64,000 nucleotides of DNA from Fibrobacterota bacterium (lineage in GTDB: Bacteria; Fibrobacterota; Chitinivibrionia; Chitinivibrionales; FEN-1185), in assembly GCA_003165595.1 (NCBI GenBank), contig PLWQ01000007.1, forward strand, positions 1 to 64,000, given 5' to 3'. Below, piece after piece: positions 1 to 64,000 of this stretch; the first letter of the stretch is position 1, and every line of letters begins with the position of its first letter. The position numbers and the translations under genes are program-made. The notes beneath the pieces are model-generated. The model did not search any database and was not told the origin of the DNA. It saw only the letters and a program-made list of their open reading frames with translations.

Positions 1-113
1 GGTGTTCACAGTGAATCCTTTATTGCCCTGCTAATGTTTGCTTAACTCGGAACAGGAATCTGTCTCAGTAATATAGTCAGAGAGGGCTTACCGTACCCCA
101 AATTGTTCAATGC

Positions 114-1157
114 TTGCATTCGTTTGCTGAGAAGAACAAGCTTGTAGTAGAGTCCTTCGACGAAAGTAAACTAGTCGTCTTACTTTATTATAAGGACAGG
201 TTGTGGAGCACTTTTTACTATTTTCCCTTGTATTTTACCCGGATTTCTGACGGCAGCACAGCAATTGAAATTGGCATCAAATCTTCGCGACCGCGATTTT
301 CACGGTCTTTGAAAAAACGGTTATCGAGATTCTCAAAGGGACTTTCATTATCCTTAAATTCGAACGGCAGAAATATTGTCAAATTTCGCAAATCTTCTCC
401 TATCAAAACTGCACTTTGGATACTACTTTCCATATTTGTGCTGTTCATCATTCTTGGAATAATCGGTTCGAGCGAAACCAATACCTCATCAAATGACAAA
501 TCCTCTCAATCAAAAATAGCACCTCAACAAAAGGCCAAATCAAACAAAGCAAGGAAAGATAAAGAAGATCTCAAACAAGTCCTACCTCCATCCGTAGCCT
601 TGAATTCCTGGGCACTTTTCTTCTTAAATGATTTGAGCCGAGTATTAGATACTGCGGTGCCCAGTTATAATTTTGGTAATCAGGACAAATCAATAATGAA
701 ACTCTCCGGCAAAGAATTTGAAGACGATGTTTCAATTCTTTGCAATCAAGTACCATTTTCAAAGTTGCCGCAAGGTGGTGAATGGTTTAGCCAAGAAATT
801 GAATATGAACAAAACGGTGGCACCCCAACACACATTTCTTTGCATTGTCACAGGAGTGATAGCGGCACTATTGAAATATTTCATGTGTCAGCATCAATTG
901 ACTCCTCGAAATGGACGAAAGGCGCAACTAGAGCGTGGAAAGCTCCAATCTATGCTCTAAGGGTTCCAGAATCTACGAAAAAGAAAATCATCGATTTCGT
1001 TGAGATGCTTGATTATTATAATTTCCAAACTTTTCAGCCGGTTGATCGCAAATTCGGAAATATATCTGTTTCACTAATGCCACAGCTGGAACAGAAATAT
1101 GGCTACTCAGGATACCTTTACATGATAACACATAGCAACACAGTCCCAAACAAATAA
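114..1157 (+). CDS. Hypothetical single-pass membrane protein, start uncertain
   Basis: I do not recognise this protein. About 90 polar residues rich in Lys, Arg and Ser are followed by one strong membrane segment near residues 98-118 (WILLSIFVLFIILGIIG), a Ser/Lys/Gln-rich linker, and about 200 residues that should lie outside the membrane. The reading frame opens at about position 72 and contains no ATG before the membrane segment, so the start is either the TTG used here or an ATT twelve bases upstream; neither has a good ribosome binding site, and loss of the true 5' end is possible. It is AT-rich compared with the genes after 4.9 kb. The next gene starts 10 bases downstream, so the three genes up to 2610 probably form an operon. 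Bases 1-113 show no other gene. Confidence 0.6.
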   Translation: MHSFAEKNKLVVESFDESKLVVLLYYKDRLWSTFYYFPLYFTRISDGSTAIEIGIKSSRPRFSRSLKKRLSRFSKGLSLSLNSNGRNIVKFRKSSPIKTALWILLSIFVLFIILGIIGSSETNTSSNDKSSQSKIAPQQKAKSNKARKDKEDLKQVLPPSVALNSWALFFLNDLSRVLDTAVPSYNFGNQDKSIMKLSGKEFEDDVSILCNQVPFSKLPQGGEWFSQEIEYEQNGGTPTHISLHCHRSDSGTIEIFHVSASIDSSKWTKGATRAWKAPIYALRVPESTKKKIIDFVEMLDYYNFQTFQPVDRKFGNISVSLMPQLEQKYGYSGYLYMITHSNTVPNK

Positions 1158-1167
1158 GGGGCCTACT

Positions 1168-1767
1168 ATGGGTGTATTCGATGCTTTAGACGATTTGAAA
1201 AAGCCAGAACAATCAGCGAAAAATGAGAACATTTCTAAGGGCAATCAAATTGATGTCAGCCCTCGTTATGAAATGTCGGCGAATGACGTAACTAATGCTT
1301 GGCAATTGGCAAAAAGCCAGATGAATGAAATATTGTCCAAGGACGTCGAGGAATATCTTAATGACATTTTGCATAGCGATGAAAATCGAATCTACAGTGT
1401 TCGTAGTTCACCAAAGGGTAGGCGTAGCCAGCTAGTCTTGACTAATAAGGCCCTTTATATCTTTTCATATGGGATTTTCAGCGGAGAAGGACAAAATGTC
1501 GATACAGGTATGCTTGGTCTTGATTTGTTAATGGCAAGGGCTCGAATGGCAATACGGATTTATCCCCTCGATAAAATACAGAACCTTGAAATCCAGCCAT
1601 TAAAAGGAATTACAGTTGGTCACCTCCAAGTATTTACCAGCTCATCATTGGGTAATGAAGAAACGAAATTTATTATTGATACGAACCTCGGATACTTTAA
1701 GGCGGTATTGGTCTACAAAAAGGTATCTGAGTTATTGTCTTGTTCAAGATCTTCACAAAAGCCTTAA
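1168..1767 (+). CDS. Protein with bacterial PH-like domain
   Basis: The first 60 residues are polar and helical. They are followed by a beta-rich region containing the pattern LVLTNKALYIFS and later IYPLDKIQNLEI, the kind of strand pattern seen in bacterial PH domains (GRAM/PH_3-like), which often sit at membranes in stress or envelope proteins. This is a pattern match by eye, so the family is tentative. There is no signal peptide or membrane segment. The start ATG has AAGGGG about 8 bases upstream. It lies between a membrane protein and a lipoprotein gene on the same strand with short spacing, so a shared envelope role is plausible but unproven. Confidence 0.6.
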   Translation: MGVFDALDDLKKPEQSAKNENISKGNQIDVSPRYEMSANDVTNAWQLAKSQMNEILSKDVEEYLNDILHSDENRIYSVRSSPKGRRSQLVLTNKALYIFSYGIFSGEGQNVDTGMLGLDLLMARARMAIRIYPLDKIQNLEIQPLKGITVGHLQVFTSSSLGNEETKFIIDTNLGYFKAVLVYKKVSELLSCSRSSQKP

Positions 1768-1833
1768 CAATATCAGAGAGGCTTTAATTCAAAAACCGTA
1801 GTAGAATACCAATTACAGGAAGGAAGTGTTGTT

Positions 1834-2610
1834 ATGTCTATTCTTAATAAGCTGTTTTTGTTAGCTATTGGCATTTCACTACCAATGACTGTGTCTTGTG
1901 AATTTGTTCAGAATCTTTTTAACGTCTCAAAGAAGGATTCAATAGCGAAAGGCTTTGAATATGCCAAATTTGGTCGATACGATTCGTCGACGGCCATTTT
2001 TAGCAAACTATTTGATAATGACAAGAATGATACAAATGTGCTCAAAGGCCTCATTATGTCAAAATGGGCATTTCAAGGATATGATTCAGGAAGACAATAT
2101 CTTAAATACCTACGAAATAATAGCAGATTCAGGTCCGATATAGACACAAACCATTATGAGTCTCTTTTGAAGAAGATAGATGCTAATTCAATTTTATTTG
2201 TAGACAATGATAAAGACTTATTGGTATTACTATGGTTGCAGGAAATTGGCCACGTAAAAACAAATATGTCAGTTGTTAACGTACCATTCTTAAACTACAG
2301 ATGGTATGTTAAAGGTGAGAGAATGCGGCTAAATTTACCGATGTTGTTCACTACATTGCAACTTGACATTATAGATAACGAAGCAAATTCATTCAATGAA
2401 CCTACACCATACACATTGCCGAACGCTGGTATTGGTATCGTATTACCAAGTCGGGCTGAAAAACATACTATGTATGTGTCAGACAAACTCCTAATAGATA
2501 TCGTTGATGCTAACCGGTGGAAAAAACCTATATATTTTACTTACAAAGATCACCTTTTTGAGAAATATCTGAAAGAGTCAAATGGTCTCTATTCACTAAT
2601 TCCTCAATAA
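1834..2610 (+). CDS. Lipoprotein resembling the C-terminal region of DUF2723-type proteins
   Basis: A hydrophobic N-terminus ends in a lipobox-like LPMTVSC, so the product is probably a lipoprotein with the acylated Cys near residue 22. Residues about 45-115 look like TPR-type helices. The remainder (LLVLLWLQEIGHVKT..., MSVVNVPFLNYRWYVKG, ANRWKKPIYFTY, and a final GLYSLIPQ) follows the motif order seen after the membrane part of DUF2723 proteins, where segments such as WYLQ, VVN..LL...WY, NRWKRPIYF and L.Y.LVP recur. Here that part stands alone behind a signal sequence. The start is supported by GGAAGGAAG upstream. It is the last gene of the AT-rich three-gene operon. Confidence 0.65.
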   Translation: MSILNKLFLLAIGISLPMTVSCEFVQNLFNVSKKDSIAKGFEYAKFGRYDSSTAIFSKLFDNDKNDTNVLKGLIMSKWAFQGYDSGRQYLKYLRNNSRFRSDIDTNHYESLLKKIDANSILFVDNDKDLLVLLWLQEIGHVKTNMSVVNVPFLNYRWYVKGERMRLNLPMLFTTLQLDIIDNEANSFNEPTPYTLPNAGIGIVLPSRAEKHTMYVSDKLLIDIVDANRWKKPIYFTYKDHLFEKYLKESNGLYSLIPQ

Positions 2611-2613
2611 GGT

Positions 2614-2758
2614 TAAAGGGAACCTCTAAAAATTGCCGAAATGTCATTGCGAGGAGCGAAGCGACGTGGCAATCTCCCTTGATTCCTTTCAAAAACGCGA
2701 GATTGCTTCACTTCGTTCGCAATGACAGACCGCGTTTTTGAATTTCTAGAAGTCCCCT
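2614..2758. repeat. MITE-like nested palindromic element
   Basis: Two inverted repeats are nested. The outer arms are GGGAACCTCTAAAAATT (from 2618) and AATTTCTAGAAGTCCCC (ending 2757). The inner arms are at 2642-2676 and 2699-2727, beginning TGTCATTGCGAGGAGCGAAG and ending TTCGTTCGCAATGACA. No transposase is present. The ATTGCGAGGAGCGAAGC type of arm is a widespread non-coding dispersed repeat in environmental bacteria. It sits between the lipoprotein gene and the GIY-YIG gene. Confidence 0.75.
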
Positions 2759-2855
2759 AAGTGAATGCTGTCACTCCACAAGTTAACTATTGGTTGTAAT
2801 CCGGAAAACAACATTAGGGAAATGAGGAATTAAGGGCATAAAAAGGAGGTTAATA

Positions 2856-3398
2856 GTGAATGAGAAAAATGTTACCATAACAAAACAAAAGTCTTATACT
2901 GTAATAGACCTTTTCTGGGAAGAGCTACGCGGAGAACCCCTTGACCTGGAAGATAAGCATGCGTTATATCAGATTTGCGGATATCATGTTGTTTATGGCA
3001 ATGACACGCTTTTATATATAGGGAAAACTGAGCGGTTTAGCGACAGAATCCTTGAACATAGGTGGATTGACTATGAGCAAGCTATTTCTATTCGGAAGGC
3101 ATTATTTAGGTCAAAAACAGAAGAAATATCGGACATAGAGAATTTATTAATTTTTTCTCATTCACCAGCATATAATTCATCCAGGATTAGTGGGGACGGG
3201 AGGAACCTGAACCCAAACATGTTGATAAGGAACTATGGGGAAAAGGGAGTACTGCTTCCAGAAATATCTGGAGCATATTGGCGTGATTTCTATAACGAAA
3301 AGGACGGGTATAGGGGATGGGCAAAACAATCGCCCCAAAGAAAAGAGGGGCCAGTCAAACATTCTCACAACACACGCAGCCGCGCCATGCCCGCTTGA
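2856..3398 (+). CDS. GIY-YIG-like nuclease domain protein
   Basis: Residues about 37-115 match the GIY-YIG plan: LYQICGYHVVYG takes the place of the GIY strand, LLYIGKT is the YIG strand, an Arg/His-containing helix follows (RFSDRILEHRW), and IENLLIFSHSPAYNSS supplies the Glu that normally binds the metal and the closing Asn. The first element is degenerate, so activity is uncertain. Family members cut or repair DNA or act in mobile elements. The start is a GTG with a good AAAAGGAGG site upstream. The last 35 residues or so run into GC-rich repeat-like DNA, so the original C-terminus may have been replaced when that sequence arrived. Composition and neighbours mark it as accessory. Confidence 0.65.
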   Translation: MNEKNVTITKQKSYTVIDLFWEELRGEPLDLEDKHALYQICGYHVVYGNDTLLYIGKTERFSDRILEHRWIDYEQAISIRKALFRSKTEEISDIENLLIFSHSPAYNSSRISGDGRNLNPNMLIRNYGEKGVLLPEISGAYWRDFYNEKDGYRGWAKQSPQRKEGPVKHSHNTRSRAMPA

Positions 3399-3595
3399 CA
3401 TGACGGTTTCGCCACCCGTCATGTCAGCCAGTCATGTCGAAGACTCCGTCTTGGCTTCCGTCGGGTGGCGAGATTGTAGGCGGGCACGGCGGGCGGTGCG
3501 TGGAACGTTGTTTTTCAACATTTTTTCTTGTTTACCGACGAGGAGCATTTGTGCAAGTGCCCAGTTGCCTGGGGGAAAAAAAATCCAACAGGAAG

Positions 3596-3697
3596 GCATT
3601 GCGAGCCGGAGCACAGGATGTGCGGAGACCGCTGCCGGAGGCAGCCCGTGGGGTGCGGAGCTGGATGCGGAGCACGAACTCGTGACGCTCGCAATGC
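3596..3697. repeat. Nested palindrome in GC-rich non-coding stretch
   Basis: Perfect 11-base arms GCATTGCGAGC (3596-3606) and GCTCGCAATGC (3687-3697) enclose an inner hairpin GCTGCCGGAGGCAGC (3631-3645). A further hairpin, CATGACGG/CCGTCATG, lies near 3400-3425. The whole stretch 3399-3866 is GC-rich, unlike the AT-rich genes on both sides, and I see no convincing gene in it before the antitoxin start. Confidence 0.6.
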
Positions 3698-3866
3698 GTC
3701 AACATTGCGCCCGGCGCACGTTTCCGCTGAGAGGGGTGTGCCTCAAGACTCCACAGGTACGCCGCAGGCGGGACGAGGAGGCTTGTGTCCCTTGATCTCG
3801 GACCAAGGTTCCTTTCACCTTTCAGCATCAGCTATGTTTCTTAAGGAAAGCACTAAAGGAGGGGCT

Positions 3867-4070
3867 ATGTATCCGACGCTTCCGGCGGAAATACGAAAAG
3901 GCAGGATCAATCTTCTTGAAAAAACGAAGATTCCGGAAGGAACGCGCCTTCTTGTGACAATCATTCCCGAGGACGAGAAAAAAGTGTGGTTGAACGCCTC
4001 GCAAACTTCTTTGAAAAAAGTGTGGGACAATCAGGACGACGATGTGTATGAAAAATTACTTGTCAAATGA
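3867..4070 (+). CDS. Small antitoxin-like protein (67 aa)
   Basis: The 67-residue product starts MYPTLPAEIRKGRINLLEK, with a short beta segment LLVTIIPED, and ends with the antitoxin-type tail SLKKVWDNQDDDVYEKLL. That tail (an S-L-x-x-V-W-D-N-x-x-D-D-x-Y-x-x-L pattern) is common in small antitoxins encoded directly before MazF/PemK or PIN toxins. The start has AAAGGAGGGG seven bases upstream, far better than any earlier in-frame start. The next reading frame overlaps its 3' end and is a truncated MazF-like toxin, so this antitoxin probably has no working partner here. The exact antitoxin family is uncertain. Confidence 0.7.
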   Translation: MYPTLPAEIRKGRINLLEKTKIPEGTRLLVTIIPEDEKKVWLNASQTSLKKVWDNQDDDVYEKLLVK

Positions 4071-4140
4071 CATTGTTCTTGTCCAGTATCCGTTTTCGGA
4101 TTTGTCCGCATTAAAAATCCGTCCGGCGTGGAGGACATAA
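4048..4140 (+). pseudogene. Truncated MazF/PemK-type toxin fragment
   Basis: An ATG overlapping the antitoxin end opens a 30-codon frame reading MKNYLSNDIVLVQYPFSDLS then ALKIRPA. This is the canonical N-terminus of MazF/PemK endoribonucleases (G/N-D-I-V-L-V-x-F/Y-P-F-x-D-L-S-x-x-K-x-R-P-A). Full toxins are about 110 residues; here the frame stops directly after the conserved R-P-A, so the RNA-cleavage fold cannot form. The overlap with the antitoxin frame is the normal operon arrangement. Bases 4141-4299 downstream show no recognisable remainder. Confidence 0.75.
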
Positions 4141-4299
4141 ATTCTTAATTGCCATTTAAAAGAGTACTATTCAGGGACGGAGCAACATCAGCATTTTAAC
4201 AAAATTTTTAAATTTTCGGGTCAGGAGCAATTGGGACGGTGTCAATTATTACGCTATTGAGAGTCTTCAGGGGCGGTTTATTGCGAGAATGTGGCAGGT

Positions 4300-4467
4300 T
4301 TAGGCAGCTTTGAGTTTCTTTTGTTTTACATGTCGAGTGACGATATGTTTCGAATATCGATTACGAATTGATTCAATATCGCGATCAAATTCCTTCGGCA
4401 TTTTTACTATTTTATCATCCAATTCATGACGGATTTTTCGAATTTCCTGTATAATGGGATCTTTCAT
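4300..4467 (-). CDS. Small hypothetical protein, antitoxin-like (55 aa)
   Basis: The 55-residue product begins MKDPIIQEIRKIRHELDDKI and ends in a Lys-rich tail (RHVKQKKLKAA). Short proteins beginning MKDPII.EIRKIR are frequent near toxin-antitoxin genes and are often treated as antitoxin-like, but I know of no proven function. It is charged and probably helical. The start ATG has AGGAG eight bases upstream. A frameshifted companion reading frame ends three bases before this start, so the two were probably translated together. It sits in a patch of decayed toxin-antitoxin genes. Confidence 0.5.
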   Translation of the reverse strand: MKDPIIQEIRKIRHELDDKIVKMPKEFDRDIESIRNRYSKHIVTRHVKQKKLKAA

Positions 4468-4469
4468 GG

Positions 4470-4542
4470 TTATTCTCCTAGCAACTCTTCGGGTGTGGAA
4501 ATATCAGGCGAGATAAATCCTTCGCTTATCAATTGTTTTCAT
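4470..4542 (-). pseudogene. Frameshifted short reading frame upstream of the 55-aa gene
   Basis: On the minus strand an ATG is followed by an AAAA tract; the frame with sense downstream is one base off. Removing one A would give MKQLISEGFISPDI followed by STPEELLGE and a stop, a coherent 23-residue peptide whose stop lies two bases before the next start. As it stands only the part from an internal TTG (4532) is open. Short peptides of this type often precede small antitoxin or toxin genes. The frameshift reading is inference; a sequencing error in the A tract is the simple alternative. Confidence 0.35.
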
Positions 4543-4573
4543 GCCCTGAATATACATATAACCACCAAAAAAT

Positions 4574-4771
4574 ATGTGTATTCTTAGTCAGTACGCGATA
4601 GCGGCGAGTTTCATCACGAGGGAACAGGTCGGGTACGTTCAATATGGCTTCAGCAAAGGAGTTCGGGGAAAATATGCAAAGCGGTATTCTGTGGGAACAA
4701 ATGTCGTCGTAATAGATCCCGATATTGCCGAATATTTTCCGGATCATGAATCCCATAGCGAGCGGCTATGA
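4574..4771 (+). pseudogene. Remnant of small antitoxin-type gene, interrupted by repeat
   Basis: From about codon 26 the frame reads GFSKGVRGKYAKRY then GTNVVVIDPDIAEYFPD and H-E-S. This matches a very common small antitoxin-like protein whose usual form is EYDFSK..RGKYA.RY..GTNVVVLDPDVA..FPDSESVNEALR. The normal N-terminus (M..EYDF) is missing: the bases before GFSKG give other residues and no start close by. The normal C-terminus (VNEALR) is replaced at exactly the point where the family A repeat begins, giving HSERL and a stop. Both ends are therefore damaged. Confidence 0.6.
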
Positions 4772-4857
4772 GTACGTTTTCATTCCATAGGGATGGAAAG
4801 ATTGCAGGCTGCTCACTGGGGCGCACATCCGGTTGTAATCGCGGTCCCCAAAGCTTG
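4747..4857 (+). repeat. Dispersed repeat family A, copy 1 (left part)
   Basis: It shares about 98 bases with the copy at 19517, almost without change: TGAATCCCATAGCGAGCGGC and onwards to the ATCGCGG near 4844. The sequence contains two hairpins, CATAGC-GAGC-GGCTATG and TTCCAT-AGGG-ATGGAA. The right half present in the other copies is missing here; similarity fades after about 4857. It truncates the antitoxin remnant upstream. The next 70 bases up to motB show nothing recognisable. Confidence 0.8.
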
Positions 4858-4929
4858 CTTCGTGATTGGCGAACGAATATAAGAAGTTCTTCTTCCATGT
4901 TCGCCGCTTAACCTGAGCTGGCCGACGGT

Positions 4930-5691
4930 TTACAGCGGCTCCTGGGGCTTGTCCAGGTCGGAGAGTTTTTCGAGCGTGGGAGTGTTCAGAATGACGATTT
5001 CGACCCTTCGGTTCGTGGCGCGGTTTTCCGGCGTATCGTTGGGCTTTATCGGGTGACTGTCGGCAAATGCGGCCGCCGATACTTTTCCCTTTTCGACGCC
5101 GGTCTTCTCAAAAACCTTTACCACGTTCACGGCGCGCTGCGCCGATAATTCCCAGTTGGTGGGATATCTTTCGGCCAGGGCGCTGCCCGGCGCGATCGGC
5201 AGGCTGTCGGTGTGGCCCTCAACGCGGATGTCGTTGGGCACGGAGCGGAGCATGGCTCCCAGTCTGTTAAGCATGCCGTATGCGCTGTCGTTGAGGTCCG
5301 CTGAACCGGATGCAAAGTAGAAATCGGAGTTGAGGCTGATGACGATGCCGCGCTTGTCGGCGGTCACCTTTACTTCTTTGGATTGAATTTCCTTCTGGAG
5401 CGCGGACACGGTTTTTACGTACAGACTCTTCTGCTCTTTTGTCTTTACCTGGCTGGGGTAGAAATTTTTCTCCATGACGCCGTTGTTGTACATGGCGACC
5501 ACCGAATGGCTGCCGCCGAAGGCCTGCGACAGCATCTGCATCACCGCATCGAATTTCGTTTTGTTGATGGAACTCATCGAATACATAATAATGAAGAAAA
5601 TCAGCAGGAGGGTTATAAGATCAGCATAGGTAAGGAGCCACCGCTCCATGCCCCCCCCGCCGTGCTCTTCCGCATGTTGCTTTTTCGGCAT
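4930..5691 (-). CDS. motB: Flagellar motor stator protein MotB
   Basis: MotB pairs with MotA in the inner membrane, and its C-terminus grips peptidoglycan so that ion flow can drive the rotor. A short basic/His-rich N-terminus leads into a single membrane segment that starts WLLTYADLITLLLIFFIIMY; Asp24 is the conserved ion-carrying residue. After a linker the OmpA-like domain (about residues 125-240) shows the GSADLN start, VEGHTDSLPI, and the NRATNRRVEIVI finish. Length (253 aa) is typical. The start has GAGGCGG upstream. It follows motA on the minus strand, but a 132-base gap with an inverted repeat separates them, so coupling is weaker than usual. H+ or Na+ use cannot be told from sequence by eye. 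Confidence 0.95.
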   Translation of the reverse strand: MPKKQHAEEHGGGGMERWLLTYADLITLLLIFFIIMYSMSSINKTKFDAVMQMLSQAFGGSHSVVAMYNNGVMEKNFYPSQVKTKEQKSLYVKTVSALQKEIQSKEVKVTADKRGIVISLNSDFYFASGSADLNDSAYGMLNRLGAMLRSVPNDIRVEGHTDSLPIAPGSALAERYPTNWELSAQRAVNVVKVFEKTGVEKGKVSAAAFADSHPIKPNDTPENRATNRRVEIVILNTPTLEKLSDLDKPQEPL

Positions 5692-5730
5692 ATGCCGCCT
5701 CTTGTCCTTACATCACATCAAAGAGGTTTG

Positions 5731-5814
5731 CCACAGAGGCACAGAGGACACTGAGAATACCAAAAGAATCCGTTTTCCCTTTTTTTTCTCTGTGCTCTCT
5801 GTGTCTCTGTGGTG
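5731..5814. repeat. Inverted repeat in the motA-motB gap
   Basis: CCACAGAGGCACAGAGGACA (from 5731) faces CTCTGTGCTCTCTGTGTCTC followed by TGTGG, giving a long imperfect stem. The same motif is scattered through many bacterial genomes as a non-coding repeat. There is a T/C run beside it but no clean intrinsic terminator on the minus strand, so it may reduce or modulate read-through from motA to motB. Confidence 0.7.
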
Positions 5815-5823
5815 AGTCTTTTC

Positions 5824-6597
5824 TTATTTCTTTTCCGACAGGAAGACTTCGAGCTTCTCGCGCAGAATCCTCGGGTTTTCGCCGGCCTGAATCGACATGA
5901 CGCCTTCGATGGTGAGTTCTTTCTGCAGCACCTCCTGCGCCAGTTTGCCCTTGAGCTTGCCGCCGAGCGGAAGGTATACAAGGTTTGCAAAAGAGACTCC
6001 GTACAATGTAGCCACAAAGGCCATGGCAACCGCGGGAGCCAACTGGGTCGGGTCGGACAAAGATCCGAGCACCTTGATGAGCCCCATCACCGTTCCGATG
6101 ATACCCATGGTAGGCGAGTAGCCGCCCGCGGCGTCGAAAATGGATGCTTCGCGTTTCTTCTTCGCCTCGTAGATGATGATTTCGTTTTCGAGCATGTGCT
6201 TGATGAGTTCCGGCTCCGATCCGTCAACCATAAGGCGCAGGCCTTTTCGCAGGCTGGGGTCGTATTTCTTGTCCGAAAGCTCCCCCTGGATGTCCGATTC
6301 AAGGCTCAACACGCCCTCTCGCCGGGCCTTCTCCGCAAGGTTCACCAATGTTTCGATGAGCTGCTTGAGCGCCGAATCGTTCCCCTTTGGCAACTGCATC
6401 GCTTCTGCGATGTATTTGGGCAGGCTCATTATTTCCTTCATCGTGAATTGGCACGTGACGGCGCCCAGGGTCCCGCCGAACACGATGAAAACAGGGCTGA
6501 TGGCAAGAAGAGCCGGCAGGCTTCCGTCCTCCATGATGTATCCTGTCAATAACAGGCCGAATCCCATGATGATGCCGAGCCCGGTGGCTGGGTCCAT
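5824..6597 (-). CDS. motA: Flagellar motor stator protein MotA
   Basis: MotA is the four-helix stator subunit that transmits ion flow to the rotor protein FliG. The 257-residue product has two N-terminal membrane segments (IIMGFGLLLTGYIM; LLAISPVFIVFGGTLGAVT), a cytoplasmic region with charged residues such as RREGVLSLE, and the conserved third/fourth helices GGYSPTMGIIGTVMGLI and AVAMAFVATLYGVSFANLVY, including the prolines used for motor function. The start follows GGAGGAAC. It is upstream of motB on the same strand. Divergent from it lies a PilZ-domain gene, which fits c-di-GMP control of motility. Confidence 0.95.
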   Translation of the reverse strand: MDPATGLGIIMGFGLLLTGYIMEDGSLPALLAISPVFIVFGGTLGAVTCQFTMKEIMSLPKYIAEAMQLPKGNDSALKQLIETLVNLAEKARREGVLSLESDIQGELSDKKYDPSLRKGLRLMVDGSEPELIKHMLENEIIIYEAKKKREASIFDAAGGYSPTMGIIGTVMGLIKVLGSLSDPTQLAPAVAMAFVATLYGVSFANLVYLPLGGKLKGKLAQEVLQKELTIEGVMSIQAGENPRILREKLEVFLSEKK

Positions 6598-6814
6598 TCC
6601 GTTCCTCCTTCAGGCCGTTCCGCTTTGAGAGCGATAGTCAAAGGGATTGCGTGCACCTTGCACGAGACGAATCCTTGACAATGCGTTGTTGCGCACCGCG
6701 ATACTATCACTACATGATATCATCTGTTGCAATGCCGTGCACTAATTATTTACTATATCGGTTCTTCCGGGAAAAAACTTGCGGTCGCCCGTGGCCATTA
6801 AAATATCGACACGT

Positions 6815-6842
6815 TTGCACCGGAATTGTATCATGTGATAAA
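6815..6842 (+). promoter_or_regulatory. Possible promoter for the PilZ gene
   Basis: TTGCAC (6815-6820) and GATAAA (6837-6842) are 16 bases apart, and the -10 box is preceded by TGT as in extended -10 promoters. A second candidate -35, TTGACA at 6675-6680, has only a weak -10 (GATACT). The 306-base stretch 6598-6903 between motA and the PilZ gene is divergent promoter space; I see no gene in it. Confidence 0.35.
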
Positions 6843-6903
6843 GTCCCATATCTATTTTTATGACATGTCTCACCTTCAGAAACAAGGAACCTGTTTGCAC
6901 AGT

Positions 6904-8142
6904 ATGACATATTGGAAATCGGCTGTCCTGGCTGCTGGCGTTGCAATTCTGTTCTTCATTCCTTTTCAACCTGCAGTCGCGTCGGATTTATTGTCCTCCG
7001 TTCCGTCTGTCTCCGACAATTCCCAGGAACAATTCCTGTCCGGGCTCAATACGATCTTCTCCGGAAGAGAGCAAAACCGGATCGGGTGGGGAAAAAGCGC
7101 GGTTCAGATAGCTCTGGTTTTCGGCGCGGGAATGCTGGTGGCCGGCTTGATCCTCCTCATCGTGTACGGCGTGCGATCATACAGAAACAAGGCGGAGCAG
7201 GAGATTCGATCGGAGAATCTTTTCCTGGATACGGCGGCGCGCCTCGGACTCAGCATAGAGGAGCGGGAAGAACTCACCGCGCTTCTGTCGCACCAGAATG
7301 TGCCTGAACCGCACACCATATTCCAGTCGCTTCCCCTGTTCGAGCAGGCTGTTGACGCGGAAGTAAACCGACTGCTGCGCGGCGGGCTGCAGGTGAATGC
7401 CGACGGCCCGGAAGAAAAGCTCATTTCCGACCTCAGGAAGAAACTCGGGTTTGCGCATTTACCGCTGGAACATCCGCTCGTTTCCACGCGGAATATCGCC
7501 CTGGGCCAGGTGGGCTCGATTTTCGGCAGGGAGGGGAACAAGCCGCTGCTCAACAAGGTTTCGGTGGTCGACAACAACAGCTTCTTCTTTACCGTGGAAT
7601 TCGATGCGGAGAAGGAAGATCACTATCGCATCGGACCGGGTACGACCTTGCGATTCGTTTTTGCCAGGCAGAACGACGGATTGTACGGCGTGCAGGTGAA
7701 AGTCGCAAATGCAAACGAATCCGGCGCCATCGATTTCTTTCATACCCTGGAACTGCGCCGCAATCAGCTGCGGCAGTACGTTCGTATCGAAACGAATCTC
7801 CCGCTGCGCTTTCGGCTGCTTTCCACCAAAGACCCGGACAAAAGCGAAATCCAGCGCGGTCTCCTCGTCACGACAAGGATGTCCGATGTCAGCGGCGGGG
7901 GGCTCAGCTTCCTGCACGAGCAGTCCCTGCGGCTGGGCGACCTCATTTCGATATCCTTCGACCTGCCGGGCCAGGGATTCGCCGGGATCACCGGAAAAAT
8001 CGTGCACCTGGCGCTTCGTGAAGGGAAAAACGGCCAGCTTTTCAAGCACCATGTGCAATTTGTGAACATAGAGCAGCGGAAGCGCGAAGGAATCATCAAG
8101 TACGTTTTCGAAAAGGAACGCCAGTTGAGCCAGTGGCGCTAG
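6904..8142 (+). CDS. Membrane-anchored PilZ-domain (c-di-GMP receptor) protein
   Basis: The start chosen (MTYWKS) gives a clean signal peptide ending in AVAS; an earlier in-frame ATG would add 26 unlikely residues. A second hydrophobic segment (ALVFGAGMLVAGLILLIVYGV) is at about residues 68-90, so most of the protein is cytoplasmic. A middle region (about 190-275) has the beta pattern of a YcgR-like N-domain. The PilZ domain follows: RQYVRIE supplies the paired arginines (RxxxR), and DVSGGGLSF matches D-x-S-x-x-G; both are the c-di-GMP-binding motifs. It is divergent from motA and 87 bases before a STAS gene, so a role in motility or surface control is likely. Architecture resembles membrane PilZ proteins rather than soluble YcgR. 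Confidence 0.8.
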   Translation: MTYWKSAVLAAGVAILFFIPFQPAVASDLLSSVPSVSDNSQEQFLSGLNTIFSGREQNRIGWGKSAVQIALVFGAGMLVAGLILLIVYGVRSYRNKAEQEIRSENLFLDTAARLGLSIEEREELTALLSHQNVPEPHTIFQSLPLFEQAVDAEVNRLLRGGLQVNADGPEEKLISDLRKKLGFAHLPLEHPLVSTRNIALGQVGSIFGREGNKPLLNKVSVVDNNSFFFTVEFDAEKEDHYRIGPGTTLRFVFARQNDGLYGVQVKVANANESGAIDFFHTLELRRNQLRQYVRIETNLPLRFRLLSTKDPDKSEIQRGLLVTTRMSDVSGGGLSFLHEQSLRLGDLISISFDLPGQGFAGITGKIVHLALREGKNGQLFKHHVQFVNIEQRKREGIIKYVFEKERQLSQWR

Positions 8143-8229
8143 ATTGTGGACGCACGGCCGGATTTCGGCCGCGAGGTTTTGGCGTTTTGTCACCGAGGAA
8201 ATGTCCTCACAAGTATCGGAAAGCATGCC

Positions 8230-8568
8230 ATGTCTCTTGAAATTAAATTGAAGAAGGTCAAGGATGTCCCGGTGTTGGAGCTCGTGGGCAGGGCGATTGA
8301 CGTCGATGTGGAGAAGTTTTCCAAGAAGCTCCAGTCGGCGCACAAGAAAGGCGCCAGCCGGATCGTGATCGACTTGAGCAGAACCAATTTCGTCGACAGC
8401 CACGGGCTGGGCATCATCGTGTACTACAACACCCTCATGGCAAAGGAAGGCAAAGAGCTCATTGTGCTCAACAGCAATCCCGACGGCCGCAGCTATGTGC
8501 GACGTCTCTTTGAGCTCACCAACCTCGACAAAGTACTCCGCACCATAACTTCGCTGGACGAACTCTGA
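8230..8568 (+). CDS. STAS-domain anti-sigma factor antagonist
   Basis: The 112-residue product is a single STAS domain of the SpoIIAA/RsbV type, which binds an anti-sigma kinase and is switched by phosphorylation of a Ser/Thr. The signature is VIDLSRTNFVDSHGLGIIVY; the Ser in DSHGLG is at the usual phosphorylation site. The ATG at 8230 (MSLEIKLKKVKD) gives the normal family start; a GTG 28 codons earlier would add a non-homologous extension. It is co-directional with the PilZ gene. No partner kinase or phosphatase lies next to it. Confidence 0.85.
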   Translation: MSLEIKLKKVKDVPVLELVGRAIDVDVEKFSKKLQSAHKKGASRIVIDLSRTNFVDSHGLGIIVYYNTLMAKEGKELIVLNSNPDGRSYVRRLFELTNLDKVLRTITSLDEL

Positions 8569-8577
8569 CCGTCGCCG

Positions 8578-9807
8578 CTATGCGCGACGCAGCGCGCCGC
8601 GAATCCGGTCGAGCGCCCGCTCCACATTATCGCGGCGGTTAAAAGCGCTGATGCGAACAAAACCTTCGCCGCATCTGCCGAACCCCGCTCCCGGCGTGCA
8701 TACAACTCCTGCTTTGTCAAGCAACAGGTCGAAGAACTTCCACGAATCCATGCCGGCGTCGAGCCAGATGTACGGTGAATCCTTGCCGCCGACGCAGTCG
8801 TACCCCAGTTCCGACAGCGTCGAAACAATATGTCGCGCGTTGTCCAGGTAAGAATCGTTGATGTTCCGTATCTGCCGCTGGCCTTCCGGAGTGTAAATTG
8901 CCTCGGCCGCGCGCTGGACCATGTAGCAAACGCCGTTGAATTTGGTGGTGTGGCGCCGGTTCCACATCGCGTGGAGCGACTGCGGCCTTCCCGACGAATC
9001 GTAGGCGACGCATGTTTTGGGGACAACGGTGTACGCGCAACGCGTGCCGGTGAACCCGGCGGTTTTCGAATAGCTGCGGAACTCCACTGCCACGTCCCGG
9101 GCGCCGGATATTTCGTAAATGCTTTGCGGAAGGGAATCGTCACGGATAAACGCGACGTAGGCTGCGTCGTAAAGAATAAGGGCCTTGTTGGCGTGCGCCC
9201 AATCCACCCACCTGCCGAGCTGCTGCTTTGTAATGGTCGCCCCCGTGGGATTATTGGGAAAACAGAGATAAATGACATCGACGCGTTCCGAGGGCAGCTC
9301 CGGAACAAAGGAGTTTTTCGCCGTCGAATCGAGATAATAAATTCCCGGGTACCTGCCGTTTTCGAACGCGCCCGTTCGGCCGGCCATCACGTTGCTGTCG
9401 ATGTATACCGGATATACGGGATCGGGAATGGCGATCTTGGCTGCGGCGGAGAACAGCTCCTGAAAGTTGCCGGTGTCGCATTTCGCTCCATCAGAAATAA
9501 AAATCTCGTCGGCCGAAATATCCGCCCCACGCGCGCGGTAGTCCCACTGCGCAACTTTCTCCTTGAGAAAGCCGTACCCCTGTTCGTCGCCGTAGCCGTG
9601 AAACGTTGCGTCGTTGGCCATCTCGTCGGTTGCTTTGTGGAACGCCTCCACGCATACCGCCGGAAGCGCGCGCGTGGCGTCGCCGATCCCCAGCCGGATT
9701 ATGTCTCGGTCCGGATGGGCTGTCCGGAATGATTCCACCCGTTTCGCCACCTCGGAGAACAGATAGGATGATTTAAGCTTGAGATAATTCTCGTTGATGG
9801 TGACCAT
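8578..9807 (-). CDS. dapL: LL-diaminopimelate aminotransferase
   Basis: DapL converts tetrahydrodipicolinate directly to LL-diaminopimelate with glutamate as amino donor, a one-step route to lysine and peptidoglycan that bypasses DapC/D/E. This is a fold-type I PLP enzyme of normal length (409 aa). It opens with the family-typical MVTINENYLKLKSSYLF, followed by IRLGIGDATRALP, the FPNNPTGA loop, and SYSKTAGFTGTRCAY, in which Lys248 should bind PLP. The gene is monocistronic, has its own strong promoter, and is divergent from glgB. Confidence 0.95.
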   Translation of the reverse strand: MVTINENYLKLKSSYLFSEVAKRVESFRTAHPDRDIIRLGIGDATRALPAVCVEAFHKATDEMANDATFHGYGDEQGYGFLKEKVAQWDYRARGADISADEIFISDGAKCDTGNFQELFSAAAKIAIPDPVYPVYIDSNVMAGRTGAFENGRYPGIYYLDSTAKNSFVPELPSERVDVIYLCFPNNPTGATITKQQLGRWVDWAHANKALILYDAAYVAFIRDDSLPQSIYEISGARDVAVEFRSYSKTAGFTGTRCAYTVVPKTCVAYDSSGRPQSLHAMWNRRHTTKFNGVCYMVQRAAEAIYTPEGQRQIRNINDSYLDNARHIVSTLSELGYDCVGGKDSPYIWLDAGMDSWKFFDLLLDKAGVVCTPGAGFGRCGEGFVRISAFNRRDNVERALDRIRGALRRA

Positions 9808-9850
9808 GGTAGTCCTTTGCGCCGAAGGTGTGAACGATACGAAATGTCAT

Positions 9851-9879
9851 ATGATACTTCATGTATCGGGAAATGTCAA
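9851..9879 (-). promoter_or_regulatory. Promoter for dapL
   Basis: On the minus strand a perfect TTGACA (9879-9874) and TATCAT (9856-9851) are 17 bases apart, about 45 bases upstream of the dapL start. This is a standard housekeeping-sigma promoter. Confidence 0.7.
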
Positions 9880-10002
9880 TTTTTGGCGGAGCTTGTTGGG
9901 TTTGGGCGAAACATTTTCTATTTTTTCACTCGCAGGGTTCTTTGCCCAATGATATTATGGAGAAGCGTCGAGCCGTTACGCCACACCATCGAAAGCACTG
10001 GC

Positions 10003-12216
10003 ATGGGAATTCTTACGGAAAAGGAAATCACCGACATCATCCGCAGCGACCTGCGCGACCCGTTCAAGACCCTCGGCATGCACTGGGAAAAGAAAGGAAT
10101 AAGCGTTCGCGCGTTTCTTCCGGAAGCCGCATCCGTAAAGGTGTGCGAGCCGGGAAAAGTGAAAACCTCGTATGCAATGACCCGGGTCCACGCCGACGGA
10201 ATTTTTGAAGTCGCGATTCCCGCCAGAAAGAAATTCTTTGCGTATGAGTTCGCATGCACGCTTCACGGCGGCCTCACGAAGCGTTTCCGGGACCCGTACA
10301 GCTTTCTTCCGGTGATGACCGAACAGTCGCGCTATTTGTTCAACGAGGGTACCCACCAGCGCGTATACGACGACCTCGGATCGCACCTGAAGACCGTAGA
10401 CGGGGTTGACGGCTGCGTGTTTGCCGTGTGGGCGCCCAATGCCAAGCGCGTGTCCCTGGTGGGCGATTTCAACAATTGGGACGGCAGGCGCCATCCAATG
10501 CGACTGCTCGGTTCGTCGGGCGTATGGGAACTGTTTCTCCCGGGCGTTGGCGTGGGAACGATTTACAAGTACGAAATAAAAAAGTGGGACCGCGATCACC
10601 TGGTGCTCAAGACGGACCCCTACGGGTACTATCAGGATCCGCCTCCGAACCATGCGTCCATCGTGTTCGACGTGGATGAGTTCTCGTGGGACGACGACGA
10701 ATGGATACAGCGCCGGTCACGGGGAAACCTTCTCAAGGAGCCGCTGTCCATTTACGAAGTTCACCTCGGTTCGTGGCGAAAGAAGGGACCCCGGCGCGAC
10801 GGCGACTGGCTGAGCTACCGCGAACTTGCCGTCCAACTTGCGCAGTATGTGAAGGAACTCGGGTATACGCACGTTGAACTTCTCCCCGTGCAAGACCATC
10901 CGTACGTGCCGTCGTGGGGATATCAGGTGGGCGGATTCTATGCATCCAATCACCGCTTCGGCACCCCCGAGGATTTCCAATTTTTCGTCAACTATCTGCA
11001 TCAGCAAGGCATCGGCGTCATTATCGACTGGGTTCCGGGCCATTTCCCCAAGGACTCCTACGGCCTTGCGTACTTCGACGGGTCTCATTTGTACGAATAC
11101 GCGGACCCGCGCGAGGGCGAGCACAAAGACTGGGGCACGCTCATCTTCAACTGGGGCAGGAACGAGGTGAGGAATTTCCTGTTTGCAAATGCGCTGTTCT
11201 GGATCGAGAAGTTCCATATCGACGGGCTCCGCGTTGACGCCGTGGCGTCCATGTTGTACCGCAATTACAGCCGCAAAAACGGAGAATGGATTCCAAACAA
11301 ACACGGCGGCGTGGAGAATGAGGAGGCGATCAACTTCCTGCAAACCATGAATCGTCTGGTCCACGAGAAGTTTCCGGGCGCGGTCACCATTGCCGAAGAG
11401 AGCACGGCGTGGCCGCTCGTGTCGCGGCCGACGTACCTGGGCGGCCTCGGTTTTACGTTCAAGTGGAACATGGGCTGGATGCACGACATGCTGAGCTACT
11501 TTTCCAAAGACCCCATCTTCCGCAAATACCATCAGAACCAGATAACCTTTGCCCTATGGTATGCCTTCACCGAGAACTTCGTTCTTGTCGTGTCTCACGA
11601 CGAAGTCGTGCACGGCAAGCACAGCCTTCTCGAAAAAATGCCCGGCGACGTGTGGTGCAAATTCGCCAATGTCAGGGCGTTCTTCGGGTTCATGTTCGGT
11701 CATCCCGGAAAGAAACTCATGTTCCAGGGATGCGAATTCGGAATGCATTGGGAGTGGGATGCCGAACAATCCATCAACTGGCACATTCTGTCGGACGAAG
11801 ACGACTGCTACCATCACAACGGTCTCATGAAGTTCGTTGCAGACCTGAACAAAGTTTACAAAAATGAGCCGGCGCTGTGGGAAATGGACTACGAAAATGC
11901 AGGGTTCCAGTGGATAGACTTCAACGATTCCGACAATTCCATTATTTCCTTTATCAGGCGCGGCAAGGAATGGCACAACATCCTTGTTTTCGTGTGCAAT
12001 TTCTCGCCTGTGGTGCGGCGGCATTACCGGGTTGGAGTTCCCTTCGGCGGAAAGTACCAGGAGTTGATCAACTCCGATGCCTCCGAATACGGCGGCGCGG
12101 GTTACGGCAACAGCGGAGCGGCCACTGCCGACGCCGTTCCCCTTCACAACCAGCCGCTGTCGCTTGACCTCACTCTGCCGCCGCTGTCGGTGGAAATATT
12201 CAAGTGGAAGCGGTGA
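10003..12216 (+). CDS. glgB: 1,4-alpha-glucan branching enzyme
   Basis: GlgB makes the alpha-1,6 branches of glycogen. From the chosen ATG (MGILTEKEITDII) the protein is 737 residues, typical of the long bacterial type with two N-terminal CBM48-like domains. The second of these contains VFAVWAPNAKRVSLVGDFNN. The GH13 barrel follows: VHLGSWR, GLRVDAVASMLY with the Asp nucleophile, AEESTAWP with the Glu acid/base, and VSHDEVVHGK with the third Asp. The C-terminus is the usual beta domain. An in-frame ATG at 9949 and an earlier GTG exist but add non-homologous residues; none has a strong ribosome binding site. No other glycogen gene is adjacent. Confidence 0.95.
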   Translation: MGILTEKEITDIIRSDLRDPFKTLGMHWEKKGISVRAFLPEAASVKVCEPGKVKTSYAMTRVHADGIFEVAIPARKKFFAYEFACTLHGGLTKRFRDPYSFLPVMTEQSRYLFNEGTHQRVYDDLGSHLKTVDGVDGCVFAVWAPNAKRVSLVGDFNNWDGRRHPMRLLGSSGVWELFLPGVGVGTIYKYEIKKWDRDHLVLKTDPYGYYQDPPPNHASIVFDVDEFSWDDDEWIQRRSRGNLLKEPLSIYEVHLGSWRKKGPRRDGDWLSYRELAVQLAQYVKELGYTHVELLPVQDHPYVPSWGYQVGGFYASNHRFGTPEDFQFFVNYLHQQGIGVIIDWVPGHFPKDSYGLAYFDGSHLYEYADPREGEHKDWGTLIFNWGRNEVRNFLFANALFWIEKFHIDGLRVDAVASMLYRNYSRKNGEWIPNKHGGVENEEAINFLQTMNRLVHEKFPGAVTIAEESTAWPLVSRPTYLGGLGFTFKWNMGWMHDMLSYFSKDPIFRKYHQNQITFALWYAFTENFVLVVSHDEVVHGKHSLLEKMPGDVWCKFANVRAFFGFMFGHPGKKLMFQGCEFGMHWEWDAEQSINWHILSDEDDCYHHNGLMKFVADLNKVYKNEPALWEMDYENAGFQWIDFNDSDNSIISFIRRGKEWHNILVFVCNFSPVVRRHYRVGVPFGGKYQELINSDASEYGGAGYGNSGAATADAVPLHNQPLSLDLTLPPLSVEIFKWKR

Positions 12217-12285
12217 CGGGCGGACGCCCGCTATGCGCACCACGTACCATCCGCCGTTGCGCGGAGGCATCACAAGGAGGAACCC

Positions 12286-12480
12286 ATGAAGCGGATTTAC
12301 CGGGATCGCGATCACAAAATGCTGGCGGGCATCTGCGCAGGCGTCGGGGAAATGCTCGATATTGATCCGACCCTTGTTCGCCTTGCGCTTGTGTTCTGTA
12401 CCGTTGTAACCGGCTTTGTTCCGGGGATTGTGGTGTATGTTGCTGGGTGGTTCATCATTCCCGAAAAAACGGACCTCTAG
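12286..12480 (+). CDS. PspC-domain membrane protein
   Basis: The 64-residue product is almost entirely a PspC domain: MKRIYRDRDHKMLAGICAGV starts it, the GEMLDIDPTLVRLALV motif follows, and one membrane segment (VVTGFVPGIVVYVAGWFII) closes it. PspC proteins take part in phage-shock/envelope stress responses, but minimal one-domain versions like this are widespread and mostly uncharacterised. The start has AAGGAGGA upstream. It is 69 bases after glgB. No pspA or pspB is seen in the window. Confidence 0.85.
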   Translation: MKRIYRDRDHKMLAGICAGVGEMLDIDPTLVRLALVFCTVVTGFVPGIVVYVAGWFIIPEKTDL

Positions 12481-12587
12481 CCGGGAGGGTCAAAGAACGC
12501 CAGCCTTCACGGTACCGCGGACATGCGCCGCACCGCACCGACGTCTCCGTGGGTAAGAATCTTACCACCTGATCGCCGTAAAAATTA

Positions 12588-12627
12588 TTGCAGCGGTCCG
12601 GTTCGCGTGGTACAATCGTGGTACAAT
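12588..12627 (+). promoter_or_regulatory. Promoter with duplicated -10 box
   Basis: TTGCAG (12588-12593) and TACAAT (12611-12616) are 17 bases apart. The 11-mer CGTGGTACAAT is then repeated directly (12606-12616 and 12617-12627), giving a second TACAAT. The start of the hybrid kinase gene is 48 bases downstream. Confidence 0.55.
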
Positions 12628-12674
12628 AATATATTTGTTCATCGCACCAGGCTTTGTCTCGCGGAAGGGGCTTT

Positions 12675-14381
12675 ATGAATCTGGAGAACCGGACAAGGGA
12701 ACAGCTCGTGGGTGAACTTGAGGAAATGCGGAGCGAACGGGAGCTTCTGCAGTCGCGCCTCGACCGGATCATCGATATCACCGCCGGAATCATCTATATC
12801 CTTGACCCCGACGGACATTTTGTCTTTGTCAACAATGCCGTCGAGGAAATCCTTCAATACGATCCCAAAGAGCTTCTTGGAAAACATTTTTCCGAAATCA
12901 TGCCGCCGCACGAATACGAGCGGGTGAGCCGACTTTTTGTGCTGCCGAAATTCGTTGGCATAAGTACCGGCGACGATGCCGCGCCGAAGTTGTTCGACGA
13001 ACGGCGGACCGGCAAGCGGAAAACGAGAAACCTCGAAGTGCAGCTCATGACCAAATCGCAGAAGGAAGTTCGGATCATGGCCGGGGACGTTACCGGCATC
13101 ATCGCGGTCGAAGGCGCCTACGACCGCGGGCTCATGGAAAAAAGCAAGGACAAAGCCGCGGCCTTTGTGGGGAGCCAGGGGCTCATTTTCGACATCACGA
13201 GGTACAAACAGGCCGAGAAGGAGCGGTTGGAAATCCAGCGGCGCCTGCTCGAAATGCAGAAGATGGATGCGCTGGGCCGGCTTGCCGAAGGAATTGCCCA
13301 TGATTTCAACAACAAACTTGGCACCATTCTTGGCTGCGCCGAAATGATAAAACAGGGCGATTCATCGGAGATGGACATTTTTGTCAACCCGATTATTTCC
13401 GCAAGCAAGCACGCGGCCGACCTTACCGGCAAACTGCTGCTGTTCGCCCGCAACAGCAACCCGCAGGTGGAAGACGTGAACATCAACGCCCTGGTACTCA
13501 ATGTGGTGCATCTGCTCGAACACACTGTTGACAAAAGAATATCAATCCACCATGCGCTTCACCCGCAAACGCCGGCTGTGCACGGGGACGTGAAGCAGAT
13601 CCAGAGCGCGATTCTCAATATCGCCATGAACGCGTGCGAAGCCCTGCCTGAAGGCGGAAAGCTCCTATTCGATACGTCGGTGTCTGCATGCGACACGGTG
13701 TTCAGGAAAATGCATGCCCGTGCCAAGGACGCGGCAAACTTCGTTTGCATTTCGGTGATCGACACGGGCAAGGGCATGGACAAGGAAACCAAGGCCAGGA
13801 TGTTTGAACCGTTCTTTACCACCAAGACCGACGGATCTTCCATCGGCATGGGGCTCACGAGCGTTTCCAATTGTGTCAAGAATCACGGCGGGTTCGTGGA
13901 GGTGGAGAGTGCGCCGGGCAAGGGAACGCGGGTAGATGCCTACCTGCCGCTCGCGCGTTTCCAACCGGCGGCAGACGCCGGCGCCGTGCCGTCGGGCAAA
14001 TCGATACGGGGGAGCGGCCGCATCCTCGTTGTCGACGACGAACCATCGTTTCTGGGCGTTTCGAAGGCGATCCTCAGGGACCTCGGTTACGGCGTCGTCA
14101 CATGTCCCAACGGGAGGGAGGCGGTCGACTATTACCGTAAGAATCATGGCGATGTCGACCTCGCCATTATAGACCTGATGATGCCGGAGCTTTCCGGGTG
14201 CGACTGCTTCCGGGAACTCAAGAAAATCAATCCTGCGGTGAGAGCCATTATTTCCACCGGGTACGGACGCAACAGCGAGGTGGAAGCCGCGCTCAAGGAA
14301 GGCGTGTGCGACGTCATCCAGAAGCCTTTCGAAAGCGCCCGGCTGTCGCAGATCTTGTCGGGAATCCTGGCGAAGAAATAG
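12675..14381 (+). CDS. PAS-containing hybrid histidine kinase with receiver domain
   Basis: The order is: a short coiled coil (1-35), a PAS domain (about 36-185; ITAGIIYILDPDGHFVFVNN), a HisKA dimer helix with the phospho-His (RLAEGIAHDFNNKLGTILG), an HATPase_c domain (VIDTGKGMDKETKARMFEPF and SIGMGLTSV), and a C-terminal receiver (RILVVDDEPS..., IIDLMMP with the acceptor Asp, then IQKP). There is no membrane segment, so it should be a soluble cytoplasmic sensor. The HDFNN form of the H-box is typical of hybrid kinases with a terminal receiver. The ATG at 12675 gives a natural start; the one seven codons earlier lacks support. No partner regulator is adjacent. Confidence 0.9.
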   Translation: MNLENRTREQLVGELEEMRSERELLQSRLDRIIDITAGIIYILDPDGHFVFVNNAVEEILQYDPKELLGKHFSEIMPPHEYERVSRLFVLPKFVGISTGDDAAPKLFDERRTGKRKTRNLEVQLMTKSQKEVRIMAGDVTGIIAVEGAYDRGLMEKSKDKAAAFVGSQGLIFDITRYKQAEKERLEIQRRLLEMQKMDALGRLAEGIAHDFNNKLGTILGCAEMIKQGDSSEMDIFVNPIISASKHAADLTGKLLLFARNSNPQVEDVNINALVLNVVHLLEHTVDKRISIHHALHPQTPAVHGDVKQIQSAILNIAMNACEALPEGGKLLFDTSVSACDTVFRKMHARAKDAANFVCISVIDTGKGMDKETKARMFEPFFTTKTDGSSIGMGLTSVSNCVKNHGGFVEVESAPGKGTRVDAYLPLARFQPAADAGAVPSGKSIRGSGRILVVDDEPSFLGVSKAILRDLGYGVVTCPNGREAVDYYRKNHGDVDLAIIDLMMPELSGCDCFRELKKINPAVRAIISTGYGRNSEVEAALKEGVCDVIQKPFESARLSQILSGILAKK

Positions 14382-14408
14382 AATCCTCGCTTTTCGCGGC
14401 CGCCGGGT

Positions 14409-14447
14409 TTTGTGCCCGCCGCCCACTTTCTCCCCTGCGGGCGCAAA
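14409..14447 (+). terminator. Hairpin after the hybrid kinase gene
   Basis: TTTGTGCCCGC (14409-14419) pairs with GCGGGCGCAAA (14437-14447) apart from one mismatch. A second small hairpin AAATCA-gct-TGATTT follows. There is no long T run, so termination efficiency is uncertain. Weak promoter-like boxes for proS lie just after (TTGACC near 14458). Confidence 0.4.
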
Positions 14448-14546
14448 TCAGCTTGATTTGACCCGCGCTTCGCTCGTATATTAATCATCTTGTTTTGACC
14501 CTCCCACGCATCTTTGTCACTCTACAGAAATCGGAACTCGCGTCCT

Positions 14547-16274
14547 ATGTATTGGAAAAATGCATTTGTCCACACATTGCGGGAAGTGCCCTCCGAAGCC
14601 GAGACGATCAGCCACAAATTGATGCTGAGAGCCGGCATGATCCAGAAACTGTCGGCCGGCATATACAATTATCTGCCCCTCGGCCTGAGAGTCATAAGGA
14701 AAATTGAGGCCATCATCCGGGATGAGATGGAAAAATGCAACGCCACCGAACTTCTCATGCCCATGGTCATTCCCGCCGAACTGTGGCAGGAAAGCGGCAG
14801 ATGGGACTATTACGGTCCGGAACTGCTGAGGTTGACAGACAGAAAGAACAATCCGTTTCTTCTGGGGCCAACCCACGAAGAGGTGATTGTGGACGTGGTT
14901 CGGAAATCGGTACGGTCGTATCGCGACCTGCCGCTGTGCCTGTTTCAGATCCAGACCAAGTTTCGCGACGAGGTGCGACCGCGCTACGGCCTCATGCGCG
15001 GCCGTGAGTTTATCATGAAGGACGCGTACTCCTTTCACGCCGACCAGGAGTCGCTCGAAGAAATGTATTGGGCGATGTACAAAGCCTACGCCGCGATTTT
15101 CGGCCGGTGTGGGCTGGAGTTCCGTGCGGTCGAGGCGGATTCCGGCACTATCGGCGGCAGTGTGACCCACGAATTCCACGTGCTTGCCGATTCGGGAGAG
15201 GACACAATTGCGTTTTGCGATTCCTGCGATTATGCCGCGAACGTCGAAAAGGCCGCGGCGCGGCAGCCGCTGCCTGCCGCCCTCCCGGCGGATGCCTCGA
15301 TGCCTCAGGAAGTCGCCACCCCGGGAAGAACAAGCATCGAGGATGTCGCATCGTTCCTGGCAGTCAACCCGCGGGACACCGTCAAGATGCTCATTTACGA
15401 GGTTGATTCGGAGTACTACGTTGCGGTCTGCGTGCGTGGAGACCTCGTTGTCAACGAAGTGAAGCTCCGGACCGTGCTCGACGCCAAGGCGGTTACCATT
15501 CCATCCGACGAAATCGTGAGAGACAAATTGAAACTTGCCGTCGGCTCTATGGGCCCAAGAAATTTTCCGGCCGGAACGGTCAGGGAGGTAATTGCGGATC
15601 TCTCGGTCCGGGCCATGGGCAAGAGCGTCTGCGGCGCAAATAGAGACGGGTATCATCTGACCAACGTATATCCGGTCCGCGACCTGACTTTTAAGCGGTT
15701 CGAAGACGTCGCAGTGGTTGTTGAAGGAGACCCTTGTCCCAGGTGCGACGGCGGCAGACTCAAAATGCGTAAGGGGATCGAGGTCGGACAGGTCTTCAAA
15801 CTCGGGGAAAAATATTCGAAGCCGATGTCTCTCACGTTCTTGAATGACCAAGACAGCCCAAGCCTGATGACCATGGGCTGCTACGGCATAGGCGTCGGCC
15901 GCACGGCTGCAGCCGCTGTGGAGCAGCATCACGACGACGATGGCATCATCTGGCCCGCAGCCATTGCGCCGTACTCGGTGGCCCTGCTCTGCCTCGACAC
16001 GGGCAGCGAGGAAGTCTACCGACTTTCAAAAAGCATACACGACGCGCTCGAGAAGAACGGGATTGACGTACTGCTCGACGACAGAACAGAGCGGCCCGGC
16101 GTAAAATTCAAGGATGCGGATCTTATAGGCTGCCCATTCCGGATAACGGTTGGTCTCAGGGGAGTAAAAGAAGGCGTGGTGGAGTTCAAGCGGAGGCACG
16201 AGAAATCTCTTGAAAAGATTTCCAAGGATTCCTGCGCCGAAACAATTTTGAAGATCATTGGCCGGCAATCGTGA
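14547..16274 (+). CDS. proS: Prolyl-tRNA synthetase (bacterial type with editing domain)
   Basis: ProS charges tRNA-Pro. The chosen ATG (MYWKNAFVHTLREVPSEAE) gives 575 residues, normal for the bacterial ProS with an inserted editing domain. Class II motifs are clear: motif 2 is FRDEVRPRYGLMRGREFIMK, and motif 3 is GCYGIGVGRT. The LGPTHEE segment is the proline/ATP site. The editing insertion occupies roughly residues 230-380 (including FLAVNPRDTVKMLIYE). A C-terminal anticodon-binding domain follows (VALLCLD..., LLDDRTERPGVKFKDAD). It is a single-copy housekeeping gene, with no co-transcribed partner evident. Confidence 0.95.
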   Translation: MYWKNAFVHTLREVPSEAETISHKLMLRAGMIQKLSAGIYNYLPLGLRVIRKIEAIIRDEMEKCNATELLMPMVIPAELWQESGRWDYYGPELLRLTDRKNNPFLLGPTHEEVIVDVVRKSVRSYRDLPLCLFQIQTKFRDEVRPRYGLMRGREFIMKDAYSFHADQESLEEMYWAMYKAYAAIFGRCGLEFRAVEADSGTIGGSVTHEFHVLADSGEDTIAFCDSCDYAANVEKAAARQPLPAALPADASMPQEVATPGRTSIEDVASFLAVNPRDTVKMLIYEVDSEYYVAVCVRGDLVVNEVKLRTVLDAKAVTIPSDEIVRDKLKLAVGSMGPRNFPAGTVREVIADLSVRAMGKSVCGANRDGYHLTNVYPVRDLTFKRFEDVAVVVEGDPCPRCDGGRLKMRKGIEVGQVFKLGEKYSKPMSLTFLNDQDSPSLMTMGCYGIGVGRTAAAAVEQHHDDDGIIWPAAIAPYSVALLCLDTGSEEVYRLSKSIHDALEKNGIDVLLDDRTERPGVKFKDADLIGCPFRITVGLRGVKEGVVEFKRRHEKSLEKISKDSCAETILKIIGRQS

Positions 16275-16379
16275 TCCAAAACGAAAAAGAATAATCGCAA
16301 GAAAAAATCCTATTCCCAATAAAGTCAAAATGTTATATTGGTATCTTCATGTCCCGTGTCTTTTTAAACCACAATATGA

Positions 16380-16409
16380 TTGACTTATTGCAAGACGTCC
16401 TGCTATAAT
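16380..16409 (+). promoter_or_regulatory. Promoter for the M23 peptidase gene
   Basis: TTGACT (16380-16385), an 18-base spacer and a perfect TATAAT (16404-16409) lie 32 bases upstream of the start codon. This is a strong housekeeping promoter. Confidence 0.7.
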
Positions 16410-16440
16410 AAGATGAAGTAAGCCAGGACACACAAACAAT

Positions 16441-17373
16441 ATGAAGAAACCGGCTTGGTCATTGCTCTTCTTCACTTCCGGTTCATCCGGAAAGGTAAGG
16501 CGCGTGTCGCTTACCACGCCATTCATATTTGTGGTTTCGGTGTTCATGCTTCTGGGCGTGCTCGGACTTGGTCGATGCGTCTACTTCGCATCGTCCTACG
16601 GCCTCGCAAAGCTCAAGATGTACTTTAGCCTCAAGGAAAATCTTCAGCTCAAAGCCGAAGTTAATTTCTTCTCAAAGTACTCGCATGAAAAACTCTTCAA
16701 CCTCGACAAGCTTGTTTCCTTTGAAAACAAAACGCGTCTGAAGTTCGGCATGGATTGCGTCAGCGAAGATGTCCGAAAAGTCGGCGTGGGTGGAATGCCG
16801 AGCGATAACGATCTTGTTCTTGCCACCCTGGAAGACCCGGTTCTCATGAAAGCCGACGCGGTAAGGGAGGATATTCTTGCCCTTTTGCGAAAGGTTCGTC
16901 TTGAGGACACAACGTTCGGCACCATGGCGAGCCAGGTGGATAGGCAATTGGTTGTGTGGTCTCAAAGGCCGGCGGTGTCGCCGGTGTGGGGGCGACTCAC
17001 GTCCGGTTTCGGGTACAGGGTACATCCGTTTACAGGCTACACCGTGCTTCACGCAGGAATCGATATATCAAACCAGATCGGCACGCCGGTCCGCTGTACG
17101 GCCGACGGCATTGTCTCTTTTGTCGGTTACAAAGATTACTTTGGAAATCTTGTTCAGGTTTCGCATCCTGCGAGCGGATTCAAGACAATGTTCGGCCACC
17201 TGAACAAGGCGGCGGTCGTTGAAGGGCAGGGAGTAAAACGCGGAGACATTATCGGCTATCTGGGCAACAGCGGCAGGAGCACCGGGCCACATCTGCATTA
17301 TGAAATTCACAAACTCAGCGACATAGTCAATCCTATCGATTTCATTCTTCCCGCAGACACAATGATCGATTAG
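16441..17373 (+). CDS. M23-family membrane-anchored peptidase (LytM/MepM-like)
   Basis: A short cytoplasmic N-terminus leads to one membrane segment (about 27-50), a periplasmic coiled-coil-like region, and a C-terminal M23 domain (about 180-300). Zinc ligands are present: His204 and Asp208 (HAGID), and His286 in the HLH motif (284-286). His253 and His284 are the usual catalytic partners, so the domain looks active. Family members cut peptide cross-links in peptidoglycan during growth or division. Its own promoter lies just upstream. The yjbQ gene follows on the same strand. The substrate cannot be told from sequence. Confidence 0.88.
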   Translation: MKKPAWSLLFFTSGSSGKVRRVSLTTPFIFVVSVFMLLGVLGLGRCVYFASSYGLAKLKMYFSLKENLQLKAEVNFFSKYSHEKLFNLDKLVSFENKTRLKFGMDCVSEDVRKVGVGGMPSDNDLVLATLEDPVLMKADAVREDILALLRKVRLEDTTFGTMASQVDRQLVVWSQRPAVSPVWGRLTSGFGYRVHPFTGYTVLHAGIDISNQIGTPVRCTADGIVSFVGYKDYFGNLVQVSHPASGFKTMFGHLNKAAVVEGQGVKRGDIIGYLGNSGRSTGPHLHYEIHKLSDIVNPIDFILPADTMID

Positions 17374-17462
17374 TCCGCAGGTGCGAAACCCTCGTAAACG
17401 ATCCGCCGGTTTTTACCTGATTCCCGTTGACATTCCTTCCGTACCATTTTATCATCAGTTCG

Positions 17463-17867
17463 ATGGTTGTCCACAGTGAAATTGCCGTTGTGTCGCAAAC
17501 CCGCTGCGGGTGGATTGACATCACCGCAGCTATCGAGAAAGCCGTGAAGAATAGCGGCATTACCTCGGGCATATGCTGCGTCTCGAGCCTCCACACCACG
17601 GCCGGCATCACGGTCAACGAAAACGCGGACCCCGACGTGGAAACTGATTTCTTCCGGTCTCTTGCGGCGCTGGCTTTACCGGCGGAAGCCTGCCTTCATT
17701 CTGAGGGAAATTCGGACAGCCATCTCAAAGCGTCGCTTGTGGGGTTGAGCGCCAGCGTACCCGTCTGCGGCGGCGTGCTCGTACTGGGAACATGGCAGTC
17801 CATTTACTTTTGTGAATTTGACGGTCCAAGAAAACGGCGCGTGACCCTCACGGTGATGGGCGAATAA
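17463..17867 (+). CDS. YjbQ/UPF0047 family protein
   Basis: The product of about 134 residues is a whole UPF0047 domain: GWIDITAAIEKAV, the strand VSSLHTTAGITVNENADPDV, the His-containing EGNSDSHLKASLVG, and the closing LGTWQSIYFCEFDGPRKRRV. Some members are described as secondary thiamine-phosphate synthases; the main role is unsettled. The conserved His residues form a possible metal site. I chose the ATG that gives the normal N-terminus (MVVHSEIAVVS); an in-frame ATG 12 codons earlier is possible, and neither has a strong ribosome binding site. Confidence 0.88.
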   Translation: MVVHSEIAVVSQTRCGWIDITAAIEKAVKNSGITSGICCVSSLHTTAGITVNENADPDVETDFFRSLAALALPAEACLHSEGNSDSHLKASLVGLSASVPVCGGVLVLGTWQSIYFCEFDGPRKRRVTLTVMGE

Positions 17868-17893
17868 GGTTCGCGCGCCGGCGGAGACGACTC

Positions 17894-18961
17894 ATGGCAT
17901 CGGCCTTGTGGGCGGGGAAGGAAAACCTTCTGTCGGCGACGGTGATCGCCTGCGGTATCGCTGTAGCCTGCGCATACGGTCAGGACGTCGCATCGGTCCG
18001 GTATGCCGCGGAACTGGACAACCTTCCCGCGTCGTGCCGCGCGGCATCCATGGGGGATGCCGGCGTCGCCCTGCCGCTTGATGCGGCGGGAGTATTCTGG
18101 AACCCGTCGGCACACGCATATATCAAGAGCTACGAACTGTCGGCCGAGTATGCCAAACTGTACGGCGGCCTTTCGAGCCAGGGATGCGCCGCGATTCACG
18201 TCCCGCTGCAGGAGCAGATGAGCGTCGACGCGTTCTACACACGTTTTCAGAGCGGGACAATATCCCAGTGGGACACGCTTCCCGGGACCGAACTTGCCCG
18301 CCTCGCCGACCCCTCGCTGCGCGCCGATGGATCATCCAGCGGCAGCTTTACAAACGACCAGAACCTGCTGGTTCTGTCCATTGCGCGGGTGTTCCCGATG
18401 CCCGTTCCGCGCCTCACCACCTACAGTTACCCGCTTCCCGTGGAATTGTCCGGCGGCATTAATTTCAAGGGCTTCTGGCAAACCCTGAACCCGTGGGGGC
18501 AGGTGAGAATGGGGATGAATATCAACGCCGATGCCGGGCTCCTGCTTCGGGTCGGAATAGATTATGATCTGCTCAAGAAACAGGTAAGCCGGGAATTCTA
18601 TGTGGGGCTGGACGTGAGGAACTTCCTCGGCACGAGGATGGTGTGGCTCCATTCGCCCGACGACTATCAGGAAACTGTTGATATGTCGGAAAGCTTCGGA
18701 GTGTCATACATAGACAGAACGCATATCCTCGGCGCAACCTGGATAGCGACATTCGCCGTGCTGCGTGACTACGGTTATACCTATCATGGGGGCCTTGAGG
18801 CGCAGTTCGCCGACATGATTTCGTTCCGGGTCGGCGTTTCCGACAAGACCTTTACGTGCGGCGCAGGCGTTACCTTCAAGAACTACTCTCTCGATTACGC
18901 CTACCGGTTCGACGAAATCGCGCCCTCGCCGCTGCGGCTCTCGCTGCGGGTGGCATTTTAA
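17894..18961 (+). CDS. PorV/UPF0164-like outer-membrane beta-barrel protein
   Basis: A signal peptide (hydrophobic core TVIACGIAVACAYG) is followed by RAASMGDAGVALPLDAAGVFWNPS, the hallmark of the PorV/PorQ and UPF0164 (FadL-like) barrel group. The rest alternates as amphipathic strands and ends SPLRLSLRVAF with a C-terminal Phe, as expected for outer-membrane barrels. PorV itself is a shuttle of type IX secretion, but the family is wider, and no other T9SS gene is in the window, so the function is open. A GGAG site precedes the ATG. It converges on fliN with a palindromic terminator between. Confidence 0.75.
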   Translation: MASALWAGKENLLSATVIACGIAVACAYGQDVASVRYAAELDNLPASCRAASMGDAGVALPLDAAGVFWNPSAHAYIKSYELSAEYAKLYGGLSSQGCAAIHVPLQEQMSVDAFYTRFQSGTISQWDTLPGTELARLADPSLRADGSSSGSFTNDQNLLVLSIARVFPMPVPRLTTYSYPLPVELSGGINFKGFWQTLNPWGQVRMGMNINADAGLLLRVGIDYDLLKKQVSREFYVGLDVRNFLGTRMVWLHSPDDYQETVDMSESFGVSYIDRTHILGATWIATFAVLRDYGYTYHGGLEAQFADMISFRVGVSDKTFTCGAGVTFKNYSLDYAYRFDEIAPSPLRLSLRVAF

Positions 18962-18976
18962 AAGGCGGTGAAAAGT

Positions 18977-19046
18977 AAAAAGTTCAAAGTAAACGATGTG
19001 GCCCGTCACTTTGGACTTGCAACTTTTGACTTTGAACTATTTTTTT
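18977..19046. terminator. Bidirectional palindrome between barrel gene and fliN
   Basis: AAAAAGTTCAAAGT (18977-18990) pairs with ACTTTGAACTATTTTT (from 19029), followed by more T on the plus strand and preceded by A-rich sequence, so it can act in both directions between the two convergent genes. Sequences of this kind are also common dispersed repeats. Confidence 0.55.
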
Positions 19047-19050
19047 TGAA

Positions 19051-19311
19051 TTAGAGGTGCTTGAACTTCTCTTTTTCCCCGTACAACTGGCCGATTCTCA
19101 CCGAGAGCTTGTCGTCGACAACGGTGATTTCGCCTTTTGCAAGCATCTTGTCCTTAATAAAGACATCGACTGGCTCGCCCGCCATGCGGCTGAGCTGGAC
19201 AAGGCTGCCCTTTTTGAGGTTGAGGAGATCGCGGATGGACATTCGCGTTTGTCCCAGTTGGACCGAAATCGGAACGCCCACGTCCAGCAGCATGTTGACG
19301 GTATTGGTCAT
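19051..19311 (-). CDS. fliN: Short FliN-type flagellar switch protein
   Basis: FliN forms part of the C-ring that sets flagellar rotation direction. The 86-residue product is essentially one SpoA domain: VGVPISVQLGQTRMSIRDLL, then LKKGSLVQLSRMAGEPVDVF and KGEITVVDDKLSVRIGQL. The ATG at 19311 has GGGAG eight bases upstream; an extension to 19425 is open but reads as non-homologous sequence. Many FliN proteins carry 30-60 extra N-terminal residues, which are lacking here. It stands alone, away from any fliM or export genes in this window. Confidence 0.85.
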   Translation of the reverse strand: MTNTVNMLLDVGVPISVQLGQTRMSIRDLLNLKKGSLVQLSRMAGEPVDVFIKDKMLAKGEITVVDDKLSVRIGQLYGEKEKFKHL

Positions 19312-19411
19312 TGGAAAACTCCCGGCCTGTGCCCTCGGTGATCCGCCTATTCCTTTATATCGGATGCCGGCAAAAGATTCTTGAGGACATCCGCCGGCAG
19401 CGGACGCGGTC

Positions 19412-19519
19412 TTGGCAAACGGCATCGATCACATTGTACCAAAGAAACCGCTTGTGCGCAAGGACGTTGTAGCGGCGCCGGCGCCCGGTGTTGCGCAAGG
19501 CGAAGAGACTGCGCGGTGA
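19412..19519 (+). CDS. Possible very small ORF (35 aa)
   Basis: A TTG-started frame reads LANGIDHIVPKKPLVRK then DVVAAPAPGVAQGEETAR and ends at the left edge of repeat A copy 2. Composition looks protein-like, but there is no ribosome binding site and no family recognised. It could be the tail of a decayed gene cut off by the repeat. Confidence 0.2.
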   Translation: MANGIDHIVPKKPLVRKDVVAAPAPGVAQGEETAR

Positions 19520-19690
19520 ATCCCATAGCGAGCGGCTATGAGTACGTTTTCATTCCATAGGGATGGAAAGATTGCAGGCTGCTCACTGGAGCGTACATCC
19601 GGTCGTAATCGCGGACCTCGCAGGTTCGCAAGAGCGTCTACTCCTGTAGTGTTGTATGCAGTCCTAGTCGTGGTGCTGCGAGGTCTTTCA
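19517..19690 (+). repeat. Dispersed repeat family A, copy 2 (most complete)
   Basis: The left half matches the copy at 4747 almost base for base (TGAATCCCATAGCGAGCGGC..., both hairpins kept). The right half (GCGTCTACTCCTGTAGTGTT to GTCGTGGTGCTGCG, 19634-19680) matches the copies at 40090 and 62811. All are on the plus strand. The remaining bases up to hldD (19691-19836) show no gene. Confidence 0.85.
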
Positions 19691-19836
19691 ATGTTCTTGT
19701 CTCCTCTCGTGCATTACTGGTAATATATATTTTTAGCAGCGACTTTCATGATGCACGGCCGGCAGGCGTCCGCGGATTCCCGTGGATAATACGGCCTGTG
19801 CAATACCAACGCTCTACCAGTCTCGGAGGTCTGCGC

Positions 19837-20811
19837 GTGATCGTTATTACCGGCGGAGCAGGGTTTATCGGCAGCGTGCTGGCCTGGCGGCTCAATCAGT
19901 CGGGTCACACCGACATTTGCATCGTGGACCACCTCGGCTCGTCGGAAAAATGGAAAAACCTCAGGGCGCTCACCTTCTCCGACTACTTAGACAAAGAAGA
20001 ATTCATCGGGCGGCTCGAACGGGGCGACTTCGGCGACGGCATCGACGTGATTTTCCACCTGGGCGCTTGTTCGTCAACCACCGAAACCGATGCCGGCTAC
20101 CTCATGGAAAACAACTACCGGTATTCGGTGAGGATCGGGACATGGCGGGAGGCTCATAAAAAGACCCGTCTCATTTATGCGTCAAGCGCCGCAACGTACG
20201 GCGACGGCTCCCAGGGGTATCTCGACGACGAGAACCTGCTTCCCACGCTTCGCCCGCTTAACATGTACGGATATTCAAAACACCTGTTCGATATGTATGC
20301 CTTTCGCCACGGATGGCTGTCGGACATCGTGGGGCTCAAGTACTTCAACGTGTTCGGGCCGAACGAGAACCACAAGGGCGACATGCGGAGCGTGATAAAC
20401 AAGGCGTATCCCCGCATGCGCGACGAAGGGACCATAGCTCTGTTCGAGTCGCACCGCTCCGACTACCGGCACGGCGAACAGCGCCGCGACTTCGTGTACG
20501 TTAAGGATGCCGTCGACATGACCCTGTTTTTTATGGAGCGCAGGGACGCCGCCGGACTATACAATATCGGAACCGGCGCGGCGCGGTCGTGGAACGACGT
20601 CGCCGGCGCGATGTTCGGCGCGCTCGGCAGGAAGCCTTCCATCACCTACATCCCGATGCCGGAAACCATTCGCGCCAAGTACCAGTACTTTACGCAGGCC
20701 GACCTCACAAAGCTCTTTGAGGCCGGCTGCGCCGTTCGGTGCCGGCCGCTCGAGGAATCCGTTGCCGACTATGTGCACGAGTACCTCTCCAAGGACGGCC
20801 TGATCCTGTAA
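19837..20811 (+). CDS. hldD: ADP-L-glycero-D-manno-heptose 6-epimerase
   Basis: HldD inverts C6 of ADP-D-glycero-D-manno-heptose to supply the heptose of the LPS inner core, so the cell probably makes heptose-containing LPS. This extended SDR enzyme starts with IVITGGAGFIGS (NAD(P) site), continues with FHLGACSSTTE, and has the catalytic Tyr/Lys in YGYSK. Further family segments are KYFNVFGPNE and RRDFVYVKD, with a normal length of 324 aa. The GTG start is chosen because GGAGG lies about eight bases upstream and translation then begins directly at the Rossmann fold. The next gene follows after 19 bases. Confidence 0.93.
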   Translation: MIVITGGAGFIGSVLAWRLNQSGHTDICIVDHLGSSEKWKNLRALTFSDYLDKEEFIGRLERGDFGDGIDVIFHLGACSSTTETDAGYLMENNYRYSVRIGTWREAHKKTRLIYASSAATYGDGSQGYLDDENLLPTLRPLNMYGYSKHLFDMYAFRHGWLSDIVGLKYFNVFGPNENHKGDMRSVINKAYPRMRDEGTIALFESHRSDYRHGEQRRDFVYVKDAVDMTLFFMERRDAAGLYNIGTGAARSWNDVAGAMFGALGRKPSITYIPMPETIRAKYQYFTQADLTKLFEAGCAVRCRPLEESVADYVHEYLSKDGLIL

Positions 20812-20830
20812 CTGCGGCGAAAGGCGTTTC

Positions 20831-22195
20831 GTGGACCGCATTTCTGTGACAAAGACACCGGACGGGCTCAAGGCGTTTCTCACCGTGCCCGACGCGCTGG
20901 CCACGGATTATCCCACCTTTGATGAGCTCAGGCAGTGCCTTGCAGACAGCGGGGTGGTGTGCGGCATCGACGACAACGCTCTGCACCAGATGATCCGGAA
21001 CAAAACCTGCAATTTCCCCGCGGAAGTCGCGCGGGGAACGCCCAGCGTCCCGGCGACCCCGGGACGCATCGACATCCTGGTCGACGTGTCGTCGCGGGGA
21101 AAGCCGAAGGCGATTGCCGGCGGACGGGTTGACCTTCGCGACATCGGGTACGTGGTCAACGTGCGCAAGAATTTGCATATTCTTCGGCGAATTCCCCCCG
21201 TTCCCGGGAAGGAAGGGAAAATGGTGACCGGGAAAACCATCGGGTTCGTGATACCGCCGCACGTGATGCTGATCCCGGGAAAGGGCACCAGAATCCTCGA
21301 AGAAGACCCGAACGTGCTGGTCGCGGACGTCGACGGCGCGGTCATGGTCTTTCCAAACGGGAAGGCCGAGGTTCTCACCGACAAACTGGTGCAGAGTAAC
21401 GTCGACTACACCACCGGCAACATCTACTTTTCGGGCAATCTCCGGATCAACGGTACCGTGCGCAGCGGTTTCGAAGTGGCGGCCGAGGGAAACGTGTGGA
21501 TAGGCGGGAGCGTTGAGGACGCGAAAGTTTCGTCGCTGGCCGATCTCGAAATTGTGGGCGGAGCCTCCGGCTCGGGCAACGGAATTGTCAAATGCGCAGG
21601 AACCCTCAAGGCGCGGCACATCCAGAACCTGAACGTCCAGGCCAAAAATGTCGAGGTTGCCGAAGACATCGTGCATTGCGACATCTGGGCCGAGGCAACG
21701 GTGGTGGCAAAGTCGATCGTCGGGGGCACGGTTTCGGTCGGCAGGTCCGTTGAGGCGGAAACGATAGGGACCGAGGCGGAAGCCAAGACGGTGGTGGATC
21801 TCGGGGGCACCTCGGCGCTGCTCAAGCAGAAATACGATCTGCTCCGCGACCTGGCAACCGTGACCGGAGAGATCGGGGCGCTCAAGGGCGACATGTATTG
21901 CCACGTGCGGGACGAGATGGACGAAGGCGGAACGCTTTCGCCCTCTTCGCTATCGCGGCTCGACGATCTGCGGGCCAAGAACCAGGAAACTCTCGATAAA
22001 AATGCCGCAATACAAAAGGAAATCGGTACAATTGACGATAAACTGAAGAGGAGCACCATTCCGGTGCTCAAGGCGGGCACCATATACCCGAATACCATAG
22101 TGAAAGCGGGAACGCTCGAAAAAGGCATTAAGGAAAAACTGTCGCATGTGGTTATCACGGCCGAGCAGAATGTAATCACGGTCGGCAAGGGTTAG
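20831..22195 (+). CDS. FapA/DUF342 family protein
   Basis: Residues about 1-90 form an N-terminal FapA-type domain. This is followed by a long right-handed beta-helix-like section (VDYTTGNIYFSGNLRINGTV, then EVAAEGNVWIGGSVEDAKV and similar turns), and a C-terminal helical region with charged coiled coil near 335-420. This is the DUF342/FapA layout. The Vibrio member takes part in polar flagellar or chemotaxis organisation and in the glucose-dependent control of FapA; most others are unstudied. It starts with GTG after hldD, likely co-transcribed. Its proximity to motility genes fits a flagellar link, but that is inference. Confidence 0.8.
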   Translation: MDRISVTKTPDGLKAFLTVPDALATDYPTFDELRQCLADSGVVCGIDDNALHQMIRNKTCNFPAEVARGTPSVPATPGRIDILVDVSSRGKPKAIAGGRVDLRDIGYVVNVRKNLHILRRIPPVPGKEGKMVTGKTIGFVIPPHVMLIPGKGTRILEEDPNVLVADVDGAVMVFPNGKAEVLTDKLVQSNVDYTTGNIYFSGNLRINGTVRSGFEVAAEGNVWIGGSVEDAKVSSLADLEIVGGASGSGNGIVKCAGTLKARHIQNLNVQAKNVEVAEDIVHCDIWAEATVVAKSIVGGTVSVGRSVEAETIGTEAEAKTVVDLGGTSALLKQKYDLLRDLATVTGEIGALKGDMYCHVRDEMDEGGTLSPSSLSRLDDLRAKNQETLDKNAAIQKEIGTIDDKLKRSTIPVLKAGTIYPNTIVKAGTLEKGIKEKLSHVVITAEQNVITVGKG

Positions 22196-22214
22196 CCTCG
22201 GCCGTCTTTTCTGT

Positions 22215-22243
22215 TTGACTGTTGCGAGTCATTGCAGTATCAT
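22215..22243 (+). promoter_or_regulatory. Promoter for the large TPR gene
   Basis: TTGACT (22215-22220) and TATCAT (22238-22243) have an ideal 17-base spacer, 52 bases before the start codon. Confidence 0.6.
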
Positions 22244-22294
22244 TACAAGTGGGTTGCCAGAGTATCGTGTGGGTATCGTAATCGGAGTTGGACT

Positions 22295-24310
22295 ATGACG
22301 AATGCGTGGATAAGCCGGTTCCGCTGTTGCGTGTTTGCACTGCCGTTTTTCCTCTTGCTGACCGTTCCGTGCGCGGGCCAGGAAACCGACGACTACATCC
22401 ACTATCAGTTGGGCCTTCGATACAAGAACGAAAACAAGTCCGATCAGGCGCTCGAAGAATTCCGTAAATTGCTTTCCGCCTATCCGGACAATTACAACGC
22501 GTACATGCAGATTGCGGATATCCGGAGGATGCAGGGTCAACCGAGGCTCGTTATCTATAATCTGAAACGGGCGCTTGCCTACAATCCGGGCTGGGGCAAG
22601 GCGCAGAAAATGCTGGCCGAGGCCTACGAGCAGGACAGGCAGTTCCAGAATGCCATCATCGAGTACCAGCATTACCAGCAGGCTTGCGATCCTGCCGAGC
22701 TCGATTCGATTCAGTCCAAAATCAACCGTCTTGTCGGCAAAGTAAAGGGCGAACCCGAGCCCATGGCGCAGGCGGCCTCGTTGCCTGGGCAAAAGGATAC
22801 ACTTGCCCCTGCAAAGAAGACCGTTTCGGGCAAGCAGGCCCAGGCCGCCGCGGTACCCTCACCCTCGGCCGCAAAATCCCGCGCCGGCAGTGAGGCCGGG
22901 GCGCCTCGGAAAAAGGCGATTGCCCAGCCCGCCGCGCCCACCGCCGAATCTCATTTCAACCAGGCCGTGGTGCTTTACAACGAGGAAAAATTCGACGAAG
23001 CCCTGGGGCAGCTCAAAAAGGCCGTGACGCTCAAGAGGGACTTCCCCGCCGCATATTACTATGCCGGCCTCATACGGTTCAAGAAGGGCGAAAACGACCT
23101 TGCAAAGATCAACTTCGCCAAGGCGTTCGGCTACCCCGAAGGGGAAGGGGTTGCCCATTTCTTTCTCGGAAAGATTTACGGAACGGAAAGAAACTTCAAG
23201 GAAGGCATAGCCATGCTGCTGGAGTTTCTCCAGAAACCGGGAGACCCGGACCAGCGCAAAGAAGCGGTGGCGCTTCTCAAGCAATACAAAGCCATCGTGG
23301 GCGACCCCACGCCGCTGCCGGCGGGATTGGGCGGCCCCGACACCGTGCGGCGCCAGGAGCCTCTGATAGAACCGGTTGCCCCGGAAACGAGCATGGTTAC
23401 CATCGAAATGAGAATCGATTCTCTCCTGACCTTGGCGGTTGTCGATACGCTTTCCGATCCGGGGCAGGCGATGCTCGTTGCCGTCAAGGAATTTCGCGCG
23501 GGAAGGTACGAGAGCGCGGCAAAAGAATTCAAAAAGGTCATGGTCTCGTTTCCAGCCAAAGCGGTGGGTCCGCAGTGTCTCTACGATATCGGTGCGTGCT
23601 ACATGAAACTCCGGTTGTTTTCAAACGCGGAAAACCAGTTCGACCAGCTGTTGGAACGATACCCGGCGCACGCGCTCGCGTCGCAGAGCCTGTTCTTTAA
23701 GGCTTATTCCTTCCTTGAGCGGGGAGATCTGTCCCGCGCGGAGCGCCTGCTGCGGGAATTTATCCAGAAGAACCGCACGCATCAGTGGACGGGGAGGGCA
23801 TACGAAAAGTTGGGAGACCTCTATACCGAACTTAAGGAGTCGGGCAAGGCGCTTGACGCATACAATCAGGCCGTGGCGCAGGCGCATGACGCCGCCGACC
23901 GCGCATACGCGCTCTACAAACTGGGCTCCCTGTACTTTGAGGTCGCCAACGGCCCGCGGGCCGTGGAATCGCTGGAGAAGCTGATTGAAAACGGTGAAAA
24001 GTCGGGTTCGTACCTGCGCGTTCCGGATTCGTACTACCGGATCGCCGATTATGAGTACCAGCACAAGAACTTTAAACGTGCGCTCGAATTTTATCAGAAG
24101 GCAACGCGCAAGTATCCCACGTATCAGGAAACGCCCTGGGGCCTTTTCCAGGCGGGCAATATTTACAAGAACACGAAAGACTATCAGAAAGCAATCGAAA
24201 CCTACAAAGTCCTCGCCAAAACCTACCCCGACGACTATTGGGCAAAACAGGCGAAGTGGAAAATGGAAGACGCGGTATGGGAAAACGAATACCGCAGCGT
24301 GTTGAACTAG
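22295..24310 (+). CDS. Secreted TPR-repeat protein
   Basis: The 671-residue product has a signal peptide (FALPFFLLLTVPCAG) cut before QETDDY. There are two blocks of TPR helices, about 35-150 and 225-320. Between them is an Ala/Pro/Lys-rich linker. A third larger block (about 395-665) resembles BamD/YbgF-type outer-membrane-associated TPRs (FPAKAVGPQCLYDIGACYMK, ASQSLFFKAYSFLERGDL, WAKQAKWKMEDA). It should act in the periplasm as a scaffold. The ATG at 22295 is chosen because it starts the signal peptide. It has its own promoter. No enzymatic motif is seen. Confidence 0.8.
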   Translation: MTNAWISRFRCCVFALPFFLLLTVPCAGQETDDYIHYQLGLRYKNENKSDQALEEFRKLLSAYPDNYNAYMQIADIRRMQGQPRLVIYNLKRALAYNPGWGKAQKMLAEAYEQDRQFQNAIIEYQHYQQACDPAELDSIQSKINRLVGKVKGEPEPMAQAASLPGQKDTLAPAKKTVSGKQAQAAAVPSPSAAKSRAGSEAGAPRKKAIAQPAAPTAESHFNQAVVLYNEEKFDEALGQLKKAVTLKRDFPAAYYYAGLIRFKKGENDLAKINFAKAFGYPEGEGVAHFFLGKIYGTERNFKEGIAMLLEFLQKPGDPDQRKEAVALLKQYKAIVGDPTPLPAGLGGPDTVRRQEPLIEPVAPETSMVTIEMRIDSLLTLAVVDTLSDPGQAMLVAVKEFRAGRYESAAKEFKKVMVSFPAKAVGPQCLYDIGACYMKLRLFSNAENQFDQLLERYPAHALASQSLFFKAYSFLERGDLSRAERLLREFIQKNRTHQWTGRAYEKLGDLYTELKESGKALDAYNQAVAQAHDAADRAYALYKLGSLYFEVANGPRAVESLEKLIENGEKSGSYLRVPDSYYRIADYEYQHKNFKRALEFYQKATRKYPTYQETPWGLFQAGNIYKNTKDYQKAIETYKVLAKTYPDDYWAKQAKWKMEDAVWENEYRSVLN

Positions 24311-24374
24311 CCGCGGAGCCGTTGTTCCTTCGTCCCGTTGCGCCAACAAATACTCCATTCTTCAAACTTCCCTG

Positions 24375-24404
24375 TGGACGACTGCCTGCACGAATTGGTA
24401 CAAT
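24375..24404 (+). promoter_or_regulatory. Possible promoter of the 24.4-30.5 kb gene run
   Basis: TGGACG (24375-24380) and TACAAT (24399-24404) are 18 bases apart. The -10 region TGGTACAATAATA is identical to that before the hybrid kinase (12619-12631), which supports a shared promoter type. Confidence 0.4.
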
Positions 24405-24450
24405 AATACATTGATTGAGTCCGGTTCTTGTGCCTCAAAAGTGGGACCGA

Positions 24451-24837
24451 ATGGCTGCTGCAGATACTACCTCGCTCATTGCCACGCTTGCCGCGTCGTA
24501 CCGGCGCCAGTTGGAAATGTACCGAACGCTCACCGCGCTCGTGCAGAAGACGCTGTCGCAGGTGGTGCTTTCGCGCGGCGACGTGTCGGGCGTTATGGAC
24601 AGCTTTACGCGCAAGCAGGAGCTGATTGACGCTATTGTCAAGGAGCGCGAAAATGTGGGCGACTGCGTTGTTCTGTGGCAGGAACGCAAGGCGGGTTTGA
24701 AGCAGAGTACGCAATCGCAGGAACTCGACGAACTGCTCAAAGCCACGCAATTGGTAATCAAGGAGTTCCTGGAATACGAGGAACAGCTCAAAAAATATCT
24801 CGAGCATGTCACTAAGAAAGGGAGCCCCGTCTCTTGA
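24451..24837 (+). CDS. Coiled-coil protein, FlgN/FliT-like export chaperone candidate
   Basis: The product of 128 residues is almost all alpha-helix with heptad patterns (LAASYRRQLEMYRTLTALVQ; TRKQELIDAIVKERENVG). A KQELIDAI-type segment is typical of FlgN/FliT flagellar chaperones, which hold hook-associated proteins or flagellin before export. The match is one of shape rather than strong motif. Its stop overlaps the start of the kinase gene (TGATG), so the two are translationally coupled. The following FlrB/FlrC-like pair makes a flagellar role more likely. Confidence 0.5.
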   Translation: MAAADTTSLIATLAASYRRQLEMYRTLTALVQKTLSQVVLSRGDVSGVMDSFTRKQELIDAIVKERENVGDCVVLWQERKAGLKQSTQSQELDELLKATQLVIKEFLEYEEQLKKYLEHVTKKGSPVS

Positions 24838-26092
24838 TGGCCGTCGCGAGGAAGAACACGCCCGTGCTTACCCAGGAAATGTTCGATTCCCTTACCGGAA
24901 TTATCGAGGATTTCCAGGCGCGCGCCGAAAAGCTCGCCGTATTATACGAACGTATGCGGCAGGATTTCAAGAAAGTCAACGTCGAACTCGACAAGAAAAA
25001 CGAACAGCTCGCCCAGAGTCTGCGAAAGCAAGAGGAAATTCAGACGTATCTGGGCAGCATTCTCGAAAGCATGAACAGCGGCGTGGTTGGGGTGAATACC
25101 GTGGAGCGCATAACCCATTTCAACAAGGCCGCTTCCGAAATCACCGGATTCCCCCCGGAAGAAGTAATTGACAAAAAGTATTCCGATCTGTTTCCCAAGA
25201 ACAGCGAGGGCGAGACGTCGCTTCTCCAGGTGCTCCGAACGGGCAAGGGGCTGGCCCGCGACGAAAAGGTGATCTGGCATAGGGACGGACATCCGTTGCC
25301 GGTTTCCTTCCAGACCGCGCTGCTCACCGATCCATCCGGAGCGACACTCGGCGCCGTGGAGATTTTCTCGGACATTTCCCGCATCAAGGCGCTCGAAGAG
25401 GAGATGCAGCAGACCAAGACCATGGCGGCTCTCGGCGAAATGGCTGCCACCGTAGCGCACGAAATAAGGAACCCGCTCTCCGCCATGGGAATGTGGGCCA
25501 CCCTTCTGGAGCGCGAGATAGCGCCGGAAAGCCAGAGCAGGAACATCGTACACAAGATCCTTGAGGGACTGTCGCGGCTCAACAGGATCGTGTCGAATCT
25601 GCTGGTATATTCGCGGCCTGTAAAGCCCCAGCTCCGGCCCGTGCCGCTGCAGCAGCTACTCAGCGAAACGTCCGACTTCGTGGAAATTGAGATCGAACGC
25701 CAGGGACAGAACATTGAAGTGCACAAGGCTTGGGACGGCGAGGCGGTGCAGGTTCTGATGGACCCGGAGAAACTGCAGCAGGTAATCATGAATCTGGCGC
25801 TCAACGCGATCCAGGCCATGCCCAAGGGCGGCACACTTACGGTGCGCATCGACAGCACGGAGGGCGACACCGGGTATGGCTCGTTCTCCATAAGCGACAC
25901 CGGATGCGGAATTTCCAAAGAGAACCTCGATAAAATATGGCTGCCCTTTTTCACCACAAAATCAAACGGCACCGGGCTGGGGCTTGCTATTGTCAAGAAG
26001 ATAGTCGAATCGCACTCCGGCGTGATAGAAGTGGCCAGCGAAATCGACAAGGGGACTACGGTAAAGGTCTTCTTGCCCCTGGCAAAACCCTG

Positions 26093-26093
<1 letters not shown>
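24837..26093 (+). CDS. PAS-domain sensor histidine kinase, FlrB/AtoS-like
   Basis: The order is: an N-terminal coiled coil (about 10-75), a PAS domain (about 75-185; SMNSGVVGVNTVERITHFNK), a HisKA helix with the phospho-His (GEMAATVAHEIRNPLSAMGM), and an HATPase_c domain with N, G1 (ISDTGCGI) and G2 (GTGLGLAIVKK) boxes. There is no membrane segment. It overlaps the FlgN-like gene before it and the sigma-54 regulator after it (both TGATG), so the three are one operon. This arrangement resembles FlrBC/FleSR, which turn on middle and late flagellar genes. The signal sensed by the PAS domain is unknown. Confidence 0.85.
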
Positions 26094-27469
<1,376 letters not shown>

Positions 27470-27497
27470 CGAAACGCACGTTTGCCAAGGATACCCA

Positions 27498-28892
27498 ATG
27501 CTGCGAATCAACGCAAAATCCATCATCTTGAGAACCGCGGTCATCTACCTTTTCGTCACCATTCTCAACGTGTCGATCTTCGTGCTCATGGTGTTCGAGA
27601 ACCAGCTCGATCTCATTGCGCAGAACGCGATCCTCAACAGTGAGCTCAAGGGCTCGAATTTCAAGTACCGTATCGACAATGCCATGGGCGTTGCCGGCGA
27701 CCTCGACAACGCGAATATCAACAAAATCTTGCGTGAGGCAAGCTCTCTGGGCGTCAGGGACGTCACCCTGTTCAGTGAGGCGGGAAAGGTATTTGTCAAT
27801 ATCGAAAACAACCAGGCCGTTTCGAAGGCCGAGGCCAGCGTCGATGACATGAAGAACATCAACATGGCCATCACCAAGAAGGGCTTCGAGGACAAACTGT
27901 TCTACCACGTGATCCACCGCAAGACAAAGCTGATCAACCTGTACATTCCTTTTTCGTATGCCGGCGACAAAATCGGCGTGGCCGCGATTGCACTGTACAT
28001 GATCGACATCGACAAGCAGATGAACTACCTGTACCGGCAATGCCTGGTGATCGCGCTTATCATTATCGCCATCCATTTCGGGTTCGCGGTCCTGTTCTCC
28101 CGTATGATCTTCTTTCCGCTGCGCAAGCTCAACGATGCCACGCATCTCCTGGCGCAGGGGAAGCTCGACATCCGCGTTCCCATCGTGAGTGACGACGAGA
28201 TCGGCCAGCTCGCCTCCTCGTTCAATGAGATGAGCGTTGCGCTGCAGCGTATGCGCGACGAGGCGCGCGGAGCGAACCCGCTTACGGGCCTGCCCGGGAA
28301 CCTTGCAATCGCCAAGTTCATCGACGACAGCCTCAACGCTGGCCGCGTGATATGCGTGCTCTACTGCGATCTCGACAACTTCAAGGCCTACAACGACAAG
28401 TATGGATTTACAAAGGGAGACGAAGCCATCCTGTATACCCGCGACTGCCTGGTTGCCATTGCAAAGCGCAAGGACATGAAGGACGTTTTTATCGGCCACG
28501 AAGGCGGCGACGACTTCGTTGTCGTATGCGAATTCCCGTACTGGGAGGAATACGCCAAGTCGTTTATCACGCTGTTTGACCGGGGCATCTACCAGTTCTA
28601 CAACAGCGTCGACGCGAGAAACGGGTTCATCGAGTCGATCAACCGCAGGGGCGAGCGCCAGCGATTTCCGCTCATGAGCGTGTCGGTGGCGGTGGTATCG
28701 AACCGGCAGCGGCCGTTCAGGCGTCACGCCGAGATGATCCAGGTGGCGGCGGAAGTGAAGAAATACGTCAAAAGCATCGACGGGTCTTGTTACGCCATCG
28801 ACCGGCGCCAGGGGCCCGTGAGCCCGACGGGGCAGGTGACCCTTCCGGGCCAGGCGCCGGCGGCGCCCGGACCGGCACGGCAGCAGCGGTAG
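27498..28892 (+). CDS. Membrane HAMP-GGDEF-like protein
   Basis: Two membrane segments (about 10-32 and 178-200) flank a periplasmic sensor domain. A HAMP domain follows, then a GGDEF-type domain (about 255-440) starting NPLTGLPGNLAI with YCDLDNFKAYNDKYGF and ending at the active-site loop GGDDF. The canonical motif is GG[D/E]EF; Asp in place of Glu makes cyclase activity uncertain, and such variants may only bind nucleotide. The C-terminus is Pro/Ala/Gln-rich. It lies directly after the sigma-54 regulator, so c-di-GMP signalling is likely tied to that pathway. The PilZ protein at 6904 is a possible effector. Confidence 0.8.
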   Translation: MLRINAKSIILRTAVIYLFVTILNVSIFVLMVFENQLDLIAQNAILNSELKGSNFKYRIDNAMGVAGDLDNANINKILREASSLGVRDVTLFSEAGKVFVNIENNQAVSKAEASVDDMKNINMAITKKGFEDKLFYHVIHRKTKLINLYIPFSYAGDKIGVAAIALYMIDIDKQMNYLYRQCLVIALIIIAIHFGFAVLFSRMIFFPLRKLNDATHLLAQGKLDIRVPIVSDDEIGQLASSFNEMSVALQRMRDEARGANPLTGLPGNLAIAKFIDDSLNAGRVICVLYCDLDNFKAYNDKYGFTKGDEAILYTRDCLVAIAKRKDMKDVFIGHEGGDDFVVVCEFPYWEEYAKSFITLFDRGIYQFYNSVDARNGFIESINRRGERQRFPLMSVSVAVVSNRQRPFRRHAEMIQVAAEVKKYVKSIDGSCYAIDRRQGPVSPTGQVTLPGQAPAAPGPARQQR

Positions 28893-28937
28893 ACGGCAGC
28901 CTTTGGAATTGCTCGGAAACAACGGACCGGCGCACCC

Positions 28938-30521
28938 ATGAAAACCTACTTTCAGATAGTTCTCGTTCTGCTGTTGCTCGGCTTCACCGTCATGTTCAAT
29001 TTCGGGCTTGTTGACATCCGCATCGATGAACTCAATTACCTCCTCGGCAAAATCGCGAATATGCAGGATGTGTCGAATTCCCTCGGCATTGTGGGCAAGT
29101 ACGAACTCATCAAACGCCGCATGCAATACGGCGAGGAAAGCAATTCTTCCTACGAGCTCGAAGCAAAGGTGCAGGCGCTCACCTCCGGCGAGCGAACGCC
29201 CGACAAGGGGGACGAGTGGAAGAAGAAATTGTACACTGCGCCCGTGCGCATCACTCTCAACGTCATCCGTCTTTTTCTCGGCAAGGAGATCGTGAGCCTC
29301 AAGGCCGAAGACAAGATTCTCAACATCCTGGAAATCGGCTATTTCTGGGAGAGAAACAGGAAATACGTGGAGGCGATCAAGGTGTACGATGAGGTGCTGT
29401 CGCAGAATGTTCAGCCCGAGATCAAGGCCGCCGTGATGATTCACAAGGCGTTCTGCCATTCCATGCTCAGCGAATACGATATTTCCAAGCGAACCTACGA
29501 GCGCGTGATTAGCGTGTATCCGAACACAGAAGCCGGGGTGATCAGCTGGAAATTGCTTGACTTCATAGAATCGATGGAAAAACAGCGCGCCCAGCTCGAA
29601 CAGCAGAAATCGTCGTATTTCGAAAAGGCCAGACAGTTCTATCTTCTGATGGACTATCGCAACTCAATTAAGTATTTCTCGATTTTCATGCAGGAAAAAC
29701 CGCCGGATTCCCTGTTGTACCAGGCGCAGTACTACAAGGGAAGATCGCACGAAGAAGTGGGCGAAAGCGAAGAGGCCATGGCCGAATATCAAAAGGTGAT
29801 CCGTGGCGACAAGTCGCGCGAATGGGCCAAGCAGGCCAACCGCCGTATGCTCATGATGGGCGAGTTCTACGAACAAAAGAAGCAGATATCCGACGAGGCC
29901 AAGCGGCAGCTGGCGCTCTACCAGGACCAGAGCTTCATTAACAAAGTGGAGCAGTACGCCAGCATGGTCTCGGAGAGCAGCCTCAGGAAGGAACTGATGG
30001 CCGGCTCGGCGCAGAACAAGGAGGGGAAAACCGTGCGCGCCGCCGCAGACGACAGCCTGCTCAACGTCATCAACAAGATCGGCAGCCTCGATCTCACCGG
30101 AGAAAAGGAGGCCAAGCGCCAGGAGGAACTCCAGAAACTGCGAGACGAGCTTGTACAGACCGGCAGGCTGTCGGCGCAGGACGTAAAGGAACTGGAGCGC
30201 AGGAAAGACCTCGAGGACAATCCCTTCCGTCGCCCCAGCGTGCTCAAGGAGACCATCGATGAGAACTCCACCCAGCTCAAATACATTTACAACCGGAAAC
30301 TGCGCCAGGGCATAAAACTGTCCGGCAAGATGGTGGTAGAGATTTCAATCCGGCCCGACGGCGGTATCAGGAACGCCGTCGTTCTGAAATCGACCATGGG
30401 AGACAAGACATTCGAAGACGATATTGTCAAGCAGATCAGGGGATGGAAATTCAAGTCGGTATCGGACAGCCTGGGGGATTTGACGGTGAATTATCCGTTT
30501 GAGTTTACGCAGGAAGAGTAG
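28938..30521 (+). CDS. TPR protein with AgmX/PglI-type TonB-like C-terminus
   Basis: An N-terminal membrane anchor (VLVLLLLGFTVMFNFGLV) is followed by TPR helices (about 125-320; ILEIGYFWERNRKYVEAIKV, AQYYKGRSHEEVGESEEAMA). A charged coiled-coil region follows (about 335-430). The C-terminal domain contains LSGKMVVEISIRPDGGIRNA and IRGWKFKSV...VNYPFEF, the pattern of the TonB-like domain found at the end of AgmX/PglI gliding and secretion proteins. It is therefore likely an envelope-spanning protein that transmits force or assembles a periplasmic complex. It is the last gene of the co-directional run and converges on the Ser/Thr kinase gene. Confidence 0.75.
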   Translation: MKTYFQIVLVLLLLGFTVMFNFGLVDIRIDELNYLLGKIANMQDVSNSLGIVGKYELIKRRMQYGEESNSSYELEAKVQALTSGERTPDKGDEWKKKLYTAPVRITLNVIRLFLGKEIVSLKAEDKILNILEIGYFWERNRKYVEAIKVYDEVLSQNVQPEIKAAVMIHKAFCHSMLSEYDISKRTYERVISVYPNTEAGVISWKLLDFIESMEKQRAQLEQQKSSYFEKARQFYLLMDYRNSIKYFSIFMQEKPPDSLLYQAQYYKGRSHEEVGESEEAMAEYQKVIRGDKSREWAKQANRRMLMMGEFYEQKKQISDEAKRQLALYQDQSFINKVEQYASMVSESSLRKELMAGSAQNKEGKTVRAAADDSLLNVINKIGSLDLTGEKEAKRQEELQKLRDELVQTGRLSAQDVKELERRKDLEDNPFRRPSVLKETIDENSTQLKYIYNRKLRQGIKLSGKMVVEISIRPDGGIRNAVVLKSTMGDKTFEDDIVKQIRGWKFKSVSDSLGDLTVNYPFEFTQEE

Positions 30522-30575
30522 CGGCCGGGCATTTCGTGATGTTTGTTGCCCGGGAAGGATGTGGGCGTTTCCCTT

Positions 30576-30607
30576 TTGTAGAGGTGCACGATCACGCGCC
30601 TCTACAA
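30576..30607. terminator. Palindrome between convergent genes
   Basis: TTGTAGAGG (30576-30584) pairs exactly with CCTCTACAA (30599-30607), with further pairing possible inside (TGCAC/GCG). CTTTT lies downstream on the plus strand. It is placed correctly to stop transcription from both the TPR gene and the kinase gene, although the T run is weak. Confidence 0.5.
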
Positions 30608-30689
30608 GCTTTTCCATTTTCCTGATCTTGAATTAGTTCATTCCCATTCTGCTGGCCACCAACGCCGGAAATTTGAAATCGTCCACCTG

Positions 30690-32735
30690 CTATTTAGCAA
30701 TCGCCAATTCATTCAATTTCTTCACCGCCTCCTTGAATCGCGGGCTTCCTGAATTGTTCATGTAGCATCGCTTCACATTCAGCCAATAGTTGATGGCGGT
30801 CGTCCGGTTGTCAGGCGTCGATTCGTCCCTGTATACCTCGTTGCTGGCGACAGCCGTGAAATACTGCGCGTCGTTACGCACCTCGAGGATGCTGCGGTAC
30901 TTGCTGGGTTTGGTGAGCGCGGTCTGGAAGTTCTCGATGGCGTCCTTGTTGCGTCCCATGCGCTGGTACATCTCGCCCGTGAGCAGGAAGTACTCGGCGT
31001 CGTCCAGTTTGTTGTTGAGGAGGTTCTCCTTTGCGGCCCGCAGCTTATCGGACTGGATGAGCGCGTCCACGAGCAGCAGCCACGCCTTGTCGTGCTGGGG
31101 AGAAGAGGCCGGAACGTTTTCAAGCGCGAGTTGTGCGTCGTCAATTGCGCCTTTGGCGAGCGCGGATTGACCGATGGACACGAAATCGTCGGAACCATAT
31201 TTTTTTTTGAGATTCTCCAGGGGGGAGCCGCTTGAAACCGGTTCTTTTTCGTGCACGGCCGGCTGGCGCGTCCGCTGCTGGGCCTGCGAGACAGTGCGGC
31301 CCGATGCCTGCCTGGCATTTCTGGCGCTTGCCCTCGGCGTCTCCGGCTGTTCCATCTGCGGCCGGGCTTCGGCTTGGGGAGCCTGCTGCGGCTGCACGGC
31401 CGAAAGCGGTTGCAACTGCTGCTGTTGCGCTGCCGGAGTCTGGGCCGGTGCGGCGGCCGGGGCGGGAGCAGGTTGCTGCGCCGGTGTTGAGACGGCGTGG
31501 TCGGCAGGAGCTGGTTTGGGGCCGGTGACGAGAAAGAGGGTTACGGCGGCGGCAATCACGATCGCGGCTGCAGCAGGCAAAACCACTTTGAGCGAAAGCC
31601 ATGCCGGCTTGCGCGCCTTTGTTTCCGAGGAAACGCTTGACGGGTTCGCAAGGTACGCCTTGAGCACGGCTTCCGGCGAATCCGAGGTGAGGGCCTTGTG
31701 CGCGGATTCAAGTTCGTCAAGCAAGGCCGACGCGCTAGCGTACCGGTTTTCCTTGTCGAGCTGGAGGCATTTCTGCGAGATTTTCGCGATCCCCTGAGGA
31801 ACTGAGAAGTCGAACTCCTCGAATTTCCTGTACTCGTTCATGATCTTTTTTTTCATCAGGTTTGTGATGGTCTCCTGAGGAAAAGTCTTTGTCCCTGTGA
31901 TCATCTCGTACAGGATCGCGCCGAAAGCGTAGATGTCGGCCCGGCAGTCGATGTCGACGCCGTCCATTTGCTCGGGCGAGAGGTACTGCATGGTGCCCAC
32001 GATGTTGCCCTCAACCGTGTGCAGGCTCGCCTCAGTAGGGCGCGCAATGCCGAAATCCATGAGACGGAGATCGCCGTGCTTGGAAATCATGATGTTGGCC
32101 GGCTTGAGATCCCGGTGAATGATGCCGTGGTAGGTCTTGCCGTACAGCAGGAAGTCCTGGTTATGCGCATACGACAGGGCGCGCGCCACAAAAATGGCGA
32201 TGGCAGTACATACCGACGGAGGCAGCTTGCCGGTGCGGCCGATCATGCTTTCGAGCGAGACGCCGTCGATAAGCTCCATTTCGAGGAAAGGCAGGCCGTT
32301 CCAGTCTCCCACACTGTAAATCTCGACGATGTTGGGATGCCGTAGCTTCGCCGTGATCTTCGCTTCGGTCTCGAACCGGTTCCTGAGATCGCCTTGCTGT
32401 GTGGGAATAAGAATCTTGACTGCCCGGAAGACCTCAAGCTTGTCGTTCCAGATTTTGTACACCCGTGCCATGCCGCCCGAGCCCAGCATACCCACGATGG
32501 TGCCGGAACCGAGCTGCACCGGTTCGTTGCCGCTCGGCAGGTCGGTTTGCGCATCGACCTGCTTGTTCTTGCCGCCGTACGGATTTGTCGCGCCTATCTG
32601 GGTTGCATCGACGCGGGCCTTGGTGTCGAGGGTGTGAAAGCCGGTGCCCGCGCCTGATCCTTCGACAAATGTCTTATCGAAGGACGGCTGCTCTTTCGGC
32701 TGCCGGGGATCTTGCGGATTGATCGACGTGTTCAT
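30690..32735 (-). CDS. Membrane serine/threonine protein kinase with periplasmic repeats
   Basis: This is a PASTA-less Hanks-type kinase. The glycine loop is LGSGGMARVY (84-93), the ATP lysine is Lys107, the catalytic loop is HRDLKPAN with Asp209, and DFG is at 227-229; all are intact. A single membrane segment follows at about 380-404. The outer part begins with a long Pro/Ala/Gln-rich linker and ends in TPR-like helices (LENVPASSPQHDKAWLLLVD; LTGEMYQRMGRNKDAIENF). The start chosen (MNTSINPQ) avoids a GTG 15 codons upstream that lies in an inverted repeat. It faces the tssKLM genes across a PEGA gene; kinases of this type (PpkA) control type VI secretion in other bacteria, so the same role is likely but not shown. 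Confidence 0.88.
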   Translation of the reverse strand: MNTSINPQDPRQPKEQPSFDKTFVEGSGAGTGFHTLDTKARVDATQIGATNPYGGKNKQVDAQTDLPSGNEPVQLGSGTIVGMLGSGGMARVYKIWNDKLEVFRAVKILIPTQQGDLRNRFETEAKITAKLRHPNIVEIYSVGDWNGLPFLEMELIDGVSLESMIGRTGKLPPSVCTAIAIFVARALSYAHNQDFLLYGKTYHGIIHRDLKPANIMISKHGDLRLMDFGIARPTEASLHTVEGNIVGTMQYLSPEQMDGVDIDCRADIYAFGAILYEMITGTKTFPQETITNLMKKKIMNEYRKFEEFDFSVPQGIAKISQKCLQLDKENRYASASALLDELESAHKALTSDSPEAVLKAYLANPSSVSSETKARKPAWLSLKVVLPAAAAIVIAAAVTLFLVTGPKPAPADHAVSTPAQQPAPAPAAAPAQTPAAQQQQLQPLSAVQPQQAPQAEARPQMEQPETPRASARNARQASGRTVSQAQQRTRQPAVHEKEPVSSGSPLENLKKKYGSDDFVSIGQSALAKGAIDDAQLALENVPASSPQHDKAWLLLVDALIQSDKLRAAKENLLNNKLDDAEYFLLTGEMYQRMGRNKDAIENFQTALTKPSKYRSILEVRNDAQYFTAVASNEVYRDESTPDNRTTAINYWLNVKRCYMNNSGSPRFKEAVKKLNELAIAK

Positions 32736-32772
32736 GGGATTCTGTCTAGTTGAAACTTGCTTCTTCGCCCGA

Positions 32773-32870
32773 GACCTCACCCCTTCCCCTCTCCCACAAG
32801 GAGAGGGGTTCCCGAGAATGCTTTCATCTTCCCCTTCTCCCCGTGGGAGTAGGGGATAGGGGATGAGGTC
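32773..32870. repeat. Inverted repeat upstream of the kinase gene
   Basis: GACCTCACCCC (from 32773) pairs with GGGGATGAGGTC (ending 32870). Inside is a perfect hairpin CCCCTCTCC-cacaa-GGAGAGGGG (32786-32808). This pyrimidine-rich CCCTCTCC/GGAGAGGG type is a widespread dispersed palindrome. It occupies most of the gap between the PEGA gene and the kinase. Confidence 0.7.
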
Positions 32871-32897
32871 ACAACGAAACCACCCGAGTCTTCCTTG

Positions 32898-33596
32898 TCA
32901 GAAAAACGCTACGATTTCAAACCCTATCACGCAGAGGCTCCCGGCCACAACTCCTATGATCTGGCCGTTTCTGGAACCGTTGCTTGGAGATTTGAAATTC
33001 TGGTCAAGGCTTTCGACCATGGTCAAAACCAGCCCGCCGATTGCTCCGGCGCCGAACGCCAGGCGCAAAAGTGCCTTGTTGTCAAGCGCGTTCTTCTTGG
33101 GCAGCGTCTTGTTAAGCAACACGGTCTCGCCTTTGGGCACCACGATGTCGTCGACCACTTTGTCGTATGATTTGTTCTCATGCTTTATTTCGAGCCTGTA
33201 TTTCCCTGGAATGATGAAGTCGTTGGTTACCGGCGTTTTGCCGAGCGAGGTGAGCACGTAGACGTCCGCGCCCTCGGGGTCGGAATTGACCTTGAGCGAG
33301 CCGTAGCGCGACTTGATTGTTTTCTCCACCATAGTTAGTTCGCCGGCCTGGATAAAGACATCTTCGACCGTGCTGGTGTGCTGCACAGGATCAACCAACT
33401 TGAGCGAATACCTGCCGGCCTTGAGCTTCTTGTCCAGGATGGGGGAGTCGCCGATGTACTTGTCGTCGAGCCATACCTCGATGCCGTCGGGGTCTGTCTT
33501 TACCGTGAGTGAGCCGTCGGCGTCTCCAAACGCAGCGGTCCGCAGGACGATGAACACTGCGGCAGAGGCCAAGGCGAAGCATTTTTGCAATCTCAT
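32898..33596 (-). CDS. Secreted PEGA-domain protein
   Basis: The start MRLQKCFALASAAVFIVL gives a signal peptide and has AAGGAGATACC upstream; earlier in-frame starts lack this. Two tandem PEGA-type beta domains follow: LTVKTDPDGIEVWLDDKYIG with KLKAGRYSLKLVDP, then LKVNSDPEGADVYVLTSLGK with IIPGKYRLEIKHE. A hydrophobic C-terminal stretch (about 175-233) may form one or two membrane segments. PEGA domains are thought to bind envelope polymers or protein partners. It lies between the kinase and tssK, in the same direction as the kinase. No enzymatic residues are seen. Confidence 0.8.
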   Translation of the reverse strand: MRLQKCFALASAAVFIVLRTAAFGDADGSLTVKTDPDGIEVWLDDKYIGDSPILDKKLKAGRYSLKLVDPVQHTSTVEDVFIQAGELTMVEKTIKSRYGSLKVNSDPEGADVYVLTSLGKTPVTNDFIIPGKYRLEIKHENKSYDKVVDDIVVPKGETVLLNKTLPKKNALDNKALLRLAFGAGAIGGLVLTMVESLDQNFKSPSNGSRNGQIIGVVAGSLCVIGFEIVAFF

Positions 33597-33886
33597 GGTA
33601 TCTCCTTGCTTGCACTGTTTTACCCGGCGCCCGTCTTTTTCCCAGGAAAAGCTTTTCAGGAGAAAGGGCACGGGTTTATTTTATGATGTCTTGGGCGCCA
33701 TGCGCGATTCTGCAACATCGGCTTCGCGCGGGCCGATTCAACCGGGGCCAAACACATGTCGTTCTGCGAACATCGGTTTCCCGGAGGCGCAATTGTTAAA
33801 AATACAATACGTTACGGGGCAAAACCAAAGCAAACGTTACCTCGCTTGCGCGGCAACAGAACCCTGCATCACGAAAAGAGGTCCCT

Positions 33887-35239
33887 GTGCTAGGAAACAG
33901 TAAGGTCATTTGGAAAGAGGGAATGTTTTTGCAGCCGCACCACTTTCAGCAGGCGGAGCGGTATCTGCTTAATTCATTTCACGCGGCGCTGCTTTCGCAT
34001 TCGCCCCATTGGTACGGTATCACCGAACTCGAAATTGACAAAGACGCAATCTCCAATGGCCTCTTCTCGGTGACCCGGTGCAGCGGCATGCTTCCCGACG
34101 GCGTGGCGTTCTCCATGCCCAAAGAAGATCCGCCGCCTGCCGCCCGTTCGTTTACCGACCACTTTTCCCACGATCAGCAATCGCTCGACGTGTACCTTGC
34201 CCTGCCGCTGGTTGCGGAAGGCAAGGCGAACGTGGTATCGGCCTCCCTGGAAGGACAGGCGGCAGCGCGATTCCGTTCGCGCACGGTAACGGTCGGCGAC
34301 GAGGTGCTCGGCATGCAACGCAAGGAAATAGACGTAGGCGCTTACAACTTTGTCCTCCTGTTTGCCGACGAGTCCCTCGACAATCATGCGTCATTCCAGG
34401 TGGGAAAGCTCGCAAGGAACCAGAGCGGCTCGGTGGAACTCGTGCCCTCGTTCGTACCGCCGCTGCTTTCCATCGGCGCATCGCCGTATATGCTTTCGGT
34501 GCTTCGCTCACTGCTCGAACTGCTGCTTGCCAAAATCACTTCGTTGTCCCAGGGAAGAAAACAGGTAGAAGGCGGATTCGCCGAATTCACCGGGGGGGAG
34601 GAGACTCCGTTCCGGCTGCTGCAGACCCTCAACACCTTCACGCCGCTGCTCACGCATTTTCACTCGTTCCCCAGCGTCCATCCCTACGATGTCTTTTGCC
34701 TGCTCACGCAGTTTGCCGGCGCGTTGTGCACGTTCTCTTCGGAGGTGTCGATACGAAACCTGCCGCGCTACGACCATGCGAACCTGTCGGCCACGTTTAC
34801 CGCTCTTGTCAAGATCATCCGGACTGTGCTCGAAGCGGACATCCAGGCCGGTTGCGTGCCGGTGCCCATAGAGCAGATAAACCAGGCCACGTTCGTGTGC
34901 AAAATCCCGGACGAAAAGCTGCTGAGCGTGGCCAAATTTTTCCTGGGCGTTTCGGCCAAGGTGCAGGAAAAGGAACTCGTTGTAGGAGCGTTGCAGCGCA
35001 TCAAGATGTGCTCACGCAACCGGCTCGACCTGCTCATTTCGTCGGCAATGCCGGGCCTGCCGCTCAAACACACCCTGCACCCGCCGCAGGGGCTTTCCAC
35101 CAAGCCCGGGTTCGTCTACTTCAGCCTCGACCAGCAGGGAGACTTCTGGAACCAGATCAAGGCCGCGGGGAATATCGCGTTTTATTTTCCGAACAATTAT
35201 CCGGAATTGAAGATGGAGATGCTGGCTCTAAAAGAATAA
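33887..35239 (+). CDS. tssK: Type VI secretion baseplate protein TssK
   Basis: TssK links the T6SS baseplate to the TssJLM membrane complex. The N-terminus VIWKEGMFLQPHHFQQAERY is the clearest family signature, and LNTFTPLLTHFHSFPSVHPY with GLPLKHTLHPPQGLSTKPGF mark the middle and C-terminal domains. At 450 residues it is full length. It starts with GTG. It is the first gene of tssK-tssL-tssM. The next gene is unusually far away (466 bases) across a hairpin array. No sheath (TssBC), Hcp, VgrG or ClpV gene is visible in the window. The 290-base stretch before it (33597-33886) shows only weak promoter boxes such as TACAAT at 33803. Confidence 0.92.
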   Translation: MLGNSKVIWKEGMFLQPHHFQQAERYLLNSFHAALLSHSPHWYGITELEIDKDAISNGLFSVTRCSGMLPDGVAFSMPKEDPPPAARSFTDHFSHDQQSLDVYLALPLVAEGKANVVSASLEGQAAARFRSRTVTVGDEVLGMQRKEIDVGAYNFVLLFADESLDNHASFQVGKLARNQSGSVELVPSFVPPLLSIGASPYMLSVLRSLLELLLAKITSLSQGRKQVEGGFAEFTGGEETPFRLLQTLNTFTPLLTHFHSFPSVHPYDVFCLLTQFAGALCTFSSEVSIRNLPRYDHANLSATFTALVKIIRTVLEADIQAGCVPVPIEQINQATFVCKIPDEKLLSVAKFFLGVSAKVQEKELVVGALQRIKMCSRNRLDLLISSAMPGLPLKHTLHPPQGLSTKPGFVYFSLDQQGDFWNQIKAAGNIAFYFPNNYPELKMEMLALKE

Positions 35240-35510
35240 ACATTAAGTGACAAATGCGATTTTGGTGGGGAAGTTTCCCCCTGGCTTCAGCCCGGCGTAC
35301 CGCCGGTCTTCCGCCACCCCCTCCCGGGTGCACCCCTTGAGAGAGTAGTTGAAGGTTTCAACCTTCGGTTGGGGGGCACCCACGAGGAGTCGTTGGCAAG
35401 AAAAGGATTTCAGAGGAATTGCAAGGTCGGCAATTTGTTGCCAGAGAAAACAGAGCCGATTAGGCTTGGTTTCTACAGCCACGGCAGCGGCATACCGCAG
35501 AGAAGGCGTT

Positions 35511-35662
35511 GCGGAAACACGACACTCGCGTTGCGCAATCGACGCGAATCGTGCGTGTTTCCGCTGGAAAGGGTGTGGGCGCAGATCGCCGCCGCACCTT
35601 TCGACTCCGCTCAGGGTGCGGCGGAAGCTGCGCCCCAGGGGAAACCGCGTAGCGGTGTCCCC
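35511..35662. repeat. Array of strong hairpins between tssK and tssL
   Basis: Three strong inverted repeats follow one another. The first is GCGGAAACACG (35511-35521) with CGTGTTTCCGC (35554-35564), which has an inner TCGCGT/ACGCGA. The second is GGGCGCAG (35577-35584) with CTGCGCCC (35628-35635), enclosing CGCCGCACC/GGTGCGGCG. The third is GGGGAAACCGC (35638-35648) with GCGGTGTCCCC (35652-35662). A smaller one, GAAGGTT-tc-AACCTTC, lies near 35350. The whole gap 35240-35705 has no convincing gene. TTTCGACTCCGCTCAGGGTG in the second hairpin is typical of dispersed palindromic repeats. Confidence 0.65.
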
Positions 35663-35705
35663 ACAAGAAACAGAATGGTTTTTTAGAAAAAGGAATCTTG
35701 CAATT

Positions 35706-36452
35706 ATGGGAAATTCATTCGTAGAAACCATGGCCGGCCAGACCATGAACCTCGATGTCACCAAGACGCTCGGGGTCAAGCGGGACGTGAGCGCTCTGTG
35801 CACCGACCTGTTCCTCATCATTATTCGCATGCGTGAAGCGGAAGACCTGGGAGATCCCGCGGCGCTGCGCAAGCTGATTACCTATTATATCAGCCTGTTC
35901 GAGAAAAACTGCAAGGCCATCGGCATGGACCAGGATTCCATTGTGGAGGCAAAATATGCCATGATCGCGCTCATGGACGAGACCGTTCTCAGCGTTCCGG
36001 GCGCGTGCCGGGATTACTGGATTTCGCGGCCCATGCAGCTCGACTATTTCGGCGACAACATTGCGGGACAGGAATTCTACGAGAAGCTGCAGAAGATGCT
36101 GTTGCAGCCCGAGAACAAGAAACACGTGCTCGAAGTGTTCTTCCTGTGTCTGGCGCTCGGGTTCGAGGGCAAGTACAAGATGTTCAACGGAGAGGAACGC
36201 ATCGCGATCATGGAAGACCTGGGGCGCAAGCTTCGCAGAACCAGGATCCGCGCATCTTCCGATTTGTCGCCCCACGGCAAACGGCCCGAATCGTCCGGGG
36301 AAAAAAAGGCCGGGACATTCTTTTTCCCGCTGTGGCTGTCGGGCGCGATCGCGGCGGCAGCGGTCGTTGTCTGCTGGATCGCACTGTTTATCACAAACGG
36401 TTCCTCGGCACGGGACCTTCTTTCATCCATCCAATCCCTATCGGCGCAGTAA
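35706..36452 (+). CDS. tssL: Type VI secretion membrane protein TssL (DotU/IcmH family)
   Basis: TssL forms the inner-membrane part of the T6SS with TssM. The 248-residue protein has the DotU helical domain (about 25-180; VEAKYAMIALMDETVLSVPG, then FEGKYKMFNGEERI) and a single C-terminal membrane segment (about 206-230). There is no C-terminal OmpA-like peptidoglycan-binding domain, so it is the short form; anchoring would need another protein. The ATG has AAGGA upstream, and the frame further upstream reads through the hairpin array and is not coding. tssM starts six bases after its stop. Confidence 0.92.
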   Translation: MGNSFVETMAGQTMNLDVTKTLGVKRDVSALCTDLFLIIIRMREAEDLGDPAALRKLITYYISLFEKNCKAIGMDQDSIVEAKYAMIALMDETVLSVPGACRDYWISRPMQLDYFGDNIAGQEFYEKLQKMLLQPENKKHVLEVFFLCLALGFEGKYKMFNGEERIAIMEDLGRKLRRTRIRASSDLSPHGKRPESSGEKKAGTFFFPLWLSGAIAAAAVVVCWIALFITNGSSARDLLSSIQSLSAQ

Positions 36453-36458
36453 CCAACC

Positions 36459-39400
36459 ATGAAAAAACTTCCCGTCTGGATCATTGTCGTCTGGTGTGTG
36501 CTTGCTTTGTGCGGCGTGCTCGCGACTGTCGTTGGCGCACTTGTGAAGCTCCCCTCGGTTCTTGGGTGGCTGCCCGGCGTGGTGCTGCTTGCCGGCGATG
36601 CGGTCTGGATCGCGCTCAAGCTCACCCTCGGAAGGCCCAGGAAGAAAACGCCGAATTTCTTTACCGGGAACCAGACCGTGCTGGCGCGGATCTCCCGGGA
36701 GACAAATGAAGCGGTGAACCGCTATCTGGGGGCGGTACTCCGCAAAGGCCTGATGAAGAAAAGCGCACTGTACGAACGGCCGTGGTTTTTGCTGTGCGGC
36801 GCGGAAAAATCCGGTAAAACATCGCTTTTGCGCGGCGCGGGCCTCAATTTCCCGCTTCGCTACCCCTCGGAAAAAGACGGCATGGTGCTCGACGGCGCGG
36901 GGCAGATCACCTGGTACTTTGCAAATGAGGCGGTGTGGATCGACACGCCCGGCGCGCTTATGCAGGATGACGGAAAAGACACCTGGCAGGCCCTGGTCAC
37001 GTCCCTTTCGCATGTGAGGCCGGAAAGGCCGGTCGACGGCATCGCGCTTGTGGTGAGCGCGCAGGAAGTGCTCAACGCCGACGACCGCGGGATAAAGGAA
37101 CTTGCGGCAACCCTTCGGAGGAGAATAGACGAGCTCATTGCGGCATGGGGAATCGAGTTTCCCGTCTACCTTGTGTTCAACCATTCCGACAAGATCCCGG
37201 GGTTCGGTGAATATTTCGGAGACCAGCTGGTACGGGCCCAGGATCAGATCTTCGGCGCGACGCTGTCCGCCGATCAGGACAAGATGCTGCCGAGGATGGC
37301 GTTCGCCCAGGAATTCACCTTGCTTTCAAAATCGCTCACCGATTTGCGCCTTGACAAACTATACAAGGAGAAGGATGAGTCGAAGAGGCGGATGATATGC
37401 CGGTTCGTCATCCACTTCGAGGGGATACAGGAAAAACTCGGCGCATTTGTCACCGAATTGTTCAAACCGAGCAATTACGAAGGCAAGCCGCTGTTCAGAG
37501 GGTTCTACTTCACAAGCTGTATGGAAATTGCATCCGGTGAGTCGGCGAGCGCTCCGGAGCAGCGCTCCGACGCCGGCCAGACCATCGTGAACCACCCGCT
37601 TAACCCGCGCAGGATGCTTGCGCCGGAAGCGCCGCAGCAGAAGGCCGAAAAGAAAAACGAGGTGCACTCGGTTTTCGTGCTGCCGCTGTTCCGCGAACTC
37701 ATGGTACGCGGCAAAGAGCTTGTGACCACGACGCAGAAGCGCAACCGCCGCGAATATGTTCGGCATTACCTTATAACCGCGGCCGTCGCTGCTGCGGCGT
37801 GCATTGTCGCGGGGCTTATGGTGTGGGGCCAGAACACGTCGCGTGAACTGCTCCAAACGGTAAAGACCGACCTGTCGGCGGTGCCGGCCGGCGACGGCGG
37901 CATTCTCTCGCGGTATGCCTCGCTGGACGCCGCCGGGAAAGCGGTGGCGCGGCTGCAACAGTACGAAGACCACGGCGCGCCCGTGCTGTCGTGGCTGTTC
38001 GGCTTCTACCAGGGCCGCGGTGCGCTCGACAGACTCAAAACCGCCTATTTCGCTAAAATCAACAATCTGTTGGTTGTCCCGAGCGTCAAGTATCTGGAGT
38101 ATCAGCTCTGGGAGAAGGTGCAGGGGTACGGCGAGCTGGCCGGACAGGACTACGACAATCTCTACAACGTGCTCAAGGCTTACCTGTCAATTTCCGAAAC
38201 CATGACCGGCCGCCAGAAAGACATCGACACCACCTTTTTGCGCGGGGTCCTGCTGGACGCGGTCAAACAGTCCCTGCTTTCGTCACAGAACGGCCAGGCG
38301 AGGCTGCCCCAGCAGATCGAGACGATACTCAGCGACAACATGGGAGTGTACCTGCTGTATCTCAAGCGGCAGGGCATTTCTCCCATCCAGGAAAACCAGC
38401 GGCTGGTGACGCTCGCGCGCACACGGCTGCGCCGTCTTCCCAGCGCGCAGGCGCTGTACGAGTCGGTGATCAACCGGCTCCACCAGGACGCTCCGTCCAT
38501 TTCCCTCGACCAGATTCTGAGCCGCAAGGAGGAGGGGATCCTCAAAGCCGACAGGACAATCAGCGTTCTTTACACACAGGAAGGCTGGGAAAAATTCGTG
38601 TCGGACGCCATCGGCCGGGCGAGCAACGACCCGTTCAAGCTCGATTGGGTGATAGGCCTGTCGTCCGATCAGGTGCCCGAGGAGACGCTCGACAAAAAGA
38701 AACTCTATGCCGACATGGTGGCCGCCTATCTCGCAGATTTTTCGTCGCAATGGCTCGGCTTTCTCTCTTCTGTGAAGATGGAGCCGTATGGCGATCTGGG
38801 CAGAAGCCAGCGCATACTCCAGAAACTCGTGGCGGAGAAATCCGAACTTGCCGTTCTCCTGTCCACCGTTTCCGACTACACGCTGCTCAAGAAGGAAAGC
38901 ATGGCCGACAAGGCCGGCGGGGCCGTGCTTGATGCCGCCTCCAAAGTGCCGGGCGCTCAGGGAATCGCGAAATCGGTGCAGAAGGCGGAAGGTGAGGCCA
39001 ACAAGGCGGAAGGCGCGCTGTCGTCTTTTTCCCTCGGCCAGAAATCGCCGTTCGACGACCTCAATGCAACGTTTGATCCCCTGCGTTCGTTTTCGCGTTC
39101 CACCGGGGGCGCCTTGAGCGGTTACGAAGGATTCCGGGACAAGATTCAAACGCTTGCCGCCAAGATAGCGACCCTCGAAACGCAGGGCGAAGACAATGCG
39201 CCGTCCGTCTTTACCGGCAAGGACGACGATCCGCTTCTCAACTGCTGGAAATTCTCGCAAGCCGCGCTCTCCAACATGCCGGAGAATCTTTCCGCATCAC
39301 TCAAGGGCATTCTTATGATGCCGGTCGACTACACCGCGGCTGCTGCATCGGCAGTCCTCACCAGGACGCTCACGGCGCGCTGGCATGCAGAAATTGTCAA

Positions 39401-40088
39401 GCCTTTCACTGCCAAATTTTCTGGCAAGTACCCGTTCGCGGCAAGAGGAGAGGACGCGGCTTTCAGCGACGTCATGGACTTCTTCCGGCCGCAAACCGGA
39501 ACGTTCTGGGGATTTTACGATCGCGTGCTCACGCCGTACCTTGTCAAGACTACCTCCGGATGGATGGTAAAGCCGGTGGGAAGCCTCACGCTCAATTTCA
39601 ATCCGCAGCTTGCTCCTTCGCTGGTGAGCGCGGAACGGGTCCGCGACATTTTCTTCAAGCCCGACGGTACCGTGCGCCCCATGTCGATTACCATGACGCC
39701 GTCGGCTTCCAACAAGAACAGCGCGAAGCTCGAAGTAAACGGCCAGGCCTTTGACCTCGCGCCAGGCGGGCGCTCCGTCCTGGTTACCTGGCCGCTCGAT
39801 GCCGCTCCGCTGGGCGCGTCGCTCAAGATACTCGTGAGCTCCGATTTTACTCAGGACATTTCCTTTAACGGGCCGTGGGGATTCCTCAGACTCATGCAGG
39901 CCGCGCATGTCAACAAACTCAACGCGACAACCGTTAATGCGCGCTGGCAGGTGAATGTTCAGAACATGTACATGGTGGTCCAGGAGTACCGGGTCCAGGT
40001 GTCGGGATCAGATCATCCGTTCGGCGATCCGGTCTTCTCGGAATTCAGTTGCCCAACGGAACTGTTTGTCGGGGAGGTGAAGAAGTAG
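36459..40088 (+). CDS. tssM: Type VI secretion membrane protein TssM (IcmF)
   Basis: TssM is the large inner-membrane protein that spans the periplasm and joins TssL to the outer-membrane ring. It is full length (1209 aa). Two membrane segments are at the N-terminus (about 5-27 and 33-53). A cytoplasmic GTPase-like domain follows, with Walker A GAEKSGKT (114-121) and VWIDTPGAL. A third membrane segment is near 430-455 (AAVAAAACIVAGLMVWG). The long periplasmic part contains the IcmF-related and C-terminal TssM domains, ending with GPWGFLRLMQAAHV. It is coupled to tssL. No TssJ lipoprotein gene follows; repeat A copy 3 begins almost at its stop codon. Confidence 0.93.
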   Translation: MKKLPVWIIVVWCVLALCGVLATVVGALVKLPSVLGWLPGVVLLAGDAVWIALKLTLGRPRKKTPNFFTGNQTVLARISRETNEAVNRYLGAVLRKGLMKKSALYERPWFLLCGAEKSGKTSLLRGAGLNFPLRYPSEKDGMVLDGAGQITWYFANEAVWIDTPGALMQDDGKDTWQALVTSLSHVRPERPVDGIALVVSAQEVLNADDRGIKELAATLRRRIDELIAAWGIEFPVYLVFNHSDKIPGFGEYFGDQLVRAQDQIFGATLSADQDKMLPRMAFAQEFTLLSKSLTDLRLDKLYKEKDESKRRMICRFVIHFEGIQEKLGAFVTELFKPSNYEGKPLFRGFYFTSCMEIASGESASAPEQRSDAGQTIVNHPLNPRRMLAPEAPQQKAEKKNEVHSVFVLPLFRELMVRGKELVTTTQKRNRREYVRHYLITAAVAAAACIVAGLMVWGQNTSRELLQTVKTDLSAVPAGDGGILSRYASLDAAGKAVARLQQYEDHGAPVLSWLFGFYQGRGALDRLKTAYFAKINNLLVVPSVKYLEYQLWEKVQGYGELAGQDYDNLYNVLKAYLSISETMTGRQKDIDTTFLRGVLLDAVKQSLLSSQNGQARLPQQIETILSDNMGVYLLYLKRQGISPIQENQRLVTLARTRLRRLPSAQALYESVINRLHQDAPSISLDQILSRKEEGILKADRTISVLYTQEGWEKFVSDAIGRASNDPFKLDWVIGLSSDQVPEETLDKKKLYADMVAAYLADFSSQWLGFLSSVKMEPYGDLGRSQRILQKLVAEKSELAVLLSTVSDYTLLKKESMADKAGGAVLDAASKVPGAQGIAKSVQKAEGEANKAEGALSSFSLGQKSPFDDLNATFDPLRSFSRSTGGALSGYEGFRDKIQTLAAKIATLETQGEDNAPSVFTGKDDDPLLNCWKFSQAALSNMPENLSASLKGILMMPVDYTAAAASAVLTRTLTARWHAEIVKPFTAKFSGKYPFAARGEDAAFSDVMDFFRPQTGTFWGFYDRVLTPYLVKTTSGWMVKPVGSLTLNFNPQLAPSLVSAERVRDIFFKPDGTVRPMSITMTPSASNKNSAKLEVNGQAFDLAPGGRSVLVTWPLDAAPLGASLKILVSSDFTQDISFNGPWGFLRLMQAAHVNKLNATTVNARWQVNVQNMYMVVQEYRVQVSGSDHPFGDPVFSEFSCPTELFVGEVKK

Positions 40089-40089
40089 G

Positions 40090-40188
40090 ATTGAATCCCA
40101 AAGTTTGCCAACCCCGGAGGTTCGCTGTTGCGTCTACTCCTGTAGTGTTGTATGCAGTCGTAGTCGTGGTGCTGCGGGGTCCTTTAAT
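40090..40188 (+). repeat. Dispersed repeat family A, copy 3 (right part)
   Basis: It opens with TTGAATCCCA, the family left edge, skips the middle, and then matches the right half of copies 2 and 4: GGAGGTTCGCTGTTGCGTCT, then TGTAGTGTTGTATGCAGTCG and GTCGTGGTGCTGCGGGG. It starts within a few bases of the tssM stop codon. Confidence 0.8.
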
Positions 40189-40205
40189 CATGTACTGTAA
40201 GGCTC

Positions 40206-40664
40206 TTAGAGCACATGGCCCCTTGTCCTGGTATACTCCCGTATTATCCTCACGAAGCGGTAGATCGAGCTGATTGCCCGCGCAGAAATCCTCTGCCAAT
40301 TTGGATTGACAACTGAGATTCCTGCTTTTGAAGTCTTCCGGATCTTCTTGGCAAGGTCCATGAGCACTTCAATCTGGTTCAGGTTGAGCGGGAACACAAT
40401 GCGACCGGGGTCGCGTTCCACCGATCCGCCGTAAATCTCCGAGAGGTCGACGATTTCCTGGGTGAGCGGAATATTGCCCAAGAGCTCAAACACGAAATTC
40501 CCGCGGTTACCCACGGTTACGAACATGGTGCAGAACTGCGTGAGATCGTCGTTGTCGTCCATGTCGTCAATCTGAATCGCAAAGTCCTTTTTGACCGAAC
40601 CGGTGATAAAATCCTTTTCACCGAGATAGGATTCAGTCAGATATCGCCTGAGCCGTGCCGACAT
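40206..40664 (-). CDS. Hypothetical protein (152 aa)
   Basis: I do not recognise this family. The product is soluble, with mixed helix and strand, and starts MSARLRRYLTESYLGEKDF. A Asp-rich stretch (IDDMDDNDDL) is near residue 32. The C-terminal half (LNLNQIEVLMDLAKKIRKT, then a basic end with RISARAISSIYRFVRIIREY) looks helical and could bind nucleic acid or protein. AAGGGA lies upstream of the ATG. It is convergent with tssM across repeat A. Whether it belongs to the secretion locus cannot be told. The stretch 40665-41054 upstream holds repeat B, a terminator and the csp promoter. Confidence 0.6.
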   Translation of the reverse strand: MSARLRRYLTESYLGEKDFITGSVKKDFAIQIDDMDDNDDLTQFCTMFVTVGNRGNFVFELLGNIPLTQEIVDLSEIYGGSVERDPGRIVFPLNLNQIEVLMDLAKKIRKTSKAGISVVNPNWQRISARAISSIYRFVRIIREYTRTRGHVL

Positions 40665-40850
40665 GAGAGTATATCCCTTAGACTACCTTGTGTCGCTTAG
40701 CGTTGATCGCCGCAGACCCGCATCGCCAAAAAAGATACTTGGTTCGCCGCTTTAGTGCCAATAATTGTTTGGGTTGGCGGGCAGGCGCCCAATTCTTAAG
40801 GGTGCAAGGAGTTTTGAAACGGAGAGAGGTTCTCGAAAGATTGACATTCG

Positions 40851-40928
40851 TTTTGTGCTGCATGTGTAGGCGAGAGAGAGAAGCCTGCGTCGTTTTCTTA
40901 AAAAGAGACCACGCCCTAGGGGCGTGGT
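40851..40928 (+). repeat. Dispersed repeat family B, copy 1
   Basis: TTTTGTGC at the left edge, AGAAGCCTGCGTCGTTTTC and AAAAGAGACCACGCCC, then GGGGCGTGGT at the right edge match the minus-strand sequence at 61124-61199 at most positions and at the same spacing. The final hairpin is kept in both copies. A TTGACA at 40841 might serve as a promoter box, but no good -10 follows. Confidence 0.65.
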
Positions 40929-40934
40929 TTTTTA
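40908..40934 (+). terminator. Intrinsic terminator at end of repeat B copy 1
   Basis: ACCACGCCC-ta-GGGGCGTGGT followed by TTTTT is a clean rho-independent terminator on the plus strand. The only transcript it could end is a short non-coding one from the 40690-40900 region, since no plus-strand gene lies there. Confidence 0.7.
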
Positions 40935-40958
40935 CTTTGCTTTCAGATTCGTTTTTTC

Positions 40959-40987
40959 TTGACCCGAGCCTGTCGTACGAATAATAT
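40959..40987 (+). promoter_or_regulatory. Promoter of the cold-shock gene
   Basis: TTGACC (40959-40964) and TAATAT (40982-40987) have an ideal 17-base spacer, giving a leader of about 60 bases before the csp start. Confidence 0.7.
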
Positions 40988-40996
40988 TTACGTCCA

Positions 40997-41025
40997 TGGA
41001 TATCAGTACGATATCCAGTTTTTTT
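40997..41025 (+). promoter_or_regulatory. Terminator-like hairpin in the csp leader
   Basis: TGGATATC (40997-41004) pairs perfectly with GATATCCA (41010-41017) around a five-base loop, followed by G and seven T. It sits between promoter and coding region, so it would form in the 5' untranslated RNA and could act as an attenuator or a temperature-sensitive structure. Confidence 0.6.
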
Positions 41026-41054
41026 ACAATTACTTTTAAGAAAGGCAGTTGTTT

Positions 41055-41261
41055 ATGGCGACAGGAGAAGTAAAGTGGTTCAACAGGTCCAAGGGATACG
41101 GTTTCATCAAACCCGATGATGGTTCCAAAGACGTTTTCGTACATTTTTCCGCGATCGTCGGGGAAGGCGTAAAGGACCTCAAGGAAGGCGAAAAAGTCGA
41201 GTTCGAGATCGTCGTGAATCAGAAGGGTCCGAATGCCAAGGACGTTAAGCCGATAGTTTGA
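41055..41261 (+). CDS. Cold-shock domain protein (CspA family)
   Basis: The 68-residue product is one cold-shock domain. It starts [20 protein letters not shown] with RNP1 (KGYGFI) and continues with RNP2 (DVFVHFS). Such proteins bind single-stranded RNA and act as RNA chaperones. The start ATG gives the normal N-terminus; a GTT-ATG region two codons earlier is less likely. The gene is monocistronic, with a strong promoter, a structured leader and a strong terminator. Presence of a hairpin with a T run in the leader is unusual and is discussed as a finding. Confidence 0.95.
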
Positions 41262-41304
41262 TTGTGTGATTTCTCGTTTTTGACAAATAGATGGACTATC
41301 ACGA

Positions 41305-41338
41305 AATGCCGTACTTTCTTGAGTACGGCATTTTTTTT
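41305..41338 (+). terminator. Intrinsic terminator of the csp gene
   Basis: ATGCCGTACT-ttcttg-AGTACGGCAT followed by eight T. The stem is perfect over ten pairs. Confidence 0.9.
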
Positions 41339-41455
41339 GCCTGTCCCTTGCCTCCGCGCTTACTTTGCGCATGAGCATTTCATATTTTTGTAGTGGTGCT
41401 TGCCGTAGCCGCCGCCCGGGCCAGGGTTTGTTCGAACACGAACCAAGTGGATGAC

Positions 41456-44131
41456 ATGCCGCAAATGCTCACCATCCCCTTCTGCCGGTGCACGCACAGA
41501 ACGCCGTTTGTTCTGGCCGCGCTGCTTCTTTTCTTTCCCCGCTGCGCCTGGAGTGCCCGGGAGGCCGAGTATCTGCAAAAGCAATTTACGGAAATCGATT
41601 CGGCGCTGTCCCGCATCCCCGGCCTTCCCGAAGCCCGCATGAAGGAAGTTGAGCCTGTCAACGGGTTGTTCCGGAAACTGCTTGCCCGGTATCCGGAGGT
41701 CGCGTCGATTGTGCGCACAAACTCCAAAGGCGTGGTAGTCAACGACGTGGAACGGCAGGGCAAGGCTGATGCGTTGCATTCGAATTGTTCCGACAGCGCC
41801 TGGTATGCCGTTCCGAAGAAAACGAGCGCGCCGTGGTACGGGCCGCTTGTCAAGGAGAACAGGCGGCCGTATCTTGCCTGGAGCAGACCGCTTTCGGTTC
41901 GAATGCCCATAGGCAGTGAACGGTTCGGGGGCGTCGTAACGTTCAAGATCGACATGTTCGCCTGTTTCAAGGATTTCGCGGCCCATGCCAACGGTCCTTT
42001 CGAGATATTGCTCAACAAGAAGAGTTTCTACTACCTTTCTTGGACCGATAACATTCCGTTTGAAGAAAGTGACGTTACTCTTCCCGGCAAAATCGTGCTT
42101 GGACTTCGCATGCCCAAAGCTGCCGCTGCCGAGGCGCGGCGGCAGCAGCCGGCCTCTCAACGGCAGCCGTTGGAAGAAGCGGGTGCGGCGGAGCCTCGTC
42201 GCGAATCGCGTGAAGCCGGCATGAAGCAAGACGAGGCCGATGTGTCCGTAAAGGCCGAAGACAGTGTTTCGTTGCCGATGGGAGAACCCCGAACGGCGCG
42301 GACAATGGCTCACGCAAACCTGTGGCTGCTGTTTGCCGGCGCAGCCCTTTTGCTTACACTCATTTTCGGTGCGGCGCTTCTCGTCGGCCGAGCCAGGCGG
42401 CGCATCGCGCAGGCTGCCGACGAAACGGGACCGGCAGCGGCAGCAGCGCCGGACAGCATCGACATCGACGTGCCGGTTATCGAGACTGCATTTTCCAGCA
42501 CGGGGGAAGCGTACAAAAAAATTCCCGAATTTACGACCGGTACCTCCGGCGCGCGTGTGCCCGACGTCGAGGTAGTTTCTCCTTCGCAAACCGACCGGGA
42601 GGCGGTTCAGGATACGGTCGATCGCCTTCCTGATCTCGAAAAGGCGGAGGTGCCCGGGATTTCCGATACAGACCGCGAGCGCATCAGGAACGAAGAACGG
42701 AAGCGTGCCGAAGACGAGTATGCGGAGAAGATTCGGCATGATGTTCTCGAAGACCTGACCAGGACGATTTCTGCCGAAATCCGGCAGGAGGTCCAGGACC
42801 AAACCGCCGCGGTAGTCAAGGAAGAACTCAAGGAAGAAATCAGGAAGAACCTTACCGACGACGAAAAACAGGAGCTTGCGCGCCAGGTCCGGGACGAACT
42901 TGCTGATGAAATAAGGGCGGCGCTTGAATCGGAGCTGCGGGAAACTCTCGCCGGTGAAGTTCGCGCGGAGCTTTCGGCGCAGGTCCGCGCGCAGGTTGAA
43001 GAGACGGAACGCGAGGAAATTTGCAAAAAGGAACTTGAGTCGCTCACCTCGATAGTGCGTCAGCAGCTCATCGAAAAGGAGATGCCGGCACTCATCGAGG
43101 CGCACCGCACGCGCCTTTCCGACGAAATTCGCGAGAAGGTCACTCAGTCGCTTTCGGCGAAATACGAGGAGGAGGCGACCGCGGCGCTCCGAGAGGAGCT
43201 GTCGCAGAAGGTAAGGCTTGAAGAAACGGAGCGTATTTTGCGTGAGGAATCCGAACTTCTCCGCGAATCGTTGCGTGAAACACTGGTGGCGGATGAGGCG
43301 CCGGGCCTTGCCGTAAAGATCCGGGAGACCCTTGCGCAGGAAATGCGCGCGAAGATAGAGGCCAGCGAACGGGACGTTATTCGCGATGCCATGGTAGCCG
43401 AAATGAAGGCAAGCGTCAGGGAAGAGCTGCTCACCACCGAGCACGACAGCATCCGCGCCGAGCAGCTCGAAAAGCTGGAACGCGAGCTGTACAGCGAGCT
43501 TCTGGTTCTCGAAAAAGACAAAATACGCGCTACCCTCCTTGACAAGATCACGATCGAAGAGCGCGATCGCGTTGAGAAGCAGGAGCGCGGGTCGATAATC
43601 GAGGCGGAGCGGAATCGGCTGCTTGCAAGGGAGGTGCATGCCATCCGGGAGCAGGTGAGGCAGAAGGTCCTTTCCGAGGAAATGCAGGCCATTCGCGAGT
43701 CGGTGAAATCGGAGATCTATTCCGAAACGGTAGCCGCAATCAGAAGCGGGCTCGAGGAAAAGTACAAATCCGCGGTCCAGGAAAAGCTTGCCGGGATGAA
43801 GGAAGGGCTGGGGAAAAAGGTTCGAACCGACCTGCGGGTCGGGCTCCAGGAGGAGTATCGGGGGCTCATGGACAACGTGGAACAACTTTCCGCGTTTCTT
43901 GCAAACAGCGACGCGCTCCAATCCCTGGGCCAGACGGTGACGCTCTTGTCGGAGGAGAAGAAGAAGTACAAGTACCTCAATCTCAACACTGCGCAAACCG
44001 AAAGCCTTCTGGACTACCTGAAGCGCATCCACGCACGCTTCAATATTTACCTCGACACTCTTGACAAGAGCGTGCGAGAACTGATGCTGAAGCTGGGCAG
44101 CGTCAAAAACAGACTTGACAACGAGGTGTAA
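41456..44131 (+). CDS. Membrane sensor-like protein with Cache-type domain and very long coiled coil
   Basis: From the chosen ATG (MPQMLTIPF) a signal/anchor segment leads to a periplasmic domain of about 200 residues whose VRTNSKGVVVNDV, SAWYAVP and PYLAWSRPL segments resemble a Cache/PDC small-molecule sensor. A second membrane segment follows at about 285-310 (LWLLFAGAALLLTLIFGAAL). A cytoplasmic coiled coil of roughly 480 residues comes next, extremely rich in Glu/Arg with repeated EELxxEIRxxL-like heptads. The last 60 residues (YKYLNLNTAQTESLLDYLKR) differ. There is no kinase, methyl-accepting or cyclase domain, so output is unknown. ispF begins four bases after its stop. Confidence 0.7.
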   Translation: MPQMLTIPFCRCTHRTPFVLAALLLFFPRCAWSAREAEYLQKQFTEIDSALSRIPGLPEARMKEVEPVNGLFRKLLARYPEVASIVRTNSKGVVVNDVERQGKADALHSNCSDSAWYAVPKKTSAPWYGPLVKENRRPYLAWSRPLSVRMPIGSERFGGVVTFKIDMFACFKDFAAHANGPFEILLNKKSFYYLSWTDNIPFEESDVTLPGKIVLGLRMPKAAAAEARRQQPASQRQPLEEAGAAEPRRESREAGMKQDEADVSVKAEDSVSLPMGEPRTARTMAHANLWLLFAGAALLLTLIFGAALLVGRARRRIAQAADETGPAAAAAPDSIDIDVPVIETAFSSTGEAYKKIPEFTTGTSGARVPDVEVVSPSQTDREAVQDTVDRLPDLEKAEVPGISDTDRERIRNEERKRAEDEYAEKIRHDVLEDLTRTISAEIRQEVQDQTAAVVKEELKEEIRKNLTDDEKQELARQVRDELADEIRAALESELRETLAGEVRAELSAQVRAQVEETEREEICKKELESLTSIVRQQLIEKEMPALIEAHRTRLSDEIREKVTQSLSAKYEEEATAALREELSQKVRLEETERILREESELLRESLRETLVADEAPGLAVKIRETLAQEMRAKIEASERDVIRDAMVAEMKASVREELLTTEHDSIRAEQLEKLERELYSELLVLEKDKIRATLLDKITIEERDRVEKQERGSIIEAERNRLLAREVHAIREQVRQKVLSEEMQAIRESVKSEIYSETVAAIRSGLEEKYKSAVQEKLAGMKEGLGKKVRTDLRVGLQEEYRGLMDNVEQLSAFLANSDALQSLGQTVTLLSEEKKKYKYLNLNTAQTESLLDYLKRIHARFNIYLDTLDKSVRELMLKLGSVKNRLDNEV

Positions 44132-44134
44132 CCC

Positions 44135-44671
44135 GTGAACGTTCTCCCCGGGAGGCGAAAGTCTCCATCGGAATCCTCGCCGCACTGTGCCGCGGCCATA
44201 GGCCAGGACTCCCATGCGTTTGAGCCGCGGAACTCCCCTAAGCCGCTCGTTGTGGCGGGGGTAGCGATTCCGGACAGTCCGGGGCTGGCCGGCAACAGCG
44301 ATGCCGACGTGGTCCTGCACGCAATTACCAACGCGGTGTCGGGGATTTCCGGAGTCAATATTCTGGGCGCGGTCGCCGACAAACTGTGTCGCGACCGCGG
44401 TATCCGCGACAGCCGCGTCTATCTTGCCAAGGCCCTCGAAACCCTCCGGCAGTGGCGGCTAACCCACGTGTCGGTCTCGATCGAGGCGAAGCGGCCCCAA
44501 TTCGCGCCTCATATTCCGGCCATGCGCGCCTCCATCGCGCGTCTCTGCTCACTGTCGATTGACGAGGTGGGAATCACGGCGACAACCGGGGAGGGGCTCA
44601 CATCGTTTGGAAAAGGGCTGGGAATTCAGGCGCTAGCAGTGGTGACGGCGCACCGCAAACGGCGGCGCTAG
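44135..44671 (+). CDS. ispF: IspF-like 2-C-methyl-D-erythritol 2,4-cyclodiphosphate synthase
   Basis: IspF closes the cyclic diphosphate ring in the MEP isoprenoid pathway. Metal ligands are kept: Asp and His in GQDSHAF and the His in NSDADVVLHAITNAV. The region after it (SGISGVNILGAVADKLCRDR) differs from the usual D-I-G-x-x-F-P-D-T-D, and the C-terminal TTGEGLTSFGKGLGIQALAV replaces the usual T-T-x-E-x-L-G-F-T-G-R-x-E-G-I. It therefore belongs to a divergent branch. The product has about 20 extra N-terminal residues from a GTG start. It is coupled to the coiled-coil gene and overlaps the convergent STAS gene by four bases. Confidence 0.8.
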   Translation: MNVLPGRRKSPSESSPHCAAAIGQDSHAFEPRNSPKPLVVAGVAIPDSPGLAGNSDADVVLHAITNAVSGISGVNILGAVADKLCRDRGIRDSRVYLAKALETLRQWRLTHVSVSIEAKRPQFAPHIPAMRASIARLCSLSIDEVGITATTGEGLTSFGKGLGIQALAVVTAHRKRRR

Positions 44672-45849
44672 GCGCGGCCGGCCGCTTGCGGAATCAAGGG
44701 CGGGGTCGAGACGTCCTTGCGGGCGAGCCTCTTTGCCTGCGCGAACCAGAAGTGCGGGCTTGCCGTGGAATCAGCCTTGTCCTCGCAAAGCGGCTTTATG
44801 AATGCCGAGAAACCTTCAAACAGTTCCTTTGCTTCCCTTTCTCTACCCGTCGTTGCTGCAATCGCGAGCAGGATATAGTAGGTCTTTGCGACGGAAGAAC
44901 AGCGGAATGGGCGCACGTCGGCGAGCACCTGCGACAGCCATGTTCTTGTGTTGTCAATGTGCTTGTCCCGCTTATCCTCAGGGGCATATTTTACAGCCGC
45001 ATAGTTGATGAATCCCATGAGGAACGGCGCATCCGCCTGGCGCGCCGTGGCAAGCGCACGCGTACACGTTTCGGCCAATAGGTAAAGGTGGTAGCAGCCG
45101 ATCCTTTGCCGGGGGTAATCGAAGAGTTCTTTCCCATAAATCGTGCATGATTCCATCAATTTTTTCCTCGTCTTCATCTGCTTGGACAGCTGGTGCGCCA
45201 CCTCCTGCGCCATGGTTGATTGCGGGCCCGTTCCATCCGGACGTCGGGCGTTGAAATGCGAGAAATCTATGGAGCACATTAAACAGCCGGAGCACACCAC
45301 GGGCAACAGTCCGAAAACGTCCACCTGCGTCCCTGTGCCGCGAGTGCGGCTCACGGGGAAGGGGTCGTCGCCGTCCCACGCCCACAGGTAATCGCTTTCG
45401 TCAATAAGATAGCCGTGAACGTCGGTGGAACCGCATATCGGGCACGAACACGAAAGGCGCGCCAGCCCGCTGTCGGGCGACGTGCATGCAGCGTAGGCAT
45501 GCCGCAGCCTGCCGGAAATTTCCCGCTCCAGGTCCGGTTCACAGGCGTACACGGCGAACACCGAGCTGAGTTTGACGTCGTCAAGAACCTTTGCCACCGC
45601 GGGCGAAGGTGAAAGCAGGCAGAGCCGTTTTCCGGCAAGTTCGAGCCGTTTGTGCAGGTTGATAAACATGCGGATAGTGCTTGAATCGATGAAATCTACC
45701 GCCGAAAGGTCGAGGACGAGGTCCCTGTCCGGGCAGGTCTGGATATACTTGGACAATTGAGGAGATATCTGCGGCAACACACTCACTTTCATGTCGCCCC
45801 TGCAGGAAAAGATATCGTATTCCCCTCTGGAAATAAGAAGAAGACTCAT
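44668..45849 (-). CDS. STAS domain fused to DUF2225
   Basis: The start MSLLLISRGEYDIF begins a STAS domain (about 1-110; VLDLSAVDFIDSSTIRMFIN, with Ser at the phosphorylation site of anti-sigma antagonists). A DUF2225 region follows, with a zinc-type knuckle CPICGSTDVHG and CSGCLMCSIDFSHF (two C-x2-C pairs), then a helical part to the end. DUF2225 proteins are uncharacterised. A link between a phosphorylation-switched STAS module and a metal-binding domain suggests a regulator. GAGGCGGG lies upstream, and a good promoter lies further up. It is convergent with ispF and overlaps its end. Confidence 0.75.
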   Translation of the reverse strand: MSLLLISRGEYDIFSCRGDMKVSVLPQISPQLSKYIQTCPDRDLVLDLSAVDFIDSSTIRMFINLHKRLELAGKRLCLLSPSPAVAKVLDDVKLSSVFAVYACEPDLEREISGRLRHAYAACTSPDSGLARLSCSCPICGSTDVHGYLIDESDYLWAWDGDDPFPVSRTRGTGTQVDVFGLLPVVCSGCLMCSIDFSHFNARRPDGTGPQSTMAQEVAHQLSKQMKTRKKLMESCTIYGKELFDYPRQRIGCYHLYLLAETCTRALATARQADAPFLMGFINYAAVKYAPEDKRDKHIDNTRTWLSQVLADVRPFRCSSVAKTYYILLAIAATTGREREAKELFEGFSAFIKPLCEDKADSTASPHFWFAQAKRLARKDVSTPPLIPQAAGRA

Positions 45850-45926
45850 GGAACCCGCCTCAGATTGACGAACGTCACACCGGTGCCCTGCCGACCGCGC
45901 AGCATAATGGCGCACCCGTACTTTTT

Positions 45927-45956
45927 ATCATACTATCATTGAATTGCAAAAGTCAA
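45927..45956 (-). promoter_or_regulatory. Promoter of the STAS-DUF2225 gene
   Basis: On the minus strand TTGACT (45956-45951) and TATGAT (45932-45927) are 18 bases apart. Confidence 0.6.
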
Positions 45957-45973
45957 ATGGAGAACGAGGATGG

Positions 45974-46507
45974 CTACCGGCGCGGATAAAACAGAGCCAC
46001 GAGCTTCCGGTAGGGAAACGACCGGCGGTAATCGGCCAGCAGATTGTCGATGTAGTGCAGCTGGCTCTTGGGCTTGCTGGCGGCCTTGTAGACGCCGGCG
46101 GCGCTCATCGTGTTGGTGTAGGTGTCGACGCCCACCCGGTGGTGGAGTTCTATGCGGACGGGCATGGTGAGGGTGTCCTTTGCAAAGGAATACGGCCTGA
46201 TGATACACTGCACGCGGACGGTTGCCGCTGCCGAATCGTCGACCACTTCGAAGTATCCGTATTTTTCGCACCGTCTAAACTCCGCGACAAGCGCATCGTG
46301 GAGTTCGCGAAAATGGACGAGGAGCAGGCTTCGGGTCGCGCTGTCCTTAGGCCAGCCGCTGAGGGTCTGCAAAGAAGAAGAATCGACTAGCGGGCTCAGC
46401 AGCACTTTTTCGTTAGCCAGAGACACCATGGCCGCAGTGCCCGTTTTTGCATGAACCGTGCACGCTCCCAGAGCGATTGCGGCTATCGAAAACCACATGC
46501 GCAGCAT
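45974..46507 (-). CDS. Hypothetical secreted protein (177 aa)
   Basis: The start MLRMWFSIAAIALGACTVHA gives a signal peptide and has GGAGA upstream; an earlier ATG adds a polar extension. LGAC resembles a lipobox, so it may be a lipoprotein. The mature part has mixed strands and helices, for example LLLVHFRELHDALVAEFRRC and TVRVQCIIRPYSFAKDTL, a pattern seen in small outer-membrane-associated proteins that assemble or sense envelope components, but I cannot name a family. It follows the metalloprotease gene on the same strand after 22 bases and was probably co-transcribed with it. Confidence 0.6.
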   Translation of the reverse strand: MLRMWFSIAAIALGACTVHAKTGTAAMVSLANEKVLLSPLVDSSSLQTLSGWPKDSATRSLLLVHFRELHDALVAEFRRCEKYGYFEVVDDSAAATVRVQCIIRPYSFAKDTLTMPVRIELHHRVGVDTYTNTMSAAGVYKAASKPKSQLHYIDNLLADYRRSFPYRKLVALFYPRR

Positions 46508-46529
46508 GCTTTTTCTCCTTTGCTCCGCG

Positions 46530-48932
46530 TCAGGGAATAACAAATAACTTCTGCGCCTTTTTCTTCATGCCCTTTGTCACGGGATCCTTGTACCCGATAT
46601 GTGCAAAATAGATTCCGGGAGACACGGCCGCTCCTGCGGCGTTGCACAATTGCCAGTCGAATCCGTAGGCGGATTCCACGAGCGAACGCGGCTGGCCGTT
46701 TTGTCCTTTTACGGCATGGGTGAGAAGCGTTCCGTCAATGGCGTAAATCCATAGTTCGAGGATGTTCTGTCCGCGAAACAGCATAGCCTTGCGGTTCGCG
46801 ATCCTTGCAGGATTGGGATATGCCGTAAAGGGCACGGTCGTATCCACGGCAAACGCCTTCACAAACAGCGCGTAGATCCCGGGAGAGGGCGGTAAACATT
46901 GCCAGGTGACAATTGCGGAGTCGGCGGTGGCGGCGGCGACGCTCGCGCAGGGCGACCATTTGCCTGCCAACGAGTCGAAACGGCACACAACAACCGACGA
47001 ATCGGACACGTGGTGAGCCGCCTCCAGCGCCCGGACGACGGAACGGGATTCCGTAATAGAAAGCTGCATGGACGCGCCGGCGTACAGCCAGGCTGCCGGG
47101 AACTCGAGGTCATAGGCGGACCCTCCAAGCAGCAGGCTGTCGGCTAGCGCCGATTGCGCCTGCGTTTGCGTCAAGCCGGTCTTTGCCACGGTAAGCGTGC
47201 ACAGCAGGTCGCTGGCTGCATGCACCGAAACGGTTGCGTGCGGGTCGGTTGCCGGGGCGCCGGCCGCGGCCGACGAATACAGCGCTGTTTGTCCTTTGGT
47301 AACAGCCACGCCGCAGACCTGAAACGTTACTTTCGCCGAGCGGGCATGGTCGTAACGCGCGTTGACCGCAACGACAAGCGCCTCGTTGCAGGAGTGCCAT
47401 CCCGCAACGGTGGCCGCCCCCGTTCCTTTTGAAGAAAGCGGAATCGTAAAGATGGAATCGTGGGCCGGAACCGTATCCTTCTTGAGAATGCAGTGCACGC
47501 TCCACACCGGGCTCGTATCCGTGTCGCCGGCCGTTGTCGTGTCACCCGAAAAACTCAGGCCCAGGGTCGGGTTGTCGCTTGCCTGCCGCAGGTAGGAGAA
47601 CGTGTTCATGGAAAACAGGTTCACCGGCTTGGTCACCGAGCCGGAGGCGTCCGGAACGTCATTCGGATAGGGCCAGTCTCCTCCGAGCAACGCGGCGTCG
47701 GCAATGAACCTGCCGGCTACCGCTCGCGGGCCGGTGTAATAACTTGCCGTGTAGAAACTACCGAGGAGGTCGGCCCACGTGCGGCCGGCGGCCGCCGATG
47801 CCTGGTCGAAGTCGGGCTTGAGGTCGGTGGCTTGCCGGTAATTGATAAAGAAGATATTCTTGACGTAATCTATCCGCGGCGACGGGTAGGCGAACTGGTA
47901 CAGGTACATGCAGGCCAGGGCATTTTTATACTCGCTGTCGAAATCCGGGCTCACATGTTCGAACGCCGGGTTCGTGTTCTCGGTGAAGAAGGCGGCCATA
48001 TACTGCACGTAATCGTTGACATAATTGAACCCCAGGTCTTCCATGAGAACGGCGGAACCTTCAAGCAGCGATGCGGGGAGATCGTCCAGAATCACCTCTC
48101 CGGTGGACTGGTCGTATTGCCTGGTCATCGCATATTGAACCCCGTGGAAGAATTCGTGGCAGCAGGTGACGCGGAGCGCGTTCTCCGGATGAACGGCGTA
48201 GTCTCCCCAGAGTGACGCGTCCGAAAATTCGCTTCGGAGTTCAATGTAGCTCGCGTGTCCGATGCCGGCCACGGACTGGTTGATGAGGGGGTAGGTGTAG
48301 GCATAGACATCGTAGTCATCTCCGGTAAACAGCCGGATACTTATCTTGAACCTGGACGAGGGATGACCGGCGTCCACGAGAGGCCAGGGCTTTACAAACC
48401 CGAATCCACTGATTTCCATGGACCAGGCGCTGTCCGCGGCATAGGCGACCTGATCGATGTAGTCGGGAACGCCGTTGGGCGTATGCAATTCGCTGCGCCA
48501 GTTGCCTGGATTGTAACCAATGGTGTCTGTCGCGCTCACCGGTTCGCGGCCCGAGGTATCGTAGTAGATTTCGAAGTTTCCGCCGGGCGACACATACTTT
48601 TTCCACGTTGGCGGAATGTTACTGGCCTGGACATACAGGGCCTTGAACGATGGTGAGAGCAGGTTCTGGTATCTTGCAATTGCAAAGAGATCGGCTTCCG
48701 ACGGTGTAACAATCGGTCCCGAAATTTTGCCGCCGATCCCGGCGCGCCGCTGGAAATAGGGCGTGAGCCTTGCCTCGAACGCCGGAAGCGCCTGCCTTAT
48801 TTCGGCCAGGGTTCTTGCGCTTGAAAGGAGGCTCGACGCGCCCGCTCCATGGCTCCTGAGGGCCTTGGCCTGGACGGATATTGCAAAAAGCAAGAGAAAA
48901 AAGGCGAGTGATCGGCACAGACATTTGGTCAA
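46530..48932 (-). CDS. Secreted zinc metalloprotease-like protein with FlgD/T9SS-like C-terminal domain
   Basis: The signal peptide (SLAFFLLLFAISVQA) is followed by a large extracellular part. The zinc motif HEFFH is at residues 259-263 in VTCCHEFFHGVQYAMTRQ, the layout of the MXAN_6640-type putative metalloproteases. Nearby NGVPDYIDQVAYAADSAW is also typical. Beta-rich domains follow, and the last 95 residues (FTAYPNPARIANRKAMLF, AAGAAVSPGIYFAHIGY) form a FlgD Ig-like/T9SS sorting-type domain, common in FCB bacteria. The start is TTG with no clear ribosome binding site, but it begins the signal peptide exactly and no in-frame ATG is available. Substrate is unknown. A small secreted protein gene follows. 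Confidence 0.78.
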   Translation of the reverse strand: MTKCLCRSLAFFLLLFAISVQAKALRSHGAGASSLLSSARTLAEIRQALPAFEARLTPYFQRRAGIGGKISGPIVTPSEADLFAIARYQNLLSPSFKALYVQASNIPPTWKKYVSPGGNFEIYYDTSGREPVSATDTIGYNPGNWRSELHTPNGVPDYIDQVAYAADSAWSMEISGFGFVKPWPLVDAGHPSSRFKISIRLFTGDDYDVYAYTYPLINQSVAGIGHASYIELRSEFSDASLWGDYAVHPENALRVTCCHEFFHGVQYAMTRQYDQSTGEVILDDLPASLLEGSAVLMEDLGFNYVNDYVQYMAAFFTENTNPAFEHVSPDFDSEYKNALACMYLYQFAYPSPRIDYVKNIFFINYRQATDLKPDFDQASAAAGRTWADLLGSFYTASYYTGPRAVAGRFIADAALLGGDWPYPNDVPDASGSVTKPVNLFSMNTFSYLRQASDNPTLGLSFSGDTTTAGDTDTSPVWSVHCILKKDTVPAHDSIFTIPLSSKGTGAATVAGWHSCNEALVVAVNARYDHARSAKVTFQVCGVAVTKGQTALYSSAAAGAPATDPHATVSVHAASDLLCTLTVAKTGLTQTQAQSALADSLLLGGSAYDLEFPAAWLYAGASMQLSITESRSVVRALEAAHHVSDSSVVVCRFDSLAGKWSPCASVAAATADSAIVTWQCLPPSPGIYALFVKAFAVDTTVPFTAYPNPARIANRKAMLFRGQNILELWIYAIDGTLLTHAVKGQNGQPRSLVESAYGFDWQLCNAAGAAVSPGIYFAHIGYKDPVTKGMKKKAQKLFVIP

Positions 48933-48968
48933 GGGAGCAAGTCCAATCGCTTGAGGTGAGTAAGAAGA

Positions 48969-48996
48969 AAAATAGGTTGTAATGATTACGTTTCAA
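48969..48996 (-). promoter_or_regulatory. Possible promoter of the metalloprotease gene
   Basis: On the minus strand TTGAAA (48996-48991) and TATTTT (48974-48969) are 16 bases apart, about 35 bases before the start codon. Confidence 0.4.
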
Positions 48997-49180
48997 AAAC
49001 AAATACTTGTATCACGAGCATTCAACCATGACCGACGAGTAAGCGCAAGCCTTGGATCGGTCAGATGTTGCGGAAGAAGCGGTGAGAGTCGTGCAAACGA
49101 ATCGGGGTGCAAAAGCAGCGGGGAACGCGGGTAATCTCGCGGATGGGCCCGGGCCCGCGCTCTCCGGCAAGCCGATCACC

Positions 49181-49220
49181 AAAAAAAAACGGAGAGCGAG
49201 CTTTTTGAGCCCGCTCTCCG
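49181..49220 (-). terminator. Strong intrinsic terminator, minus strand
   Basis: On the minus strand CGGAGAGCG and CGCTCTCCG form a nine-pair stem extended by GCT/AGC, followed by nine T. The same arm CGCTCTCCG occurs a third time at 49158-49166, just beyond the T run. No protein gene ends here: the TPR gene upstream stops at 49434, more than 210 bases away. Confidence 0.85.
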
Positions 49221-49420
49221 ATGAGAAAGGATTGTCCCGCTGCCTAATGTCTCTTGTCACCCGCAGACTTGGGGAAGCTATGAGTGAACAGACGCACACA
49301 AGGGAGGTGCTTAAGCTTCGGGTTCCTTTTTTACTACTATCGGTTTTTGGAATGCGGGACTTTAGCGAAATAATTTAGCCCTGTTGCCCTGTCGGAAGCA
49401 TGTTACGTAATGCGCTGTTT
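49221..49420 (-). ncRNA. Candidate structured small RNA upstream of the terminator
   Basis: The 200 bases between the TPR gene stop and the strong minus-strand terminator contain no convincing protein gene on either strand but hold pairing segments such as GTCTGTTCAC with GTGACAAGAGAC. Length and terminator would fit a free-standing small RNA (6S-like in size) or a long 3' end of the TPR transcript. I could not match a known RNA family by eye. Bases 48933-49180 are otherwise empty apart from the metalloprotease promoter. Confidence 0.3.
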
Positions 49421-49433
49421 TATAATGAGCTGG

Positions 49434-50210
49434 CTACGTCTCTTGGGCTTCGAAATCCGGCGCGATAACGGTGAGGAACGGAAATGTTTTGACGTAGAGG
49501 CCAAAAATCTCCCTGGCTTCGCCGACTCTGCCGCAGGACTTTGCCGCGTCGAGAAGATTCAGGAAGTTGTCGCGCGACGTGGGATTGAGCTTGATTGATT
49601 CCGTAAAGAGCGTAAAAGCGTCGCTGTAGCGCTGCTGGTAAAAGGAGATGACGCCCAGGCCGGAGAAAACCTCGGCCGACGGACCTTCCTCGTCGTTGAT
49701 CTTGAGCAGTTTCTCCATGGCGACAAACAGCTTGCCTTCCGCGATGAGGGCCAGGGCCTCCTCCACTCTCGGGTTGTACACGCCGACAATGAGGCCTCTT
49801 TCCGAATTGTAAATCCCATCGCCCTGTTCCAGTATGCTGTCGCGGATCACGTGGATCTCCTCGACCCCGGGGTTCAGAAGCAGCGCCTGCTCGAAGTAGG
49901 GGAGCGCTTCGCCGATGCGCCGCAGCTTGAGCGAGGCGTCGAAGAAATTGATGAGGGCGTCGGTATAATCGGGTTTGGTGGTAAGGGCCTTCTTGAACAT
50001 GGCATAGGCGTCTTCCCATGCCTTCCGGCTCCATGACACGATGCCGATATTGTTGTAGGCCCGGTAGTTCGACGGGTCTTTTCCAACAATATCAACGAGT
50101 GCTCTAGCCGCTGCGGGCAAATCGCCCGCAGCGATGTATTCTTCGGCCTTCTGGTTCTCCGCAATGTACAGTTCTTCCGGGATGTTTTGAGCAGGGTTGC
50201 TTTCTGCCAT
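49434..50210 (-). CDS. Cytoplasmic TPR protein
   Basis: The 258-residue product has no signal peptide. TPR helices are clear at about 18-120 (AGDLPAAARALVDIVGKDPS, YRAYNNIGIVSWSRKAWEDA, YAMFKKALTTKPDYTDAL) and again at about 165-245 (SGLGVISFYQQRYSDAFTLF). It is a scaffold-type protein without an enzymatic domain. The start has GGAGGAG upstream and a TATAAT (50290-50285 on the minus strand) beyond it. It is divergent from dsbD. Partner proteins cannot be named. Confidence 0.75.
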   Translation of the reverse strand: MAESNPAQNIPEELYIAENQKAEEYIAAGDLPAAARALVDIVGKDPSNYRAYNNIGIVSWSRKAWEDAYAMFKKALTTKPDYTDALINFFDASLKLRRIGEALPYFEQALLLNPGVEEIHVIRDSILEQGDGIYNSERGLIVGVYNPRVEEALALIAEGKLFVAMEKLLKINDEEGPSAEVFSGLGVISFYQQRYSDAFTLFTESIKLNPTSRDNFLNLLDAAKSCGRVGEAREIFGLYVKTFPFLTVIAPDFEAQET

Positions 50211-50416
50211 GGTCGGGTAGCTCCTCCGCGTGAAAACGTCTGCCGATCAAAAAAGGATCACGCGCATTCGGAGTGCGGACGCGCATTATATTTTGTAAGG
50301 ACAAGGCCGGAGACTTCAGCGATTAATATAATAAAAGTGTCCGGACGCAGTACAGGTTTCTGTGCCGGTTTCCACAGGCTTTCGGGGACAACCTTATTGT
50401 GGAGCAGACTTACCGC

Positions 50417-52339
50417 ATGACCGCACTGCCTCGCGCAAGGGACGCTCAACCGATCATGCGGCTGGTTATCTCGCTTCTGGCGGTGTGCGTGCTGTGGTCA
50501 AACGCCCGTGCGGGGGCGCAGGACCTGACGGCGGAGATCGCGCTTGACAAACACGCATACGCTCCCGGCGACACGGTCATTGCCGCACTGCATCTCTCCA
50601 TTCCCGACAGATATCATTTGTACAGCAATCCTCTGGGACCCGGCATCGGCAAGCCCGCAAAGCTCCGCGTCTACAGCGACCGTGGCGTGCACTGGCGCAG
50701 CCTGTACAGGACAAGACCCAGGCGATTTTATCCGGAAATCGGAGATTGGGTATGGGCCTACGAGAAAAGCGCCTACTTCTTCCTCAAAGGAGTTGTCGAC
50801 AAGGAGTGTCCGCCGGTTATTGACGCGACGCTCTTTTTTGAAGGGCTGGAATGCGCCGCTTCGTGCATGCCCGTGAGTGTCGAGACCGACTTCAAGCTGG
50901 TGGTAACCGATGCGGCTTCCGGCGCGCCCTGCGAGGCCGCCCCCTACATTCGCCCGCTGCTCGCCGACGCGGAATCCATGGATTTTGAAGTGCTCCCTAC
51001 GCGGATTTCCATGAGCCGCGCGTCGGCGCCGCTTGGAGAGCTTTCATTCACGAATCTGCAGGGGTTGTCGGAAGAAAAGCCCTACGCGTGGGAATACGAT
51101 CCGGTGGAGAAGAGAATCTCGATGAGTTTTCTTCTCGCCATTGTGTTCGGGTTCATTGCCGGCCTCATTCTCAACGTCATGCCCTGCGTCCTGCCCGTGC
51201 TCGGCATAAAAGTGCTCTCTTTTGCAAAGGTTCGCAGCGACCCGCGCCGCGTGGTTCTCACGCGGAGCCTTGCCTTTGCGGGAGGCATGATGTGCGTGTT
51301 TATGGCTCTTGCGGCGCTCGCGTCGTTTGCGCACCTCTCGTGGGGACAGCAGTTTCAAAGCCCGTGGTTTCTTATTACCCTTATCGTGCTCACCGTGATT
51401 TTCGCCCTCGGATTGTTCGACGTGTATGTGTTCAACCTGCCCAATTCCGTTTCGACAATGGAACGCAGGAGTGGAAAGGGCTATTTTGGCGAATTTCTCC
51501 GCGGCATATTCGCCACGCTGCTTGCAACTCCGTGCAGCGGCCCGTTTCTGGGCGCCACGCTCGCATGGACGCTTACGCAGTCCACCCTGGTGATCTTCCT
51601 TGTCTTTGCTTCCATAGGCGCCGGCATGGCGTTTCCCTACGTTGCGCTTTCGGCAAGCACAACGCTGGTGCGCCTCGTTCCCAAACCGGGAAAATGGATG
51701 GAGGATTTCAAGCACCTTATGGGCATCCTTCTCCTCTGCGCCGCGGTCTATTTCCTGATGGGACTGCCTAAAGACATGGTGGTAAGCGCCGTGGGTTTTT
51801 CCATCAGCATCGCTTTTGCCGTGGTATTTTTTTCGCGCTTTGCGCCGCTGGGGGCATCGCTGTCGCGCTATGCAATTGCCGCCTGCATTGCCGCGGCAAT
51901 TGGCGGAGCCGGTTCTTATCTGTCGTTCGGCGTTATTTACAAAATCACATCAACCCGGGCGGCGCTCGAAGCAGCCGCGGATGATATCCAGTGGGAGGAA
52001 TTTTCTCCGAAACTCCTTCTGGGCGCGCATGCCAACGGGCGGCATGTGATCGTGGATTTTACTGCCAGCTGGTGCCTCAATTGCCAGTACAACATGATGA
52101 CCGTGCTTTCTTCAAGGGAAGTCCGCGATTGCATCGCGAAGAAGGACATTCTGGCGCTCAAAGCCGATGTGACCTGGACGAACCTTCAAGCCGAATCGCT
52201 TCTGCACCACCTGGGGTCGCGCAGCGTGCCGTTCTTCGCGGTTTTCCCGGGCGACGATCCGTACCACCCCATCATCATGCGGGACATCCTCAATAAGAGC
52301 GCGGTTGTCAAGGTGCTCAAGAAGCTGCGCGACAAGTGA
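50417..52339 (+). CDS. dsbD: Thiol:disulfide interchange protein DsbD
   Basis: DsbD passes electrons from cytoplasmic thioredoxin to the periplasm. The N-terminal periplasmic domain has the Cys pair in LECAASCMPVS. The membrane domain of about eight segments has the two key Cys in NVMPCVLPVLG and ATPCSGPFLG. A C-terminal thioredoxin-like domain carries WCLNC. All redox cysteines are present, at a normal length for the family. The ATG at 50417 has GGAG upstream; the ATG at 50456 (MRLVISLLAVCV) would give a shorter but equally good signal peptide. Its client proteins may include cytochrome assembly or the secreted proteins nearby. TATAAT at 50327 is a possible -10 box. Confidence 0.92.
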   Translation: MTALPRARDAQPIMRLVISLLAVCVLWSNARAGAQDLTAEIALDKHAYAPGDTVIAALHLSIPDRYHLYSNPLGPGIGKPAKLRVYSDRGVHWRSLYRTRPRRFYPEIGDWVWAYEKSAYFFLKGVVDKECPPVIDATLFFEGLECAASCMPVSVETDFKLVVTDAASGAPCEAAPYIRPLLADAESMDFEVLPTRISMSRASAPLGELSFTNLQGLSEEKPYAWEYDPVEKRISMSFLLAIVFGFIAGLILNVMPCVLPVLGIKVLSFAKVRSDPRRVVLTRSLAFAGGMMCVFMALAALASFAHLSWGQQFQSPWFLITLIVLTVIFALGLFDVYVFNLPNSVSTMERRSGKGYFGEFLRGIFATLLATPCSGPFLGATLAWTLTQSTLVIFLVFASIGAGMAFPYVALSASTTLVRLVPKPGKWMEDFKHLMGILLLCAAVYFLMGLPKDMVVSAVGFSISIAFAVVFFSRFAPLGASLSRYAIAACIAAAIGGAGSYLSFGVIYKITSTRAALEAAADDIQWEEFSPKLLLGAHANGRHVIVDFTASWCLNCQYNMMTVLSSREVRDCIAKKDILALKADVTWTNLQAESLLHHLGSRSVPFFAVFPGDDPYHPIIMRDILNKSAVVKVLKKLRDK

Positions 52340-52423
52340 TGTCTTTCTGTGGCGCGGAGCGCCATCATTTATTTTCCATCGTGCCTCGCAGCCCACACCC
52401 TGTATCCTGAAGGACACAGCACC

Positions 52424-54373
52424 ATGCCGAAAAATATAGTCCAGAAAATTCTTGACGATCACCTCGTTGAAGGCCAGCCCGTGGCGGGTTTGGAAGTCGG
52501 GATCAAGATAGACCAGACGCTCACGCAGGATGCCACCGGCACCATGGCCTACCTGCAATTTGAAGCGCTCGGATTCGAGAAAGTAAAGACGGAGGTGTCG
52601 GTCTCGTACGTGGACCACAACACGATCCAGGACGGCTTTGAGAACGCCGACGATCACAAGTACCTGGAAACCGTTGCGCAGAAGTATGGGATCTGCTTCT
52701 CGCGTCCCGGGAACGGAATATGTCACCAGCTGCACCTGGAGCGTTTCGGGTGCCCCGGGAAAACACTGCTGGGCAGCGATTCGCATACGCCGACCGGCGG
52801 CGGCCTGGGAATGATCGCCGTCGGGGCAGGCGGGCTCGACGTTGCCGTGGCCATGGGGGGCGGACCGTTTTACCTGTCGTATCCCAAGGTGATCAAGATA
52901 GACCTGCAGGGGAAGCTCAGCCCGTGGGTGTCGGCAAAGGACGTCGTCCTCAAGGTGCTCGAGATTCTCTCGACAAAAGGGAATGTCGGCGTTGTCGTGG
53001 AATACGGCGGCAAGGGCGTGGAAACGCTGAGCGTGCCGGAGCGCGCCACCATAGCCAACATGGGGGCGGAGCTGGGAGTCACGACGTCCGTTTTCCCTTC
53101 CGATAACCTCACCAGGGCGTTCTTGAAGGCCCAGGGCAGGGATGGTTGCTTTAAACCCGTTGCTGCGGACGATGACGCAAGTTACGATCGCATCATTCAT
53201 GTGGACCTGTCGGCGCTCGAACCGCTCGCGGCAACGCCGCACTCGCCGGGCAACGTGAAGCGGCTGGCCGAAATCGCGGGAACCAAAGTGCAGCAGGTCT
53301 GCATCGGGTCCTGCACCAATTCCTCGTACCGCGACCTCATGCTTGTCGCGGGAATCTTGCGCGGAAAGAAAATCGCGCCGCACGTATCGCTGGCGCTCGC
53401 ATGCGGCTCCCGCCAGGTTCTGGAAATGATAGGCCGCAACGGCGCGCTCGCCGACATCATTTCCGCGGGCGCCCGCGTCATGGAAAACGCCTGCGGGTTC
53501 TGCATCGGCAATTCACTGGCGCCCGCTACGGGAAGTGTTTCGGTGCGCACCAACAACAGAAACTTTTTCGGGCGCACCGGCACCGAAAGCGCGCAGGTGT
53601 TTCTTGTTTCTCCCGAGGCTGCGGCAGCCTGCGCGCTTGCGGGCGAACTCGTGGACCCGGCGAAATTCCTGAGCGGCCAGAAATACCCCGTTGTCGATAT
53701 GCCCGACAAATTTCTCATCGACGACAGCCTGATCGTTCGCCCTCCGGAGAAGACCGCCAAAGTGGAAATCGTGCGCGGGCCCAACATCGGGGCGCCACCT
53801 TCGAACGACGAATACCCAATGGCGCTGTCCGGGGTGGTGGCGATATGCCTGAAAGACAAGGTTACCACCGACGACATCATGCCCGCCGGAAGCCGCATGA
53901 AATACCGGTCCAACATTCCAAAATACGCGGAATTTGTTTTTGAGAGGGAAGACAAGACCTTTCCCTCCCGCGCCATGGAGAACAAGAAGAAGGGTCTGCA
54001 CAACATAATTGTCGCAGGCGAATCGTACGGCCAGGGATCTTCGCGCGAGCATGCCGCCATCTGTCCCATGTATCTGGGCGTAAAAATGGTGGTGGCGAAA
54101 TCCATCGAGCGCATCCACAAGGCGAACCTGGTGAATTTCGGCATTGTGCCCGCGCTGTTTGCCAATCCCGCGGATTACGAGAGCATCAAGCAGGGGGATC
54201 TGCTGGAGGTAAAGGACGCCTACACCGGCATAGAAAAAGGGGAATTGTCGCTTGCAAATTCATCGACCGGCGCCGTTATCGTGCTCAAGGTCGATCTGTC
54301 GGAGAGGCAGAAGCAGATCGTGCTGGCAGGGGGGCTCATCAACCTGACGAGAAGCAGGACAAAGGCGGGCTAG
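52424..54373 (+). CDS. Aconitate hydratase
   Basis: Aconitase interconverts citrate and isocitrate in the TCA cycle. The 649-residue product is of the compact mitochondrial-like bacterial type rather than the 900-residue AcnA or AcnB. Fe-S ligands are present in IGSCTNSSYRD and in NACGFCIGNS (C-x2-C), and the swivel domain carries GESYGQGSSREHAA with active-site Ser and Arg. Early segments include LLGSDSHTPTGGG. The start has GAAGGA upstream. It ends ten bases from argA, which is convergent. Related isopropylmalate isomerase or homoaconitase activities are less likely given the full single-chain layout. Confidence 0.92.
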   Translation: MPKNIVQKILDDHLVEGQPVAGLEVGIKIDQTLTQDATGTMAYLQFEALGFEKVKTEVSVSYVDHNTIQDGFENADDHKYLETVAQKYGICFSRPGNGICHQLHLERFGCPGKTLLGSDSHTPTGGGLGMIAVGAGGLDVAVAMGGGPFYLSYPKVIKIDLQGKLSPWVSAKDVVLKVLEILSTKGNVGVVVEYGGKGVETLSVPERATIANMGAELGVTTSVFPSDNLTRAFLKAQGRDGCFKPVAADDDASYDRIIHVDLSALEPLAATPHSPGNVKRLAEIAGTKVQQVCIGSCTNSSYRDLMLVAGILRGKKIAPHVSLALACGSRQVLEMIGRNGALADIISAGARVMENACGFCIGNSLAPATGSVSVRTNNRNFFGRTGTESAQVFLVSPEAAAACALAGELVDPAKFLSGQKYPVVDMPDKFLIDDSLIVRPPEKTAKVEIVRGPNIGAPPSNDEYPMALSGVVAICLKDKVTTDDIMPAGSRMKYRSNIPKYAEFVFEREDKTFPSRAMENKKKGLHNIIVAGESYGQGSSREHAAICPMYLGVKMVVAKSIERIHKANLVNFGIVPALFANPADYESIKQGDLLEVKDAYTGIEKGELSLANSSTGAVIVLKVDLSERQKQIVLAGGLINLTRSRTKAG

Positions 54374-54383
54374 GGCGTCCTCG

Positions 54384-55718
54384 CTATCCCTGGGAGATTT
54401 TGCATACCAGCACCAGCGAATTCCGCTTGAGGTCGTAGGTTTGCCGCCGTTCTTTCGGCAATACCTTGACATCCGCCTTCTTGAACCCGAGCTTGGAAAA
54501 CCAGTCGGCGGTCTGCGTCGTGAGAACGAAGACCTGCCGCAGTTTCATCCTTACAGCCTTTTCCTGCAGATACGACACGAGCTTCTGGCCGATGCCGAGG
54601 CTCGCGTACACTTCGTCCACGGCGATGCCCGCTATTTCTCCCATCCGGGACGAATACCGGTGCAGCGCGCCGCAGCCGTGTATCGTTCCGTCAACTTCGT
54701 AGACCGCGTAATCGGCAAGCCGGTTCTCAAGGTCCAGAGCGGTCCGCTTGACAAGCGTGCCTTTGGCGACAAACGGTTCCATGAGCTGCAGCACGTCCGG
54801 GACGTCGGCGTGGTTCATGGGCCGGACATTGTCGTGCTGGTTGGCGTAAATCATGGTGCCGAGCCCGCGGTTGGAGAAAATTTCCTTGAGGATCATGCCC
54901 TCCACCCGGCCGTCCACGACGTGCACCCGCGCCACGCCCCGCTTGCACGCCCGGCAGGCCAGCGACACCAGCTCGTAGGCCTCGCCGGCCGTGGCGCCGC
55001 TGTTCGCACCGATGAATTCTTCCGCCTCGCTCAGCGTGAATTGCGAAATGAACCCGTCGCTTGACACATACACGCTCTTGGGCACGGTAAACCCCTTGGC
55101 CCTGATGCCGCCCGCCCGGGTGACGAAAAACAATTTTGCGGCCTTGAGCTCCGTGGCAATGGTATAGGCGAGCTCGTTGGACGAAAGATTGTAGGGTTTC
55201 CCCTGGGAGTTCCACCCGATGTTGGGGAAAATGGGCATCAGCCCCTCGTTGAGCACGTTGTTGATTATGCCGATTTCGAGGGTCTCCACCATGCCCGAGC
55301 TCTGGTAATCGATGCCGCCCCGCACGCCGATGCTCCGGGCCCGCACCCAGTTGCCGATCACCGCGTTGGTCCGGTTCTCGGCAAGCATGGTCATTACCCC
55401 GTTGGACACGTCGAACGCGGCCATCTTGATAAACGGCATCGACTCCGGCGTCGATATCCGGATGCCGTTGATCATGTCGAACCTGATCTTGTAGGTGTTG
55501 AGAATATCGTCGATCCGGTCCTTTGCCCCGGGCACAAGCACGATGCGGATGCCCATGTGGTGCAACAGAGAAATGTCTTTGACCAGGATGGGAAAGAACG
55601 GGTCGCCGATGAGCGAACCTTCGATCTTGATAACGAACGTTTGGCCCCGGAACCGGTTGATATAGCTGAATGCCTGCCGGATGGTTTCGACTTGTTCCTT
55701 GAGTTGCTGCTTGTCCAT
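54384..55718 (-). CDS. argA: Amino-acid N-acetyltransferase (N-acetylglutamate synthase), ArgA type
   Basis: ArgA makes N-acetylglutamate, the first step of arginine synthesis. The first 290 residues are an amino-acid kinase-like domain (FVIKIEGSLIGDP, GIRIVLVPGAKDRID, LFFVTRAGGIRAKGF), normally the arginine-binding regulatory part. The last 150 residues are a GNAT acetyltransferase domain with the acetyl-CoA loop EVYASLGIGQKLVSYLQEKA. At 444 residues it is normal for the family. No other arg gene is adjacent. A promoter lies about 50 bases upstream. Feedback control by arginine through the kinase-like domain is expected from the family. Confidence 0.93.
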   Translation of the reverse strand: MDKQQLKEQVETIRQAFSYINRFRGQTFVIKIEGSLIGDPFFPILVKDISLLHHMGIRIVLVPGAKDRIDDILNTYKIRFDMINGIRISTPESMPFIKMAAFDVSNGVMTMLAENRTNAVIGNWVRARSIGVRGGIDYQSSGMVETLEIGIINNVLNEGLMPIFPNIGWNSQGKPYNLSSNELAYTIATELKAAKLFFVTRAGGIRAKGFTVPKSVYVSSDGFISQFTLSEAEEFIGANSGATAGEAYELVSLACRACKRGVARVHVVDGRVEGMILKEIFSNRGLGTMIYANQHDNVRPMNHADVPDVLQLMEPFVAKGTLVKRTALDLENRLADYAVYEVDGTIHGCGALHRYSSRMGEIAGIAVDEVYASLGIGQKLVSYLQEKAVRMKLRQVFVLTTQTADWFSKLGFKKADVKVLPKERRQTYDLKRNSLVLVCKISQG

Positions 55719-55764
55719 GCGACGTTTCCGCTTTCTGAGTTTCTCCGGTTATGGCCGGGCGACT

Positions 55765-55794
55765 ATGATAACCCGGCGCTTTGTCTCTTTACAA
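55765..55794 (-). promoter_or_regulatory. Promoter of argA
   Basis: On the minus strand TTGTAA (55794-55789) and TATCAT (55770-55765) are 18 bases apart. The remaining non-coding stretch 55795-56339 shows no gene I can support; a TATAAT at 56295-56300 is a possible -10 box for the transporter gene. Confidence 0.5.
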
Positions 55795-56339
55795 TATACG
55801 ATTTTGAGGCAAGGGTTGTCAGCTATTATTATCGGGCGGGGGAGAGATGGCGGCGGCCGCTTGCGATGATTATGCGCTCGCCGGCGGGAATCCTTCCATC
55901 CCTATATTCGTGGCGCTTCGGTGATTTGTGTCGGTCCTGCCAGGGTGCGCCCCTTTTGGCCCTTGTAGAGCGAAAATGCACCCCGTCCATACAGGAGCTT
56001 GTGAGAAACGTAACACCCTTTGCAAAAAGCGCTTGCGCGAAGTACCGCTCCCGTATGGCCGGGTCGCTTGCACAAGGGCCTTCCGGGGCATCACCCTGTC
56101 ACCCACACAAAAAACCGATGACCCATATTTGTATTCGCTCGCTACGGGATTCAACGCGGATTTTTCGTGAGATTCCTATTTTGTCAAAACCACCTTCGCA
56201 CTGACCGCGCTGCCGTCAAGCATGGCTCTCACATGGCTCAAGACAAGCCTGCATCCCTTTGTCAAACTTATAGCACATTGATTTTCCTTAATTGTATAAT
56301 TTACATCTGGTCACCCAATCCGAATCGATCCAGCGACTT

Positions 56340-59060
56340 ATGGAAAAGGGGCGGGCTACGCTCAAGGACCTGCATTTCTTTTCGAATTACAAATGGCCGC
56401 TGTTTGTGCTGCTGTTCTGCTGTTTTGCCGGGGCAATCCTGGGAGACAGCACCGCGGAAGCGCTGCTGCTGGCGCACTTCGACCCGCATGTGATACCCAC
56501 CATGTTTCTCGTGAACGCGGCGTTCCTGTTCTTCCTGTCCGCGTTTCTCATCTCGCTTATTGACAGAGTGGACAGAGGCTTGCTTTTTCTTGCCTTGTCT
56601 TTTGGCCATGGAGCCGTGCTGTTTCTCATCCGCGCCAGTTTGCTGTTCCATGCCGATTTCCTGTATCTGCCGCTGTTTTCCTACGCCTATGTCACCAAGA
56701 TCCTCCTGTTCCTGATGTTCTGGACCCTTGCCAACGACCTCGTAGATTCGCGTCGCGCAAGCTACGAATTCCCCTTTGTCGCCGCGGGCGGGACGCTGGG
56801 CGCGATTATGGTCTCGTTCTGCATCCCGACGCTGCTGAGAATCATTTCCCCGGAGAACCTGCTTGTGGTCTGGGCGCTGCTTTCCGTCGGGCTCGGCTGT
56901 CTTTTTGTGCCCTTTCGGGAAGTGTTCGGAGCGGCATTCAAGCCCGCGGCGGACCGCAAGGTGCGCACTGCCCGGACGCTCGCCGGCGTCGTCGACGACA
57001 TGAAGCTTGTCAACAGGGAACCGCTGCTGCGGAACATGGCCGTGTTCTATTTCCTGCTATTCTTTGTACTGCTCAACCAGCACTATACGTTCTATTCACA
57101 GCTCAAGAGACATCTCGCGGACGCAAAGGACATCGCGTCGTTTCTCGGATACTTCAACGGCATAAGCATGTTTGCAACCATCTCGCTTCAGCTGGGCGTT
57201 TCCGGTTTTGTGCTCAAGAGGATCGGGTCCACGCGTTCCATGCTCTTTTTGCCGGGGATTTTATGCGCCGTGTTTGCCGTCCTCAGCGTGGCTGCGGTTG
57301 CTTTCGGCCTGGATAGCGCCGGGCCGGGCACCGCGGCAGCGCAGTTTCTCTTCTGGGCGATCGTGGGCGGCATGGGAATGCGCGTGGCGTTCTTCGATTC
57401 CTTTTTCTCGCCGAACTTCCAGGTTTTCTTTTCAAGCCTTCCGCAGGAAATCAGGGGAAGAGGCAAGTTGTCCATCGAAGGCGTCGTGAAACCGGCCGCG
57501 ATTGCAGTCGCCAGCGTGTGGATACTGGTCGCGGTGCCACATCTCCCGCTCGCCGCGAACATGGCCGTGCTCTTCGTAGTGTCGGCGGCGGTGGTGGTGC
57601 AAACGTTCCGGATCCGCAGCAAATATGCCCAGAGCCTTACCTCCTACCTTTCCGGGTTCAGGTCAAAGAAGCTGCCGTCGCTCTTCCACCTGGTAGACGT
57701 GCCGAACGCGGAGAATTTTCTCTCGATGCTGGGGACAATTCTTGAGAAAGAGGAATACGAGATCAAGAAGTTCATTATCGAAGTACTGGCGGGAATGAAT
57801 GCCAAGGAATCCGTGGGAATGCTCGTTGAGTACATTGATAAATGTGATAGTGTGACGCGTGCGACCATCGTCTCCATGCTCACGAGGCTCCGGCGCGACG
57901 ACTGCAGGAGCACGTTCACGCGGCTCCTGGAGGACAAGGACGAACGGGTCGTTGCCAACAGCATCCTTGCGCTTGCGGCCTACAAGGATGCCGAAACGCA
58001 CGAAGGGCTCGAAGTATATCTTCACCACGCCGACAACAGGATCCGTGCCAACGCGGTGGTTGTGGAATGGGACCGGATGAAAAGCCAGCGGCAACGGGAG
58101 AACCTGCTGGAGATTCTTGATCGGATGCTTGCTTCGGAAGACAACGAAGACGTCGCCAGCGCCTTGTATGCCATCGGTGAAATCGGGTCGCTCGACTTGC
58201 TGCCCGTCGTTTCGGCTTTTGTTGAAAAGAATCCCCGGCGCGCCAAAACGTCGCTGTCAATCCGGCATCAGCTCGTTACCGCGCTGGCAAAAATGCAAAG
58301 CGAGCAGTCGTTCGACCTTATCCTGACGCTGTCGGGGGGAGCGCACGCCAGGGCGCTATGCGACCTGTGCCGCGGCGTGGAACTGCTGGTGGAGAACGGG
58401 TATCCTTTGTCCAGATGCCTGCAGCGGATCCAAACCGAGCACTACGTGCGCCGCGGCATCATTCTCAAGGCCCTGTTCTCGCGAAGGACCGAGCTTGCCA
58501 AGACGGATTGCGCGCTTCTGGAGAGCGTCGCGCAGGCCGAGGCGGCGTCGATCCATTCCGACTGGCTTTCCTTGTGTATACTTGACACAAAGGGAACCTT
58601 CAAGGAGGTCGCGCTTCTGAGGACCGCCATATACGAATCGTGCATCCTCGAAAAAACGCGCAACCTCATCTACATTGCGGCGCTGCTCGACGATACCGGG
58701 CTCATAGGCGCCGTCATGCAGCGCCTGAGACACCCCAACAGGCATGTGCGGGCCCGCGCGTTCGAAGTGCTCGACAATGCCGGAAACTCGCATGTAAACC
58801 GGTGGCTACTTTCACTGCTCGATTCCGAAGACGCGATGAAGCACGGACGCGACGCGACGATATCGTTCAAACAGCGGTCGAAGACCCTGGTGGAAACGGT
58901 ATCCGAGCACGTCACAAGTTCAAACGAATGGCTCAGGCTATGCGCCCTATATGCTTCGGGAGCGTTGTTCGACACTACGCGCGACGTGCGCTGGCAAAAG
59001 CTGTACCAGAAGGGCCTCGAAGCGACGGCGCACGCGGCCAATGCCACCCCGGTGACGTAA
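56340..59060 (+). CDS. NTT/MFS-like transporter domain fused to HEAT repeats
   Basis: About 12 membrane segments (residues about 15-430) form a transporter of the ATP:ADP antiporter (NTT)/MFS type. About 470 cytoplasmic residues follow, arranged as HEAT repeats (EEYEIKKFIIEVLAGMNAKE, SVTRATIVSMLTRLRRDDC, DERVVANSILALAAYKDA, NRHVRARAFEVLDNAG). Such NTT-HEAT proteins, often with a C-terminal cNMP-binding domain, occur in free-living spirochaetes and related bacteria; the substrate is unknown. The start MEKGRATLKD is chosen because a TATAAT lies 40 bases upstream and an earlier TTG would fall inside it. The cNMP domain is encoded by the next gene, after 23 bases. Confidence 0.75.
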   Translation: MEKGRATLKDLHFFSNYKWPLFVLLFCCFAGAILGDSTAEALLLAHFDPHVIPTMFLVNAAFLFFLSAFLISLIDRVDRGLLFLALSFGHGAVLFLIRASLLFHADFLYLPLFSYAYVTKILLFLMFWTLANDLVDSRRASYEFPFVAAGGTLGAIMVSFCIPTLLRIISPENLLVVWALLSVGLGCLFVPFREVFGAAFKPAADRKVRTARTLAGVVDDMKLVNREPLLRNMAVFYFLLFFVLLNQHYTFYSQLKRHLADAKDIASFLGYFNGISMFATISLQLGVSGFVLKRIGSTRSMLFLPGILCAVFAVLSVAAVAFGLDSAGPGTAAAQFLFWAIVGGMGMRVAFFDSFFSPNFQVFFSSLPQEIRGRGKLSIEGVVKPAAIAVASVWILVAVPHLPLAANMAVLFVVSAAVVVQTFRIRSKYAQSLTSYLSGFRSKKLPSLFHLVDVPNAENFLSMLGTILEKEEYEIKKFIIEVLAGMNAKESVGMLVEYIDKCDSVTRATIVSMLTRLRRDDCRSTFTRLLEDKDERVVANSILALAAYKDAETHEGLEVYLHHADNRIRANAVVVEWDRMKSQRQRENLLEILDRMLASEDNEDVASALYAIGEIGSLDLLPVVSAFVEKNPRRAKTSLSIRHQLVTALAKMQSEQSFDLILTLSGGAHARALCDLCRGVELLVENGYPLSRCLQRIQTEHYVRRGIILKALFSRRTELAKTDCALLESVAQAEAASIHSDWLSLCILDTKGTFKEVALLRTAIYESCILEKTRNLIYIAALLDDTGLIGAVMQRLRHPNRHVRARAFEVLDNAGNSHVNRWLLSLLDSEDAMKHGRDATISFKQRSKTLVETVSEHVTSSNEWLRLCALYASGALFDTTRDVRWQKLYQKGLEATAHAANATPVT

Positions 59061-59083
59061 CTGGAAACAATGGGCGGGAATAT

Positions 59084-59614
59084 ATGGACTCGAAAGCGTT
59101 GAAGTCGTTTGATCTGCTCGAAAACGTCATTTTCCTCAAGAAGACGCCGCTGTTCTCGGCCGTTCACACGAGCGAACTGCGGGCGGTTGCCGCGGTGGTG
59201 GAGGAGTTTACGGTTGAAGCCGGAGGCGAGCTTGTCAAGGAGAGCGATCCCGGCGACTGCGTGTATATCATCAAGGACGGCACGGTGCGCATCACCAAGA
59301 AGACGGCCGACAACAGGACGCTCGATCTTGCCGAGCTTTCGCCGGGCGAAAGCTTCGGCGAGATGGCTCTTTTCGACGACGAAGCGCGCTCCGCGAGCGC
59401 GGTTGCGCAAACCAGATGTTCTCTTTTGAGAATCAAGCGCGACGACCTGATCGACGTCATCCTCGAATACCCGATGATCGCCATAGAAATGCTTCGCATT
59501 TTCGTGAGGCGGCTGCGTAAATCCAACGCGCGCGTCGAGGCCCTGTCGGCCGGGAGGCCCAAAGGCGAGGAGAGACATTCCCAAGGCGATCTTTCACATC
59601 ACGGAAACAACTAG
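59084..59614 (+). CDS. Cyclic nucleotide-binding domain protein
   Basis: The 176-residue product is one cNMP-binding fold: FSAVHTSELRAVAAVVEE, then GDCVYIIKDGTVRI and the phosphate-binding cassette GESFGEMALFDDEARSASAV (normally GE.ALL...PRSATV). The Arg is present; the replaced Pro makes the ligand uncertain. There is no HTH domain, so it is not a CRP-type regulator. It follows the transporter gene directly, and in other bacteria the same domain is fused to the end of that transporter, so it probably acts as its regulatory subunit. Confidence 0.82.
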   Translation: MDSKALKSFDLLENVIFLKKTPLFSAVHTSELRAVAAVVEEFTVEAGGELVKESDPGDCVYIIKDGTVRITKKTADNRTLDLAELSPGESFGEMALFDDEARSASAVAQTRCSLLRIKRDDLIDVILEYPMIAIEMLRIFVRRLRKSNARVEALSAGRPKGEERHSQGDLSHHGNN

Positions 59615-59635
59615 TTGTACCCGGAAAGGACCATC

Positions 59636-61087
59636 ATGCACCTACGAAACCGACGTTCTGCCCTCTCGTGGCGCTGGCTGCTGATCGGAGCTCTCGTGGC
59701 CGGCTGCACTGCGCCCAAACAGTCGGAAATCCTCATTCACATGCTGCCGGCCCAGGAAGAATACTTTGCAAAAGAGATCATGCCGGCGTTCGACAAAGAC
59801 AGCAAGGCGAAAACCGCCGTGGTGCATTACGAGAACACGGCCGACCTCGAAAAGGAACTCACCGAGCATGCCGGCAAAGCCGCGATTGTCAAGATTCCTT
59901 TCGACAAATGCAAGACGCTTATCAGAAAGAATTACCTCAAGTCCCTCGACTCGTTTCTGTCCGATAAGGAAATGGAGGATTTCAGGTCAACCTACATGCT
60001 CACCTCGCTGGGCACCTACGACGGTAAACAGTATCTTGTGCCGCGCAAGTTTGAGACCAGGATCATGGTGTACTGCAAGAGCAAGGTGGCCGATGCCGTT
60101 ACCCGGTGGCACACCTACAAGGATGCCATAGATGCCGACATGAAGAAGATAAACGGGTATGGGCTTCCTTCGACCTACACACTCAAAGAGGATCCCAACA
60201 AGTGGGACTTTTTCGATGTGTATGTGGTCGGCTGGATCTGGGCACACACCCCGTATGACGGCAAAACCACGGGGCGCGTAGGGCATCGCTCGAAGCGGTA
60301 TTCGGGCACCTCCCTGCGCATCGTGGACCGTGTCTTCCAGTGCGGCGGCGACAGCGCGCAGGTCCTCAGTATGACCGGTGACGCGGTGACCGACGCGTTC
60401 ATGTGGGAGGCGGTCTACGCGTCGACAATTTACAACAAGAGAATGATGGATGAGCCTTGGAGCGGCACCGAGATCTGGAAGGCATTCCGCGAGGGCGACG
60501 TTTTCCTGGCGTTCATGACGCAAATCGACTGTTTCTTTATCCACGGAACCGGCCGGGACGGGCTCGACGGGTACCTCAAGAACCCCGACGACATGGGCGT
60601 GGCGGTGATGCCCGCGGGGTGTTCGGTTCTGCTGGATCCCCACGGCAATCCGCTGCGCGAGGGCGGCAGGACGATCACCACCGGCGGCTGGTGGTGGGGA
60701 ATTCCCGCAACAACGCCCGATCCGCGCCTGTCCTATCAGATGGCGCGGTTTATCACCAACACAAAGTGTCAGGTGGAGGACTGCAGCAGGTTCGGCATGA
60801 TTCCGGTTCGGAAAGACATTCTCGGCGACATGTCGATGCTGTTCGGCGGCGGCTGGGTCACCGCTGTTTACGAAACATCGTTTCGGCAGCTGATGCTGAA
60901 CAAATACGTCTCGATCCCCGGCGATGTGCACTTCGACGACGTGAGCAACGTGTATCTTGACGCATGGTACGATATCGTCGTGCACAAGAACTGGTCCGAC
61001 GCCGGCGACGTGCCGCAATGGGACCATGTGAGAAAAGTGCTTGCCGGCACCTATGTACCGCGCGTATCTTCGATACTGGGAAAGTAA
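59636..61087 (+). CDS. Extracellular solute-binding lipoprotein
   Basis: The start MHLRNRRSAL is preceded by AAGGA. A lipobox LVAGC puts the lipid on Cys about 28. The mature protein has the two-lobe layout of family 1 ABC-type solute-binding proteins: an N-terminal EILIHMLPAQEEYFAKEIM strand-helix start, a middle TMLTSLGTYDG-type hinge region (YLVPRKFETRIMVYCKSKV), and FREGDVFLAFM, then TTGGWWWGIPATT in the binding lobe. Such proteins usually bind sugars, but no permease or ATPase gene is near, so it is an orphan here. It follows the cNMP gene by 21 bases and may be co-transcribed with it. Confidence 0.8.
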   Translation: MHLRNRRSALSWRWLLIGALVAGCTAPKQSEILIHMLPAQEEYFAKEIMPAFDKDSKAKTAVVHYENTADLEKELTEHAGKAAIVKIPFDKCKTLIRKNYLKSLDSFLSDKEMEDFRSTYMLTSLGTYDGKQYLVPRKFETRIMVYCKSKVADAVTRWHTYKDAIDADMKKINGYGLPSTYTLKEDPNKWDFFDVYVVGWIWAHTPYDGKTTGRVGHRSKRYSGTSLRIVDRVFQCGGDSAQVLSMTGDAVTDAFMWEAVYASTIYNKRMMDEPWSGTEIWKAFREGDVFLAFMTQIDCFFIHGTGRDGLDGYLKNPDDMGVAVMPAGCSVLLDPHGNPLREGGRTITTGGWWWGIPATTPDPRLSYQMARFITNTKCQVEDCSRFGMIPVRKDILGDMSMLFGGGWVTAVYETSFRQLMLNKYVSIPGDVHFDDVSNVYLDAWYDIVVHKNWSDAGDVPQWDHVRKVLAGTYVPRVSSILGK

Positions 61088-61123
61088 AGAAAAGCACCCG
61101 GGAGCTTCGGCGTAACCTTGTGC

Positions 61124-61199
61124 ACCACGCCCCAAAAGCATGGTCTCTTTTCGGGAAAACGCCGCAGGCCTTTCTCTTTTGCCGTCCACCTGCACAAAA
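61124..61199 (-). repeat. Dispersed repeat family B, copy 2
   Basis: Read on the minus strand it starts TTTTGTGC, then GAGAAAGGCCTGCGGCGTTT, AAAAGAGACCATGC and GGGGCGTGGT, matching copy 1 at 40851 with similar spacing. The terminal stem survives with a G-T pair but lacks the T run. It fills most of the gap between the solute-binding protein and the TPR gene. Confidence 0.6.
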
Positions 61200-61202
61200 T
61201 GA

Positions 61203-62678
<1,476 letters not shown>

Positions 62679-62810
62679 CGGGGCGGCCCCGGTTTGGGTG
62701 GTGCCTTCACGACGACGGCAACGGCCCGGACGCGCCGCCGGCCTTAGCTCTTTTGTCAATGTAGCCGTGCATGCGCGGCAGCAAAATCCTTTCCCACAAT
62801 TTGCGGATTA

Positions 62811-62925
62811 CAGGCTGCTCACGAGGGGGTACATCCGGTTGTAATCGCGGTTCCCGAAGGTTCGCTGTCGCGTCTACTCCTTTAGTGTTGGATGCAGTCG
62901 TAGTCGTGGTGCTGCGGGATTTTTC
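62811..62925 (+). repeat. Dispersed repeat family A, copy 4
   Basis: It lacks the left hairpins but matches from CAGGCTGCTCAC through ACATCCGGTTGTAATCGCGG, then GGTTCGCTGTCGCGTCTACT and GCAGTCGTAGTCGTGGTGCT to GCGGG. It thus bridges the left part (copies 1, 2) and right part (copies 2, 3). Between the TPR gene and the last gene (62679-63165) nothing else but this copy and a promoter is seen. Confidence 0.8.
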
Positions 62926-63010
62926 AGTACCACGGGTTGTGGTCGATTTGAGACACTCCACACCATGTGGTTAACATCTTGAAATTAATGGCGATTGCAC
63001 GAATTGCCTG

Positions 63011-63039
63011 TTGACACACATTACGCAATGTTGTATAAT
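63011..63039 (+). promoter_or_regulatory. Consensus promoter of the final gene
   Basis: A perfect TTGACA (63011-63016), a 17-base spacer and a perfect TATAAT (63034-63039). The leader of about 120 bases can fold (GGGTTTCC with GGAACCC near 63062-63080). Confidence 0.85.
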
Positions 63040-63165
63040 TCGAAACAGGCCATGATGGTACGGGTTTCCAAGCCGGAACCCGGTTATCCATGGCGGTTTT
63101 ATCGAAGTGTGCCGAGGGTGCCCCTGCCAACAGGGCGCCGCCCCGGCCGAACAAAGGGGTGTGCC

Positions 63166-64000
63166 ATGAACCGTATCGACGAACTCTCGGAAAACATCGT
63201 CAATCTCTCCAAAAGCACCAGGGACTCCAATAAGTTTTACTCCATCCTTCTCGATGCGCGCGCGTCAACCGTGTCCGAGAATACCTACGACATCGCCGAA
63301 CGGCTGCTGCGGGGCGAGACCGACAATGCCAAGGCGGCTCTGGAGCACCTGTGGTCGCTCAAGAAGACCATGCAGAACGAAAGCGAGATTTCCACCATCG
63401 ACCTTCTTATCCAGTACTACCAGAGGAAGATGGATGTGGTTCGGAACAAAGAGGAACATATCAAGAGGATAAGCAAGGATTCGCGCGGGCTGCTCGAAGA
63501 CAAGCGGAAACGCGATTCGGAAATCGCCACCATCAAGCAGGAGATCGGCGATTGTTCCAGCGAGCTGAGAGACCTTACGGTAAAGCTCGACAAGCTCAAA
63601 ATCAAGGAGCAGGAGCTTAGCCTCATCGACACCCAGCTCAAGAAGGAACTCGATCTGAACGAGAACGAAATCATCAACGGATTATACGAAATCATCCTGT
63701 CGCAGCAGGAAGGCGAGAACCCGGTCGAGCAATTCACCGAAAAGCTGAATGGCCAGGTTGCCGACACTCCCGCCGGGGAGCCCGCTTCGGCCGCCCATGC
63801 TTCCGCGCCGTCCGCGGAAAGCGCGCCGCACAAGGACATCGACGACACCTCGGAACTGCCGCTTTCTAAAGTAAAGGACGCGGCGGTCGCCGACGTTCCC
63901 ATCAACGACGACATTTTCGAGGTTGACAAGGAGAAAACATCCGCGATTCCACTGGATGTCTTGAAACGGGCCAAGGGAGAGGATCTGGACGCCGGAGCAC
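63166..64000 (+). CDS. Coiled-coil protein, incomplete at window end
   Basis: The gene runs off the window without a stop; 278 codons are visible. It starts MNRIDELSENIVNLSKSTRD after AAAGGGG. Residues about 1-75 are helical, and about 80-180 form a strong coiled coil (RKMDVVRNKEEHIKRISKD, SSELRDLTVKLDKLKIKEQE, LIDTQLKKELDLNENEII). The rest is an acidic, Ala/Pro-rich, probably disordered stretch (PAGEPASAAHASAPSAE). There is no signal peptide. I do not recognise the family. A consensus promoter drives it, so it should be well expressed. Confidence 0.8.
   Translation, partial: MNRIDELSENIVNLSKSTRDSNKFYSILLDARASTVSENTYDIAERLLRGETDNAKAALEHLWSLKKTMQNESEISTIDLLIQYYQRKMDVVRNKEEHIKRISKDSRGLLEDKRKRDSEIATIKQEIGDCSSELRDLTVKLDKLKIKEQELSLIDTQLKKELDLNENEIINGLYEIILSQQEGENPVEQFTEKLNGQVADTPAGEPASAAHASAPSAESAPHKDIDDTSELPLSKVKDAAVADVPINDDIFEVDKEKTSAIPLDVLKRAKGEDLDAGA

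Follow-up and report, generated by a model that had tools for sequence, protein, structure and literature searches.

A tssKLM locus of a Fibrobacterota bacterium as a probable part of a dispersed type VI secretion system accompanied by a Ser/Thr kinase and a PEGA protein

The tssK, tssL and tssM genes described here are almost certainly one piece of a single type VI secretion system (T6SS) that is dispersed in the genome, its genes occupying at least four separate places, and the Ser/Thr kinase (STK) and the PEGA protein encoded beside them in all likelihood serve this T6SS, as judged from comparative genomics. The analysed stretch of DNA, referred to as the window, comprises positions 1-64000 (64 kb) of contig C39 in an assembly of 5.39 Mb, which consists of 42 contigs and is 98 % complete. 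The tssK, tssL and tssM genes lie on the plus strand, and the PEGA and kinase genes are divergent from them, on the minus strand. The following features were assigned:

30690..32735, minus strand: Ser/Thr protein kinase of PpkA-like layout (Pfam Pkinase E 2.7e-45; weak C-terminal TPR)
32898..33596, minus strand: PEGA protein of 232 aa (two Pfam PEGA domains, E 8.9e-22; start and SD motif seen in the sequence)
33597..33886, no strand: intergenic region of the divergent PEGA and tssK genes, read from the sequence; presumed two-way promoter region
33887..35239, plus strand: tssK (PF05936 E 4e-121, full length; TIGR03353 381 bits vs cut-off 100)
35706..36452, plus strand: tssL, short form (DotU PF09850 E 2.5e-48; NCBIfam DotU/TssL 153 bits vs cut-off 90)
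36459..40088, plus strand: tssM/icmF, 1209 aa (PF14331, PF06761, PF21070, PF06744; TIGR03348 581 bits vs cut-off 388)
40206..40664, minus strand: conserved 152-aa protein, function unassigned, convergent with tssM (profile matches, alignment)

The original prediction that tssK, tssL and tssM are intact at one locus was borne out by full-length frames in Pfam and NCBIfam searches. TssK is the baseplate adaptor which docks on the membrane complex. The start of tssL was placed at 35706 and not at 35349, to give a protein of 248 aa beginning with MGNSFV and equal in length to its orthologue. TssL consists of the DotU domain and one transmembrane (TM) segment, and no OmpA/peptidoglycan-binding domain was detected in it by Pfam, in agreement with the claim that it lacks a peptidoglycan-binding tail. 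TssM is complete, comprising the IcmF_N, IcmF-related, IcmF_helical and IcmF_C domains of Pfam, with three TM helices predicted near residues 8-45 and 438-456, and it retains the C-terminal C2-like domain (Pfam), which binds TssJ in other T6SSs. Both tssK and tssM are present in single copy in the genome, where a second copy of either was not found.

A profile search for all T6SS parts revealed none beyond K, L and M inside the 64-kb window, as had been predicted for the vicinity of tssKLM. In a pattern scan the PEGA-tssK intergenic region contained no sigma-54 site, and over the whole window the pattern occurs less often than expected by chance; no Rfam match pointed to RNA elements at the locus. 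For the 152-aa protein no family was found in Pfam, NCBIfam or PHROGs; in 9 of the order's genomes its gene comes after tssM, including those where tssM is apart from tssKL. The neighbour at 28938-30521, described earlier as AgmX/TonB-type, does give a TonB_C match, but a sub-threshold one (E 9e-4, 20.0 bits vs cut-off 24.6), and this TonB-like gene does not belong to the neighbourhood conserved among relatives.

The genes for the sheath, tube, spike and remaining baseplate proteins were located on contig C41, remote from tssKLM:

C41:175568-177052, plus strand: tssA, part of tssA-B-C-hcp
C41:177078-177587, plus strand: tssB (PF05591)
C41:177639-179159, plus strand: tssC (PF05943 and PF18945), sole tssC in the genome
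C41:179277-179774, plus strand: hcp (PF05638)
C41, about 159921-163039, minus strand: tssG, tssF and tssE (curated families), 12.5 kb left of tssA-B-C-hcp
C41:50468-52639: vgrG (TIGR03361 319 bits vs cut-off 186), sole VgrG in the genome

The sheath proteins TssB and TssC, the tube protein Hcp and the spike protein VgrG are therefore encoded on C41, the baseplate is divided between C41 (TssE, TssF, TssG) and the window (TssK), and the TssL and TssM proteins of the membrane complex are encoded in the window. Small LysM and SH3-like proteins are encoded upstream of vgrG on C41. Since C41 is 387 kb in length and the contigs are long, the separation of the two gene sets does not stem from the assembly. 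The presence of remote tail genes together with single tssK and tssM genes indicates that tssKLM is completed by the C41 set and is neither stand-alone nor repurposed. Of the options considered originally, the split T6SS was thus confirmed, with tssABC-hcp, tssEFG and vgrG all found by the proposed genome search, and the membrane complex used for another machine was not upheld. A remote cluster that completes tssKLM had been named originally as grounds for refutation, and such a cluster is present.

The same search was less successful for clpV. No ClpV/TssH match above the cut-off was found in the genome, which at 98 % completeness could still be missing a gene. The best match was ClpB (C41:349951-352533), rejected as ClpV with 1350 bits for ClpB vs 820 bits for ClpV (ClpV cut-off 885). 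ClpV was above the cut-off in 16 of the 40 class genomes, including that of G031, a member of the same genus. ClpB substitutes for ClpV in Francisella, and it could replace ClpV here.

The relatives used for comparison were Chitinispirillaceae/Chitinivibrionales MAGs within Fibrobacterota, the order of the window being Chitinivibrionales. A tBLASTn-type scan of genome contigs with a single TssM gave no matches, and matches were obtained with a TssK alignment as the query. Among the 40 genomes of the class (all from one order) tssK was present in 31, tssC in 29 and tssM in 30. In G004 one cluster contains vgrG, tssL, tssK, the PEGA gene and STK, followed by tssA-B-C-hcp-E-F-G-clpV-tssM; in other relatives tssKLM or tssKL is separate from tssABC-hcp, as in the window. 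The tssM gene shifts between both blocks, and STK, PEGA and tssKL remain together. Since tssM is mobile and the clusters may be contiguous or split, the window represents one layout among those that a shifting gene order can take and not a special minimal locus. The comparison of relatives proposed earlier showed that the STK-PEGA-tssKL block is kept across the order, in split genomes as well as in contiguous clusters such as those of G004, G019 and G038.

The linkage of the kinase and PEGA genes to tssK was assessed with a PEGA profile run over 168 Fibrobacterota genomes of the phylum. There were 26 matches with E<=1e-64, the next ones appearing only from 1e-30, and each of the 26 strong orthologues has tssK, or a fragment of it, at a distance of 197-863 bp. 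STK adjoins PEGA in 23 of the 25 loci where the far side is readable, the exceptions being G019:C91, with no adjacent kinase, and G020:C193, with kinases about 5 kb away. Genomes of the order without tssK gave weak PEGA matches only. In the small-genome genus g7 PEGA is shortened or unrecognised, G014 carries a kinase-PEGA pair without adjoining tssK, and three loci (G008, G009 and G011:C40) contain tssKLM and the kinase with no recognised PEGA neighbour. The pairwise distances of PEGA, STK, TssK and TssL correlate with r of 0.80-0.89 (raw values, species relatedness included), which is consistent with joint descent of the four proteins. The tssK loci of Planctomycetota, Eisenbacteria, Gemmatimonadetes and Proteobacteria yielded no PEGA profile match. 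The order-wide linkage strongly supports the earlier proposal that the kinase and the PEGA protein belong to the tssKLM system.

The STK gene probably starts at 32735, and the 696-aa ORF opens at 32780. The cytoplasmic kinase domain occupies about residues 95-355 of this ORF, and the predicted topology comprises one TM helix at about 399-417, a P/A/Q-rich linker and a periplasmic TPR-like C-terminal domain. The catalytic motifs VK, HRDLKPxN and DFG are invariant in 24 orthologues, and in nearly all STK orthologues a single TM helix precedes a linker and an outer domain of lower conservation. The protein agrees with the kinase of the PpkA pathway in being a transmembrane Ser/Thr kinase that is linked to a T6SS and has kept its catalytic residues. 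Its matches to PADLOC systems (PD-T4-6 and others) were rejected as reflecting a generic kinase domain.

The PEGA gene starts at 33596 and is preceded by the SD motif AAGGAGAT. Its product has a signal/anchor helix at residues 2-22, PEGA beta domains at 28-93 and 99-164 (Pfam, alignment and AlphaFold2) and C-terminal helices at 173-201 and 207-231, with the conserved GFEIVAFF at the end. The AlphaFold2 model had a mean pLDDT of 84 and a pTM of 0.49, so the domain order is not reliable. The best PDB folds were CnaB and transthyretin-like (TTR) domains, and small folds of this TTR/CnaB-like type are common. A weak match (E 0.028) was obtained to 9k1u_D, a 77-residue chain of the RtkS-PpkA complex (either partner), over 67 columns with a TM-score of 0.59 by target; this model-based match is suggestive at most of a likeness of PEGA to RtkS-PpkA. 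The 50 best fold matches in the PDB did not include TssJ, and comparison with PDB sequences gave nothing significant. A lipobox is missing from the protein, its signal peptide does not end in a conserved cysteine, its two C-terminal helices are membrane helices, and it seems to be held in the inner and not the outer membrane. PEGA therefore lacks the features expected of a TssJ, i.e. a lipobox with outer-membrane location and a fold match to solved TssJ.

By analogy with PpkA-RtkS (PpkA-TagR being a further likeness), it is fairly likely that STK and PEGA form a trans-envelope phospho-signalling pair dedicated to the T6SS, and that they supply regulation is our best guess. PEGA, anchored in the inner membrane with its two beta domains in the periplasm, would sense or contact the cell wall or the periplasmic part of TssM and would engage the TPR domain that the kinase has in the periplasm. 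The kinase would then dimerise and, on the cytoplasmic side, phosphorylate TssL, TssM, TssK or an FHA protein. This phosphorylation would allow the TssLM base to assemble and the TssK-EFG baseplate to dock, with Hcp and TssBC (tube and sheath) and VgrG (spike) coming from the C41 loci. We infer that PEGA and the kinase interact, which way the signal runs, what is phosphorylated and that the T6SS fires. The reading draws on the sole copies of tssK, tssM, tssC and vgrG, the order-wide STK-PEGA-tssKL linkage, the invariant kinase motifs, the co-varying distances, the FHA-TM-transglycosylase proteins of relatives and the weak 9k1u_D match. In Serratia periplasmic RtkS activates PpkA (PMC6082577), and phosphorylation of TssL by PpkA has been described in Agrobacterium and V. 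alginolyticus (PMC10482370). The periplasmic TPR domain of STK, unlike that of known PpkA, the weakness of the 9k1u_D match, the lack of an FHA protein in the T6SS loci read in this genome and the failure to find ClpV speak against the signalling reading.

It is possible, though rather doubtful, that PEGA belongs structurally to the membrane complex and replaces TssJ there by stabilising or anchoring the periplasmic arch of TssM, the kinase being a separate regulator. The predicted absence of tssJ from the locus was found to extend to the whole genome (no PF12790 match at E<=1), and none of the order's PEGA-bearing clusters yielded a TssJ. The sole TssJ in the order (G022:C74, E 1.6e-12) is a lipoprotein encoded directly upstream of tssK in a tssK-L-M-E-F-G-vgrG cluster with neither PEGA nor kinase, and the other tssK fragment of that genome (G022:C133) is accompanied by both. 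This gene content hints at mutual exclusion of PEGA and TssJ, but as there is one TssJ-bearing cluster only, and of another lineage, such exclusion is suggested rather than demonstrated. The structural role would also agree with PEGA lying by tssK in G019:C91 although no kinase is adjacent, with the retained C2-like domain of TssM and with Acinetobacter, whose T6SS is functional without TssJ and has co-opted another protein, TsmK (PMC10564176); since such systems exist, the absence of TssJ does not exclude T6SS membership. It is opposed by the missing lipobox and apparent inner-membrane location of PEGA, by the absence of TssJ from its 50 best fold matches and by the three loci with tssKLM and kinase in which PEGA was not recognised. 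Anchoring by PEGA in place of the missing parts, as suggested originally, would fit the TssJ pattern, and a replacement of TssJ would be compatible with the signalling role.

That tssKLM, the kinase and PEGA constitute a machine other than a T6SS, serving gliding, TonB-like energy transfer or an orphan envelope complex, is hardly credible. The window does lack tail genes and a TonB-like protein is encoded two genes off, but its gene is outside the conserved neighbourhood, the block lies inside contiguous T6SS clusters in relatives, and the genome contains a complete set of tail genes without KLM of its own. The original suggestion of a membrane complex used for gliding or another machine was largely refuted by these tail genes. 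Decay of the T6SS to a state in which it no longer fires is very unlikely: dispersal over at least four places and the lack of a ClpV above the cut-off in a genome whose same-genus relative G031 has one would fit such decay, but every core frame found is intact, G031, G015, G035 and G037 are equally dispersed and have kept ClpV, and ClpB may do the work of ClpV or the gene may fall in the gap allowed by the completeness of the assembly.

Homologues of an FHA-TM-transglycosylase (SLT) protein are encoded in the T6SS/STK loci of nine relatives, near tssA, vgrG, tssM, tssK or the kinase gene. Pfam found FHA and SLT in all 6 complete proteins tested and SLT in a seventh one, which is truncated where its contig stops. 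The T6SS loci read in the genome of the window showed no FHA protein. Since the FHA domain reads phosphothreonine, a kinase-controlled cell-wall opener for the T6SS is a natural hypothesis for the relatives. A broader proposal, which we regard as unlikely, is that PEGA would be an unrecognised core part of a TssJ-less class of Fibrobacterota T6SSs, sited at the TssM arch and coupled to an assembly-gating kinase which, in the relatives, would recruit the FHA-tethered transglycosylase to open the cell wall.

Kinases, the lack of TssJ and dispersed genes are each already known from T6SSs. In a limited body of open-access literature neither the pairing of 'type VI secretion' with 'PEGA domain' nor that of 'Fibrobacterota' with 'T6SS' was found, nor were a fixed PEGA partner or an FHA-transglycosylase fusion. 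Acinetobacter is the one worked example of how TssJ-less T6SSs cross the envelope, and a second lineage with a fixed, kinase-wired candidate would show whether the TssJ role is repeatedly re-invented. The order-wide retention of a kinase and an envelope protein with the T6SS suggests a lineage-specific trigger or anchor. Dispersed T6SS genes can pass for orphan loci.

In comparison with known systems, TssA, B, C, E, F, G, K, L, M, Hcp and VgrG are shared with T6SS-i (TssA-M, VgrG) by curated families; the differences are the location of the genes in at least four places, TssJ and ClpV not being found, and the fixed position of STK-PEGA by tssK. With the PpkA-Fha-PppA pathway (RtkS in Serratia, TagQRST in Pseudomonas) the locus has in common a T6SS-linked transmembrane Ser/Thr kinase that reaches into the periplasm with one domain and whose neighbouring gene encodes a putative periplasmic partner. 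Here, however, the outer domain is TPR-like, the putative partner is a PEGA protein anchored in the membrane by two helices, Fha or PppA was not found beside the kinase, and the candidate phospho-reader of the relatives is an FHA-TM-transglycosylase fusion. The TsmK system of Acinetobacter likewise combines a TssJ-less membrane complex with a lineage-specific envelope protein, but TsmK is described as having a ketoacyl-synthase-like fold unrelated to PEGA (PMC10564176), and in the system presented here a kinase is attached.

The tssM gene is convergently paired with a gene for a conserved protein, an arrangement found in 9 genomes.

40206-40664, minus strand, conserved 152-aa protein

No family match was obtained for this protein in Pfam, NCBIfam or PHROGs. 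Its AlphaFold2 model (pLDDT 84) gave no significant match in a PDB comparison, where type III secretion chaperones ranked highest (E 0.07).

In 9 clusters the kinase, tssM or tssL gene is adjoined by a gene for a protein with a C-terminal two-helix membrane hairpin similar to that of the PEGA protein. It has no Pfam family match, and one sequence, read by eye, suggests that it is probably secreted and beta-helix-like. Such proteins are encoded in these loci:

L045:13877-14728, probable beta-helix-like protein
L047:13378-14259, the same
L049:5439-6377, the same
L054:3145-4047, the same
L057:13230-14072, the same
L062:11497-12372, the same
L063:5768-6667, the same

The T6SS loci of 9 relatives also encode FHA-TM-SLT transglycosylase homologues; both FHA and SLT domains were detected by Pfam in all complete homologues tested (6/6).

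L044:14499-16064, FHA-TM-SLT homologue
L051:2097-3764, the same
L064:2841-4337, the same
L068:1015-2688, the same
L077:6749-8737, the same
L095:7941-9335, the same
L055:1-1164, the same
L093:10215-11492, the same
L094:9456-11312, the same

A gene pair is located 3 kb beyond the T6SS kinase gene; no sigma-54 site was found in the PEGA-tssK gap (33597-33886).

24834-27469, histidine kinase with PAS domain, then NtrC-type sigma-54 activator

Elsewhere in the same genome, vgrG and hcp have the following neighbours:

L009:5656-10352, small genes directly upstream of vgrG (DUF3592-like, LysM and SH3-like matches), likely a cargo/adaptor island
L004:2881-13483 (C41:179881-190483), run of large lectin-like proteins (Laminin_G_3) immediately following hcp, not conserved beside hcp among the relatives read

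The relative G018, whose T6SS is without ClpV, encodes two adjacent large Clp-type ATPases of ~970 aa each (contig C49, L189:5376 and 8467), neither of which reached the ClpV cut-off. Distant TssC-like sheath proteins (~580-640 aa, E 1e-15 to 1e-38) were found in 7 relatives (G035:C158, G033:C58, G036:C123, G034:C28, G004:C53, G037:C106 and G005:C1) and probably belong to another contractile system.
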